A stretch of 64,000 nucleotides of DNA from Margaritispora aquatica. Lineage: Eukaryota > Ascomycota > Leotiomycetes > Helotiales > Discinellaceae. The notes under the pieces were generated by a model. That model was not told where the DNA came from and made no database searches. It was given only the letters and a program-made list of their open reading frames with translations. Both the position numbers and the translations under genes were made by a program. Below, in pieces: positions 1 through 64,000 of the stretch (within the stretch, counting starts at the first letter, position 1; each line of letters opens with the position of its first letter). The DNA lies in contig VJWN01000014.1 of NCBI GenBank assembly GCA_007644065.1, positions 248,001 to 312,000 on the forward strand. The letters run 5' to 3'.

Positions 1-2063
1 CATGAGAAACCGAAAGTCAAGACACAATCTACTGGGATACATTCCCTCTTCTTCAAGATATAACCTTTCATCAGAGTCGCTGTTTCAGATCAGGCTCAAT
101 AGCTTGCGTACAAAAATGCCCGATGCCTATCTACTACTGAGCTCGCTCGTCTGGTTAGACAGAACAAGGAGCACGACCAGTTTTTTACGAAGAGCGGCTT
201 CAAAGCGACTTCGATGGGGTAAAGATGGCGAGCCTGAGCACCGAGATCCTAGACTAAGTTTTGTGCCTGAGGAGTTGATACAGCTTATCAATGGACCCGA
301 ATTTACCATTGCAACCAACTTGTTGAAGTCATCATCTCTGATTGCCAACGACGAAGTTTTCAAAGAAGGACTAGCGCCAAAAGACTCCATTATCTTGCAC
401 CAGTCCTTGTATGAATATGTTAGAGACTTAGTTCCCCCACAAAATACTTTCCAGGCAATATATTCCACGTTTGCACTTGTTGCACACTCATGTCCGATTT
501 CAGAGGCTGGCTTGGAGAACGAGTAAGTAAACACTGCCTGTGAATTAACCAAAGCAAACTATCGGCGAGCTGATTGTAAAATATAGCCCCACTGCAAAGC
601 TCCAAATGGTATGCCAAGTGCAGCAATGCCTTCGCAATATCGAAGAACAACACATAGGATTGCAAACAAATTTATTGCAGACCCTCCGAAATGTTTTTGG
701 AGAGAAATATGTGGAGTTTCGAGATGTAATTGCCGAGATACTTCTGGAAGCTATCGAAAGTTACGGCTACGGGGATGACGAAACTCACCAGAAACTACTA
801 CGACTTCTGGAAAGTCTTTTGGATGCCACTTCTAGCGTTTTCCTTCAGGCTCGTTTCTGGACTAAAAGGCTACCAATCGATTTTTTCAAAGTTGGAAAGC
901 ATCAGGAGGGATGTCTGGCAGCACAGAAGTTTATCTCTAGGGTAGAATCAGATGGAAACAGAAGGAATTGGTCTAATCGAGACAATGCTGAAGTTGGCAT
1001 TCTTCGCGTCTTCACGATCAACTTCATTCCACCTGAGCCTGGCTCAGAACCAAAAGCTGCATGGGGAAAGTGCCTTGAGTACATTGACGCATGGAAACCA
1101 TTGGACCCGAGAAATCCGTCCACGCTTGAACGCTTTGTCGTAGGCCTTAACATTCGCATGCGAGGAAAGCAGGCAAAAGATTACAGGCAGTACAAGGAAG
1201 CGTACTACGCGCTAAAACTATTCTGTAATGAGTACGCCATTCGCAGTAGTCAGGAGGAGGGCTGGGCGGTTGGCGACTTTGCACAAGTGGTTATTGAGCT
1301 TGAGGATACCGATATTCGCTCTGAGATGGTTGAAGATCTTAAGACAACAGGGACAAACTTTGGTGAAAAATTGTTCCCGTCCAACGAGCCCAACCCCTGC
1401 GAGTTCATCTCTTTCGTGCTGGGTCGTGTAATAGAGAGGCGAAAATTCGAAGCAGGCTATCGTACACCTGAAGCAAGAAATAGGGTCCGGGAAGGGGACA
1501 TCATGTGGATGGAGGTTGTGCATGCCACCATCGTTCTCCATCAAGCACGTCATGATCCAGACCAACTTGCCGTTGCCGAACAAGTCCTTTCCAGTCTGGG
1601 CAATCGTTTCAGAGAGATTGAAGCTGTGGGTACGTGGTTTGATGAACGGCTCCGATATTTCCTAATTAAGGTATGCCTGGCCCAAGTCTCTCACCTTAAA
1701 GAAGAATGGGCGATTGCGCAACAGCGGTGGTCAGAAGCAATCTTGTACGGAACTACATGTTTAAAAGAGTGGAAGGATAATCGTTTTCACATTGCGCTGG
1801 CTAGGTTAAGCCTCATTGATGTACAGCTTTGTGGAGGAGGAGGAACGGACACTGCAACGATTGTTCCTCTGGCAAAAAGCGCCCTTGCTGAGGCGGAGGA
1901 GACATCGATTGGAAACATTGTCATGGACACGTTTTGGAAATTCTGGGCAAACTATGTTTGCAACAAGGTCAGAGAGAGGATTCAGAGTATGGTTGAATCG
2001 GGGGCGCATGATGAAGAGGAGGCAAAATTGGAGGCGTTACCTATAATAATACGAGAGTTGTAA
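1..2063 (+). CDS. C-terminal part of a large helical-repeat protein, possibly NLR/STAND-like (5' truncated by window)
   Basis: The reading frame is open from the left edge, so the true start lies outside the window. Two exons, 1-522 and 587-2063, join in frame across a 64-nt intron (GTAAGT donor, GCTGAT branch-like site, TATAG acceptor); the joined codon is GA+C (Asp). The first part (about 170 aa) resembles the winged-helix region that follows the NB-ARC/NACHT ATPase in fungal STAND proteins, including a line like 'IILHQSLYEYVRDLV' that recalls the 'hRLVQ' motif. The second part (about 490 aa) is helical with TPR-like spacing of aromatic and Ala residues. No catalytic motif is visible. The STAND assignment is inference; that this is a real spliced gene is well supported by the frame-preserving intron and the long ORF. 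Confidence 0.72.
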
Positions 2064-2955
2064 GACGTGTTGGGGGTGGGGGGCTGGATTGAACAAGTTA
2101 CTACTCAAGAAACTAGGAACTAGATAGGATTGGAAGATGGTCCTTAGCTAGCATAAACCTGTAATTTAGTAATACTTGTAAGGGGGGGCTAATTACTATG
2201 GTATTGTTAATACCTCCGTAGTAGGTCTGGTAAGTTTAGTAGGTCGAAAAGCGGTGACTGAGGTCCAGATTTACAGACACTAGTACTTCCAATTTGTAAC
2301 AAAGTTATTATACTTTAAAATTAACTTGTAGAATATTCGTTTACAAATATATCTATGATTACAAGATAGACAATGATCTTCGTACTCTTGAAGAAAATAA
2401 ACTATAGACTCTCTAAGTAGCAATTCAAACTTTCATTGTCGAGCACTAACCCTATCTCGACTATCCACTCGCCCTGTTCTTCTGGTTTTTTCCTTGCTTT
2501 GTTAAGCTCAGCCTGAACTCTAGCGTCTTCTCTCTGCTTTAGAAGCAATAAACCAATCGGAGGTGAAGAGTGAGTATCACAATCACTAGATAGGTTTGGA
2601 GAAGATAGCCATCATCACATGACAACGCGTTTGTTTGGCGGTGAGCAGGTTCAAGCCTCTCAATGTGCTACCATCGTCAATTGGCTGCCATTGAACTGTA
2701 AATGTGCTTCCCTGCATAATTAGTCTTGGAATATGAGAAACAATAGGTGCAGAGACCTTAGTGGAGGAACAAGTCAACTTGTGTGCGTCCATGGGAAGAG
2801 AGGAGTATAAAGCTTGCTCAACACCCCGCATGGCAGTTCAGAACACCATTAAAATCACCCTCAAAAACCCCTCAACCTCAATTCATTATCTCAACCTCAA
2901 CCTCTTGAACCTCTTGAACCTCTTGACCCGAGCATAAATACCATCAACTAGAACC
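2064..2955. other. intergenic, AT-rich then CT-rich promoter
   Basis: No credible gene seen. The first two thirds is AT-rich. The last 80 bases hold a pyrimidine-rich direct repeat of the unit CTCTTGAAC / CTCAACCT just before the next start codon, which is the usual look of a fungal core promoter and 5' leader. Confidence 0.6.
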
Positions 2956-3438
2956 ATGGACTCCGCCGACAATTCTTCAGCCAGCGCCCGTCCACCAGTA
3001 AAATTCACCCCTGCCCCGACCAAAGCCATAGCCTTCGTCACCATTCCCGTGGTTGACGAGCAGCGCGCCCAGAAGTTTTACGAAGCCGTCTTCGGCTGGA
3101 AATTTTGGACTGCTCCCGGACAATCCGCCACTGTGTTCTTCACTGGTGGCGAGGTGATGGGTCGACTGTCCAAGGAGAAAGCTGTGGCTGTGGAGAGCGA
3201 TGGAGCCGCGAGTGGTAAGCAGCCGTGTCGGACTGGTGAATGTGAATGATATACGTGTTGATGAGTTATAGTGCGACTGTACACGAATGTTGAGGATGTC
3301 AAGAAGACGTTGGAGATTGTCAAAGCTGCCGGCGGAGAGGTGGTGACCGACGCGTTTGTGGAGGGAGGACACACTGAGTTGGCAGTTTATCGGGATACCG
3401 AGGGAAATACCGGTGGTATTCTTCATTGGCTGATTTAG
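2956..3438 (+). CDS. VOC-superfamily (glyoxalase/bleomycin-resistance-like) protein
   Basis: Two exons, 2956-3214 and 3272-3438, close in frame to give 141 aa (intron GTAAGC...TATAG, 57 nt, phase 1). Exon 1 carries a typical VOC opening, 'AFVTIPVVDEQRAQKFYEAV' followed by FGW. Exon 2 carries the second half of the beta-alpha-beta-beta-beta unit and ends 'YRDTEGNTGGILHWLI'. The length matches a single-module glyoxalase-like protein. VOC enzymes bind a divalent metal and act on diverse small substrates; the substrate here cannot be told from sequence. The N-terminal 20 residues are polar and not a signal peptide, so it is probably cytosolic. Confidence 0.87.
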
Positions 3439-3792
3439 AAGAATGGCATAGCGGCCCATAGTTTGCTACCTCTGTAGCAGATAGAGTGATCAATCAGTCA
3501 GTGGGTCGGTTATCAGTCAAAGAAAATCTACGCTAACTAAATGACGAAGTGAAGGCTGTTGAACTATCTATCCACCCTGGCGTGCCCAGAAATAGGAATT
3601 TCTACCATCCGATTAACCTGTTCGGTATGCCATATCCCTTAGTTAAAAGACCAAATATTTCAGACCCCATCAATGTCATTTCTTCTTGACTTGGTTATGG
3701 CAGAAGAATAGCGTAAATCTGCAGAAGAATTACAAGCGAGTTCTATAATAGAGCACTCGGTCTTGCCCTGACGCCCATAGCTTCAATCTTTG
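3439..3792. other. intergenic between convergent genes
   Basis: Nothing recognisable; it holds the 3' ends of the VOC gene and of the minus-strand gene that follows. Confidence 0.5.
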
Positions 3793-5161
3793 TCACAGAT
3801 GCTCAAACCCGGAACAAAGCTCCCATCTTTGTGGTGGAGGAAGGTGAGAGCTGCCCAAATCAAGCCGACATGGAGCGTACTTGTGCGCAAGGCACCGTTT
3901 CCCATGACCAGCAATAGGATGCTTTATAACAGTCTTCTTTGACGTAGGACTTCCGTTTTCGTCCTCATTAACGTAGATTCCTTTATAAACCTGCCCTTGG
4001 ATGAGTTTGTAATACTCTGAGACGGAAGGCCTATCTTGAATGAGAGTAGTTGGATTTTGATAGACCAAGAGTGGCTGAGCAGAAGGAGAAACGACATCGT
4101 CTCCATAATCCTCATCATAGTAATCACCCCTGTCATAATTATCGTCAACGCTGAAATGTTTCATTTTGGGATCTTTAATGTCATCTGAGAGAATTTCGAT
4201 CTGGATGGTGTAAAAAAACAAGGCGGAGGGTATGGTTGATTACGTTCATCTCGTTGTCAGAACGAAGATTTTCGGCCGCTTCAAGCTCGCAATAAAGTAT
4301 CCATTTGGCTGAAATCATTGCGAGAATTTATCAAAACACGATTTGGGATCGAATTGATATCACATACCATCAATTTCATTTTGCGCCTTTCGCTCTGAAT
4401 CATCCCCAAGGTTTTGCAGAATGTACCTCGCATCATCATCAATAGCTACATCATCTATCAACGTAAATCAGCCACTGAAAAATACTAGAGATGATGATAT
4501 AATACCCATGACGCGCTTGACAAGCTCAGGTCTCGACAGCCTCATGACATTCACGCATTTCCGAGACGACGATGCTAGACAAACTCGAACCGAACCAGCA
4601 CAAGTTGGTCTTCACGAAGCGCGAGATATTCCTGAATGTCCGGAATGGCTGTGAACGCTCCATTTGAATACATGCAATTGATAATCTCGCAAGATGCTTC
4701 GACGAATTTGGTGAATCTGCATGAATAGATGTTTGTCCTATTCAAAGTGTCTTCTAATTTGAAGTAGATGTTGACTGGGTGATCGCCTTCGCACAGCTTC
4801 CTATGGATAAAAACTTCTGCCTCACACCAAATTGCCAGGGCTTGATAGGGTTCACTGCGAGATGAGGCGTGGTGCTCCAGCAGAAATCCAGACTGTTAGT
4901 AGATGTTTAGAGGGAAGCTATATTTACTTGTAGACTACTTACGATTGAAGTCTTGCAAGAAATAAAGGTTTTCTGGCAACTCAATCACACCTAATGCCTT
5001 CATTAAGATGCACAACATCATTCCGATGGATTTAAGGAAGCTGAGAGCTGAAAGAAGTTACGCCGAAACCTGACTGGAACGTACAGAATGCCAAAAATGC
5101 AATGAATGAATATTGTAAGATCGGTGTCGCGATAACTGAAATCGGCAGTTGTAAGATGTTG
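3793..5161 (-). CDS. probable multi-exon gene of unknown function, model incomplete (possibly decayed)
   Basis: The 3' part is consistent: exons about 4574-4506, 4454-4368, 4308-4244 and 4200-3793 join in frame across introns of 51, 59 and 43 nt with GTATTA, GTATGT and GTAATC donors and AG acceptors, two of them pyrimidine-rich. They encode about 209 aa, acidic in the middle ('DYYDEDYGDD'), with no motif I recognise. Further upstream there are coding-like stretches: 5161-5085 and 5047-4943 join into a hydrophobic segment containing 'IGMMLCILMKAL', and an open frame at about 4892-4613 contains 'YQALAIWCEAEVFIHRK'. I could not connect these upstream pieces without a frame break. Either an intron was missed or the gene is a pseudogene. 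Product unknown. Confidence 0.4.
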
Positions 5162-6622
5162 CTAAAAGGTTTATTGTCGAGAAGAAACGATCAATTGGTA
5201 AGAAGGAGAGCAAAGACCGGCATTGAAGCAATGGTAACTAGGCTATTACTGTCGAATTAAGAGTGGGTAAAAATTAGTGCGTGGTGGGGTCGCGACAATA
5301 GGAAGCGATTGCGACTAGGCTAAGGTTAGGTAGAAATGCAAAATTAATGCTACTATTGTTGGAATTGACTAATCAATAGCCTCGCTTGAGTATAGAATCT
5401 CAGTTGTGAAATGCAGTTGCATGTGGCGAGACTTGTCAAATCCATACAATGCTCCTTTCTGTGAAAGCCTTGGAAGATTCTCCGCACAGGCGTAACAGGC
5501 GGGCACTGTCTCTGGTATTCCAAAAATTCTCGAAGAGGAATGATTATGTATTTAGATGATATAATGCTAAATTTCAAGATCTTGTCAGCATATGTATACT
5601 ACTATCGACCCGAATCCTTTTTCTTTGGAAGCTATGGCATGTCACAAGTCAGGAAAGCTAAAACCTTAAATCAAGTCTATATTTGCCAGCAATGATCTTG
5701 TGGGAAAGTCACCCTGCGTATATATACATAGAGCAAATTTTTTTAATCTATACCTGACCACTTACATATACAAACAATCGATTAGATAATGCTTGTCACA
5801 TTACGAAAGTCAATTAATCATTAGTAGAGTGACCTAATCCGATGCGAAGTTTAATCTACTCTCATGAATCATGATTTTGCTGGATACTATTGAATTTTTG
5901 AGCTTTTAGGGCGTCGTTTAACTTCCAAAAGCTACAACAAGATCATGGTTCTATTACTGCTTATCCAAACTCTTTTCGGTTTCGACTTTTGTTGCTTCTT
6001 GCGACGGCACTTTTTGTTTAACTGTCTTCGTCGCTTCGCAATGTAGGAGTAGGAGAGTTGATAGTTAAATGACGGCAAGATTCCATTGAATTCATACTCT
6101 TAGCTCTGTACTTTACATCTCTTTATAATATCAATTCTTAAGCATAATTTGTAAAATCGTATCAAAGCAATTTTCGTGAAGTTTGTGTTTAACATCAATC
6201 ATCACATCCACAAATGTAGCTACTTAAGTTCTTATGTTCGTTATTCCTTGTTATTCAGTCCTTACCACCTCTCTATACTCTTCGATATCCCACAAGGAGC
6301 TCAAGTGAAATGCTTAGCGATGAAAATTTTGAATAATCAAAATTCAGTGTGTCAAAGACTCCCGTCTGCTTCAATCAAACCCAAAAGAAGACAAAAGGAC
6401 GAAAGCCTCTTCTAATTATGTCCTTTTAAACCATATTGAGTCAATCTAACATATATATACGTTTAAGCAACCGAAAAAGTTCTCAATACACTTTAGTATC
6501 GTATGCCACATCCGCTTCCAATTTAGCTTCCTCAGTAGACTGAAATTAGATTAGATCGACCACTATCACAAATCCAAAGCCTGCTAGGTCATTGTTCATC
6601 AGAAACCAGAAAAGGAGCCAGT
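5162..6622. other. intergenic, AT-rich
   Basis: About 1.4 kb rich in AT with only short open frames lacking codon structure or splice-compatible extensions. No RNA gene seen. Confidence 0.5.
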
Positions 6623-7274
6623 ATGCAAGAATCCAAGAGCGTAAAGGGAAACCAGGGCATCTTTCTCTATCCCAATTTATTCCGTAAGTTGCCACCACAT
6701 CTCAACGTCTAATACCTCAATCTGACCGCACCTTTCAGCACCCCTCTACTTCGAGCAGCAAGCTCTCTCACACTCTCTGCCAGATTTATCTCTCAACCCA
6801 TGTTATAATTGGACTGAGGCGGAACTCCAAGTCTTCTCGCAACTCACCTCGCGGATCCCACCCACGCAGATCCTCGCTGCAATACACACCGCCATCAGCG
6901 GCGAAACACCCAAGACGATCGACTACGCGCTTCGAGTGCTAGAAAACGCCATCACTATTCTCGAAAACCTGGCTGCGACTGAGATATTTGCGAAGCTGTA
7001 CAAGGGCGATGACGCACAGAGAAAGGAGGCGTGGATGGGGATGGCGAGGGATATGGCACCTACTTTGGCGTTCATTGAGATTGGACGTGGTTCGTAATTT
7101 GTAGAGAGATGCTGTGAGTTTCGTTGATGTAGTGGTTTTTAAGGATGATTGCTGACTCGTTCTTGCGAGACAGCGCAGTTTCCAGCCATGGATGAGGGAT
7201 CTCGCGAGACATGGACGAACGCGATGTTCAACATGATCGAGGCGTCCCAGGCTTTGCAAAAAGCTGGAGCATAA
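6623..7274 (+). CDS. small conserved-looking protein of unknown function
   Basis: Three exons, 6623-6683, 6739-7089 and 7174-7274, close in frame to about 170 aa. The first intron (55 nt) has a clean GTAAGT donor and TTTCAG acceptor. The second has a weak donor (GTTCGT at 7090, or GTGGTT three bases earlier; both keep frame) and a GACAG acceptor. The protein is soluble and helical, with 'ELQVFSQLTSRIPPTQI' near the middle and a C-terminus ending 'EASQALQKAGA'. I recognise no family. Codon use and the two frame-preserving introns support a real gene. Confidence 0.65.
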
Positions 7275-7776
7275 AACCAGTCTTCGCCGATGCAGCAATA
7301 TTATCCTGATATCTAGGTTGTTCTCCTAGATATCCTGATTTTATAATCTTTCACCTACGTACTCGGATCTACCCCTGAATGTTTCGCGTAGCTAAACGAT
7401 CCCAATCAGTGATTGCCAAGTCACCAGCTTCTCTATCCTTTCGCAATCAGCGGATCTTAAAATGAGATGTATGTACCACAACGAGATAAACTTGGTGACA
7501 GTATGTCCTCGATTTTATCTATACAGCCCCACTGCCTACATTTACATTTTTATAACACGCCGAGCTAATAAAAATCCTACGCATCGAATACACACCCAAA
7601 AATCCAACTCGCCTGGCGAGCAAATCAGAAAAAATCAGTCATAATACTAACATACCCAACCCAAGCATCATCATATGTCATAATAAAAGATATTAGGCGT
7701 TTCTCCTTCGTAGTTCTACAACTTCACATTCCGGAACTCGCCCACGCCTTCAGACTTTCCCCGGTCGTACAGCTAT
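7275..7776. other. intergenic between convergent genes
   Basis: Holds a short direct/inverted repeat of the block 'TATCCTGAT' / 'ATCTAGG' near 7300-7345. No gene seen. Confidence 0.5.
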
Positions 7777-9327
7777 CTACTCAAAATTCTCAGTTGCATG
7801 GCCAGTTGGACCCCAGGTGGTGTAGTCGCAAGTGATGAAGGCGCGATCAACCTCCGGCAATCCCTCACAACAATACTGCAGTGTCTCTGCAATATCATGC
7901 GCAATCTCGAGCGGACACTTCTCGTCCAGTAGGATGTCAACTTCCACCCAAACACCATCACCAGCATGATATGCAACGATTGACTTGTATCCGTTAACGA
8001 GAGGTGAAAATCGATACGCCAAGTAGGTCAGCTTCTGCAGGACACGATCATCTACAGCAGACCCTGTTAGGCGGAAGACATTAATGAAGCATGTTTCGCC
8101 CCACTAATACGAAGTTAGGATAGAAATCACTCGAGAACAAACAGGTGTTACCCACATCGTAGATGATGAAGAGTGATAAAAGACCAGCTCCAAGGGGATC
8201 AAGCCACCATACATTTAAAGCATGGCCAACGGCTGGGAAGATCAAAGACAAGGTGTTAAACACCACATCTGTCTTACAATCTGCTGCTTGTTAGAACACT
8301 CCCCGTACTAGACATCCATTGTAGCGACTTACCTTGAGCTAATGCCTGAACTTGGGTAGTTTTGATTCTGATACAACCAAACCAAATAAAGCCTTTCAGT
8401 CCAATCGTTGCGGCCAATGCACCGATGGCAATTGGCGGCAACTGCATGGCTTCATGTGGTCCCTTGGCCATCAACTTTTCCGCACTTTCTTTTAGAATTT
8501 GGATGAAAGATATAATCATGATGATACTAAACACCAAAATACCAAGGGGTTCCAGCCTCCTTCTGCCAACAGGGAACTTCCTTCGCAGCTTAGCAATATG
8601 CCATTCCACCATTTTGTGTGTAGTAAAGATGATGGCTGTACATAGCAGATCAAGTGCCGAATCTGCTAGAGATGCCAGTAAAGATAGCGAGGATGATTTA
8701 GAGGCTGCAATCGCTTTTGCAATAAGGAGAATGATGTTTGCAACGACGTTTATGTTGATAGCCCACTTCGCATTTCGGCGTCCGACCCTTCTCTTCTCCT
8801 GCTCAGATTCCGGCAAAAAGGGTTCCACGTGTCCCAAGGTGTCCTGCAATGCCCCGCCACCCTCTGCGACACCATCTCCATTATCGTCGCGCGGATCAAA
8901 GGACTCGAGAATATCATCGGAGAGTGCTTTGACAATGGCATTCACCTCAAGCCAGTCATCCAGACGCTCATTTTGTTCGCTGTAGAAGGATCTGATTTTC
9001 TTGTTGCGAATCTCTTTGAGCTGCCAGCCAATTAACACCCCAATTTATACCAACCTATTCTCTGAGAGCAGAGCTTACGTCTTGATCAGTTTTGCGAAAA
9101 TCCTCCAATACCTTCGAGCTCTCAACACTATCCAGCAACTTTTGTTTAAATTCTACGCGCCGCTGGTCGTCGTGGTCCAATTTGCTCTGATCTCGGAACC
9201 TATATTTCCTGTCTTTTGCTGGTCTTTCTGACCTTCGGTCTTCAACATCTCTACCTCTGTCGTTATTGTCTTTCTTGCTCTTAGCTTCTGCCGTGATAGC
9301 TCGTCTGATCGATCGTTTTCCCGCCAT
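7777..9327 (-). CDS. cation diffusion facilitator, probable Mn2+-type transporter
   Basis: Four exons, 9327-9079, 9020-8333, 8280-8156 and 8103-7777, close in frame to 462 aa. A charged cytosolic N-terminus of about 110 aa precedes the membrane domain. Helix 2 carries the metal motif 'LADSALDLL' and helix 5 carries 'DCKTDVVFN'. Both are DxxxD, the pattern of the Mn-CDF subgroup, where Zn-CDFs have HxxxD in one of them. The loop 'KFPVGRRRLEPLGIL' and the C-terminal dimerisation domain ('IVAYHAGDGVWVEVDILLD') match the family, which exports metal from the cytosol into organelles or out of the cell by H+ antiport. Intron 3 uses a GTGGGT donor, which is needed to read 'YDWGETCF' across the junction. 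Start chosen at the first ATG of the open frame. Confidence 0.93.
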
Positions 9328-11049
9328 TGTGCTGATGTCTCGGCGTGCAGCTTGGCAGACTCTGTCATCCAGGAGGAAACACTTTATCGAAAAGATGGTC
9401 TGCCATATCCATTGGAAGTTGAATTGTGGGCTCTGTTATGCGTCTTCACGCTATTTTCCATGTTTGTGTTGCACTACACCACGAAGCTGTGGATCATCCA
9501 CGCAAGACTCGTGGTGTTGATGTCATCGATTGTGGCCGTGCGACAGTTGTGGCGCAAATCTCGTCTCCCTTCTTTGCTTCGTATATTTCGAGAAACCTTA
9601 ATCGAGGAAGTAGTATGGATAAGTGGGGTCTGCTAGAACTTGGGAGTTGATTATTTTATAAAATATGGCTGGAGACAGCTCAGCCCTTAGAGACAAGTGA
9701 GCTTTGGCAACTGCTTATTGATCGAAGATTAGAAGCATCAATGTGCGGTGTTTGTGAGAGGCAGAGAACAAAATGATAAAAATATGCCATGTGTAAGTGT
9801 GTTCGGCGTCTAGTATGGGCATGGACGGCTCATTATGCAGTGGCAATGACATCTCCATGATTTCGCCATCAAAGAAAAATGCAACTCAAAACACCATAGA
9901 ACCCTCACCACGATCAGCATAGCCGCGTCCTCATATGATGCTTCAAGTTTCCACGCTAGGGTCTAAAGACAGCCATCCCACGGGATCCTCGCGCTAGCTA
10001 GATAGGAAGCCATTCTTGCCTCTGAGGAAAGGAGCATATTGCTTTTTTCGCCCTTGAGCGCAACTGAGGGCGTTGATGGCAAAAGAAATGCTTAGCGAAG
10101 ATGGGATTGGAATTCAAAAATGGAATGTGAAGGAATGTGAAGGTTGAATAGAGAGAAGAAAAGAAGAGAAACTGGAATTGAGTTGGATATTCTATATTTT
10201 TACTTTTCTTTATATACTTGTTTTGCGTCATTTAATCTTGAGGTAGGAAAATCTTATCTATCTCAGTCTTTTAGGTATCGAACGAAATGTAATCTTAATA
10301 CTTAATATAGTATAACTTGGTATACTAAAGGTATTTGTCTAGTAGAATAAGTCTATACGCTTTTAGCCTAAAAGCTACCACGACAATTTATTAATCTAGT
10401 GTACTCCAACCATGAGGCCCTTATAATACAGCTATATTATATTCCTGCTTCAATATTGGTTGATTAATCTACCATTCTTGCTGTCGATACCATGTTCCTT
10501 TCCGTGTCACATGCTTGTGTCCGGTAGAACATGGACTTCTCTATACCAGGTTGTCGAGCCTTAGAGCCGTATCATGTAATCGTCACAGATAAGTATAGAT
10601 TATATTTACGCTAACGTTATTCAAGAAATAATGCTACAATAATACTAAAGCTGCTACTTGAAAACTTTAGGAGTAAGTCTAAGACGAAATGTAACAATAG
10701 TAATAAGCTAGCTGCTAGAGCCAAGGATACGAAAAGTATAAAGCGAAAAAATAAGAAAGATCTTACGACATAGGATCTGATTCCTATAGGAGACAGTTTT
10801 GGCTCCAGCCCAAGATATCCTAGGTCCCCTTCCCTATGGTGAGACAAGGTAGACGACAGACATGCTATTCTACACAGAATCTATGCCAACATAGGATCCC
10901 TTTTAGAGTTAAATAAGTCATTTCCGTCGTCTTTCTTCATAATCTTGTCTATCTCTTCCTTACATTCCACCTCTTCCTTCTCAGCCATATCTCCCCCTTC
11001 CTCCTATCACCTGCGCCCCTCTTCTTCAACCACGTCTTCATGGTATGTC
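9328..11049. other. intergenic; promoter of CDF gene, then AT-rich decayed DNA
   Basis: 9328-9700 is the upstream region of the CDF gene. From about 10240 to 10920 the sequence is rich in TA, TAGTATA and AATACTAA words and poor in CG, as in repeats mutated by RIP. No intact element or gene seen. Confidence 0.5.
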
Positions 11050-11829
11050 TCACTCATAATACTCTTCACCAGCCTCAGTCTCAACAGTCTCCTCAATTTC
11101 AACAGTCTCCTCGTATTCAACAGTCTCCTCAATCTCAACAGTCTCCTCAATCTCAACAGTCTCCTCGTATTCAACAGTCTCCTCAGTCTCATCGGTCTGC
11201 TCAACTTCTACGGTCCACGTCTCAACAGTGGCATCCTCACCATCATAAACCTGCAGATTACCTGTATCCTCACTAAGGATCAAGACTTCGTAATCCACCG
11301 AGTCAAAATCAATAACTTCAAAGGTCTCATATGTAATCACCTCCGTATACCCCCCTAAATTCATTAGCCAATAGCTCTCCCTAGATCCCCGAAACAAGGA
11401 AAATAACTCACCATCACCAAAATTACTAGCATAACCTCCCTCCACCTCCTGCAGAAACCACACCATCAAGCTAGAAATTACATTCCCCTTCCCAAGATCA
11501 CAGGTGACCCCATACAGATACCCGCTAAATATCTCTATGAACGCTTCCTCCATGCCGTCAGTCTCTTCCCCAAAGTCAAGTTCTTGGCCATTGGAGGTGG
11601 TGATGAAGACCCTGCCGACTGCGGTAGGGGACTGAAAGATGGTCATGGACTCCACAGCCTCGTTGTTGCTGAATGCAAGTGTCTTGTTATCGCTAGTCTG
11701 GGAGCCAACTTGACTGGAGGAGCCGTCTGTGGAGACTATCTGAATGCCAACAAAGACACCGTTCGCACGGCTGAAAGTGATGCTTCGCACCATTGCGGCG
11801 CCGGCGGCGGTAAGCTGGGTAGCAGACAT
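11050..11829 (-). CDS. jacalin-like lectin-type protein with acidic hexapeptide-repeat tail
   Basis: Single exon, 259 aa, ATG at 11829. Residues about 10-170 form a beta-rich domain with features like jacalin-related lectins: 'RSITFSRANGVFVGIQI' early on and 'VGRVFITTSNGQELDFG' in the middle. From about residue 205 the chain becomes an acidic repeat of the pattern ETVE(I/Y)E, ending 'GEEYYE'. The repeats correspond to near-perfect 18-bp units in the DNA. No signal peptide or membrane segment. The lectin assignment is tentative; the repeat is seen directly. The tail length probably varies between strains by repeat slippage. Confidence 0.72.
   Translation of the reverse strand: MSATQLTAAGAAMVRSITFSRANGVFVGIQIVSTDGSSSQVGSQTSDNKTLAFSNNEAVESMTIFQSPTAVGRVFITTSNGQELDFGEETDGMEEAFIEIFSGYLYGVTCDLGKGNVISSLMVWFLQEVEGGYASNFGDGELFSLFRGSRESYWLMNLGGYTEVITYETFEVIDFDSVDYEVLILSEDTGNLQVYDGEDATVETWTVEVEQTDETEETVEYEETVEIEETVEIEETVEYEETVEIEETVETEAGEEYYE
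11057..11205 (-). repeat. 18-bp coding tandem repeat (acidic hexapeptide units)
   Basis: On the plus strand the unit reads roughly CAACAGTCTCCTCAATCT with variants at one or two positions, seven to eight copies. It encodes the ETVEIE/ETVEYE tail of the minus-strand lectin-like protein. Confidence 0.85.
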
Positions 11830-14667
11830 GGCGAGTTGGTGCTCAATGAGTAAGAGGTCTGGGAGAAGAATAGAAAGATAGAGTGGTTCTGGACGTAATG
11901 CAGTATGGAATGAGCAACTATTCTAGTATTTGTAGAAACCAGAGAAAAGCCTGGCATTCACTGTACTCGGTGTCTCAACCAGTGTTTTCAAAAACGCCTT
12001 GCCTAAGTCATCCCTGCCGTTTACCTGTCTTTTCCTGCCTTTGCCTACCTTTTCCTACCTTTGCCTCACCAGGAGATATTCTCTGTTGCCCTGCCCTATC
12101 CTAGTCTTAGAGCTGAGTTAGCCTCGCCTATTAGAGACCCTAGGCAGGTGTTGACAAGGGCATGTTGGAATTCCAGAATCTTTTTCAGATTTGGTTAAAC
12201 TTCCGAAATCTCCTAGGGATTCTTATTTCAGTTTTCCCAAGTCTTTCTAAGCTTTTCCTCAAAGCTTGAAGTGGTTTAGTTTTCTCTATACTAGCCAATT
12301 GAAAATTTAGATCGCCTGCCCTATCCTTGCCAGACCCATTTATCATCTCCGTATACTTGCGTTCGCTTAAGGTCAAGCTACGGCGAAGCAGGGCGTTCAG
12401 GAACCCTACTCGTATGCCAGGGTAACAGTTCCGTCAAAAGACTAGGAGTAGTTTTCCTGTTCAAGTATTATTTTGTGGAGTCTAATTGGCTTATTGACCA
12501 GAAACCCTTACTTTGGTCAAAATATCTAGAATGCCTGGCGGTATCGATTTGCTAAGTGGTACGTAGTCTCAACGCAGTTTCATCTCCGATACTAGGAAAT
12601 AATCCACCAATCTTTAGGTTCAAGTGTCATTCCTTTTCCCAACGTATTTTGCGCGTCCAATACTACTTGAAGTAGCTAATGCATAAGGAAAGGAAAAACA
12701 AAAAACCTCTACAAGTCTAAGCATATAGATATGATGATATGCGAATGAAAGGAGACTTAAAACAAACGGTTCGTGATTATATATGATCTCAGGTCTGAAG
12801 CAATTCGAACAACTAAAATATATGAAAGCGAGCGCCAAAGATTTGTTGTCGTGGAGATATTTAGAGGCTGTATCCAAAAGCGCTCACAGACATCCACTGA
12901 GTTCTTTGGAAGACAAGGCTTATGCTTCACCCTCTTTATGGAAGTTAGTCGACTTCTGCGAAGTTTAATGGCCGCTATCAAGACAGCAACTATCAGTACG
13001 AATTTACCACAATTCACTATATGCCACTTTGAAATCCAATTCTCTAGACTTAGTTAAAATTGGTCTATTGTATTTATATATAACTTGTAAATTATAATAA
13101 ATATACCATCATATCAGTTTAGGACTTCGTGCTCAACTTAAGTTGGTGGAAACTATCTACTTGCTAGTGACTTTAGTCTTATTTCTTGCAACATCCCGAA
13201 CCTTGTTCAAACCCGAAACCAGACAGTTAGCGAATCATATAGATAGACTAGCCGTTACAATTGGCTGCCAAAACGCACTTTAATGCGGATTCTATAGTCG
13301 GTAATCCCTAAGTAAGTAAATATGCCTTTCCATTTCCCAATCTCTTCGGCAAGTCCGAACGTACGCATTCCCGGATAGCACTAATGAGTTGATGAAAGGA
13401 AATGAGCTATTATTTACTCGGTGTGGAGTACTGAGTCTTTCGCGCTCAACTGATCAATGGCTTTTATGCTGGGGCTGAGAGACAACCTGCTGGGCTAACT
13501 TGGTGTGGGGATGCAGTGAACTACGATTTGCTACATCTAATGCTCGATTAAAACTCACTTGTTTTAACGCTACTTCAAAATCTTATTTCTCTTTGCACGA
13601 TAAGTTGTCACAGACTTGAACTTTGAGTCGACTGATACTATATTTTTACTTTCTCTGTTATAGATTTTGTATTACAAAAATCGGTTATCTGATGATAATT
13701 TCCTTGAGTTTCGGATAGGGACTATAAAGATCGCTTGTCGTGAAGCAAGGTTCAGTCACCGGAATATGCAGATAGCTCAGAAGGTATCAATGCCGCCGGT
13801 TAAATACGGAAAACGTGTGACGTGGTATCAATTATCATTTGCTCGTGAAGTCGAGCTTTAACGGCGAATCGTCGTGATCTTAAAATTCATATTTCGCTTT
13901 CCCGAAAGTCTATTAAGGCTCTGGTCAGACCCACCGAACCAGTTCAATTCCGTATTACAGGTAAGCAAGTTCAGAGAACGAGTTCCATTTGCACAAGTCT
14001 TTTCCCTAGATCAAGCAGCTCGATTTGACACTTTCCAGAAACGACAATGTCTGCAAGTTCAGGCCTTGAAAGCAACTGTGGCGCGTGGGGGCATGTCAAA
14101 AATGAGAAAAATCGATACAGGTGTGATGACAGCAACAAGGAGAAGGTTGGCAAGGGTACATTCACACCTGTGAAGTGCAAGACATGGTAGTGTATATATC
14201 AACAATGTGGTATGATTGCGTAGGCAACCGTGCAAAGGCTTATATGATCTGTCGGAGCTGTGACGCTTGTTCGGGTGCCGGCCCCGATGGTACACGTCCG
14301 GATGGAACCTACTACATGCCAGCAAGTGGGTCAGGGTCGGGGGGGGGGGAGGTTCAGCAGTTCAAAGCAAGAGTACATATGGGATTATGTGGCGAGGCGG
14401 TACTACTATATCGATAGAAGTGGGGATAGTCAGTGGGCAGATTGAAGCTTTACTAGTTCACCGCTTGTTCAAAGAGTTACGTGAAGGAAGAGACGCAGAA
14501 CAAGGACTTCTTAAGTCAAAATATTCCTCGTGTTAAAATATCGTGTAGTACAAGAGTAGCTTTTAACCGGGCTCTCATAGCCGTGACTCTCTATCTAGGG
14601 GACGTCGAAGTAGACACTGATATATCTGAGTCGTTTGGCTCGGGAGAATCATCTGCCCCTACCCATG
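11830..14667. other. gene-poor region
   Basis: No supported gene. It holds a pyrimidine-rich direct repeat (CCTTTTCCTGCCTTTGCCTA-like units) at about 12030-12065 upstream of the lectin-like gene, several short open frames without coding character, and an 11-base G tract at 14339-14349. Confidence 0.5.
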
Positions 14668-14672
14668 GGTGA

Positions 14673-14914
14673 TGTCAGTTCATTTCAGTTGGAGATTACT
14701 TGGCCTCAGCGCATGAGGCTCTGTTAATGCATGACTTTCATTAATCTTACAATCTCGTTTACCGCTTATGCTATTTTATGCTATCAAGCGCTGTATGCGC
14801 TGATTCGGGTGTTTAGACTCAGCGTTCTACTGCTGTGGAAGCTCTTTAGACTACTTTATGCTATCTTTTTCGCCTACCTCAATGTCAGGTGATTTACCCC
14901 CTTTTCATCCCTTA
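14673..14914 (+). mobile_element. solo LTR (copy A), 242 bp, with 5-bp target duplication
   Basis: Begins TGTCAGTT and ends CATCCCTTA, and is flanked by the 5-bp direct repeat GGTGA (14668-14672 and 14915-14919). It is related to copy B at 50955-51184: both start TGTCAGTT, share 'GAAGCTCTTTAGACT' near the 3' third, and end in a similar block (GGTGATTTACCCCCTTTTCATCCC here, GAGTCACCCCCTATCATCCC in copy B, shown with differences). The expected terminal CA is TA here, consistent with a C-to-T change. No internal retrotransposon sequence lies next to it, so it is a solo LTR. Confidence 0.75.
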
Positions 14915-14919
14915 GGTGA

Positions 14920-15703
14920 GTATAAATTTTTCGATTCGAGACCTCAATTTCCGTAATGGCCTAGTGTATTGTAGCTCCCACTGCAATCTGAGTGGCAATA
15001 CTATAAGTTTTATGTAAAATTTCGTGCTCCTGGTGGAAGGTGACAAGAGCACCATCATCAAAAGTGTAGTCCTTTATTTGTGGCTCTCCTTTATCATATA
15101 GATCTTCTCTATTATCGAATTCCCAAGTCCATCGATCATAGTGTCATTAACGTCTATCCATGCGTCCTGAGACGTACCATATAACAGACAAATCGTAGGT
15201 ACTTCGAGTTTAAGCGACTTCAGATCTGTGAACGCGTTTACTTTTTTATTGACCTTTGTTTAGTTGTATTATATACTTCCCCCGAATATTTTTAGTATAT
15301 TAATTCTAAAATTTATTATTGCGTTGTCGCTGCCTCTTAAATTTACAAAGAGCCTCTTTCTATACCATTATAAGATCCCCCAACTTGCAACACCACCATC
15401 ATATCTTTTTCACCTCTTAAATATATAGAACGAATAGATATAGATCTTCGAGTTTTATTACTATACTAAAAAGGTTTTCTCAGTGTTGTGGCGGCTAGAG
15501 CGTGCCATGTCGGACAACGTCGCCACATAGGCTGATACCTCGTCCAGTCAGTGGCGGTGTGGTTATAGTAAACTCGGTAATATTGTAATAAAATTTGTCG
15601 CTGCTAAACGTGTAGCCGCGACGTTTGTGGCTGCGCATTTCCTTGCCGGAAAATTCCTGTTTCCCAACATCCTCCGATTAAGTTAGAGCAAACGGCTCAC
15701 CAT
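14920..15703. other. intergenic upstream of HET gene
   Basis: AT-rich between about 15230 and 15480. No gene seen; the last 200 bases act as the promoter and leader of the HET gene. Confidence 0.5.
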
Positions 15704-15715
15704 ATGGGATCGTGA
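15704..15715 (+). promoter_or_regulatory. minimal upstream ORF before the HET gene start
   Basis: ATG GGA TCG TGA (Met-Gly-Ser-stop) ends two bases before the main ATG at 15718. Such a close uORF would lower initiation at the main start unless scanning leaks past it or ribosomes re-initiate. The presence of the codons is seen; the effect is inference. Confidence 0.45.
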
Positions 15716-15717
15716 AC

Positions 15718-17877
15718 ATGGAAAAATATTTGGAGCTCTGCGACACATGTCAAGAGATCAAGCTCGAGGACTACCTCTACCAAGCTAACTATCCCGGAAC
15801 AGTGGAACTTGGCCGCTTCCAAGATGTTGCCAAAAAGAATCACTGCTCGCTGTGCAGGCTCGTGATCCAGGCACTCAACAGCCACTCACGACAACACTGG
15901 AAGAGCGGCATCTACCCTGTTGAAGTTTGCTACCTGGGCAGGTATAATGAAAAGTCGAACCGGCCAGTCCTCGAGGTTTGGTTCAACTCCACATCCGAAA
16001 CACTCCCAGATGGCATGTGGGGCCACTCTACAACCCTGAGCCAGATTCTTCCTCTGCACCAACAACTTGTGTACGATGCGGGTAAGGCAAGAGCAAGTGC
16101 TTGTGCCCAGCTTGTTGGCGAGAAGGTTGACATTTCTCGTGTTCGGGGCTGGATGAAGAGTTGCGCCTCTCTTCACGGGCCAAATTGCAACCCCCACAAA
16201 CTTCACTTTAGTGAGAATCTAGACTTGAGCTTGCTGCTAGTCGATGTTAAAAGGATGAGGCTTGCAGAGTGCGGCTGGGCTTCTCGCTACGTAGCGCTTA
16301 GCTATGTCTGGGGCTCCTCTCAGAGTCTGAAATCCACGAAGGCAAACATCCACCATCTCCAAAAGGACGGGGCTTTGCGAGAACTGTGGGGTGAGCTACC
16401 ACAGGCAATTAAAGATGCTATCGAGTTAACCGACGCTATGGGTGAGACGTATTTGTGGGTAGATGCGCTCTGTATTATCCAGGATGACAACCGCTCAAAG
16501 GCTATTTACATTGCGCGTATGAATCAAATCTACGGCAACGCATATGTTACTCTCGTCACGCTTAATGGCCCATTGGCCGATTCGGCACTACTAGGAGTTG
16601 CCCACTCCCGGGTCCTCATCCAGTCACCTATTGAAATCAATGGTTTACATCTGGTTCCTAGGTTGCCGCAACTTTCTACTGTTGAACAGTACTCTGCGTG
16701 GAGTTGCCGAGCTTGGACTTTTCAAGAAGGCATCTTATCCAGGCGTTGTCTGTATTTCGCAGAACACCAGGTATTCTGGCAATGCCGTACCACTTACCAG
16801 TCAGAGGATTGCCTAGACAATCATGATCAAGATGCTCCAGATTTTGTACGGGGACGGAAGACTAATGCTTTGGAACAAGAGACCGGAAACGACGTAAGAA
16901 GGCAATTTAACGTGTACGAGTCGCTTGTCAGGCAGTATTCCCCCAGAGCCTTGACTTTCCCGGCTGATTCTCTGTCTGCATTTGCTGGGGTTCTCTCTGC
17001 GATGGTAGAGTCATTTAGCTGGAATTTTGCGAGCGCCTTGCCAGAACCTGCGTTCGACCTGGCATTGCTTTGGAGACCAATGTTCGGTGCTACGATGAGA
17101 CCTAGACCGTTCTCCGGCCAAAAGGCAGGGTCTTTGGTCTGTACATCACCCACTTGGTGTTGGACGGCCTGGCACGGAAACCTTTTTTGGAACCCGTGGC
17201 GTTTAGGTTCATTTGCGGCTCAGAGAGTTAGTTTGAAGACAGAAGTCGCGAGCTTTTGGATCCAGGACTTTGGCGGATTGCGTCCAATTCGGCGAGGACG
17301 AGCTAATAATTCCGATGTCGAGATTCCCAGTTACCAACCTGGCGAGCATACAACAGTCGGTTACGCACTAGTCTTTGAGGCGAAGACGATCGATACCGAG
17401 GCATACAAAATCTCGGAACCGGAGATGGACCAGTGTGCCTTGTGGAACAGCGAGATAGCTGGCGGCGGATTGTCCAGCTATTTCTGTAACAATATGTCCC
17501 ATTCCCTCTGGATCTATGATGATGCTGGTCAACATTGTGGAACATTCTCTGGCTTAGGACGAGACTCGTGGCCAAAGCAGCGCAAGGACGGTCCTCGCCA
17601 TGACATAGTCCTGCTCTCACGCAGTAGCCAAGACAAGGTGACTCAGGCAGCTATTCTACACTTTCAAGATCATCTTCCCTTGGAATACCCGTCCGACAGA
17701 GAGTACTATGAAGAGATCTTTGACACACGTCACTACAGGTACAAGAATGACTGGGCTCTCAATGTTATGTTGGTGCGGTGGGAAAATGACTTGGTAGAGC
17801 GTGTAGCGGTTGGACAGATGCATGCCGACGCTTGGAAGGAAGCCCACCAAAAGTCAAAGCTGATTACACTTGTATAG
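15718..17877 (+). CDS. HET-domain (heterokaryon incompatibility) protein
   Basis: Single exon, 719 aa, from the first ATG in frame (MEKYLELCD). An N-terminal CxxC...CxxC pair (C8/C11 and C43/C46) is usual in this family. The HET domain runs from about residue 191 to 340, with the conserved lines 'YVALSYVWG', 'LPQAIKDAIELT' and 'YLWVDALCIIQDD', then 'RAWTFQEGILSRRCLYF' further on. HET proteins trigger programmed cell death when non-self partners meet during hyphal fusion; the domain is TIR-like in fold. The C-terminal half shows no recognisable partner domain. Its setting in a gene-poor, repeat-decayed region is typical of these fast-evolving genes. Confidence 0.95.
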   Translation: MEKYLELCDTCQEIKLEDYLYQANYPGTVELGRFQDVAKKNHCSLCRLVIQALNSHSRQHWKSGIYPVEVCYLGRYNEKSNRPVLEVWFNSTSETLPDGMWGHSTTLSQILPLHQQLVYDAGKARASACAQLVGEKVDISRVRGWMKSCASLHGPNCNPHKLHFSENLDLSLLLVDVKRMRLAECGWASRYVALSYVWGSSQSLKSTKANIHHLQKDGALRELWGELPQAIKDAIELTDAMGETYLWVDALCIIQDDNRSKAIYIARMNQIYGNAYVTLVTLNGPLADSALLGVAHSRVLIQSPIEINGLHLVPRLPQLSTVEQYSAWSCRAWTFQEGILSRRCLYFAEHQVFWQCRTTYQSEDCLDNHDQDAPDFVRGRKTNALEQETGNDVRRQFNVYESLVRQYSPRALTFPADSLSAFAGVLSAMVESFSWNFASALPEPAFDLALLWRPMFGATMRPRPFSGQKAGSLVCTSPTWCWTAWHGNLFWNPWRLGSFAAQRVSLKTEVASFWIQDFGGLRPIRRGRANNSDVEIPSYQPGEHTTVGYALVFEAKTIDTEAYKISEPEMDQCALWNSEIAGGGLSSYFCNNMSHSLWIYDDAGQHCGTFSGLGRDSWPKQRKDGPRHDIVLLSRSSQDKVTQAAILHFQDHLPLEYPSDREYYEEIFDTRHYRYKNDWALNVMLVRWENDLVERVAVGQMHADAWKEAHQKSKLITLV

Positions 17878-19051
17878 ACCTGGCAAGCTAAGAGAAAAGA
17901 AACAATTCAGCAGAGGCTCACGACACGTATTTAAATCAGGCTTTTCTTTTGTTGTGACTCTTCTGGTTGCAATTGTAGAGCACCAGAGAGCTACACAGAA
18001 ATCCAAAATTGTTTTTAGTATGACTTCTCGTAATAGGGTGGTTCTCTGGACGCAAGGACGGACATTATACTGTAATATTATATGTTAAGCATGATAATGT
18101 TTGGCACTATGGTGGAGGAAATGGTGAAGAGAGGCCACGCCACACGTGTGATATTCTACGCCACGCACATGACCAGGCCTAAGAATAGTGGCTAAGTAAA
18201 ATATAACGAACCTAGCCGTGAACATAGTAAATTTTATCTCGGCTAATATAGATTTACTAAACACTGAAGCATATTGCCCCTTCCCTCGCCCCGGAGTAAC
18301 TCCCGGATTGTATCATTTTCTCTTTGAGTATCTTCATAACTTGGTGCTATCTTCTTCCTTAGTAGAACCTTTTATTAAGTGCTGCGAAATTTGAAGACAC
18401 TTCAATAGTCATGATTAAGCAGGGGAGAATAGCCGAAGGTGATCAATACCATGTTTGAAAAGACCTACTAAGAAAAAAGTTGTGATTGCTAAACTATGGA
18501 TTTGTCTCGTTATAGAGTGCGTCTCGGCACGTAGGCATAGACGTTAGTGTCTCTTCTATCACAAGTGATATGGTTACGCACTCCAATTTCCAGGTCCTTG
18601 GCCCTAATTAATAAAGCCGCGATTGTAAATTCTCTAAAGAATATAAGATTATCTAATTCCGAAAACCTCGACAACCAGCCAACTCGTATCGATAGTATAT
18701 AGAGTGATCTTATAAATAACCAATCCTATCCTTATAAATATTATATTTCGGTGTCCTGCTCAGGGGATGTAAACAACTCGAAGCTCTTTTTCGCCAGTAT
18801 TATAAAAACTCATAGACGAATATCGTTAAAGAAGAAGTGAATAACGGGATCCTTTATATCGTAGCTAATAATACTAGGCTAAAAGCTATTAAATAGTTAG
18901 AGCAGAAAGAAGTTTCTATCAGCCAGAGGAACTATTAGGGTAGAATTATATTGATAGAAGTTATTCTTTGAGGACGTCTTGAAAGCATTTAACTCCTTAG
19001 TAATAAATTTATAAGTATATCTATACAGCATACTAACGGATACTGCAATGA
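17878..19051. other. intergenic, AT-rich, probably RIP-mutated
   Basis: From about 18590 to 19020 the sequence is dominated by TA-rich words (TATAAATATTATATT, AGCTAATAATACTAGG) with few CG pairs. No ORF or intact element; it looks like a decayed repeat. Confidence 0.5.
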
Positions 19052-19423
19052 TTGGAGAGGGCACTGCAGCCATTGATCCAGTGGGCGGGAATTAAGGAGA
19101 TGATGCTTGTGTATGGCGACTTGGATAGAAGTGAAGTGGATGTTGGAGAAGAAATTTGTGACCGAACCGAGGAGCGAGTTGGGTGGGAGACTGAAAATGA
19201 AGCTGGGCCCAAGAACCTCGCCAAGTTCATCCTGGACCTAAGTCTCACCTCCTCTTACACAGCCAGTCGAAACTACACCAAAGCAATCCACCTCACACCT
19301 CTCGCTACCGAACCCAGGGGTAACGCAGAAGAAATGAGAATCGCCCACAAGCGCGTGATTTGGGACCGCCATATGCGTGCTAGGCAGTTGCGCTCGCTTC
19401 CGTTAGTGTCGCCGACACCGTAG
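19052..19423 (+). pseudogene. gene remnant, unknown product
   Basis: An open frame of 123 codons follows an in-frame TGA directly and has no ATG until codon 17. It contains 'MMLVYGDLDRSEVDVGEE' and 'RIAHKRVIWDRHMRARQL'. The line before the stop is AT-rich decayed DNA. This looks like the 3' end of a broken gene, but a spliced gene whose 5' exons I did not find is possible. Confidence 0.3.
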
Positions 19424-19912
19424 CAGGAGGCGGATATGGAGGAAATGACGCCAAGGTTGAGCTTGTGAGGGGTGAGTGAGTTGGTTTTGAGGGATTAGGG
19501 AATGAGGAAGTGAGGGAGTGAAGCGGTGGTGGATGGAGTATGGGGATGCATATTTGTGAATCTTGGTTTTATGGTGCATTAGATACCTGTTTTATTGGCA
19601 TTTTGTCCACAGTGGCGGTGGTGGTTTGCTGGACATGGGCACTTGAAGTCGAGTAAAGACTAGATACTGGAATTGATGGATAAGCGAGCTTCTCTTATAA
19701 CTACGTGACCTTGACTACCCAACCGTATATTGGGGCATCTTGCTGCTATACGCAAGATTAGCGATGGAATGAAATGACTGAGTCTGAAATTTGTCTCATT
19801 AGTCTATTGTTTATCGTGTGACGAAGAGATAGCTACTAGAACCCCAATGGTATCACACACCTAAACTGCACCGTATTGCCGAACTCTTGTCATTATTTAA
19901 TTACTATCATGT
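19424..19912. other. intergenic 3' of aminotransferase gene
   Basis: Purine-rich stretch (GAGTGAGTTGG/GGGAATGAGGAAGTGAGGG) at about 19465-19525. No gene seen. Confidence 0.45.
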
Positions 19913-21226
19913 TTACACTCCCTCAGCATCAGCTACCTCCTCTATCGCCTCCTTGATAATCCTACACCCCTCTGCCATATCCTCTTTCGTGATATTCAAC
20001 GGTGGAATAAACCTCAATGTATCATAAATTGATGTCGTCAAAACCAACATATCCTTCTCCATACACCTCGCCTGGATCTTAGCCGCATATCCCTTGCCTG
20101 GTGTACATTCCAGCGCAAGCATCAATCCCAACCCTCTCACATCATAGATCATCCTGCCAAGTCTCGCATCTTTCGCACAATCGTTCAGCATACCCTTCAA
20201 TTCAGCCCCTCGCGTGTTCACGTTCTCTAGAATTTTCTCATCCTTGAAAGCTTTCGCGACAGCGACACCTGCTGCACACGAAACTGCATTTCCTGCATAT
20301 GTTCCACCCATTGAGCCTGGTTTTTGCAAGTCCATCAATTCCTTTCTTGACGCAATGGCTGAGAGTGGGAAACCGTTCGCGATTCCCTTGGCCATGATCA
20401 AGATGTCAGGACGGACATCCCAATGCTCAATTGCAAACATCTTGCCCGTCCTTCCATAACCAGATTGTACCTCATCCGCAACGAGGAGAATATTGTGCTT
20501 ATCACAAATCTCCCGGATCTTAGCGAGGTAGCCTGCTGGCGGTGGAACGTAACCTCCTTCACCCAGCACTGGCTCGATGAAAATAGCAGCTGTATCTGAT
20601 GGTGCCGTCTCTCTCTTCAACAACAGCTCCAGCTGGAGCACGGGATCCATGCAGCAATTCTCAAACCCGTACTTTCCATCAGACATAGTAGAGATTGAGC
20701 ATTGCTTGCAGTACGGAAATGGCACCGCAAACACACCCGGCATGAGCGGGGCGTAGTTCTCGCCATAAATGGTCTTTGAGCGTGTCATCGCCATGGTACC
20801 AAACGTCCGTCCATGATACGAGCCCTGCATGACGATGACATTCTGCTTCTTCGTCGCATGACGCGCGAGCTTCACCGCTGCTTCTACGGCCTCGGAGCCC
20901 GAGTTCCAAAAGAAAAACGTGTCCAGCGACTTGTGTGGCATGAGGGGGATCATGGATTCCACGAGCTCAAGGTACGGTTTCTGGAAGGCGATATTCACTT
21001 GACCATGAACGAGACGTCCGACTTGCTCTTGTGCTGCTTTGGTCACGGCAGGATGGCAGTGCCCGAGGTTGGTGACGCCAATGCCGGACGTGAAGTCTAG
21101 GAGCTTACGGCCTTCGGTGGTCGTCACATAGCTGCCGGCGCCACTCTCGAGGACTTCTTGGGACAGTCGACCGATTCCTTTAGCAACGTGCTTGACACCG
21201 AACTTGGAGAGAGCTGAGAGACTCAT
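19913..21226 (-). CDS. class III PLP aminotransferase, GABA-transaminase type
   Basis: Single exon, 437 aa. The PLP lysine is K280 in 'LIMAKGIANGFPLSAI'; D251 in 'LLVADEVQSGYGRTGK' should hold the pyridine nitrogen; 'NSGSEAVEAAVKLAR' and 'YHGRTFGTMAMT' are standard for the fold. The 'EVQSGYGRTGKMFAIEH' line is closer to bacterial GabT-type enzymes than to the roughly 500-aa mitochondrial GABA transaminase usual in fungi, and there is no clear targeting peptide. The expected reaction is 4-aminobutyrate + 2-oxoglutarate to succinate semialdehyde + glutamate. The neighbouring divergent gene encodes the next enzyme, succinate-semialdehyde dehydrogenase, which supports this. Other omega-amino acids or acetylornithine remain possible substrates. 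Confidence 0.9.
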   Translation of the reverse strand: MSLSALSKFGVKHVAKGIGRLSQEVLESGAGSYVTTTEGRKLLDFTSGIGVTNLGHCHPAVTKAAQEQVGRLVHGQVNIAFQKPYLELVESMIPLMPHKSLDTFFFWNSGSEAVEAAVKLARHATKKQNVIVMQGSYHGRTFGTMAMTRSKTIYGENYAPLMPGVFAVPFPYCKQCSISTMSDGKYGFENCCMDPVLQLELLLKRETAPSDTAAIFIEPVLGEGGYVPPPAGYLAKIREICDKHNILLVADEVQSGYGRTGKMFAIEHWDVRPDILIMAKGIANGFPLSAIASRKELMDLQKPGSMGGTYAGNAVSCAAGVAVAKAFKDEKILENVNTRGAELKGMLNDCAKDARLGRMIYDVRGLGLMLALECTPGKGYAAKIQARCMEKDMLVLTTSIYDTLRFIPPLNITKEDMAEGCRIIKEAIEEVADAEGV

Positions 21227-23328
21227 GATTGCTGGTGTATATGAAGAATCTTAATCTGAGAGAATCCAAGTGGGATTATATGGGATGTTGAGGTGAAAAT
21301 TGGAAGATATTCAGAACCTTGGCACAGACCTCTGAGCAAACGGATCTAAGGCCAAGAAAGGAAAGTACATCCAGTCTCGGGTAGAAATCGTCACTGACAA
21401 GATTCGCGAAGGCGGGGTTGTGGATTCGTTATAGCCAATGGATAGCACGGAATTACAATACTAGACTTGGCGTTGTATCAATGCTTGTAATGTGTTTTAG
21501 ATAGTGTAAAAACTCAAAATTACCTCCCATTCCCGCTCCAATGCCCGTGATCTCCTGGAACGCAGCAACTGATACTAAATACTAATGCAAACTTCCGATC
21601 ACAATTTTCCACAAAGAAAAGAGAGAGCAGAAACGCAATGCCTAGCCCAAGCGTAATATGTGAAACTCGTAGCTTGGCCAAGGTGCTAGGTATGAGGATA
21701 TGTTCTGAGAAAGTCTTCAGTAGTGCAAATCATATACCATAGTTTTGACCTGTGTAGCAGAATTGACTTCGACTATACCGCCTACGAGGTCCAATGGCTG
21801 CTAGTTGACAAGACTGATGTATACTCCCAAAACTCATGGTATGTCCTAAGCGAATGTTCCTAGCATCGCCTGAGAGACGTCGTGTATACGATGCTAAATA
21901 AAGCCGCTCTCATACCAACCCAGCCCATCTCTCTTACACTTGTACAAACAGCACTACTACCATATGTCCGTTCTCTATATTCAATCCATCACCCAGCCGG
22001 CCCACCACACAGTGCCCATGATAGCACATTCTGAATGGATAACATGATATCGTGATTGGGCTGTAAATGAGCGTCATGTGCTCAGGGGAGGGATGAATAA
22101 CAAAGGGATTCAGAGCTGTTCGCCAGTCTTCTGATATACTTTATGTTCTCACAAAGACGAGGTACAGGGGGTAGCTTATGTACTTCGTCATGTAGTAATA
22201 AGAAAGGTCAGAGAAACGGCAACACGTACGTTCCCTTGCTCATGAAGGTTCTTCTTATTGACTTCCCTGTTTACTTAGAGATTATGAAGCTAAACGATTA
22301 TAAAATTGATCATTAAACGTGCCTATTGGCAAACCTATGGAGTAGGTAGGACGAGACCATCTTGCATGCAACATGCCTTGAAATCTTTTCAAACGATACT
22401 CGCAAGGGAAGTGGAGATTGACCACCGAAGTTCGCTTCTTGGAACTTCTCTCGTTGACACAACAGACAATTTATTACAGCCTTCCTCTCTTGCACTCTCA
22501 TGACCGTAGCCTCACCTTGACTAGCGATTGCGTTGAGATTCCCTCCAGGCAAACACAATCATAATGTCTCAACCATTTCATGAATAAGCCGTAATTTCTT
22601 CTACAACTTTGAGAAACTTCTCATTTAGAGAAAAGTAAGACATTACGCCTAAAAAGACTACCCTCAGACTCTGACTTCATCTTTCAGTGTTTGCTATCAA
22701 TAGTCACTTGACTCTGAGAATGTCTCATATCTCGATGTCCAACCACTTATTTTTCTCTAGACTAGAGTCTCTGTACAGGAGAAAAATCTCTTCCAATACG
22801 CACGATCTTGACAAAAAAAAGACACCGGACCGGCTCCTCGCACTGATTCCATTGGATTGGCTTTGAGACTCTTACGATACGAGAATATGTTAAACCTGGA
22901 GATCAGGTGACATATCTCTGTTGGACCTACCGTTTTGGGTCTTTTCATGGCCATTGCCCCTCATGGAAGAAAGACTTGACATGGATTCCAATGCAGGTCC
23001 TGGGATGACACGGTCCTGTTCGATAGCAGCCTTGTGGCCTGAAATGCGAGTACGAACAGACAAATGACGTCTCAAGCTACTTTATAAACACCCCGCTGGA
23101 ACTCCGATGATTTCCCAAGACAAGCTCAAAATCAACGAAAGACCACCCTTCTTTTCCTACCACTTTCTTGCAATTGCTCTCCTACTACCCCGCCATTGAC
23201 TTAGTGACCAGACTGCTCGGTAATCACAACGCCAATGTCATTTAGCCGGTGACATCAATACTGTCCAGACAAGTACCTAACAGAATCCGAAGCTATAAAG
23301 ACAGGCCGAGGTCTGCGTTCCAACCATA
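21227..23328. other. divergent intergenic region of the GABA-shunt pair
   Basis: About 2.1 kb between the two divergent catabolic genes. Only short non-coding-like frames are present. It should hold the shared regulatory region; I could not identify a specific operator with confidence. Confidence 0.5.
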
Positions 23329-25077
23329 ATGAAGTCCTTTCTTAAATCAACAGCTTCCGCATCACGAACCATCTCTCGATCACGATTTCAAAAGTCCAAT
23401 TTACCTTCTATATATCTCCGTCCAGCTTCAACAATGTCGCATACTGTACCAAAACTCAATGATCCGTCTTTGCTAAAGACGGATGTTGCATACGTTAATG
23501 GAGAGTGGGTGAAGGCCAAGTCGGGAAAAACATTCGAGGTCTTTGGTGTGCACAATTGGAAATCTCTCGACGAGCCTCTGCTGATTCTGCAGATCCTTCA
23601 TCTGGCAAATTGATTGGGACCGCCCCAGAATTCGATGCTGCGGACACCCAGCTAGCAATTGATGCTGCAGCTGCCGCGTTCCCTTCTTTTCGAGCCTTGA
23701 CGGGTAGACAGCGTTCGAAGCTTCTGCGGAAATGGTACGACTTGATGGTATGTGGAAATCGATTCGAGTTGTGCTGGCGGACATTGACATAAGTAGATTG
23801 AAAATGCCGATGATATTGCAAAGCTTATTACATGGGAGAACGGGAAGCCAATGGCAGATGCCAAAGGAGAGGTGACATATGCGGCCAACTTCTTTGAATG
23901 GTTTAGTGAGGAGGCACCGAGGATTTATGGAGACACAATACCAGCTTCAATTCCTGCGAACAGGATTGTGACACTGAAGGAGCCGGTTGGTGTTTGTGGA
24001 TTGATCACACCGTGAGATGACCGGCAGACACAGATATCCAAGGGAGTTACTGACAAAATCAGGTGGAATTTCCCAGCGGCCATGATCACTCGAAAGATTG
24101 GACCAGCTCTTGCAGCAGGCTGCACAGTGGTTGCAAAGTCTCCTGGTGAGACACCATTCACATCCCTGGCATTGGCAGAGTTGGCACACCGAGCTGGAAT
24201 TCCAAAGGGTGTGGTCAATGTTGTTAGTGCACTCGAAAATACTCCAGCTGTGGGAGAGCTCCTCACTACCTCACCGATCATCAAGAAGGTGTCATTTACT
24301 GGCTCAACTGGTGTCGGAAAGCTGCTCATGAAGCAGTCTTCTTCCACATTGAAGAAGCTATCCTTCGAGCTTGGAGGAAACGCCCCATTCATCGTCTTTG
24401 ACGATGCAGATCTGGATGTTGCAGTTGCAGGTGCGATTGCCAGCAAGTTCCGATCGTCAGGACAAACATGTGTATGCGCAAACAGGCTCTTCATTCAAGC
24501 TGGCATCTACGACAAATTCGCCCAAATGTTCGCAGCCAAGGTGAACGAGTTCAAGGTCGGAGGCGGATACACTGAGGGCGTCACTCATGGACCTCTCATC
24601 CACGAGAGAGCTATTTCGAAAGTCGATGCACACGTGCGAGATGCGGAGAAGAAAGGAGGAAAGGTCATCCAAGGCGGACAGAAGATGCCCGAGCTAGGAC
24701 CAAACTTCTTCCAGCCTACCATCATCACAGGCATGACTCAAGACATGGCCCTCGCAAGCGAAGAAACTTTTGGACCCGTCGCAGGACTGTTCAAATTCAA
24801 GACAGAGGAAGAGGTTATCAAAATTGCCAATTCGGCAGAGGTTGGCTTGGCGGGATACTTCTTCAGCAAGGATATCCAGAGAGTTTTCAGAATTGCCGAG
24901 GCCTTGGAGGTCGGCATGGTTGGTGTTAATACTGGTCTGATTAGTGATCCTGCAGCGCCGTTTGGTGGTGTCAAAGAGTCTGGCTTTGGAAGGGAGGGAA
25001 GCAAATATGGCATCGGCGAATATCAAGTCACGAAAATGATCACGTATGGTGGTATGGGTGAGCCACTGCAGAAGTAG
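23329..25077 (+). CDS. succinate-semialdehyde dehydrogenase, probably mitochondrial
   Basis: Four exons, 23329-23545, 23593-23747, 23797-24011 and 24063-25077, close in frame to 533 aa. The first 36 residues are rich in Ser, Arg and Thr without acids, a likely mitochondrial presequence, followed by a second Met ('MSHTVPKLND') that could give a cytosolic form. ALDH motifs: 'PWNFPAAMITRK', 'SFTGSTGVGK', catalytic Glu298 in 'FELGGNAPF' and catalytic Cys332 in 'SSGQTCVCANR'. The two-cysteine 'TCVCANR' line is characteristic of SSADH (GabD/Uga2 type). Reaction: succinate semialdehyde + NAD(P)+ + H2O to succinate. It pairs with the divergent aminotransferase to form a GABA-degradation unit. Confidence 0.95.
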
Positions 25078-25528
25078 GTAGGCTAGCAAGATTGAAATAA
25101 TAAAGAAATATAATATCGCATATTCAATCATCTGGCGAATCTACTTGAGTACCATCAATCGTGACCTGTCTTGGCTTCAACGCTCAAATATGACCTTAGC
25201 CTGGCCCGTGATTTACGAAATATATAAACCACCATAACGCTTTCGCATTTGTCTTCAGGGAACATTTGAGTTCTTGTATCATTTCAGCTTCGATTTCACA
25301 CAACAAGTACCTACGTAACAGAAATTATTAGCAGAAACAACGCAATCTCAAATTTGGCGGCAAAAAATACGTGCAAGGGAAGGTGTCGCATTGAAAATAG
25401 AACGATAAGTGCTTGACGTACACGGCAAGTACTGTCTCCTTAGCTTTGAAGATCGGAATCACAGCTCTTGCTCTCATATCAAATTGCCTGTCTTCAGCAC
25501 TTTCACATAAGAAATACTGTAGTAATCT
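25078..25528. other. intergenic between convergent genes
   Basis: 3' flanks of the SSADH and Hsp70-like genes. Nothing recognisable. Confidence 0.45.
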
Positions 25529-28107
25529 CTATGGCTCATCGTCATCATCCAACGCATTGCTAATGGACGCCTTATTAACACCCTTATACCTTGTCGTCCA
25601 GCAAATCTCCCCACTCGAAATCCTCATCTCAAGAACGAAATCCAGCTCTCTCCATTCATCACCCTCCTCATTCCTCTTGATAGGCAAGTCCTCGAATATG
25701 GCTGGATCGAAACTCATCTTGAGCTTGCAAAGCTCTCTCACGCCTGCATGTTGTTAATGGATACGTGCATTTCATGAAGGGGAGGGAGGGGAATACCTGG
25801 GCCCACTACAGCTTCGGGTCTCATTGTGGCGGAATACACGATCGTGCAGACAAGCTCGAGTAATTCTTCGGGGGTGCGAATGGGGTAGTAAAACTCTCTC
25901 TCGACGGCGACGCTTTTGTCGATATCAGTGCCCTAGTTGAACTGATCAGCGGACGCACAGCAACACTTTGAAATTCGACACTACCTTTTCCAGAAACCAC
26001 TCACAACGATGCTCCTCGGTCACGGGAGCACCGTCTGGGTTCGTCGCCTGAACGTCTCGCTCGGGGTTATCCATCGCCGTGGTTCCGTAATTGTATTGCG
26101 AGAAGTGGTTTTGCACCGCATCGCTTCCGAGGCCTTTGATCACCGCGCCGCGACATATGGCTGCCCATCTGTTTTTTGTTAGCAGGGCTCGGAAAAGGGT
26201 GTTGAGACTACTTGACGTACGCTTTGGTTGGTGAGCGGATGTTCATGTCTGCGAATGGACGTTTGAGGTAGCTTTGGAGGTATCTGCATTCTCCGAATCC
26301 ACCTACGAGGACTATACCGTCTCAGCAAAAGTTGCAGAAATTTGGGAGTTGAACTTACGAATATCCTAGATTTGAGAGTTAGCGTTGAGATTTCGCTTGT
26401 CTTTTCGCCTTTAGACTTACCCTTGGTTTCCGTCCCTCTATCTCTTCAATACCTATCACCTGATCTTGTATGAGATTTTGAATGTTAGAACAAGTCTTTG
26501 CAAAAATTGCGTGGAGATGATCACTGGACGTGTAAGCGGAGGTCATGAGTTGCTGTGGGGAACTTACGTTTTCAACACCAGAGATCCAGGATCCGATCGT
26601 AAGCTTGCACAACTTATCATGCTCACATTGCTCTCCATATCACTACTCATGCTCCTCCTATCCTCGCTGGCAAAACTTGGCATTGGAGGCATTTCCACAC
26701 CTGGAAAGTTCGGGATGTCCACATCTAGCACGTACTTGTCAATAACGTATTCGGTTACTTTGAGCATAATATTTGGTTGTTGGATAAAAGTTCCTTACTC
26801 CATGATTTATTCTTCCGAGCAGTCAAGTCAAATCGGCGCTTGATCCCAAATTCCCAGTGGTTCATCATCTTCCTGCGAGCTTTAGTGCGGATGTTTGCAT
26901 AGTCTTGCTCTGACATCATGGTTTGGACTTGTGCTTCGAATGCACCATCGACGAAAAAGGCTCCACAGAAGCCGCCTGTAATAAGTCGGTACTAATGCTC
27001 CAGCACACAAGACAAATCTGACTTACCAGTAGCTTCCAAGCACATGCCAAGTTTCAGTGGCCGAAGTCCTTCAATGTTGTAGCTGATGAGATCCTGCAGA
27101 AATTAAGCTTGGTCAATAGTAGGAGAGCTTGGAACACTGACTACTGTGCCTCCTCCAGCATCACAAATCACAAATATGTCGTCTTTCTACTGAAGTCAGG
27201 ACTACTCATAATGCACTCGACACTCACAAATCACACCTTCATTCGATGCCACCGCTCCCTCCTCATCTCTTCAAACACCGAAAGAGCCGCAGCCTCTGGC
27301 TCACCGATGAGATTCAACGTCGTCGACTCCCTCTCTAGTAGTCCCGCCAACTTTGCAGCATCTCTCGTCAATTCCTGCGCAGCAAGGTCCCAGATAGCAG
27401 GCACAGTCAGCGTGATCTTCAATTTCGCGTACTCCCACAACCCCACCGTCTTCCTTGCAATCTCTCGCTCAGCATGCTTCCACAGACACCTCAGATAGTC
27501 AGCCACAATGTCAAGCGGCTCTTTCTTGTACTTTTTCATAAGATCTCGCAGCTCTTTCGCTCGAGCCGGTTGCGCTTTGTTGAATTTGGCGGTGGCATCC
27601 TGTGAGAGCAGGAGCTTGAACCATGATCCGAAGTATCGGTCTTCGTTGAGTTTGTAGCCCCAGGAATTTACATTGCCGTGGTGGTCATAAGTCAGCACTG
27701 TAGGGACTTTGTGGTTGTCGGAATTGGCGGGGAGGTGCGATGGCCAGTCTGAGATGATCATGATGTCGGATGGCGAAGTGGATAGTGCCCATGCTACGCC
27801 CGAGTACCTGTTTGTGGAGTCAACTTTATCTCATTGTTATGAATTTTAAATGCACTAACGTGGTACCAAAATCTATTCCGATGGAAATGAATGGCTCGTC
27901 CTCCTCCTCATCGCTCTCGGTGTCAAGTGGTGCTGGTGCGCTGATTCGAATTTCTGGAATTGGGATGGATTTCCCATGAGAAATATCAGACTTTCGTCTA
28001 CTGCTACTACTGTGCTCTCCCCTTTCTGTTTTCCTCCTGATCGGTAAAGTTTCTCTGTGACTTCTCTTCCTCCTTCTAGCCTCGGACGATTTCTCCTTCT
28101 CGCCCAT
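25529..28107 (-). CDS. Hsp70-like ATPase-fold protein (divergent, fungal type), 12 exons
   Basis: Exons 28107-27860, 27817-27237, 27186-27142, 27093-27037, 26975-26799, 26757-26568, 26523-26421, 26365-26359, 26311-26221, 26168-25985, 25932-25797 and 25743-25529 close in frame to 677 aa. A basic, Ser-rich N-terminus of about 75 aa precedes the actin-like ATPase domain: phosphate-1 'GIDFGTTYSGVAWAL', 'VTVPAIWD'-like line ('LTVPAIWDLAAQE'), 'GEPEAAALS', phosphate-2 'CDAGGGTVDLISY', and adenosine 'ILLVGGFGECRYL'. A canonical substrate-binding domain is missing. This matches the family of Hsp70-like proteins expanded in filamentous ascomycetes, of unclear role. Exon 8 is only 7 nt and is needed to read through to 'ILLVGGFG'. 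Start taken at the first ATG (MGEKEK). Confidence 0.92.
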
Positions 28108-28632
28108 TTTCGATATTGGTGAGCACAGTACGCTGCTAACTACCCTACGCTCTTGCTGTTGACAATACAAGAAATTTCAGTTCGTGATCTCTTGCTTAAA
28201 AAAGGTGTCTGACTATAGGTAGATCGCCTTAGGTTTTACGAGATCTTCGTTTTACGTTTCGTATGTCTCTTGAGGTCGTGATTTTGGCGAGGCTCAGCAA
28301 CTCGAAAAATGCCTTGGCTGAGGTTCGACCCCACACATGCATGGAAGAATGCCGTGGTCGGCAGCTGATTTGTGATGTTTGAGACAAGTATGTATGTTGT
28401 CTCGTGATGATTGGCTTGTATCGCTTAATTCCTTCTGTAAGAGCCACAATCATGCGACCTATGCTTGGCACCCTCATTGAGGAGGCTGGTAACGAAAGCA
28501 ACTCTGAAAGTGTGCACATAGCACGGATGTTCACTTAGTTAATGCTCAACATAAATTCAATTCTCAAATTCGGGATGAAATCTCGCTTGCGAAGCATCGG
28601 CCTCTTTGTTGATCGGCTCCGTTTACCAAGCC
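28108..28632. other. divergent promoter region
   Basis: 525 bp between the divergent Hsp70-like and AIG1-like genes; no gene or clear regulatory motif seen. Confidence 0.45.
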
Positions 28633-29697
28633 ATGGCTTCCTCCTCGGCCAGTGTAGAGGAGCTCTGTAGCATGGTGATTTTGATGGGAACCACGGGTTC
28701 AGGGAAAAGCTTCTTCATCGATAAGCTTAAGCAAGGCTCGGTTGAGATAGGAGATGATCTTTACTCTCGTGAGTTCCCGAAATACCTGTTCTTCCACAAC
28801 GAAAGCCAAAAGACCCCCGTTAACACAACCAAAGGAACATCCGATTGTCAAATTGTTGTCACCAAGATTGGGAGAAGCACTATCGCTGTCGTTGACTGTC
28901 CTGGCTTCAACGATACCCGAAAAACTGATGTCGAGGTTCTCGCCGAAATTGCAAAAGTGCTTTCAACACAGTATCTGCTGGAGCGCAAGTTGAAGTTGAG
29001 AGGAATACTTTGGTTGAGAGATATCACCAAGACAAGGATGGATGGGTCTGACGTGAAAGTCCTGGATCTGTTTTGCCGACTTGTTGGGAAAGATGCCTTC
29101 CGTCACGTTGTGCTCGTGACGACGATGTGGGATCAGGTGAATGAACGGAATGAAGATTCAGCATACGCGAGGGAAACCCAACTAAAAGACGACTTCTGGA
29201 GAGAGATGATCTTAGAAGGGTCATACACCCAAAGGTTTCTTGGTAGCAAAGCATCGGCTCAAGGGATAATTTCTCAGCTGGTGGGGAACAGGGATCCTAT
29301 TACATTGCAAATTCAGCGCGATCTGGTCGATAAAGATATGCGATTATCGGAGACTGCTGCTGGCTCTGTGTTGGCTCTTGGCTGTGAGGAGGAGCTAGAA
29401 GTTAGAGAATCGATCCTTGAACGTTCACGAGCTCGATTGGAGGCTGAACCAAATGGCCCGTCACGACTGCGCTTATTGCGAGACGTAAGGAAAGCCACCG
29501 AAGAAAGAGATAAGGTAAATACGAACAAGCAAAAGCTTGATGAGAAGGTGGGTAGTGAAGTCAAGGAAAATGTTAAGGGGAAGCTCAGTAGTACTTGGCA
29601 AGACACATTGAAGACGATATGTGCCGTAGTTGGAGCCAGTGTCTCTGTTGTGGGTGCAATTCTGCCGGCAGTTGGGGTATCATGTACTGTAATGTAA
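28633..29697 (+). CDS. AIG1/GIMAP-like P-loop GTPase with C-terminal CaaX box
   Basis: Single exon, 354 aa from ATG 28633. P-loop GTTGSGKS at residues 19-26, a G3-type DCPGF at 88-92, a threonine-rich switch region ('TTKGTSDC'), and 'VVLVTTMWDQV' as the likely base-recognition region. The C-terminal third is charged and coiled-coil-like, followed by a hydrophobic run 'ICAVVGASVSVVGAILPAVG' and the last four residues CTVM, a good CaaX box for farnesylation. Related fungal GTPases are widespread and mostly uncharacterised. A lipid-anchored GTPase at a membrane is the natural inference. The neighbour is an Hsp70-like gene, divergent. Confidence 0.85.
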   Translation: MASSSASVEELCSMVILMGTTGSGKSFFIDKLKQGSVEIGDDLYSREFPKYLFFHNESQKTPVNTTKGTSDCQIVVTKIGRSTIAVVDCPGFNDTRKTDVEVLAEIAKVLSTQYLLERKLKLRGILWLRDITKTRMDGSDVKVLDLFCRLVGKDAFRHVVLVTTMWDQVNERNEDSAYARETQLKDDFWREMILEGSYTQRFLGSKASAQGIISQLVGNRDPITLQIQRDLVDKDMRLSETAAGSVLALGCEEELEVRESILERSRARLEAEPNGPSRLRLLRDVRKATEERDKVNTNKQKLDEKVGSEVKENVKGKLSSTWQDTLKTICAVVGASVSVVGAILPAVGVSCTVM

Positions 29698-29931
29698 TGG
29701 TCTAAATGACCAAGGCAAGAAAGTACCTAAGTATCTAGGCGCTAGTTATTTACATCCAATATGAAACACTTGTCACCTGACCATAAAAAGCATCACCTGC
29801 ATCAAAACCGCCACATCTCTTGGCAATTCGTGGATAAGACAGCGCAGCCTCACTTTTGACTGTCAATTCTTTCTACCTTAAATATACCACCCACTTGTGT
29901 TGCCTAGGAGATATTCATTCTGAAACCCATC

Positions 29932-31528
29932 ATGGAGAGATTCAAATCTTGTAAGTTTATGTAGTCATCGGAAGAGGCAAAGTTAACACATCAAAGTTCG
30001 TGATCGCATGCTTCAGATACAACCACGTGCCAGCAATCCACGCAATGGAGAACTACAACCAAGTAACCCGAAGCAAAGCAATCGTGTACCCAGCACATCA
30101 CCCATGAATAAGGGCAACAAAGGTATCCTTCATTCTCGGAGAGGGAATGGCGTCCAGAAAACACGATCATCAAGTAATCTGAGTGCAAGTCGAATGGAAC
30201 TCATTGGACGCACGACTGAGGCTCAAATGAAAAAGTCGACGTTGCCATCGATTGTAGAGGCACCAAAAGAGACTCATATCGATCGATATTCAAACAAGAA
30301 CTTGAACGTTGAATTTCAGAACAGTACTTCAGATTTCGTACACCGGTCTTCAGAGGCGAGCCTACAGAAATTACCAGCTGCTACACTTGCCAAGGCACTG
30401 ATTGACATACGCGATGAAAACGCTTCTCTCAAATTCCAGATTAAGCAATTGAGAAGCCAGCAACCTAACAGTACCATTATACCTGTAAATGAACCCTCAA
30501 ATACGGAACTGAAAGCGGCACTACAACTTATCAGCACCTTACAAGATGAGCTTAAACTCTCCAAAACCAAATTAAAAGAATCAGAACGGGCCAAAAATAG
30601 AATGTTCAAAGACCTCGCGAGAGCAACAAGAATGGAAGCTTCTCTCTATGACGACAGCCACTTCATAGAAGCCACTCAGCAGCTCAGGTGGCAGGTATAC
30701 AACTGGGTGAAGAACGAAAAGTGGAAGGTCGTAACACAATCACAATACCGTGTGTTCGAAGCATCGGGGCAGTATAGAAGTCTGCAGCAAACTTGCCCGT
30801 CATATCGAGACTACCTTGGTACCAGGAAGGGAATAGATGTTCTCGTCGAGGCCCATATCTGGCAGTCGCTTGTGCATGATGTATTCGCATGCAACCTATG
30901 GGCTGAAACACGGGACCGTAGTAAGCTCGACCGCACAGATATGAGTGAAAATCCATTTACGGCGATGAAGCGCGCTTTGAGTAAGTGGCTGCCAAATTAA
31001 GACCACCAAGCATGACTGACATCTGCGACCTCAGGACCAGAACTCATAAGAGAGCACGAAGAAGATGCCAAATCTCACGAGAAAGAGATTCAAGAATGGC
31101 GAGTGGCAAGCGTCCGACTCGTCGCTCTTCGCGATTCTGTATTAGTCGACTCCATCATCGTAGAAGCCAGTCAACGCATCACCCTCGTGTTGAGCAAAAC
31201 ATTGAAACCTCTGTTTTCAGGTGCCGAGTCTCGTAACCCTGCTGGTCTCGTGGCTATCTTTGACTCGGCTATTAGGTTAGACTTCCTGATGCAACAGCAA
31301 CGAGCCGATTATTTGTTCTTCCCAGTCTTTCCTAGGGAGCAGCCTTGGTGGTTGAGGTTCGATGCGGAGACCATGGAGACCATGGATGAGGATTTTGATC
31401 CGATGGGTAGTAAAGGGTTACCGGAGGTCAAGATCGTAGTGCAGCCGAATCTTTCGAAGTATGGAGACAACGAGGGTAAGAACTACAGAACCAAGTCCTG
31501 CTTGCTGAAGGCGGAGGTAGAGGTGTAA
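29932..31528 (+). CDS. coiled-coil protein with a conserved-looking C-terminal domain, unknown function
   Basis: Three exons, 29932-29950 (19 nt), 29997-30980 and 31035-31528, close in frame to 498 aa. The first exon codes only MERFKS plus one base. The N-terminal 130 aa is Ser/Asn-rich and disordered, followed by a coiled coil (about 140-210, 'ALIDIRDENASLKFQIKQL'). The C-terminal half is folded, with 'YRDYLGTRKGIDVLVEAHIW' and 'YLFFPVFPREQPWWLRF'. I recognise the style as a conserved ascomycete protein but know no function. Confidence 0.82.
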
Positions 31529-31654
31529 AGCATGATCTGGAGAAGCCAGTGGTTCTGGATTGACCCCTTTCACCTTTCGGGTGGTAGACTGTATACCTTT
31601 GTCATAGAACTCACACACAGTGATCCAAATCAAAAAGAAAAGAATTTCCTCCCC

Positions 31655-31660
31655 AAAAAA
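31655..31660 (-). terminator. Pol III-type T-run after tRNA-Trp
   Basis: Six T residues on the minus strand, 24 nt beyond the last tRNA base, fitting RNA polymerase III termination. Confidence 0.6.
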
Positions 31661-31684
31661 TTAACATGCTATGCTGTGAGGCAT

Positions 31685-31809
31685 TGAACCACACCCGACT
31701 GCCATTTCTGTTAGAACTATGTTTAGGTTCAATATGGAATGATCAACTTACTTTGAACGGATAGCCTTCCGCTCTGGAGGCGGACGCGCTACCGTTGCGC
31801 CAGCGGTCC
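31685..31809 (-). tRNA. tRNA-Trp (anticodon CCA) interrupted in the T-loop by an mRNA-type intron
   Basis: On the minus strand: acceptor GGACCGC, TG, D-stem GCGC/GCGC with loop AACGGTA, anticodon stem TCCGC/GCGGA with loop CTCCAGA (anticodon CCA at 31777-31775), variable AGGCT, T-stem ATCCG then T-loop TTCAAA. The loop is broken by 53 nt (31751-31699) and resumes with T, T-stem CGGGT, acceptor GTGGTTC and discriminator A. All five T-stem and seven acceptor pairs form (with G.T wobbles at 2-71, 6-67 and 50-64). Without the insert the tRNA is 72 nt with a 7-nt T-loop TTCAAAT, the normal size for eukaryotic tRNA-Trp. The A box (TGGCGCAACGG) is intact; the B box is split after GTTCAAA. Confidence 0.87.
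31699..31751 (-). other. spliceosomal-type intron inside tRNA-Trp
   Basis: 53 nt: donor GTAAGT, branch-site match TTCTAAC whose A lies 12 nt before the end, acceptor GGCAG. Size and all three signals match the protein-coding introns in this window. It sits between positions 59 and 60 of the tRNA, where no standard tRNA intron occurs. Confidence 0.8.
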
Positions 31810-33238
31810 TGTTGCTGATTGGATGAGATGAGATCCGGTATGTAGTTATAAGTAGAGAACGTTGAGGTAAAAATGCTAGGTTTTGTGGATGAATAGGTAT
31901 TTTGTGTGTGGAGTGGTGGAGTGAAGTGGAGTGGGTCGGGGTGGGTTTAGCGAGATCCATTGACTTTCGCGGCGTCAATGTCACTTTGTATGATTCAGGT
32001 TCATCAGTCATAAGCAAGAAGTAATCCGTGCAAGCAGCATACATTGAAAACACTCGATGATATCCATTTCGAATGAGGTATCTCTTGAAGCTGTTGATTA
32101 TTACTTCGCATGGTTTTGGGAAGGATATATCGCTAAGCGAACTCAAAAAGGGCTTGGCGGGGTCAATATAGTAACGAATACTACTCCGACACCTTGAATG
32201 AGAAAGCCCTATCCAAGACTTTCGTCGTCAACAGGATTGCATTTTCAAAGCCAACCTTTTGGCTGAGTCAGTCGCATATCTTTGACTAGAATCTGCTCGA
32301 AATACGCTCAAGCTGCCAGTGCTTTCTTTTCTCTACAGAAGCTGAAAAATACTGAATTTGACTCGCATTACGTCAATTCAACCTACTCGTTCAGCATGAA
32401 TGAAAGATTTGAATAGAATATTGAGAACACTTAGTATGCATATATGCTCAATGAATTCGCCATAAGTGGACATGGATAAAGCAGTGAAGTATCTGCGAAC
32501 CCTCTGTCAATTCTGGTACTGGTGCTGGAAGTATTGTTGGAGCTACACCTGGGCAAGCTCTCTCAAGTGAAGGATCTTTCTACGAGAGTAAGTAGTATCT
32601 AGGTACTATCGGATGTTCTTGTACTTTTATCATTCATCGGCCAGTTTTGCTTGCGAGCGCCAACGACTCCTATGCGACGCGATGTTCAAACAGCATCATA
32701 TCATCTTTCTATCTCAGCGATGTATCCACAGAGGCCGCCATCCTCCCACCGCGCATGCAGAACTTATGCATGCAAGCCCATTGGCACTGCGCCCCCACCT
32801 ACCACTAATTCCCCATCCAAGAATCCAAGTACCCCTCCATTGAGGCTTGAATCTGACATGCATACCTGAACGCCAGGCTGTGCATCTGTCTTTTCCCTGG
32901 TGCCTCAGGGCTGAGACTCTGACTCCCCCTCAAAACTCCGTGAGAGGCCCTCTTCTCGAAGTTCGAAAGATGTCATCGTGCCTGTTTTCTATGTAGTAGC
33001 CTGGATACAGTACTCTACACCGAGTTGCTCGTGCCCACAGTTCATGCTCGTACATGAGGCTGCGAGCTGGGCTGAATAAACGTGATAGATGCTGGAGGTG
33101 GGGTTGGCCTCCAGCTCTAGCTAAGAGGGTCGTAAATACTTCTTGATTCCCGAAAATTTATGTCTTACTTGATTGAAAGCTTTCCAGTTGTTTCTCCTTT
33201 CCCTTCCTCAGTCCCAATCATTGATCAGAGCACACAAG
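31810..33238. other. intergenic
   Basis: About 1.4 kb with no supported gene. Short frames between 32610 and 32870 lack coding character. Confidence 0.5.
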
Positions 33239-35414
33239 ATGGCGGACATCATTGGTTATGCAGGCCAGATCATCGAGGTCATCAAAGCCGTGCATGATGT
33301 CTACCTTCGCATCAAAGGCGTAGCGAAGGAAATCGACGAAGCAATGGATGATTGCGGAATCATGAAGACAGATGTCATGGATTTGAAAAAGCTATTCAAC
33401 AAGCACACGCCTAGCAAGTTTCCTGACCAGTAAGTCGCCCAAATTACCACTCGAGCCAAACGCTAACAAAACCAGAGTCAAGATCATAACGCAAGAATTC
33501 AAATCCCTCAACAAGTCCATGAAGAAACTTAAAAAGCTCTTTCGCGAGTACGAAAAGATCTCACAAACCCTCTTCGGCAAAACGGTGTGGGCATACAACA
33601 AGCCGCGCGAATCAATCCTGGAGATCCGCTCCAACTTCGCTTCATATCGCACCTTATTCGCCAAAGCGATGCAAATCATCAACGAGGGTCATAATCAAGA
33701 CATGGACCGACAGATGAAGGAGATGCGTGAACTAGCCAAGAAGCGAGATGAGGAACGCAAGCGCGAGCACGCAGAGACGAAGCGCAAGCTGAAAGCTATG
33801 GATGAAGGGCGCAGGAAGGATGCGGAGCGCTTCGAGGCGCTGATCAAGGAGCTGATTGCAAAGAATCAGGCGACGCCGGAGAATAGGGCGGGTGTGATGG
33901 AGGGATGGCTTGTGAGCGAGAAGGGTATGAACAGGGAGGAGGCGAGGAGCTGTGCGAGTACTGCATTGAGGGAGGGGAGAGTGCCGAGTATCAAAATTGA
34001 GAAGGAGGAGCCTAAGAAAGTCAACAAAGAGGTGAAGAAGGGAGGAGATGTGGCTGCCGGCAAGGACTCGAAGTCGAATGGCCAAGAAGCGAAAGCCAAA
34101 CCAAAACCCAGCACAACGCCAGCAAAAGACAAATCACCATCTCCCACACCATTAAAAAAGGACAACGAGAAGGAGAAGGAGAGAGAGAAAGAGAAAGTGA
34201 AGGACATCCCGAAAGACGTTAAGGCCGAGCCTGTACGTCTTGCAATTGCTCTGGGCATCTTCGGACCTCTCAACGCCGACATCGTCGCCTCAACCAACAC
34301 GGCAGGAAAGACGATCAAACTTCTCAAATCACGCGATCCTACCACTGATCTTCAATTCGCAAGCCAGCGCTCTCGACTTACGAAGATCGAGAAGGCGGTT
34401 GCTGAGCATGGATACCAGGTCCTGTCCATAGTTAACGACAGTGGAAGGCCATGCCTAGAACTGAAAGGCTCATGGAAGGATAACAAGACGAACGCCATTG
34501 ATAAAGGGCTGAAAGAGCCGGCACTGCCGAAGCTGACTCCTGTTTCGAAGGATGCGAAGAACAAGACTCCATACCATGCTGATAACGGGAAAGTCGTTGA
34601 AGTCGCTAAGAACCAGCACCATGAGCCGAAGAAGCCCGAACATGAGCATAAGCCCAAAACACCTTCGCCTTCGCCTGCGCCTGCGCCACCAGCAAAGAAC
34701 AAACCTCAATCCCCTCCACCGAAAAACGACAACAAATCTACACCCAACGTTGCTCCCAAAACCCAGAAGCCGAAAGTCCCCGTGATACTCGTCCAAGAAC
34801 CTCGCAACTCCAATGCCAAATCAACACTAGCTCCCAAAGAGACCCCCAAGAATAACAACACACCAACACATATATTTAAGAATAACAACACATCCAACAG
34901 CAGGAACACACACTCACGGCCACCAAGCCCCACCCCCAGCGCCGTGTCTCACATCGCCACCAACGGCGGCTACGTGAAGCGCGCCAACTCAGTCACCAGC
35001 GTAAAGAGCGCCGCAAGCCAAAAAGAGCGCATCGAGAACGGAATGCGGCATGTCAAGGAGGGCGAGAAGCGCGGAAGGTCGCTGGACCCGCCGCATTCGT
35101 CTGCGCATTCTTCGTCACAGCTAAACTTAGGTCTAGGGGCACAGGGACGGAGTAAGAGTCAAGTTGCGTATACCAATGGTCAGGAGGGACGCAGAAGGGG
35201 CAGCGAGGAGAGCGAGAGAGTTTTGTACGAACGGCGGTTGGGGCTGGATGCAGGGTTGCAGGTGATTGGTGGTGTGAAGGAGGGCAGTGGAAGTGGGAAT
35301 GGGAGTAAGGCAAAAAGCGAAGCTGGGTTTGTTAACGGGAAAGAGGGACGGCGGAGAGGGAGTGAGGAGAGTGAGAGGATCTTGTATGAGCGGAGACTGG
35401 GACTTGGGACGTGA
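33239..35414 (+). CDS. lysine-rich protein with helical (HeLo-like?) N-terminus and repeated C-terminus
   Basis: Two exons, 33239-33429 and 33476-35414, close in frame to 709 aa (46-nt intron, GTAAGT...GCTAAC...CCAG). Start is the first ATG (MADIIGYAGQ). Residues 1-150 form an amphipathic helical region ('IIEVIKAVHDVYLRIKGVA') like the N-terminal helical domains found on fungal STAND and death-related proteins; this is tentative. Then a charged coiled coil, a KEKE-rich linker, a short ordered stretch ('GIFGPLNADIVASTNTAGK'), and a long Pro/Lys/Asn-rich disordered region. The last 100 residues contain two copies of a block with 'EGRRRGSEESER' and 'LYERRLGL', about 55 aa apart. Confidence 0.82.
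35145..35405 (+). repeat. two diverged in-frame copies at the 3' end of the lysine-rich gene
   Basis: Two copies of a block encoding NG(Q/K)EGRRRGSEESER(V/I)LYERRLGL, separated by a Gly/Ser/Lys-rich spacer. Recent in-frame duplication. Confidence 0.75.
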
Positions 35415-36075
35415 TGTCGGGTGAGAGAGTTGTGGTGTCAATGCTCCAGAGTTTGGGATTTTGTAGCGTATATTGTAAAATAGGCAAAGCGAGCTTAGTC
35501 AAGTTATTTGAGTTTGGATACGAATATGAGAACTATGGTTTTCAACACACTATCTTGTGGTTTTTCTCCTGTGGCGACTTCTGGGGGAATGTTTGAATGT
35601 GAAGGTTAATTTGATGTACTTCGTTCATTGTCAAATACATTCATGGGAAATTCAGCACGCATTAATTAAGTGACATACACATAAAAACATCATGAGAACT
35701 CAAATAAGACGACCATTTATTGATTCTACGTAAAAGAACCTCTCTTTGAAAAACTACGATCTAGTATGTCTCGATGAAACAAAAGACGCTAATCCATCTA
35801 CCCGATTTAAAACGACGCTGTTTTTAACTTCGAACTCACACCCTCCGTCGCTTGTATCGAGGAAGGAATGTCTAAAAGCGACAATGCTTCGGAATTTTCG
35901 AAAATATGATAAAGCAAATCCCTAACGCCCGATTTTTTATTTTAGCTTACCAAATCGAAAGGATGTCTCCTTTCCTCCATCAAATTATGTATTCAAATGC
36001 AACGCAAAAGAGCGCGCGCACTGCATCCCCAGAATGCAGGAAATCACCTATAACTTCAAAGCGACTCACACACCT
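35415..36075. other. intergenic between convergent genes
   Basis: AT-rich 3' flanks. No gene seen. Confidence 0.5.
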
Positions 36076-39000
36076 CTACCTCCCCCCACCACCAGCAATA
36101 ATCGCCTCCAACTTCTCCTTCTCGCCACTCTCGCCCACCATACTCCTAAACACACCCTCCGCATTCTCATACAACTCTTTCGGCGTCCCAAACTCCACGA
36201 CCTTGCCTTCGCCCAACACGAGAATCTTGTCGAAATCCGCAATGGTGCTCAATCTGTGCGCAATCACAATTAAAGTGCTGTCGTTAAACTCCTCTCTAAT
36301 GCTGCGCTGGATCAGAGTATCGGTCGCCATGTCAACGGCGGATGTAGCCTCATCGAGAACCATGATCTTAGGCCGCGAGACGATGGCACGGGCTAAGCAG
36401 AGGAGTTGGCGCTGTCCTTGTGAGAGGTTCAGGCCGCCTTCTGAGATGGGGGACAAGAGCGAGGTGAAGGGGTTCTTGTTGAGATTCTTGTAGATCTCGG
36501 CTGTCGCTGTTGGCGAACTAGTGTCGGAGGAAGATGATGGGATGAGAGGTGTCGCGGATCCAGAGGCATGAGCGCTGATCACGGCGCTTTCAGCTTCAGA
36601 GATGAGATGCACGCGGTGCAGAGCGTCGCGGAGGGCATTGTCATCGTGATCATCGAACGCATCGAGGTTGCTGCGAACAGTGCCAGAGAAGAGCACCGGA
36701 TCCTGCGGGATGATAGCGAGTCTTGAGCGGAGGGCTTGCAGTTTGATCTTAGAAATGTCCAGGCCGTCAATGTGGATGCTTCCTTGTTGAGCCTCGAGGA
36801 AGCGGAAAAGTGCCAGTGTGAGGGAAGACTTTCCTGCTCCTGTGCGGCCCACAACACCGATGCGTTCGTTGCGGGCGACAGAGAAGGTGAGGCCTTTGAG
36901 AACGGGGGGGAGGTCGGGTGCATAGGAGACAACGAGATTTTCTACCTCCAGACGACCTTCAGAAGGCCAATGAGCTGGTGGGTCGGCTCCGTCCAAAGAC
37001 TCAGTGGGCAGGTTCGAGTATTCGATGATTCGCTCGGCGGCATTCATATCCAATTCTAGGTTAGTGTAATGGCGGATCGTCCAAATGACGACTTGGCCGT
37101 ACTCGAGTGCGAAGGAGAGAGCGAATCCTGCTAGTGAAGCGTCGATGTCTCGGATTAAGAGGATCATGCTTGCGACAACGGTGGCGAAGAAGCCTCCTAC
37201 GAGGGACATTCTCCAACCCATCCAGCGATTGAATGCCCAGAGATGCCAGTAAGAAGTGCTATAGTCGTCGATGCGGGCGAACATGCGAGCAATATACACT
37301 TCTTGCTTGTCGAAGGCACGGATTGTGCCGACGCCTGTAAGGGCCGATCCGAATGTCTCGAATATTGGGGATTTAGCATTTGATTCTATTCGCTTGACTT
37401 CTCGTCCACCGGACATGTAGAGACGACCAATTTGGACGCAGATGATTAGGAGGGACATCGAGAGAACAATCACATATGGCGATACGAAAGCACTGTGATG
37501 TTAGCTTTGAATTTCAAGGGATTGGGTAGGCTTACCCGGCAATGATAACACCAATCAATCGGAACAAGTTGTTGGCACCAAATGAAATGTCTGATGAAAG
37601 TCTAGCGTCAACAACGTTGAAATCTGCGGTGAAGCGATTCAAGATTCTTCCCAATGGGACAGTATCCATCCATCGAAGTGGTGTCCGCAAGATAGTGAAG
37701 CATAGCTTGTCGAAAAGTTTTCTTGATGCTCTAATAGAACCTGTGAAGATGTAGAAATAACGAGCTGTGCCAACAAGAACACCACAAACCGAGAATAAGA
37801 CGTAGATGCTAAGATAATATCGAAGGCTTTCTGGTGTCGATTCGGTAGTGTGGAATTGAGATGTAGTGTTGCTGGATACAGAGAAGCCGTGGATCTGATA
37901 CGAATAAGCAAATGCTTGTTTCATATCAACATGCTTTTCATCATGTCCAGTCCAGAGCCTCAGCCACCATGCACGACCAGTGGTCACGGCTTGCAAGAAA
38001 GCAAACCCTAGAACAGCAACGACCCAAAAAGGCCATCCACCACTCGCTTTCATATAATCCAAGTAGATGCCAGTCTTGACACGGCCTTGCTCCCGCTTTT
38101 CATCCTCGACGAATTTTTTGGGCACTTTTGAGTCGATTTTCTTCAATGGCTCAGTGACCTCTGCTTCAGCGTTCGAGGATTCTTCGGAATTGACAGCTGT
38201 TGGATCTTCATCTTCTTGGATCCCAGCTTCGTTCTCCTCGTGGCTAATGATCTCCTTCAACGTACCATCGGCTTCAAGCTCTTCGACCAATCCGGCATGC
38301 TCTACAGTTCCTTCACCGAGCTCAACCAGATATTTAGTTTTGGACTTGACAAGTGCAACATGGTGAGTGACCAAAATTCGGGTTCGTCCAACTCCAAGTT
38401 CGCCAGTCAAGCCTTTCTCGAAAATGAATCGTCCAACGTGCGCATCGACGGCGCTGAAAATATCATCAAGAACCAATGTGCCGGCACGAGAATATAAGGC
38501 GCGGGCAAATGTGACTCGCCATCTCTGGCCGCCACTGAGATTGATACCGTTAGCACCAATCTCGGTCTTCTCACCATCTGCAAGCATCTCTAGATCTTTC
38601 TTTAAAGCGCAAACCTCCAAGACTTTATTATAACGATACTCATCATCCGGAAGGCCGAACAGAATGTTGTCCTTGATGCTTGCATTCTCGATCCAAGGAA
38701 TTTGCGAAACGAAAGCAATGGCTGAGGGAATGATCCAATTGTCCTTGTTTGCCAAATGATCATGTCGATCTCGTGTCAGAGGTGCTCGTGGAACGTTGAC
38801 TTTTCCTTCCAAGACGTCCACCTCACCAAGAATGGCGGCCAACAGTAAACTCTTTCCAGTACCAGTCTTGCCACTGATTACAGAAAGTTCCTTCTCAGGG
38901 AAGGCGAGATTAACGTCTGAAAGAATATATCGCAAATTAGCATCTTCTCCTCCCTCTTCTTCCTCATCAGATGGCCATGCCACAGAAGCACCATCAAACG

Positions 39001-41033
39001 AAATGCTTGGGGCATCATTGGTATTCTTTGTAACTTCTGGCGCGGCAAGATATTTCTCGATACGCTCAATTGAGATCCACGCATCAATAAGATCGGTAGT
39101 GAGTTCTGGAATGACGGAAAGTGTAACCTCAAGACTGCCAAACACTCCAATGGCAGTGAAAGCAACGGATGGAGTCAGCTCGCCATACAGCAAAGCGTAA
39201 ACAGCAAGAGAAGTTGCCGCCAAGGCAACCGGGCTCATGATCCAACAGCTGCGAGTATTAGTAGGGCCATATCCGGACGAAAAAAGTGCACTTACAAGAG
39301 CAGGAAGGTGTCAGAGCTGTGGAAAGGTTAGCGTACATCATAGATTACAAAGACTTTTCACCTACACATAAACGTTCCATTGTTCAGCCAGCTCCCTTGA
39401 CCGAACCTTGCCGATCTTGGCATGCCAGTTGTTTTCCAAAGCAGAGAATTTTATTTGTCGAATGCCTAAAGATGTTAGCTTCTGTAATGCATTAACGTCA
39501 AATTTTCATACCTTGTAGAGCTTCAGTCACAACGCCCATTTTCGCATCTCGGACTTTCATCAGCCTATCCTGTGCATTGGAATAACGCTTGCTAAAGTGA
39601 ATATTTAGTGGAATAGTGAGAGACATAGCCAGGAAACCCGCAATTAGAGCTTTCCATCCAATGATGTTAAGCAAGAATGCAAAGGACACAATTAACTTGG
39701 CCAAACTACCGATAAAGTAATTGTTGAAAGAGGCAAAGTCAGAAACACGTTTGCAATCAACACCAATAAGATTCACAGTCGATTGCTTTCCCTTGGGCTC
39801 TGCATCCTCTTCTTCCTCAATCTCTGGCTTGGCCTCAGAGACAGCTTCAAGAGTCGCCTCAGAAATATCTTTGCCATCACTAGGAGCCTTCTTTTTCGAT
39901 TTCGAGGCTCCCTTGACATCCTTTCGCCTCATGGCTTTTTGGAAAATTTGAGCAGACAAATGTGCTCTGATAGGAATCGCAATCTTAGCCCATGAGACCC
40001 AGAAGAGCCAGGATTCAACCCAAGCAGCCCCGATGGTCGCGATGGTCAGACCGACAACCCATATCCACGCCTCGCCGCTCGCTGGTTGTCCTTTGACCCT
40101 AAGCTCGAGAATTTTTAGTATTTGATATGTCACAAATTGGGGAGCGAAATTGCCAAAAGCTTGCAATAGTGTCATGAACCATTGCAGGCAAAAGTTTTCT
40201 TTGTGACCAAGAAATAGCTCAATCCAAAGCTTCCTTGGGTGCTTTTCCAAAGCCCAGTTGTCGCTGATGTCTTTTGCTCGGGTTTCATGGTCCATCTTGG
40301 TCAAATCGGACAATTCCAAACGCTTCTTTTCGCGGGACAAAGCTAATAATGGGGTGACCCAGCCAAACGTGTATTTCGACATGGCTGAGACACTGTACAT
40401 CCCATCTACAGGATGCCCATCAAGAAACAATTCTGGCCTTCGAGGTAAAGATATACTTGCAACGGCTGTCAGTACCACGAGAGCCAATTGGGCTATCCGC
40501 AAGCCCAATTGAGCTGTACTCGACGATTCCTCGGTGCTCTGAAGCAGCCCATCTTGGTAAAGTAGCACAGCGAATAGAACTATCGAAGAAAGAGCGGCCT
40601 GAGTTCCGAGATTAAAGCTGTTTACCGAATCTTTGCTGAAAATGACGCTGGCAGTCTGAAAAAGGATGAGAAGCTACAATTTGTCAGCATATCGTTCTTG
40701 TCAGCGTAGATCATCACGTGTGCTTACCCATTGTATCGCATTCAACCAATTTTCAATCAACATCCCATTGCTGCCATTGAGAGTCTCAAGGACAGCGAGT
40801 GCCAGTGAGGTCGAGAATCCAGCAACTGCGAAGAAAGCTAACAGAGACTTTGGGATTTTCGCCGAAAAAGCTGCTACGGATTTCTCTGTCGCTTTTCCAT
40901 CCTCGTCCTCATAAACTCCAGATTTTGGTTTCGTGCTCCGTAAGTGGGATAGAATTGAAGGTATGCTGAATGCGAATACTCCAACTGAACCTGCAATACC
41001 AGAAGCCAGTGAGTTTGATACACTGTTCGCCAT
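36076..41033 (-). CDS. ABCC-family (MRP-like) full ABC transporter
   Basis: Six exons, 41033-40728, 40673-39512, 39465-39366, 39316-39296, 39248-37536 and 37492-36076, close in frame to 1572 aa. Order: N-terminal membrane segments, TMD1, NBD1, TMD2, NBD2. NBD1 has Walker A 'GKTGTGKS' near residue 655, signature 'NLSGGQRWRV' and Walker B 'TLVLDDIFSAVD'. NBD2 has Walker A 'GRTGAGKSSL', signature 'NLSQGQRQLLCLARA' and 'IMVLDEATSAVD'. The degenerate first catalytic position (D in place of E after Walker B of NBD1) is usual in ABCC proteins. An acidic insert lies between the NBDs and TMD2. Exon 4 is only 21 nt. It probably exports conjugates, metabolites or drugs at the vacuole or plasma membrane; the substrate is unknown. 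Confidence 0.95.
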
Positions 41034-43345
41034 GATTTCTTGGCGCGCGTGGTTTTCACAAGAAGTTCAGATGTCTTGCACCATCAATTGCACAATGGAC
41101 GAACTCTATATGCTAGATTTCAAATCGCCCGAGTCAGGTAGGAGGATTTGATGAGGACGCCTGTGGATGGTGGCGAGTGGAGGATGATGGCCTGGATGAT
41201 GGACAGGACAGGAGCACAAGAAGTGACTAACTATATTACCGAGCAAACGGCAAAAGGCTTGATTTGATGCTGTGGATTCTTGTGGTCGCCTTGAGTCACC
41301 GGCGACGGAAGTCAAATTAAAACTTCCTGCAGGTGGTGAGGGTGTCTCGACTACTAGTATGAGTACAAAGTAGTGCAGAAGTCGGGATACACAAGCCAAG
41401 GTGGTTGGTTGGAGAGAAAGATTGTCGGGAGGGTGGATAATAGGTGGTGGTGGTGGGGCGTGTCCGGGCGGCTTGCGGGCACTCGAACACTAGGCCAAAG
41501 AGAGGAGGTGAACGTTGGTGAGATCACCAATCTAGAAGAACGTCCGGGGCGACCTGATAGTGTGGGTATGTAGATATGTATAATTACGACGCAACATCTG
41601 CAACAGAGTATGGGGTTGGGGAGGGAAGGGTTGTTTATGAGCGAAAGAGAGTAAGTAGGTGGGAGGAAAGACGAAGTGGTAGAACAAATCCAAGTTAGCA
41701 AAACCCCAGTGTTTCGATTTGTGTCTAAGTCAACATAAAAGACAAGAATAAGGTGATACTATGGCCAAGAATGACTAAATGATGAGCCCAGAAGCGAGGC
41801 GAGAAGAAAGACTCACAAACCTTACCTTACTTATGGGGTGTTACTCATATTACAAGTAGCGAATGTGATTGTGTGTACCGTAGAATGAGATTCTGTCTGC
41901 CTGAATGCTTGCTTGGCGGACGTTTTTTTTTTTGATTTTTAATCCAAACGCCACCTTGCGTTACAATACGATGCTGACATGACCAGGCATGAAAAACACA
42001 TGGATAAACAGAGACGGGGTTGAGACTCATTGACACGCACCAGGAATTCATTGCTGTGAAGTATATCAAGTCTGAGACCGACACCGACACCGACTCTTTG
42101 TTGTGTTGAATGCCACTAAAAGGAACCAAATCTTATCAAAATCGGATTCTTTGGGCGGTGAAGCGATGGAAAGATGTCCCCCGCCGTTGGTGTAACCTTA
42201 GCGAGCGGATAACTTGATCGAGATTTCCGATAGAGGGGTTGATAGTCACATGATCCAGTAACACTCAGCATTGAACATAGAATAAGTTACAAAAGCCATC
42301 GTATTATAAGACCCAAAGAATTAAATATAACCACGTCCAATCTTAGGAGCAGACTGTTTTTAAATCTGAGTAGACCTTCCTTACTACCCTACTGTCACAT
42401 GACACAGATCCACTCATGAGATAATTATCTCCAGCTGGCGAATCCTCGGTCCTAGGCCCTTCGAAACTTAGCTGTCTATGAGAACTCGAAGAGTTCAAGT
42501 TCTAAACTTCATATATCTCAACTCATATCAATTCACCATGAGTTGGTTGTTTTCTTACTATCCTAAGCCAAAGGCACGTCGATTAGGCATAGTTTAAGGT
42601 TGATCAAACCTATTTTCAGCCAGCCACAGCTGAAAACTTGTGCGTTGATGTATCTCCACATGATGATGAAGACATTCCAGTTACCTCGATAAGCTACTCA
42701 ATTATCCTCAAACTGAAGCCTTGTTTACCTTTCAATCTACTTGGTCGTGTTCTATTCTGTGTACCTATTATTGTGCTTATGGTCTCTCTTTGTGATTCGA
42801 GGCTCTCCATTCCTCAGTTCTTTTCCTTATACTGCTGCCACCCACACAGAGCTCAAGTGAGCCAGCCACTATTGCAAGTCTCTCGGCATTTCCATGCACG
42901 TTCATCCCATCAGCGAATTGATTTCCCCCAAAAAATTAATGCTCACTCTTCATGCGTTGTCACCTGCTGTCACTTTGATGTTACCTGCAGATGGTGGCTT
43001 GAATTACGAGCTGAACAGCTGCTTTTTGTTGGAAGTCATGCTTAAGCGACCCCAGATCAGCCCTACCATCTCTTGACACTGACATATACCATCCAAAAGA
43101 GGCTGCGACACTCTTTAGCACTATCGATAACGTGGCTCTGGCTTGCATGACATTGTTTCTGACAGCCAGTGAGGTGGTGGTCAGCAAGTTTGGGGATTCT
43201 GCTGAAAGTTCGAGGTTTCCCGCTGTTTATAGTGAGTTATATTCTCTTCAAGATCAAGGTACATCCTTTCTTGATTCTTGCCTAGACAGCATTCTAGTCG
43301 CGGTGGACTCAAATTCTTGAGTTTCATGCGATACTTGTATCCAAG
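41034..43345. other. intergenic
   Basis: 2.3 kb between divergent genes. No supported gene; scattered short frames only. A T-run (10 T) near 41930. Confidence 0.5.
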
Positions 43346-45643
43346 ATGCGTTTCAAGGTGGTCTTCTTGTGGCTAGCCATTTATATCCAGCTATCGTCAC
43401 AGTGGCCAAACGAGTTTCTTACCAGTACGCCCAATACCAAACCATCGAAATCGGAATCACCACCACATGGAAATCCACACGAGAAGCCAGATTCTTCAAG
43501 CTCCGCAAAATTATCCACCAAGTCGTCGAGCAGCGGCCCAGGTACATCAAGCTCATCATTCGCTAACCATGTTTCTGAACCTACAACTCCTTGCGAATCA
43601 ACGTCAACAACAATAATATCCAAGCCGCCTCCGACGACATCCTTGAGCAAATCAACACACGTGATAACTCCTTCTACGACGCCATGCGAGGAGACCTTAT
43701 CGTCATCCATCTCTTCGTCTAAATCCAGCACCAGCTTGAGCAGTTCGTCTAAATTGTCTTCCACAACGCATTTCACTATAAAGACTGAGACAATACATAC
43801 AACGGTGACGACGCCTTGTGATGAAACATCTATCTCAAAGTCTAGTTCATCTTCAACTACGAGTCTGACGAAATATCATCCACCTCCATCATCATCAACC
43901 AGCTATTCCAAGACCTACCCTCCTCCTTCCTCCTCTTCCTCAGTATCCTACACAAAATCATATCCTCCAACTTCATCTCACTCCTCCTCCTCCTCCAATT
44001 ACCAATCTCCACCACCATCATCATCAACAAGCAGTTCAAAATCGTACCCGCCACCATCAAGTACATCCACAAGCCTGACGCAACCACCTCCGCCATCAAC
44101 ATCTACATCTACAACGGCATATTGTTCCCCAACTTCCATCACGGTATTCAAAACGATTTACATCACATCCCAAATCACCACAACTCAATCAATACTGCGT
44201 ACAACAGCATATCCATACACCATCACCGCACTCCCGAGTGCATGCACGTCCGCAACACAATTCATCACCGAGTTCCACACAGTGACATTCACAAAGACCC
44301 TGACGCAACCACCGTCCACAACAACCTATACCCCACCACCGTCATATGTGTGTGGAGCTGGTACGACTCATGTCACAAACTTCAACTATGGCAACTTCAC
44401 CACAACTATCGAATGCACCAAGAAACCAGGCACTTCCTCACGATCCAGGATCTGCCCCAGCTTTTGTCCATATAGCTCTTGCTCCTCGGCTACTGTCACT
44501 CTTCCTCCAGTCACAGTACCAACCACGATTATCGTGACAAAATCAGGAGTTTGCACATCGTCAAGCTGTCCAAGCTTGACTCCAACATCCTGTAGTGCCA
44601 CAACCTCAATCTATCCCACAACATGCCCAACAGCCACCCCCAGTTTCTGCAACCCACTCACCGTCACTCTAACAACAACCACAAGCAAGAGCTGCTCGTC
44701 GTCCACCTGCGCTCCGACAACCACAGCGACCGTGTACGCGTCGTCTTGCTCACCCTCGTCGTCCCAAACTAGCTGCAGTGCCATCACGACAAGCTACGCG
44801 TCAACTTGCCCACCTACATCAACAGTGACTTCAACTATACTTTACAATTACTGCAGTTCTGCCACGACGACGATTTATTCTTCGACCGTAACAACGTCCA
44901 CGCTTTCGGGGGCCACGACTGTTTATGCATCCACGTGTACTCCAATCCCGACATCTGGTAGTGTGACGACAGTTTACGCATCAAGCTGCCCCTCGCATTC
45001 CACATCTGGAAGTGTTACCACAGTCTACGCATCTTCGTGCCCCTCTGTTTCAACGGCAACAAGCTGCTCGGGAGCATCGACAGTGTATGCATCTTCTTGT
45101 TCTTCCGTTTCATCAACAACGAGTTGTTCCGGCCTTACAACGATTTACGCATCTTCCTGCTCCGCTAGCACAAAAGCAACCAGCTGCCCAGCACAAACGA
45201 CAATCTACGCCTCTTCCTGCTCCAGCTCATCAACCTCCAGCACAAGCAGCAATCCTAGCGCCTCCACCTGTCCACCACCCATCACCCTTCCCCCTTCCTC
45301 AACCACAGTAACCATCACCATCTCAACCTCCCAAACCTCATTCACGCAACAGTCGCAGACTTCCACACCCACAACCTGTCCCCCACAACCCTGCAGAAGA
45401 GAGCGCTCTTACCTGATTCTATTCATTATCTTCCTGATCCTGTTCATCATCTTCTTCCTCTTGTTTGTGGGTACGCTGTTTTGGCATTGGAGGTTTAGAG
45501 CGAAGAATCGATGTGCGGCGTGTGGAATGGTGGCCGGAGAGTGTGTTTGTGTGGGTGGACCGACGATGGGCGCGCCTGGTGGTGCAGCAGGAGGTGGGGG
45601 AGGTGGTGGGGGCGGTGGTGGAGGCGGGGCAGGAGGATATTAG
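43346..45643 (+). CDS. mucin-like single-pass surface protein (Ser/Thr/Cys-rich ectodomain)
   Basis: Single exon, 765 aa. An N-terminal hydrophobic segment (residues 1-18, 'VVFLWLAIYIQLSS') is a likely signal peptide. The ectodomain of about 660 residues is Ser/Thr/Pro-rich, hence probably heavily O-glycosylated, and its second half has cysteine repeats of about 20 aa around 'TTVYASSC' and 'TTIYASSC'. A transmembrane helix lies at about 687-714 ('LILFIIFLILFIIFFLLF'), followed by a short tail with 'RCAACGMVAGECVCVGG' and a run of more than ten glycines. The layout resembles fungal wall-integrity sensors, but no WSC domain is visible. Role as a wall sensor or adhesin is inference. Confidence 0.85.
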   Translation: MRFKVVFLWLAIYIQLSSQWPNEFLTSTPNTKPSKSESPPHGNPHEKPDSSSSAKLSTKSSSSGPGTSSSSFANHVSEPTTPCESTSTTIISKPPPTTSLSKSTHVITPSTTPCEETLSSSISSSKSSTSLSSSSKLSSTTHFTIKTETIHTTVTTPCDETSISKSSSSSTTSLTKYHPPPSSSTSYSKTYPPPSSSSSVSYTKSYPPTSSHSSSSSNYQSPPPSSSTSSSKSYPPPSSTSTSLTQPPPPSTSTSTTAYCSPTSITVFKTIYITSQITTTQSILRTTAYPYTITALPSACTSATQFITEFHTVTFTKTLTQPPSTTTYTPPPSYVCGAGTTHVTNFNYGNFTTTIECTKKPGTSSRSRICPSFCPYSSCSSATVTLPPVTVPTTIIVTKSGVCTSSSCPSLTPTSCSATTSIYPTTCPTATPSFCNPLTVTLTTTTSKSCSSSTCAPTTTATVYASSCSPSSSQTSCSAITTSYASTCPPTSTVTSTILYNYCSSATTTIYSSTVTTSTLSGATTVYASTCTPIPTSGSVTTVYASSCPSHSTSGSVTTVYASSCPSVSTATSCSGASTVYASSCSSVSSTTSCSGLTTIYASSCSASTKATSCPAQTTIYASSCSSSSTSSTSSNPSASTCPPPITLPPSSTTVTITISTSQTSFTQQSQTSTPTTCPPQPCRRERSYLILFIIFLILFIIFFLLFVGTLFWHWRFRAKNRCAACGMVAGECVCVGGPTMGAPGGAAGGGGGGGGGGGGGAGGY
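44930..45235 (+). repeat. cysteine-repeat block in the mucin-like gene
   Basis: About six tandem units of roughly 60 bp, each encoding a variant of TTVYASSC plus a Ser/Cys linker ending SCSG. Confidence 0.75.
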
Positions 45644-46156
45644 TTTAAAGAGTTAAGGAGATAGGGTAGCAGGAGAGTAGGACGATAGCGGGATAGAGAT
45701 TGGGAAACGACTGTGGAAGGAGGTCTATTGACGAATCTCCGATGCACTTCCGTGGCGGGGAAGCGAGAAGTGAGCGATTGAGCCCCCGAGTCTTTTCTGA
45801 CATCTTCGAGATTGTGATTTTGGTCGCCTCTGGGTATTCACTGGAATGACGCGGAATGACTAATGATAATGGGATATATGCTTAAGGAAGGGAAGGAGTT
45901 GGGAGTTCTAGATACCATTCATCATAGCGAAAGGAATTCGAATTTTGGAATTTGGTTTGCAACAGGACAGTAAGTAGGTTGAGCAGTTAATGTAATGAGA
46001 TCGAGATTTTGATTGAACTTTGTTGGATGTTGTTAGATATTAGTTAAGAATTGAGGATTTAACAATGCATACACCGTCCCCCCGCCTGATTAAATTTAAC
46101 AGCCGACAAAACCCCTTTTCCAAACATCCATCCCCAAGTCGTCCTTTAAGAGCGCC
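45644..46156. other. intergenic
   Basis: 3' flank of the mucin-like gene. No gene seen. Confidence 0.45.
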
Positions 46157-46161
46157 AAAAA
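46157..46161 (-). terminator. Pol III-type T-run after tRNA-Ile
   Basis: Five T residues on the minus strand, 9 nt beyond the discriminator base. Confidence 0.65.
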
Positions 46162-46206
46162 CAATTCACATACTCCAGGTGAGGGTCGAACTCACGACTT
46201 TCGCAT

Positions 46207-46253
46207 TCCCAGTAGGTCATATCAACTCGAGGTGTTTTAAACCCTGGTGAGGA
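46207..46253 (-). other. canonical tRNA intron at position 37/38 of tRNA-Ile
   Basis: 47 nt placed directly after A37, the standard eukaryotic tRNA intron site cut by the tRNA splicing endonuclease. It lacks GT...AG ends, unlike the D-arm insert. Confidence 0.75.
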
Positions 46254-46277
46254 TATAAGAGCGACACGCTAACCACT

Positions 46278-46348
46278 CTGTTCGACGATTCGTTAGTTTA
46301 TGTTTTCGAGGAACGATACAGCAGAAATGAGAGGTAGGAGCCACGTAC
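46278..46348 (-). other. spliceosomal-type intron inside tRNA-Ile D arm
   Basis: 71 nt: donor GTACGT, branch match AAACTAACG whose A lies 15 nt before the end, acceptor AACAG. Sits between positions 13 and 14, right after the 5' strand of the D-stem. Confidence 0.8.
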
Positions 46349-46361
46349 GCGTCACTGAAGT

Positions 46362-46903
46362 TGTTTTGTAGTCGTTGTTGATGGTGTTTGAGGGAGGTGG
46401 TGGGTTTATATTGGAGGGAGGATGTGATCACGTGATATGGAATGGGGACAGGACGAGAAGGTCATTTGAATTCAAAGCCCCCTCATCATCTCAATGTTAG
46501 GCAGGATCTCTTATTGCGTTTAGACAAGCTTAATAATTCATTGTTTTTTTTTTCGGTTCCTATTCTTTATCATCATCACTTTCATCAAAGTTACAAGTCT
46601 CGGACACAGGCCGATTCGCCTCTCACTAAACTCTCACACCCCAGATCCGGCTCACCTCGCAAAGCACAAGCATACACACAATGATTCTCTGTCTTATCAC
46701 TCGGTAGATATACTATTACCAAGGATGGGGCCGGGCTAGAATGATTGATGTTGGAAGGCACTTGGGTGAAGTAATCAACATCGCGCAATGAAAGTAAACA
46801 TACTTGTTTGACAAGCAGGCTCATAACCCCAGTCGATAATTGGCATACCTTTTTTATCATCCACGCCAGCAAAGTAAAGCTACCCTCCCAAGTCACGCAG
46901 TCA
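46362..46903. other. intergenic
   Basis: Upstream of tRNA-Ile and downstream of the FluG-like gene. No gene seen; a T-run at about 46543-46552. Confidence 0.45.
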
Positions 46904-49585
46904 TCAATACCGCTCCATAATCCAGACCTTCCTTTCCCCCACCGACATAGTTGCATATAACTTCTTCTCCGCCTCCTTAATCCCCAAATACCTATCCACC
47001 ACCTCCCCACCAAGGACCTCCCTAAACACCTCATCTTGGTCCAAACACTTCAATGCCTCCGTCAAATCCTTGGGCAACATCTCCTTCACCCCCAACTCCT
47101 CCCTTTCTACTACAGTCAACAATCCCGGATCCTTCAAACAATCACCCAGTTTTAGCTTCTCCGCATCCCTCACACCCCTCGTACCAGCGCCCAGCAGCGC
47201 CGCAAGCGCCAGATAAACATTCGCCAACCCATCCATAACCTTGATCTCAAAATGTGACCCCTCGATCTTCCGCAGCGCCGTCTCCTTATTCTGCGTTCCC
47301 CACGAAACCCATCGTCCACCAGCCCAGCACCCATCAGCCATGCGATCATAACTCGTGGGATTCGAGTACGTGAACGCGATGATAGCTCTCAAGTGCTTCA
47401 ATATCCCCGCGTAAAAAGCCTCGTATACATCTTTCTCGTCTCCACCGGGCGAACAGATCGAGAGATGCACATGGCTTGCCGTGCCGGCCATCATGGAGAA
47501 GGGCTTTGGATGCAGCGTGGCACGCATGCCGTGCTTAGCTACGACGGAGGTGATAATCTCGCGTGTATGTAGCAAGGTGTCGGCGGCAATGAGGGGCGAG
47601 TAGGGAGGGAGGATGAACTCGTGCTGGCCCGAGCTACTCTCTGGGTGTATCATTTCGAGGTGGATAGAAGCTTTCTCAAGAGCGTCGTAGATCTCACTTA
47701 AGATGTCGAGGATCACCGGGTCATGGAGAGCGCGGGCGGCTGACCAAGAGTGCCCATCCGAGCTGGCGAGCGTGTCGAGGTGCCCGATTGGGGTACGGGA
47801 CATGAAGACGATTTCAATTTCGTAGCCGACGAGGAAGTCGAGGTTCTGTGCAGTGGCCGTCTGGAGCACACGTTGGAGCGTTGCGCGTGGGCACATAGCC
47901 ACGGGTGTCCCATCGTGGTTATGGAATGTGCCATACACGGAAGCGTAGCCTTCGGTTGGGCCAAGTCGGAGAGAGCTGAAGTCGGCGATGAGGTGGAAAT
48001 CGCCTGCTATGGAGACGTTGGGGATTATGGTGTCATTTTGGATGAGGCCGAGGCCGGCTTCTGTGACGCTGGCTTTCAAGGGGCCGGATTTGAGGAGTGT
48101 AAGGACGCGGGGGATGGGGATGATTCTGGTTCGGGGGGTGGATGTATGGTCTAGCCAGTTTAAGCGAAGGAATTTGGTTGTAGGATACTGAGAGAGGAAG
48201 TTGGTCATCGTTGAGAGATCTGAAGATTTAGGTAACAAGAGCTTAGCAGTGTAAGGGACTGAAAATGGCTTGAGTTTGAGATCCAGGTCGTAGAGAATGT
48301 TGGATGTGTTGAAGAAAATATCTTGTACGGCGTTGATGGCTTGAGATACTGACATGACGCCATCATTGACATACTCGGAAAAAACCTAGTCGCAGTCAGC
48401 AGGCATCAAAAACTCCCCTCTAGCTTTTAGCATACCTTCTCAAAAGCCTCCCTGACTTGAATGATGGCAAGCAGATATGTCTCTGGGAACCAGTGACCAT
48501 CTGTGCTCCACAATAGCTTTTCTGTAGGACAAAGTTCAAGAATCTCCCGGACAACATTCTCTTGTCCGTTTTTGCTGATGAATGGGAATACCTCACCGAT
48601 GTCTGCATACACATTCTCATATACACTTGCTAAATATCCAGCCTCCTTCGTCCAGGGATAACTGGCATGCAAGAGGACAATTGGTACAGTTGGGAATTTG
48701 CGGATGAAAGCTTGTAGGTGAGAAGGCGATGACTTAGTCAGTGTGATATCGTTGTCTCCGAGACCCACATGGAACTGAATCTATTTGAATGTTAGCATCG
48801 GTACAAATAAAAGCCGCGAACGTGATTGAGATTCATACCGGCTTTTTAGGAGAAGAACTCTTTGCAATGATGGTTGCTGCCCTGTTGACTAAGTATGCGT
48901 TCAACGGCAAACCATCGAGTCTCTTGAAGCTACGAATATCATCCGTTTTCAACTGCTCGATATAATCTAAAAACGAGTCCTCCACCTCCCTCGACGAAAG
49001 CACAGGCGGGATATCGAGTCCCGTCCTATAGCAAATAACAGATTTGAACCCCACAATATCATCATTTTTAATTGCATCAGTCATCACAAGATCGAACGCC
49101 TCCTTCAAACTCCCAAATATTTCGTCCGATGGCAATTCAGGCGTGCGATACAGCTGATTGATAATCTCCTCCGCGACCTTCTCAATCCTCACAATTCGCT
49201 TACACTCACTCCTACACAACTTATCATGCCAAGTGTAGTCATACACCTCGTCCATCCCATCCAATCCATCATCAACGAGAACTGTCTCGATCTGCTCGAA
49301 GCACCGCTTTTCCCATGCGTGATGCGGCTTGGCTTGCTGGGTGTCGATGGCTTTTAGGACGTCGTCCCAGGTTGGTGGACAATTCAGGATGGTGGAAAGT
49401 TGCTTGACGGCTCGGATATGTGAAAGCGTTGAGGGTGTATGGCGCATGGCATTGCCTTGAGCTTCAGTCGTGATGGCCAGGAGGGGGTATTTACCCCGCG
49501 CTGAGGGGATGAGGAGGGGGTGTGCATGGTTGTCAATGATAGGGCATGTTCTGATTGCTTCGATGAGGGGTGTGAGATCCTCCAT
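46904..49585 (-). CDS. fluG: FluG-like fusion: amidohydrolase domain plus glutamine-synthetase-like domain
   Basis: Three exons, 49585-48839, 48780-48436 and 48385-46904, close in frame to 857 aa, matching the size of Aspergillus FluG. Start is the first ATG in frame (MEDLTPLIEA). Residues 1 to about 390 are an amidohydrolase-type TIM barrel: N-terminal metal motif 'IIDNHAHPLL', later 'FHVGLGDND', 'LLHASYPWTKEAGYLA' and 'LLWSTDGHWFPE'. Residues from about 420 are glutamine-synthetase-like: 'GYEIEIVF', 'GQHEFILPP', 'MAGTASHVHLSI' and a C-terminal 'SHFEIKVMDGLANVYLALAA'. FluG proteins are needed for the signal that starts conidiation in Aspergillus; other members degrade or ligate gamma-glutamyl compounds. 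The symbol reflects domain layout, not proven function. Confidence 0.9.
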
Positions 49586-50678
49586 TGTGAATTGAGACCC
49601 TCGGGATCTTGGAATGCTTGGGATGAGAATGAAAGACTTGCGTGAAACTATTGCTGAAAAGATGCAAGCTTGAGAAGTCCCCAAGTACAAAGTGGGGAGC
49701 AGTACACTCAGTACACTTTTGCTGCCTCGCTTTTTTTTTATGGACGTGATCAGGAGCTTGAGATCTGCTGTGTCACCCCACAAGCTTTGAGGAGGAAATC
49801 GGAAGTAGGTACTGATGAGATATCACGATATGTACTCAGTTATCGCAGATCCTAAAGTAGTGGTCAGAAATTAGTATCGCTGACATAAACCTGCATGCCG
49901 CTTGCATACCTCAGATAGCTTCGGCTCATTCTGAGGGCACCTGTTGTGGACTTATTAAGGTGACCTTTTGGATGCATAGAGGGCTTCAACATTGTTATCC
50001 GGTTGAGAGACAATTTTGTGTTGGGCGGAGTTTCCTCCGAGACAATAGGTAGGCGGGGTAGATTTATGTGTCACGTGAAAACGAGCATCTTGGTGGTAAA
50101 GGAGGAGGTACATTATTTATACTTTCGATGCTGACTAGTAAAAATGAATGACTCTGTATGCGTTCGGCATGTGAAATTCTTTTAGGGTTAAGGTATTAAG
50201 CGGCTACAGGTATTGTAAAATAGCTTGAAATATTCATTAAAGTTAAGCGATGGCGGAAAATGATCAAGTGATTTGAGCAAACTTTGAACAGTAAGTACTT
50301 ACTGTAGATAAAGGGAAGAGACCATATTATGTGTTGCCCTTTCTGACAGTAAACATAATTCATTGATTATCTCGTCACAGTACGTGGATTCACAGGCACT
50401 GGGAGAAATAACTTCGAAATTTTGTGTGCTGACACGCAAAATGGTGGATCGTGTCTCGTCCTGATCACTATTACGCTCTATTACTGGGGGTCTATAATTA
50501 AACCCTCGAATGAATATCTCGCGATAGCTTTTTAAAGTTTTCTTGTAAGGCTTATCCAAAAGTAATGCTCCTTGCATATCCCTTCAGTCACTGCATGAAT
50601 GCCAAGTTATTTCCCAGAGCCAACCCTGAGTCCTCGATAGACAGAACAAGCACTTGAAATACATTTCCAGATAATAAT
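49586..50678. other. intergenic
   Basis: Promoter side of the FluG-like gene followed by AT-rich DNA. An open frame of 92 codons at 50299-50577 (minus) has no supporting features. Confidence 0.45.
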
Positions 50679-51905
50679 TTAATCCGATGATAGAAACAAA
50701 TTCTGTAGCAATCCATCCTCCTGCAGCACTGCCAAGAAAGAACCCAGATGAGCCTTCAATCTAGCGTTCTCTGCCGTTGTCTCACTTAGAATTTGGGAGT
50801 TAACTTCGCCCTCACATTCTAGCTTCTCAACTTGTTCTTTCAACTCCTCTTTAGTACAAAGGAGCTCTTGCTCGGTATTCCAACTGAGTTGCCTAGCTTG
50901 TTCCAGTGTTTCGTTGCTATCCCTCAGACGTTGCGACTCTTCTCCTAGCGATCCTGTCAGTTGGATATCACGTACTTTTGTGTATAATATTCGGTTATTA
51001 CTATTTTCTTCTTAATCTTACTATGTTCTATATTTTATATACTATTATATAAGATTAAGCTCTATAAACGCTAATCTAGGTATGTATATAGGGCTTGCTA
51101 CTACTATAGAAGCTCTTTAGACTCTTTAATCCTACTTATTTTACCTACTGCTCCCTTACGTGAGTCACCCCCTATCATCCCTCAGATCCCACCCTGACCT
51201 TCATTGCATCGTCCACTACTTTCTGGATTTCATCGTCTTTTGACTTCTTGCTAGTTCTCAAGCTGAGGTTGATGAATCTCACGTCACTGACTTCCCCCTC
51301 TGGCTTCTTGTACTCGTTCTTAAGCTTCCTTCCTTTTCTCAAGTATTTCTCCAACACTTTTCTTTCTTGCTCGAGTCCCTGGATGGCTACTTCCTCGTCT
51401 ACTTTAAGACTGTCTAGCAGCATATCCTTATCTTTCAATTCCTGCTGAAGAACTTTGATCCAAGTTTCGAGTCTACCGCAGTTCTTTTCTGCTTCGGCTT
51501 TGCTTTGCCAACACCAGCCTCTGCATCACAAAGAGCATTTTGAAGACTACTCATCTCTAGAGTCAACTTGTTGACTTTATCTTGCAAAGTGTTAGAATTT
51601 TACGATGCTGCAGCAATCGCTCGAACCGATGCTCCTTCATTCTCTCTGATTGTCTTGTTCCTTTCTGCAATGGTTTGACTCTGAGCGGCCACTTCTATCT
51701 TGTAGTTTCGAATGTCGCTTTGGAGTTTCTTTCCTATGGGAATAGCTATCAGCATCTTCGAGTTCACATCCTCAAAATATTTCCTCCAATACCGACTGCG
51801 TGGATCGGAGCAGAATTTTTGTCTTCGAATACGAGCTTGATAGCCAGTTCTAATAGGAGCTCTTAATTTTTGTGCCATGGGAATTTGTTCGATGTTGTTT
51901 CCCAT
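50679..51905 (-). pseudogene. coiled-coil protein pseudogene split by a solo LTR
   Basis: Starts with a good ATG at 51905 (MGNNIEQIP) and encodes coiled-coil sequence throughout, e.g. 'KLQSDIRNYKIEVAAQSQT' and 'EELKEQVEKLECEGEVNSQI'. Three lesions: an in-frame TAA at 51602-51600, a frameshift near 51505-51520 (one base out between 'LQNALCDAEAG' and 'NCGRLETWIKVLQQE'), and the LTR insertion at 50955-51184. With the LTR and one target copy left out, frames on both sides of it match, which shows the insertion hit a coding sequence. Ends with TAA at 50681-50679. Confidence 0.68.
50955..51184 (+). mobile_element. solo LTR (copy B), 230 bp, with 5-bp target duplication
   Basis: Begins TGTCAG and ends CATCCCTCA, so it has the TG...CA ends of LTRs, and is flanked by GATCC on both sides (50950-50954 and 51185-51189). 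Related to copy A at 14673-14914. Much richer in TA than copy A, as expected from C-to-T mutation. It interrupts the coiled-coil pseudogene. Confidence 0.82.
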
Positions 51906-52488
51906 TTGTCGTCGTAGAGCAAACGTGATGTAGCAGAGTTTTAGCGAGTTCGAAACCTGGCTTTGTGTGGTAGCGAATTTCGTATTGCTGCAGAGAGATA
52001 ATCAAGTTGTCGAAAGTGTCTGGGGGTCTTTGAAAACAATTTTTGGGCTACTCGCAATTTCTATAGCTTTTTGAGGGACGTTTGGGGAGAACCTGCAAGT
52101 CGCAGTCAATTCAGAAGTGCAGTTTGACATCATCGCTTTCACACAATGAATTCTACATCAAGTTGAAAGCGGAGCAAGTTGCTGGGGAAACCATAGGGAT
52201 CATTCGATCATTCCATCTCCTGAATAGATACATATTGAACCTACTACTTGTCAGCTCCAAAATCAGGGGTTTGAATTAGCTAAGCGTTATGCTTAAGGTT
52301 AGCTAATCCCCTCCTCCTATCTACAAATGCAACCATATTTCACAATGTGAGTCGCAAAATTGCTAATCAAGTAGAATAATCTAACTTTTCATTGTGATTT
52401 TGATGCACCTATCCAAGAAAGCCTGCATACAAAGATTTTGTCCAGTTTCTAATATATTTTATTTTTGTATTATTTTCGAACATCAAAG
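51906..52488. other. intergenic
   Basis: No gene seen. Confidence 0.45.
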
Positions 52489-52677
52489 ATGTTGAAAGCT
52501 TTTCAGACTGTACAACAAGCAGCTCTTTCTATGCTTGTCTCGATATCCATAGTTCAAGCATTTCCCCATAATACTTTCAATGAGTATTTACAACTAGAAT
52601 CAGGCCAACAAACGCGAAGTATCGAAGCAGTTAATGTCACACAACATAAGCGGGCTAATGAGAGCAAGGAAAGATGA
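52489..52677 (+). CDS. possible small secreted protein
   Basis: 62 aa from ATG 52489. Residues about 5-24 are hydrophobic and end 'IVQA', a plausible signal-peptidase site, followed by a short polar mature part with an N-glycosylation motif (NVT) and a dibasic KR that Kex2 could cut near the end ('HKRANESKER'). A GTAAGT donor-like site lies just after the stop codon, so the true 3' end may differ. No homology known to me; small size makes this uncertain. Confidence 0.35.
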   Translation: MLKAFQTVQQAALSMLVSISIVQAFPHNTFNEYLQLESGQQTRSIEAVNVTQHKRANESKER

Positions 52678-53589
52678 TGTAAGTTGAGCATTTATGGAAC
52701 GAAGTGATGAGCTTGCTGAGAGTACTAGTATAGAGTTTCCTACTCTATATCGAGTATAATGAGCCTCCTTGTGTCCTGTGTAACAAAATCCTAATACATA
52801 GGGTAAAGAAACCAGAGTGCGGGTCAAGTATGCCGATACTAGTGGCCATTACTTTTTTATGATTGTTCTTCCCTCGGAACCTCCACATCCCCAACTCTGT
52901 TCAATTTCAATTCCTTACTTCAGCCCCATAAAACACGCTTCCAAGAGTGTACTTCTGTTCTCAATTGAAACCAGATGCTTTGTCTGATTTCTTTCACCAG
53001 TTCTAACATGATATTGAAACTGGCTATTTTCAATTCTCACAATTTGAATACTTCGCTTGCAGGGTTCGGTCAACCTCTAAGCATTGGACTTTGCCACTGA
53101 AATATTGTGCCATCTTCGCTTCCTTGCCGCTCATGATAATAATAACAACCTATGGGCAATCGCCATCAAAATCACACTGCATTTGTCTATTCTCGCTAAT
53201 TCTCGCTACCGAGTGACATCACATGACAGGTCGACCTGCCCGGGCCATTTCAAGCGAGTAGGTGAGAAATCACGCAGTAGGGACTTTAAGGAGGAGAAAG
53301 ATCTTTGTTCGAAGTGGAATACGAGAAGCTTTATATTCAATACTCATTCCAACCATTGCATATTGAGTAGTTATTCCTAATCATCAGGTCTTTCAAGGCC
53401 AGTAGTTGGCGTCTTCAAATGTTCATGAAGCAAATCTAAGATACTTATATTAGAATGCTTACTATTTTCTTCGCACCACATGCAAATCACTCATCATAAG
53501 TTCACATTCAAGTATGCTATGTTTTATGAATCCCATTGTAGCTCAAACATAGGTACCCTTCTCCAAAACCTCCTCGCATGATAATCTTC
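52678..53589. other. intergenic
   Basis: No supported gene. Confidence 0.45.
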
Positions 53590-53921
53590 CTACAACAAAC
53601 GTTGCTTCATCCTTCTCATTCTCGCCGTGGTAAAATTATGCTGAATAAGCTCGTCGTAGTCCTCGTCGTCATTCTCGTCATTCTCGTCCTCCTCTTCCAA
53701 ACTTGGTTTGACTTCTTGTGACTTGACAATAAGCACACTAGCAGCTACACGCCACATCCAGGTGTGCCAAGTGCATGTAATCTAAGTCCAATAAGCCACT
53801 ATTAAAACCCAAGAAGTAAATGAAAATTACTCACGAGAGTCTGTTTTTCGCCTAAATAGATAAAAACCAGGTACAAGATAGGTAGAGTTTTCCCCAGACA
53901 GGGATAGCATATCACTATCAT
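53590..53921 (-). CDS. possible small two-exon gene, acidic C-terminus
   Basis: Exons 53921-53835 and 53781-53590 join in frame (GTGAGT donor, ACTTAG acceptor, 53 nt) to give 92 aa: a hydrophobic start ('LPILYLVFIYLGEK'), a Trp-rich middle ('TCTWHTWMWRVAASVLIV') and an acidic then basic tail ('EEEDENDENDDEDYDE', 'RMRRMKQRLL'). An alternative frame through exon 1 gives a shorter product. The acidic run is a trinucleotide-like repeat and could mimic coding sequence. Confidence 0.3.
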
Positions 53922-56900
53922 GCTGCTCTTTCGAGAACATGTCACTGCGATGTGTTACTGTTGCTAACCACTGATGGTAGTAGCAGGTCGCTCGGGGCTC
54001 GTTCTATAGAGTGCTTGTATCAAACTGGCCAGGAGAGACTCTCCTCATTTTCCGCTTGTAATCGAAGTCTGCAGGTTGTAAAATGTATTTGGTTGCCACA
54101 TGGTGTGCAATCCAACACTCGGTAGGACTCAGTCACGACATCTGGCATCCGGCATTTCGGTCCACGGCGAATTGTAACGACTCTCGTGAGGTAGGTATTG
54201 ACTTCGATGGTGTATATCTACAATATGAGGTTCAAGTTTCCCTCTCGCAGCCTAACCCGCACAACCTGACAGATTTGCATTGGGACGACTTCTACCGAAG
54301 TCTCGTGTTTGTATCGAAATTGAGTTCGGCATTTTTATCTTCAGAGGAGACGGGTAGGTGATGATCTAGTGACTGCTACTGGTGGCTATTACATATCCAA
54401 ATCAGCGTCTATCAACCTCCCATATAACGCAGCTGTTGAAGACACATACCTCGCTTAACTTTACATAGCTAATACAGCTCAGACGTCGCAGCATTGCGTG
54501 TCTTCCTTTTTCTCGCTCTTTAGTACCTCAAAGGACTGAATGAAAGACGTACTGCAGATGACGAGATGTTGAATGCCATAGTCTCCTGTCTCAGAGACGG
54601 ATCCTGTTCGACCTGATACAGAGTCTTAGAATCATTGGGCGTATGGGTTGCTTCTGTCTCCATTGGTGCCTCGTTGGTCCCCAACGCCTATTTGGTTGTG
54701 GTATTGAGAAATTGCTTGAGTCCTGCTTGCTGGTGACGTGCTATCGAATACGACACGCGACACCCAGAGACTTTTATCCATTCCTTGCTGAGCATGACTC
54801 TCACTTCCAATTGCAATCTCTCGATCGTCCACCGAGACACCAATACGACGGCACGCTATGTATACTCAGCTGGGAATTCACCAGCGACAAGCATCAATCT
54901 AAGATTTTCGTCCCGGCAACATACTCCACTCCAAGCAAATGAAAACAAGTGATGTTTTGCTTTACGCTAGAAGTCCAGTCTAGTCTCGCCTAATCGTCGC
55001 TAACCCAAGTTTGCTCAGTCGCGTGAATACAGCTATTTAATTCGTTCAAATTGTTTTGTTTCTCCAGACCACAGACTGAAAGAGAATTAACTGAAATTTC
55101 ACATGTTGTGAGACTGTGTCTCGTCCCCTTGTTCAAGGATTGGAGGATTCAACGTCTATCGGCGAAATATTGACATCGAGACGGGTCGAGACGAGTCTAG
55201 CATTCACGCCTGAATTCAGAATTTCAAGATCTGGCTTCCGGCCTTCCAAGGCATCGTGAAGCTCGATGCCATGATGCGGGATTCCAATACCGCTGTTGCT
55301 GCTGGCGTACGCGTGCACATCCATCCATTTATCTCCAAGTCGAGCAAAGCAAAGGTCTTCGTATTCCGGAAATTCCATCCACCTCGCACAAAGCGCCATA
55401 GATCTCCAAGCCATCATATGGCAAATGATCGCAATGAATGTGAGTGAAGTGGCCTAACGCATATCATTCTCGACAACGTCCAGCTAGCCGCTCGTGAAGA
55501 AGAGCATAGGTACATGTCGTCTCGTCGATTACTGCTATCGCGCGCGAAAAACTGAAACCGTGTTATCACACCACAGACATGTATCTTAGCTTGTACAGGA
55601 AGGAAATCCGTGATTCTTTACCGGGGCTATCATCTTGGCCTTCTCGTCTCTTCTCGATCCATGGCGTGGCAGGTTTTCATCACGGAGCAAGCAAGCAAAG
55701 GGTCACTGCTCCATATGCTCCATGCTCTGGTTTGATCAAAGCTCACTCATTAAGAGGATACGACTGCGTTGCGTTGTGTTGTGGTGCGTTCGGTAGACTC
55801 TGAGGTACTGGAGTGGACGGGTTGCTTTAATTGAGGGATACTCAATTGGCGAGAGGAGCCAAGAGACATGGAATTCGATGATGAGGATGTTGATTAGATT
55901 ATTGCTAGCAGTTTAAAGTGTAGCTGAGTTAACGTAGTTGAATGTTGGGCCTCGGAGCTGCTTGGTGTGGGAAATTTGTTATTGTTGTTGTTGGTGATAG
56001 GAGGTGTTTTGTTGTTGGTAGGTATGTAATATGATATGTTGTAAGCTGAACAATGAAGTTAAACGGTAAAGCTGAGCCGTAAACCCGAGCTCTTCGTTAA
56101 ACTGTGAAGTGTTGAAGTGAATATATCTATCTATCCCCACATACCCCCAAATTTACACCCACGAAACCAAAACCACCAGATCAACATCACCAAATCAACT
56201 CAGGTGAAAGTTAAAGTTGAAGTCGAAACAAAAATATCACCGTTCCCCCTTTCTCCCACCCTCTCCGAACCCAGGCCCTACCAGACCTAAATATACCCCC
56301 CCCCCCCCCCTTCTCGCTAAAGACCAACCAGCCAAGGCAGTGCAGACAACAAGGTTTCTCTAGCGGTGATGTTTACATGATGATGTCTTTGCTGCAATCA
56401 GTACTGGTACGGGAGGGGAGGGCGATCCAACGGCAACGCGAGGGACGGGAGGAGAGTGCGTGGTTTTGTTTGTGTTTGTGAGGTTTGCTGTGGGTGTAAT
56501 GAGGTAAAATAGGTAGGTTGGTTAGGTAGGCAAAAGACTAGACGAGACCAGTTTTACCTTACATTTCGAGATCTGTCGCGGCGTGCTCAAACACCATCTT
56601 ACGTGCCCGTGTGCTCAACATGTTTATTGAGATCAAGCTTGGTAGTTTCCTCAATCACTCGAATAAGGGCATGTTAAGCTAAACACCCACACTGAAGACT
56701 GGGTAGGCAAGTAAGGTAAGCAATCAGTGATAGTAAAGCAAGTAAACTCAAGCAACGTCAGTCCTCCAAGAACGAGCAACAGAACCGAGGAGCAAAGTAG
56801 GGTCCCAAGAAAAAAAGAAACTTCATCGAATTCGTCAAGGCAATCTATCTATCGTTCCCATTGCAAACCCATACCATACCATGCCATACCAGCGCCCAGA

Positions 56901-57079
56901 TATGTCTGTCTCTCCTCACGCGATTAAGGAAAACCACCCTCGCACTCGCAACCGCAACTACGACCGCAACCACAACCAGCATTATTCGCCATCTTGCCTG
57001 TCATTCTCGCGCCAGCAGACTCCTATCCCCTCAACACCAATACCCCACCTCGGCCCCTCAACACAACGCAACTCCCCAT
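53922..57079. other. long gene-poor region
   Basis: 3.1 kb without a supported gene apart from one weak frame listed separately. Contains a 15-base C tract at 56296-56310 in a pyrimidine-rich stretch. Confidence 0.45.
55133..55417 (-). CDS. weak candidate ORF, unknown
   Basis: 94 codons with ATG, amino-acid composition that looks protein-like ('EYEDLCFARLGDKWMDVHAY'), but no extension, domain or neighbour to support it. Could be a gene remnant. Confidence 0.2.
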   Translation of the reverse strand: MMAWRSMALCARWMEFPEYEDLCFARLGDKWMDVHAYASSNSGIGIPHHGIELHDALEGRKPDLEILNSGVNARLVSTRLDVNISPIDVESSNP

Positions 57080-58275
57080 TCACTTCTTAGCCGGCGCAGC
57101 AGCAGCAGGGGTGTCCCAAACAACACCAGGCCAGCACTTCTCCTTGCTCCAGAGCTTCTGGTCGTGGGTCTCTGCGTGGACTTCGAGTTGCTTGAGGTTG
57201 GTGTTGACGATTTCCTTGCGGCAGTTTGCGCACTGTTTTTGGACGTGTTAGCTTGTGTTGCTTGCTTCCTTCATGATACGCATTGTAGAGCGCAAACTCG
57301 ACTTTTCTTGTAGAGTTTGGCCATGATCTTTCCACCTCCATGGATCCCTATAGTCCTCTGCTCCTCGTTTGGATGCCCGTTTGTGGCCCATTGCAGACAC
57401 CAACCCCAAGACATCGCATCCCCTCTCTACCCCTCCATATGCATATCCCTTCCCCTCCCCCTCCACATCCCACCACATCAAACACCCCACACCCCACACG
57501 AAAAACCCAAACCACAAATTAAAATCAGACCAAAGAAAAGAAAGGAACGTACCAAACTTGTAGGCTTAGGAGCCTTAACGGGCAATCCATTCGCCTTGAC
57601 AGGAGCTCTCGTACCAGCTGCTTCAGCCTTGCGATGTTCGCGCTGGATCTATTTTTTTTTTCGCGGATGTCAGCATTTTCCTCTTGTATATTCTCTCCTC
57701 TATTTTTCTCCCTCTCTATCTCTCCTCTGTCCCTCCCTCCCTCTTTCCATTTCCTCCCTCAATGTGCTTCCACTATTCGCTTTCAAAGCCTGGAGTCCGA
57801 ACGCGCAAAAGCTCAAATCCCAAAAGCCTAAAGCCCTTAAGCCCGTAGCTCTAAAGTCTTTCCCTATTGTACAGTAGAAGCAGCGCTCGCAGATTCGCAG
57901 ATCCGCAGATCCTCAGACCCAAAGACCAGAGGCAGAAGAAGCGCAAGGACTTCACGCTCTCCCAAGCTCTTCCTACCAATCTGCCAAATACCGCAGACTT
58001 CCGCTCTTCTTCTCCTCTCCTCTGCCCTCCACTTCATCCCCTCCGCTTCCTTTGCTCCCCTCGCCTCTCCCCTCTCTGCTTCTCGCCTCTCCCCTCTGCC
58101 ATCCACTCGACCAACCAACCTGCCAGCCAACCAACCTGCCCCTCACCCTCACTCTCACTCTCCCACCACACACCCACACACACACGACCCAAACGACCCA
58201 AACGAAAAAGAGTGTGAAAGAACAAGAACAAGAACAAAAACAAAAACAAACCTTCATCTTCTTAGAAACAGGCAT
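57080..58275 (-). CDS. small zinc-finger protein (At2g23090-like / 4F5-related N-terminus)
   Basis: Three exons, 58275-58252, 57648-57553 and 57232-57080, close in frame to 90 aa. It begins MPVSKKMK, then a basic stretch 'IQREHRKAEAAGTRAPVK', then a CxxC...H...H finger: 'CANCRKEIVNTN', 'EVHAETHD' and 'KLWSKEKCWPG'. The layout is that of the short conserved eukaryotic zinc-binding proteins with a 4F5-type N-terminus, of unknown role. Introns are long for this window (603 and 320 nt), and the first starts with a weak GTTTGT donor beside a CAAAAA repeat, so the first junction is the least certain part. Confidence 0.72.
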
Positions 58276-59307
58276 GATTGCGGAGGAGTTATTGTAATTT
58301 TCTTCGTTCACTTAGTTTTTTTTTTTTAGAGAGAGTTGCGTTGTGTTGCGTGGTAGGAATTTCCGACAAAGTGCAGGTGGGTTGTGTTTTATATGTTGTT
58401 GTTGTTCTTGTTGTTTGGATTTAGACGTGGTGGTAGTCGAACGAACGAAACAAAGAAACTGCTGATAAAGTATTGCAGGAAAGAAGAACCTTAAAATAAA
58501 TTTTAGCCTCGCCTGGTGGGTGGGTTGGATTTTCAGATTATGGTCTGGATTGAATGGAGAAGTGGGGTTGGTTGGGTTGGTTGGTTGGGTGGGTGGGTAG
58601 GGTCGAGGTCCAGTGACTAAAGGACCCAACTTCACAGCCTTACCTTACCTACTTTGTGCAATATGTCCCTCCATATGTATCACAAAGTAAACATCCCAAG
58701 TGGAAGATCACAATCGAAATACTACTCAACCAAGAAACAATTTGGGACCATTAAACAATTGCATTTATCCCTCGCACCAAGCTGATTGCTGGACCCATTT
58801 CGAACATCCCATACCCTATCCCCTTGTCTCCCCCTCCTCTCTCTTCAGCAACATCATCGCTAGCAATATAATTACACATGCAGATATCCTCGCCAGCTCG
58901 CAAGATAGTCCTGCCTCCCAATGGTTACCCACCTCCCACCCGCCCGATCCCAAGCAAATGATCCTCAAAAACGCCATGAACTACCAAACAGAACAAACTC
59001 CTGTTGGTTGCGCACAGGGAGATGGGAACATCAAAAAAACGCCAAATACAAAACCACAAAGCTCGCCGCCAGCACCCCTCGACACGACCTCTGGGTAAAG
59101 CTCGCGGTGTGTCCAACGGGCTCTGCCATTACTGATCCCTCGCTGTATTTATTTTTTGAGACATGTCTCTTTTTTCATGGTAAGCTTGGGTCGCCATATG
59201 CTGCCCACTGAAGTGCACCCGATTTCTCTACATGCACCAGGCACCCTGTGCCACATTTACGGTGATAAATATGAATATGTTCTGTCGTCAGACTTTCAAA
59301 GAAGTCA
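58276..59307. other. intergenic, low complexity
   Basis: Promoter side of the zinc-finger gene with GTTGGGTTGG and TTGTTGTTG repeats; no further gene seen. Confidence 0.45.
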
Positions 59308-60970
59308 TTATACGCTTTGAGGGAAGTTTCCGGCGGGTGGAGGACTGTTGATCATGCTGTTGCGCTTGTTTCGACTCTTCTTCATCTGGCTCTTCAGCGC
59401 ACTGGAATCCAGAGGCTTCAAGAGTTCGAAGCTGCAAAGAAGTTCCGTCGAGACACTCATGACCGCGCCGTAATTATCGAATTCACCGCAATAGTTGGGT
59501 GCTGAGAAAACTGTAACCAAAATTCGATCCTCGAAAAACTCGTAACCGTCCTCCACCACCATATGTGCTCGACAGACCAAGTCGAAATCGTGCCGTGCCA
59601 AAAACTCATTGATAACTTTCTTTCCGAAGGAATAACTGACACCACGTTCGCTGCTCTCCCAATCCTTCTCCTGATCAGCCGGGTCGGACCATAATAGGTC
59701 ATTCAGCAGGCCAAAGTCGGGTACATCCGTGGGTCGTGCAATATTTCTGATATCGTCCATGTGGCTAAGAGCAGGAGAAAGTCCACCATGTACACAGAAG
59801 ATCTTGCCTGCAACAATGGCAGCGATTGGAAGCTGCAGAAGTTAGATATGCCAAATGAGGAACAGGGAAGCTACTTACGCAGTTGAAAGTATCAACAAAT
59901 GTCTTCCACACTTTGACGTTGCACCTTCTCTTGCACTCATCGTAGAAACCGTAAACTCTAGTAACATTGGCGCATTCGTGATTGCCTCTAAGGAGGAAGA
60001 AATTCTCTGGGTACTTGATCTTGTAACACATCAGCAGCAGGATAGTTTCCAGTGAGTGCTTTCCTCTGTCAACGTAGTCGCCAAGGAAGAGGAAATTCGA
60101 GCTTGGCGGGAAACCACACATCTCGAACATGCGGATCAAATCAGAGTATTGGCCGTGAATATCGCCGACGATCTTCACTGGCGCTTCCAGTTCGATCAAA
60201 GGTGGCTGCTGGAGGAAGATTTCTCTTACACGCGAGCAAATGGCGGTGATCTCTGCATTGCGCAGCACCACGCCTTTCGTGCTCTTTCCAGCATATCCCG
60301 CATCGAGCAGTCTCTTTATATAATCATCGACATCCGTGTCCTTCAATTCTCCCATGGCCATTCCTGGAGATCCAATAATTGCCTCGACATCTGGCGATGT
60401 CAAGTACGCATCTGATTGTATAGGATTGATCGTGTTTGCTCTTTTAACCAAGATGGACTGTCCTGCACGCTGGAGATGGGCATGTGGGTTCGTGGTGCCC
60501 GATGGAGGTTGATCAGATACTTGATCAACCTCACCACTTCGTTGCGCCGCATCGACATCATGATGACCCTGGATAATGGAAGCGGACTGGATGGGAGATG
60601 GTGGAGGCTTTGCATCGTCGAGGGGAGAGGCCAATTCATCTCCGGATTCTGCGGCTGGCGATGCTGGGTCAGAGTCTATTCCAGCTCTGCTTCCAGATCT
60701 GCCACTTTTCCCAGACATGATTGAGGCTCCATCCGATCGATCTGCGAGGGTGTCTCCGCTGCTTAGAGCAGATGTCGAGCCTCGCGGGCTATCGGTTTTG
60801 GTTCCTGGTATCTTGGACCGCAATGCGCGGAAGGATCGGGTTGATTCTTTGGTATCCGCCTTGCTGAATGAAGGGTAGGATGAGAGGTTGTCTGCTCCTC
60901 GATCTAATGAGGTTGTCGATGCTCCTTTGGGGGAGGAGGGCCTGGAGCCCTTGGAAGTTTGATTGCCCAT
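59308..60970 (-). CDS. PPZ-type serine/threonine protein phosphatase (PP1-related) with myristoylated N-terminus
   Basis: Two exons, 60970-59879 and 59832-59308, close in frame to 538 aa. The N-terminus MGNQTSKGS is a good N-myristoylation site, followed by about 200 Ser/Pro-rich disordered residues. The PPP catalytic domain starts near 210, with GDIHGQ at 269-274, GDYVDRG at 297-303, GNHE at 329-332, then '[10 protein letters not shown]' and '[14 protein letters not shown]'. The Ser-rich myristoylated extension is the hallmark of fungal PPZ enzymes (yeast Ppz1/2, Neurospora PZL-1), which control K+/Na+ homeostasis and cell-wall integrity and are inhibited by Hal3-type proteins. One 46-nt intron (GTAAGT...TGCAG) falls between 'DTFNC' and 'LPIAAIV'. 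Confidence 0.96.
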
Positions 60971-61672
60971 GGTCGGCTAGTCGGTCTTCTGTTGAATTGT
61001 CTGCTCGTGGTCCTTATTCTGGTAAGGTTCGTGCTCGAATTCCTAGAAGTACCTTTTTTTTTCGTCCAGAGTGGTATCGAGTTGGCAGATTCCCGTGGGA
61101 TCTTGTTGATCCTGTGCAAACTAGTGGTGGGCTTTCTGGTGTCGAAGAACGGGTGTCAGGCTGGGTTAGCAGGAATCACGACAATGGTATTGTAGACACG
61201 TTTGATGGTAAAGTTTCTTTTGCGGGCTTTCCGGTTTTGCGGTATCAGGTCAGGTCGTTTTGCGGTTGCGGCTATGATGGATGTGGATGTGGGATGTAAA
61301 TGTGGATGGGTGGAAGGTGCGGAGGGATGTGATTTTTTGGGGGGTCGATGATGTTCGTCAGGCACGAAGTTTGTGGGGGTCCAGTCGTCGGTTCAGTTCA
61401 GTACAACCTAAGTCTGGTCTGGATTGGGATTGGGATTTGAGACTGGCTGGGACTAGGACTGGGATGGAGACCTGAATGTCCGTTTCGAGTACGGCACAGG
61501 ACAGTAAATGTGCAACAAATGCGCAAATAAGGCAATAATCCGTCTTGTTGTTGTGTTGTGTAGTGGTGCAAAAAGGTTTGGGTTACTTGGATAGTAACGA
61601 CGGTGAAGTGAACCAAAGTTGGAGGTGAAGGAGGGGGATCTGGGTTAGGTGGTTAAGTGGTTAGGTAAGGTA

Positions 61673-61739
61673 GGATGGTTGATGGTGGATGGTGGATGGT
61701 GGATAGTGGATGGTTGATGGTTGATGGTTGACGGTTGAT
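61673..61739 (+). repeat. GATGGTG/GATGGTT minisatellite
   Basis: About nine imperfect 7-bp units in tandem. Confidence 0.85.
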
Positions 61740-63479
61740 CTACTCCATACACATAGAGTTACCGCTAGCGTTCACCGGTCTCGAGTTCTCGAGTGTTCGA
61801 ATGAGCTGAGTATCATCATGGAACAGGGACAAACCCAAAAGTCAAAAAGTGCAGGTGGAATTTATATATGTAACATTTCTATCATCCATCCATCTATCCA
61901 TACCTTTCCTTACCTACAGGTAACCTACCAACCTCCCAACCTTCCAATCCTAATACCAATATCATGTAGTCCCATACATAGACCAAAACCCTGCCCTGTG
62001 GTCACGAGAGAATGCCTATGCAATTGGTAGCAGTCAGTAGGTAGGTAAGATTACCTTACACGACAGACGTGGTGAATTCTTATTGTGCTTCTGTCATCTC
62101 CATCTCTCTCTCTCTTGCTAGGTAGGTACCGTACTTCAGATTATGGTATGTTACCAGTCGACATCTAGACCATGGACTTGGTCACGATTTCAATGATATC
62201 AATGATTGCCTTCCAATGACATTCCATTTTAGCTTTCCATCCTCGTTTCCCATCGAGAAGAGGAGGCTGTCACGATTGATCACTTGGTAGTTGGTAGCGG
62301 TGAGAGTGTCGAGTGTACCTAGGTACCTTCGTATTGGTCTCTGAGCGAACGCCTCCCAAGCCATCAAAGCGGTCGTGCATGCTCAGGTGCACGAGAATTC
62401 GCATCAACCGCATCAACTGCATCAAACTTACCGTGACTTTGAACTCGAGCTACCTCGAGCGACCTCTGCTATTGGGGACAAGTGTCCGTCTCCCTCGTCT
62501 CCACGAATCGAGGAATCGAGAGCATCCGAGCCATTTCTCGGTACCAAGTAATGAGCCTTCCCCAAGGATCCCAAGGATCTCAAGAATCCAATCCGATGGT
62601 TTTCGGGACTGACAGCAGCAAACAACAGCAGCATCACAACATCTCTTGGCTCCTTGGTATTTTTGGGGTGGGGTGTTCTGACTCTGTCACTTCTGTCACT
62701 CTGGATGGATGGGGAATGGAATGGAATGAATGTCCCGTGACAATTCCAAGTCACATGGTTAGCTAGCCAGACCAACCTACCTTACCTTATCTAACCTTAC
62801 CTACCTACTGTAAGGTACCTTAGATATCTCAGGTAGGTAAAGGTAGGTATGACCAGGATAGGATACTTAGAAGGCTCTAATATGTAGTTAAAAGGACCCG
62901 ATGAACAGGAGATTTACAGCAACAGGAGGGGTAAGGCAATAGGCAGTTGGAGCTTGGAGCTCTGAATCTTTTCCTGTCTGAGATGAGGCTGAATGAATCG
63001 TCATCGTCATGTCAGTTCTGCTTTCGTGTGCCATGTGGTTATGCGTGCGTACTTCTCGAGGCTTTGCCAGCCAGTCCTCAGCAGCTGAAATGGAAGAGAA
63101 AAGGCTTCACATCGGCAGCAGTTCGGAACCGGCTTTTCAGCTGGATTAGAAGGATCAACGGCCGCCCAGAGAGACAATCTCTTTTCGTACCACCAAGCAA
63201 TCCTGTACTAGTCTGTAAGGTAGGATAGTCTGCAGTCTGAAATCTGCAATCTGAAATCTGAAGTCTGACATGTGCTGTCACGAAGATATGGTCCATCTTC
63301 GTCTACATTATCAGCACTTATACTTTGTCCTGTGTAAGAGTGGAGAAGCCTCGCTCGCACTTGAGAACGAATTACATTTCTTCAATCGTTTGTGTTAAAT
63401 ACCTTAGGTAATCAATCACTTCAGAATTTTAAATGTCACATGATCACTATCTTTATCTCTCTCGCTCTTCTCTCAGACA

Positions 63480-63545
63480 CATCCCATCACATCCCATTAT
63501 ATCCCATCATATGCCATCATATCCCATCATATATCCCATCACGTC
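63480..63545 (+). repeat. about 10-bp tandem repeat (ATCCCATCAT type)
   Basis: Six to seven imperfect units of CATCATATCC / ATCCCATCAC. Confidence 0.8.
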
Positions 63546-64000
63546 GGGTCACAATCAATCGGTTGTTGTTGTGTCGTCCCCTCCCCTTCCTAACTTACTG
63601 TACTTACATGCTTGTCAAATTGAAACGAGTGATCGACGTTGCGCCACACCAGACGTGAACGGGGGATCCAATTTATGGATCATGATGATTGGCGGGAAGG
63701 ATAGACACGGGGAGTGTGGAGCCACTTTGTCAGTCTTTTTTTCGACGAAAGTAGTCTTTTCTTGTCTTTTCTTGCCTTTTCTTGTCACGGCTTGTTCATC
63801 ATCAGCCCCAATCGCCTCACTAGCCTCCCCCCCCGAAAGAGCAAACCAGGGTACATACACACAAGGGGTGACTGAAATAGAATCCTTGGAAAGTCCGAAC
63901 CCGGCTTAGCTCATTCAACACCCCCCCCCCCCCCAAGTCATGTCTGTCCACCCGAACTTGAACCCGAACCTATTCTACTTTTTCCTTAGTGCAGGCAGAT

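Follow-up and report, generated by a model that had tools for sequence, protein, structure and literature searches.

Textbooks describe the splicing of tRNA by an endonuclease and a ligase as a process apart from the spliceosome. The nearest precedent for an mRNA-type intron in a tRNA gene is provided by the U6 snRNA genes of Schizosaccharomyces pombe and other fungi, which harbor spliceosomal introns. As in the genes described here, the intron then interrupts a small structured RNA made by RNA polymerase III (Pol III), but the host is U6 and not a tRNA, and the transcript is handled by one splicing system only. The two U6 genes that scored above the cut-off in our genome were matched end to end and showed no intron.

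The separation between endonuclease and ligase on the one hand and the spliceosome on the other is also maintained in the excerpted text of a 2026 review (PMC13149111). U6 introns are mentioned in the excerpts of PMC5832005, according to which no small structured RNA other than U3 and U6 was known at that time to be frequently interrupted. Fungal U3 snoRNA, likewise a small structured RNA, has genes with normal spliceosomal introns, which show GT-YAG borders, an RCTRAC branch site, a mean branch-acceptor distance of 15 nt and paralogs with and without the intron (same excerpts), but the host is a snoRNA and not a tRNA. The fungal consensus given there is RCTRAY and YAG with a branch distance of 6-36 nt.

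Canonical eukaryotic tRNA introns lie beside the anticodon at position 37/38, have no GT-AG signals and are removed by the tRNA splicing endonuclease. The inserts described here lie elsewhere, but a canonical intron may occur in the same gene. Inserts in the D or T arm that require removal are also found in archaea, Cyanidioschyzon merolae and nucleomorphs. For the first two, cutting depends on a bulge-helix-bulge motif (PMC4090602, in excerpt), which was not formed here in the register tested. The same excerpts call the mechanism in nucleomorphs unknown, and the eukaryotic non-canonical tRNA introns that they name (Yoshihisa 2014) are those of nucleomorphs and of a red alga. The introner-like elements of fungi (PMC4457414) are likewise spliceosomal introns gained at new positions; near-identical copies in many genes are their mark. 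In the available part of PMC8450103, the non-canonical intron search of tRNAscan-SE 2.0 is described for archaea. A literature search by title and beginning of the abstract, without preprints and most subscription journals, returned no report of spliceosomal introns in nuclear tRNA genes. Spliceosomal introns in a Pol III RNA are already known from U6; what would be new, if our reading holds, is the tRNA as host and the fact that whole isoacceptors depend on the spliceosome.

A D-arm insert and a 37/38 intron in tRNA-Ile(UAU)

We analyzed a stretch of 64,000 nt from Margaritispora aquatica (contig C6:248001-312000; the genome comprises 42.4 Mb in 49 contigs), which is called the window in the following. 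Its tRNA-Ile(UAU) gene is interrupted in the D arm and its tRNA-Trp gene in the T loop (Table 1). Judged from the sequence, the D-arm insert is, with a probability of about 0.9, a U2-type spliceosomal intron in a nuclear tRNA-Ile(UAU) gene transcribed by Pol III, and this gene is one of at least 16 of its kind.

Table 1. Positions of the two interrupted tRNA genes of the window and of their flanking signals.
Feature	Position	Strand	Basis
tRNA-Ile(UAU) exon 1, positions 1-13, ACTTCAGTGACGC	46349..46361	(-)	acceptor and D-stem pairing
71-nt spliceosomal-type intron of tRNA-Ile(UAU), D arm, 13/14; GTACGT ... ACTAAC ... CAG	46278..46348	(-)	sequence reading
tRNA-Ile(UAU) exon 2, 24 nt, positions 14-37, anticodon TAT	46254..46277	(-)	sequence reading
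47-nt intron of tRNA-Ile(UAU), canonical 37/38; tRNA endonuclease type by position	46207..46253	(-)	position
tRNA-Ile(UAU) exon 3, 36 nt, discriminator A73, complete B box GTTCGACCC	46171..46206	(-)	sequence reading
TATAAA, 49 nt upstream of the tRNA-Ile(UAU) 5' end	46405..46410	(-)	sequence reading
T5 run, Pol III-type terminator of tRNA-Ile(UAU)	46157..46161	(-)	sequence reading
tRNA-Trp(CCA) exon 1, 58 nt, through position 59; 100% identity with the intronless tRNA-Trp on C11	31752..31809	(-)	
53-nt spliceosomal-type intron, tRNA-Trp T loop, 59/60; GTAAGT ... TCTAAC ... CAG	31699..31751	(-)	motif scan
tRNA-Trp exon 2, TCGGGTGTGGTTCA	31685..31698	(-)	sequence reading
T6 run, Pol III-type terminator of tRNA-Trp	31655..31660	(-)	sequence reading

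The preliminary description of this DNA had reported the acceptor pairing ACTTCAG/CTGGAGT, the D-stem pairing ACGC/GCGT and the 71-nt insert, and a check of the sequence confirmed these details. The insert starts with GTACGT, contains AAACTAACG, ends with AACAG and is directly followed by AGTGGTTAGCGT; its branch A lies 15 nt from the intron end. The three U2-type marks at the exact borders agree with the proposed spliceosomal type and suggest that the insert is spliced. As to the structure of the gene, the D-arm intron stood, but the description was silent on the second, ordinary intron. Only this second intron lies where introns of the endonuclease type are expected (37/38); the insert at 13/14 does not.

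When both introns were excised, ARAGORN recognized a tRNA-Ile with anticodon tat. In the spliced molecule, 20 of 21 cloverleaf pairs are standard, T31-T39 being the exception, and a cloverleaf with the correct anticodon is what is expected of a functional tRNA. After excision of the D-arm intron alone, ARAGORN placed a 47-nt intron nearby (35,47) and gave a wrong isotype name. The unspliced gene was not recognized as a tRNA by ARAGORN, either without introns or with introns of up to 60 nt on the forward strand.

An uninterrupted second gene for tRNA-Ile(UAU), the existence of which, together with a lack of spliced transcript, had been named as an argument against the D-arm intron, was not found when the 42.4-Mb genome was searched with the spliced tRNA. 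The single further gene (copy B, C12:1106725 onward) has an insert of 65 nt (GTAAGT...GCTAAC...TTTAG) at exactly the same 13/14 point, with the same marks but a different body, and an intron of its own at 37/38 (42 nt). Removal of both introns from copy B resulted in 20 of 21 cloverleaf pairs and the anticodon TAT. The mature sequences of both genes are identical at 69 of 72 positions (70 of 73 including A73). Two of the three differences swap C-G and T-G in a stem, so that the pair is kept, and one lies in the T loop. Global alignment of the two insert bodies gave a score of 34.5 versus a shuffle mean of 25.0, and 1 of 500 shuffles reached this score. The shared signals add to it, and the two bodies appear to be weakly alike at most.

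Interrupted tRNA genes in the genome

Inserts of this type were present in 16 of the 69 nuclear tRNA genes that we read, which is no census, since the searches were seeded with known paralogs. The interrupted genes are spread over 13 contigs and represent eight isoacceptors, namely Ile(UAU), Arg(ACG), Gln(UUG), Trp, Lys(CUU), Lys(UUU), Ser(AGA) and elongator Met, with seven insert positions (6/7, 13/14, 26/27, 53/54, 55/56, 59/60 and 60/61). The other 53 nuclear tRNA genes had no such insert, and three further full-length matches were left out of the count. Genes were located by tRNA exon matches, except for the tRNA-Trp gene of the window (31809-31685, minus strand), which was located by a motif scan.

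All six sub-cut-off matches of an Rfam tRNA search are interrupted genes: four for Arg(ACG) at 53/54, one for Lys(UUU) at 60/61 and one for Gln(UUG) at 6/7, that is, inside the acceptor stem. Queries with 25 tRNAs of the genome raised the number of interrupted genes to two for Trp (the second on C9), five for Arg(ACG) and two for Gln(UUG), and they revealed Ser(AGA) at 55/56, elongator Met at 26/27 and a pair of Lys(CUU) genes at 53/54. A second intron at 37/38 accompanies the spliceosomal-type insert in Ile(UAU), Gln(UUG), Ser(AGA), Lys(CUU) and elongator Met. Among the genes read, none was seen that is interrupted away from the anticodon loop and yet lacks splice signals.

Insert-free paralogs fixed the borders of the inserts for Trp, Lys(CUU) and Ser(AGA). 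The spliced Trp gene of the window is identical to the insert-free Trp gene on C11 (L060) at 72 of 72 positions, and this pair of genes may represent intron gain or loss caught in progress. For Lys(CUU), the insert-free genes L064, L065, L067 and L072 were compared to the interrupted genes L150 and L151, and for Ser(AGA), L061, L130 and L133 were compared to L145 (C47:2284011, plus strand), in which one T-stem pair is changed on both sides. The elongator Met genes L062 and L152 (interrupted) are of equal length but differ in the anticodon stem. The borders in Gln(UUG) (L114 and L142) were taken from the insert-free Gln(CUG) gene L134.

An artefact of assembly or contamination has a negligible probability in view of this distribution, as the pattern recurs on 13 contigs, the insert bodies differ from one another, the borders are precise, and both window genes tested have fungal relatives. 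The 4-aminobutyrate aminotransferase of the window shows 89% identity to Delphinella and 87% to Claussenomyces. For the fluG-type glutamine synthetase, the best named relatives, presumably Leotiomycetes, show 59% identity or less. The two proteins point to filamentous ascomycetes and do not settle the class. The fluG-type glutamine synthetase domain is encoded next to tRNA-Ile(UAU), in an ORF of 493 aa (46907-48385, minus strand), and many of the named relatives add an amidohydrolase-type domain (PF04909).

If the interrupted copies were dead pseudogenes, the inserts would never be removed. Odd D- or T-arm insertions in single eukaryotic tRNA copies are supposed pseudogenes according to the excerpted review (PMC4090602), and uninterrupted copies are indeed available for Trp, Lys, Ser and elongator Met. 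However, searches with the genome's own tRNAs revealed no uninterrupted gene for Arg(ACG) or Gln(UUG), as was also the case for Ile(UAU), although ATA is used: in five long, uncurated ORFs of the window it makes up 14 of the 164 Ile codons. One uninterrupted gene each is present for Arg(CCG) and Gln(CUG). Moreover, the exons are conserved while the insert bodies diverge, the borders are precise, and the downstream T runs are kept in all 16 genes. We regard loss of function as very unlikely and favor spliceosomal introns in active genes.

The nuclear matches of the Rfam tRNA search contained no Phe, Tyr, Cys, Asp, Glu, Pro, Val or Gly(GCC) gene. The idea that these genes are interrupted as well was dropped because the list was incomplete: uninterrupted Gly(GCC) and other genes were found later. 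Two T-arm pattern searches revealed no interrupted gene, one of them returning two uninterrupted Gly genes and the other nothing. A T-loop pattern, which was too strict for the window's own Trp, gave two matches, neither of them a tRNA. A D-loop pattern gave 4 matches versus 10 for the reversed control; it did not fit AGTGG loops and hence not the Ile genes. A B-box pattern was no commoner than its control (147 versus 185). Patterns for the D-arm junction, the stretch from D loop to anticodon and the T arm revealed no fungal relative in viral and genome contigs, and none of the 32 loci with the D-arm junction pattern in contig collections had GAGTGGTTAG nearby downstream. One match in these contigs, L086, proved to be a cluster of tRNA genes on an IMG/VR contig, and L087 looks alike by eye.

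Some other loci were unusual. L069 (C48:685604-685748, plus strand) and L081 (C12:788952-789105, plus strand) are tRNA genes with the unusual body GGAGA..GTAGCTTAG, in which ARAGORN placed inserts of 72 and 81 nt, respectively, in the anticodon loop. L085 (C23:1168604-1168738, minus strand) has a 60-nt insert at the canonical position, with TACTAAC inside but no clear GT...AG borders; ARAGORN named it Ser(AGA), yet it has no long variable arm. Contig C38 (42,582 bases) is rich in tRNA matches. The same run of matches occurs close to either end (5297-7429 and 38998-41129), which would fit a circle assembled with overlap. It is probably mitochondrial.

Splice signals and insert bodies

All 16 inserts start with GT(A/G)NG(T/C), end with (C/T)AG and have a CTRA-type branch site 10-15 nt from the insert end. 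The branch sequence is CTAAC in 13 inserts and CTGAT, CTAAA or CTAAT in the others. CTRAY is fitted by 15 of 16 branch sites, Arg_C14 with CTAAA being the exception, and the distances lie inside the fungal range of 6-36 nt excerpted from PMC5832005. The agreement of the inserts with the fungal consensus in this source supports the spliceosomal reading. Insert lengths are 48-71 nt with a mean of 55.9 nt (n = 16). Among 18 motif-defined intron candidates of the window, two of which are the tRNA introns, 11 measure 46-60 nt, and with a shuffle mean of 10.3 matches (maximum 20) this is a weak length reference.

We also considered cutting by the tRNA splicing endonuclease at a bulge-helix-bulge, in which case the inserts would be non-canonical introns like those of archaea and a red alga. 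Introns in the D and T arms are known from nucleomorphs and Cyanidioschyzon, in the latter with a bulge-helix-bulge (PMC4090602, in excerpt). However, in the one register tested none of the 16 junctions formed the 4-bp central helix of this motif (0-2 of the 4 pairs), and unspliced Ile(UAU) RNA folded no better than shuffles (z = -0.21). A bulge-helix-bulge would also not demand GTRNGY, CTRA at 10-15 nt and YAG, which occur in all 16 inserts. Cutting by this route appears extremely unlikely, and the signals argue for the spliceosome.

Every GT(A/G)NG...(C/T)TRA(C/T)...(A/C/T)AG of the window was excised and the product was scanned with ARAGORN. Among 649 candidates, a tRNA across the junction appeared at two places, tRNA-Ile(UAU) and tRNA-Trp, and at no place in each of 20 Markov-shuffled windows. 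Only inserts with a splice-like motif were tried, so the presence of the motif is partly built in; the borders from paralogs are an independent check. Over the whole set, ARAGORN called a tRNA across the junction in all 16 spliced genes, with the start within one base of the expected end. Without splicing and with introns of up to 60 nt allowed, no tRNA was called on that strand for 14 of the 16 genes, and Trp on C6 and Arg on C46 were called with wrong ends or a false intron. The unspliced Trp of the window was read as an uninterrupted 76-nt gene with its end inside the insert, and the unspliced elongator Met gene L152 was falsely called as Val when introns of up to 140 nt were allowed. Removal of the first intron only resulted in wrong isotype names for 4 of the 16 (both Ile genes, Ser and elongator Met), because the second intron at 37/38 was misplaced. 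The identities of Ser(AGA) and elongator Met were assigned by comparison with uninterrupted paralogs.

G makes up 10% of the insert body (13 inserts compared). The first exon of Arg(ACG), with 52 nt, is identical in four genes and 98% identical in the fifth. All five Arg(ACG) inserts (L115, L116, L117, L118 and L129) share GTAAGCTT, and the bodies differ afterwards. This shared stretch runs two bases past the usual 5' splice site and may reflect a gene-conversion edge or an extended constraint. The Lys(CUU) gene L150, interrupted at the same 53/54 site, has GTAAGCTC.

Introner-like origin was tested by pairwise comparison of 13 inserts. The highest score of any pair was 22, short of the 22.9 that marks the 99.9% point of shuffled pairs. 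Middling scores were slightly in excess: the 95% point was exceeded by at least 10 of 78 pairs versus about 4 expected, with the branch site within the compared stretch. An introner-like family was rejected, as no near-identical bodies were present among the 13 of 16 inserts compared.

Promoters, terminators and the predicted order of maturation

A run of at least five T started within 45 nt downstream of all 16 interrupted genes, of 30 of 40 uninterrupted genes and in 3.7% of random 45-mers. A T5 run inside the transcript was present in none of the 16 interrupted genes versus 11.4% of random 130-mers. TATA/CATAAA at -60 to -31 was found in 11 of the 16 interrupted genes, which leaves five without it, in 22 of the 40 uninterrupted genes and in 8.2% of random 30-mers of the window.

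The preliminary description had also stated that the insert splits the internal A box. This is right for Ile(UAU), where the box is not contiguous but split between positions 13 and 14; the other 14 inserts, by position, lie outside the box, at 6/7 or beyond 26. Copy B of Ile(UAU) showed no visible rebuilding of its split A box and, by the pattern used, no upstream TATA. Of the 16 unspliced genes, 12 have a complete B box (GTTCRANNC); when Ile is excluded, the box is intact or rebuilt via the AG of the 3' splice site in 10 of 14, and the inserts at 53/54 rebuild it as AG/TTCGA. In both Trp genes and in Lys(UUU) just its last base does not fit, and it is broken in Ser(AGA). The GTTCRA core is found in all 16 unspliced genes, in Ser within the insert. 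The insert of this Ser(AGA) gene (L145), which breaks the B box, carries its own GTTCAA, possibly as a substitute B-box core.

Transcription by RNA polymerase II, e.g., as part of longer host RNAs, with mRNA-like splicing before the tRNA is processed out, would account for splicing-competent substrates and for the tolerance of broken internal boxes. We consider this unlikely in view of the T runs, which start no more than 36 nt downstream of all 16 genes and never lie inside, the placement of TATA as in uninterrupted tRNA genes, and the GTTCRA core kept in every unspliced gene. The anatomy of the genes points to transcription by Pol III.

Pol III would transcribe the whole gene, aided by the internal boxes and by the upstream TATA where present, and would stop at the downstream T run. 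The spliceosome is then predicted to remove the GT...CTAAC...AG intron with the 5' leader and the 3' trailer still attached. We infer that this step precedes the trimming of the ends, because terminal exons of only 6-14 nt would otherwise occur. The acceptor, D or T arm would fold only after the spliceosomal step, and RNase P, RNase Z and the tRNA splicing endonuclease would act then; the endonuclease measures from the tRNA body and would hence need the folded body. Where present, the 37/38 intron would be removed afterwards by endonuclease and ligase. We predict, in other words, that the spliceosome accepts short transcripts of Pol III although their exons are tiny.

The spliceosome is likely to be an obligatory enzyme of tRNA maturation in M. 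aquatica, needed by every Ile(UAU), Arg(ACG) and Gln(UUG) gene found. Two unrelated splicing machines would act in turn on the Ile and Gln pre-tRNAs, and the seven insert positions would stand for at least as many entries of spliceosomal introns into nuclear tRNA genes, mostly at sites where the internal promoter is spared or rebuilt.

Annotation of eukaryotic tRNA genes can miss such genes, as most of the unspliced genes were invisible to ARAGORN, and the tRNA sets of related fungi may deserve re-examination. The use of Pol III transcripts with very short exons by the spliceosome, the action of TFIIIC on a split A box, and the way in which new introns settle would become testable. If our reading is true, the separation between tRNA splicing by endonuclease and ligase and the spliceosome would not be universal, and the spliceosome would be needed to translate the isoleucine codon AUA, the arginine codons CGU, CGC and CGA, and the glutamine codon CAA.
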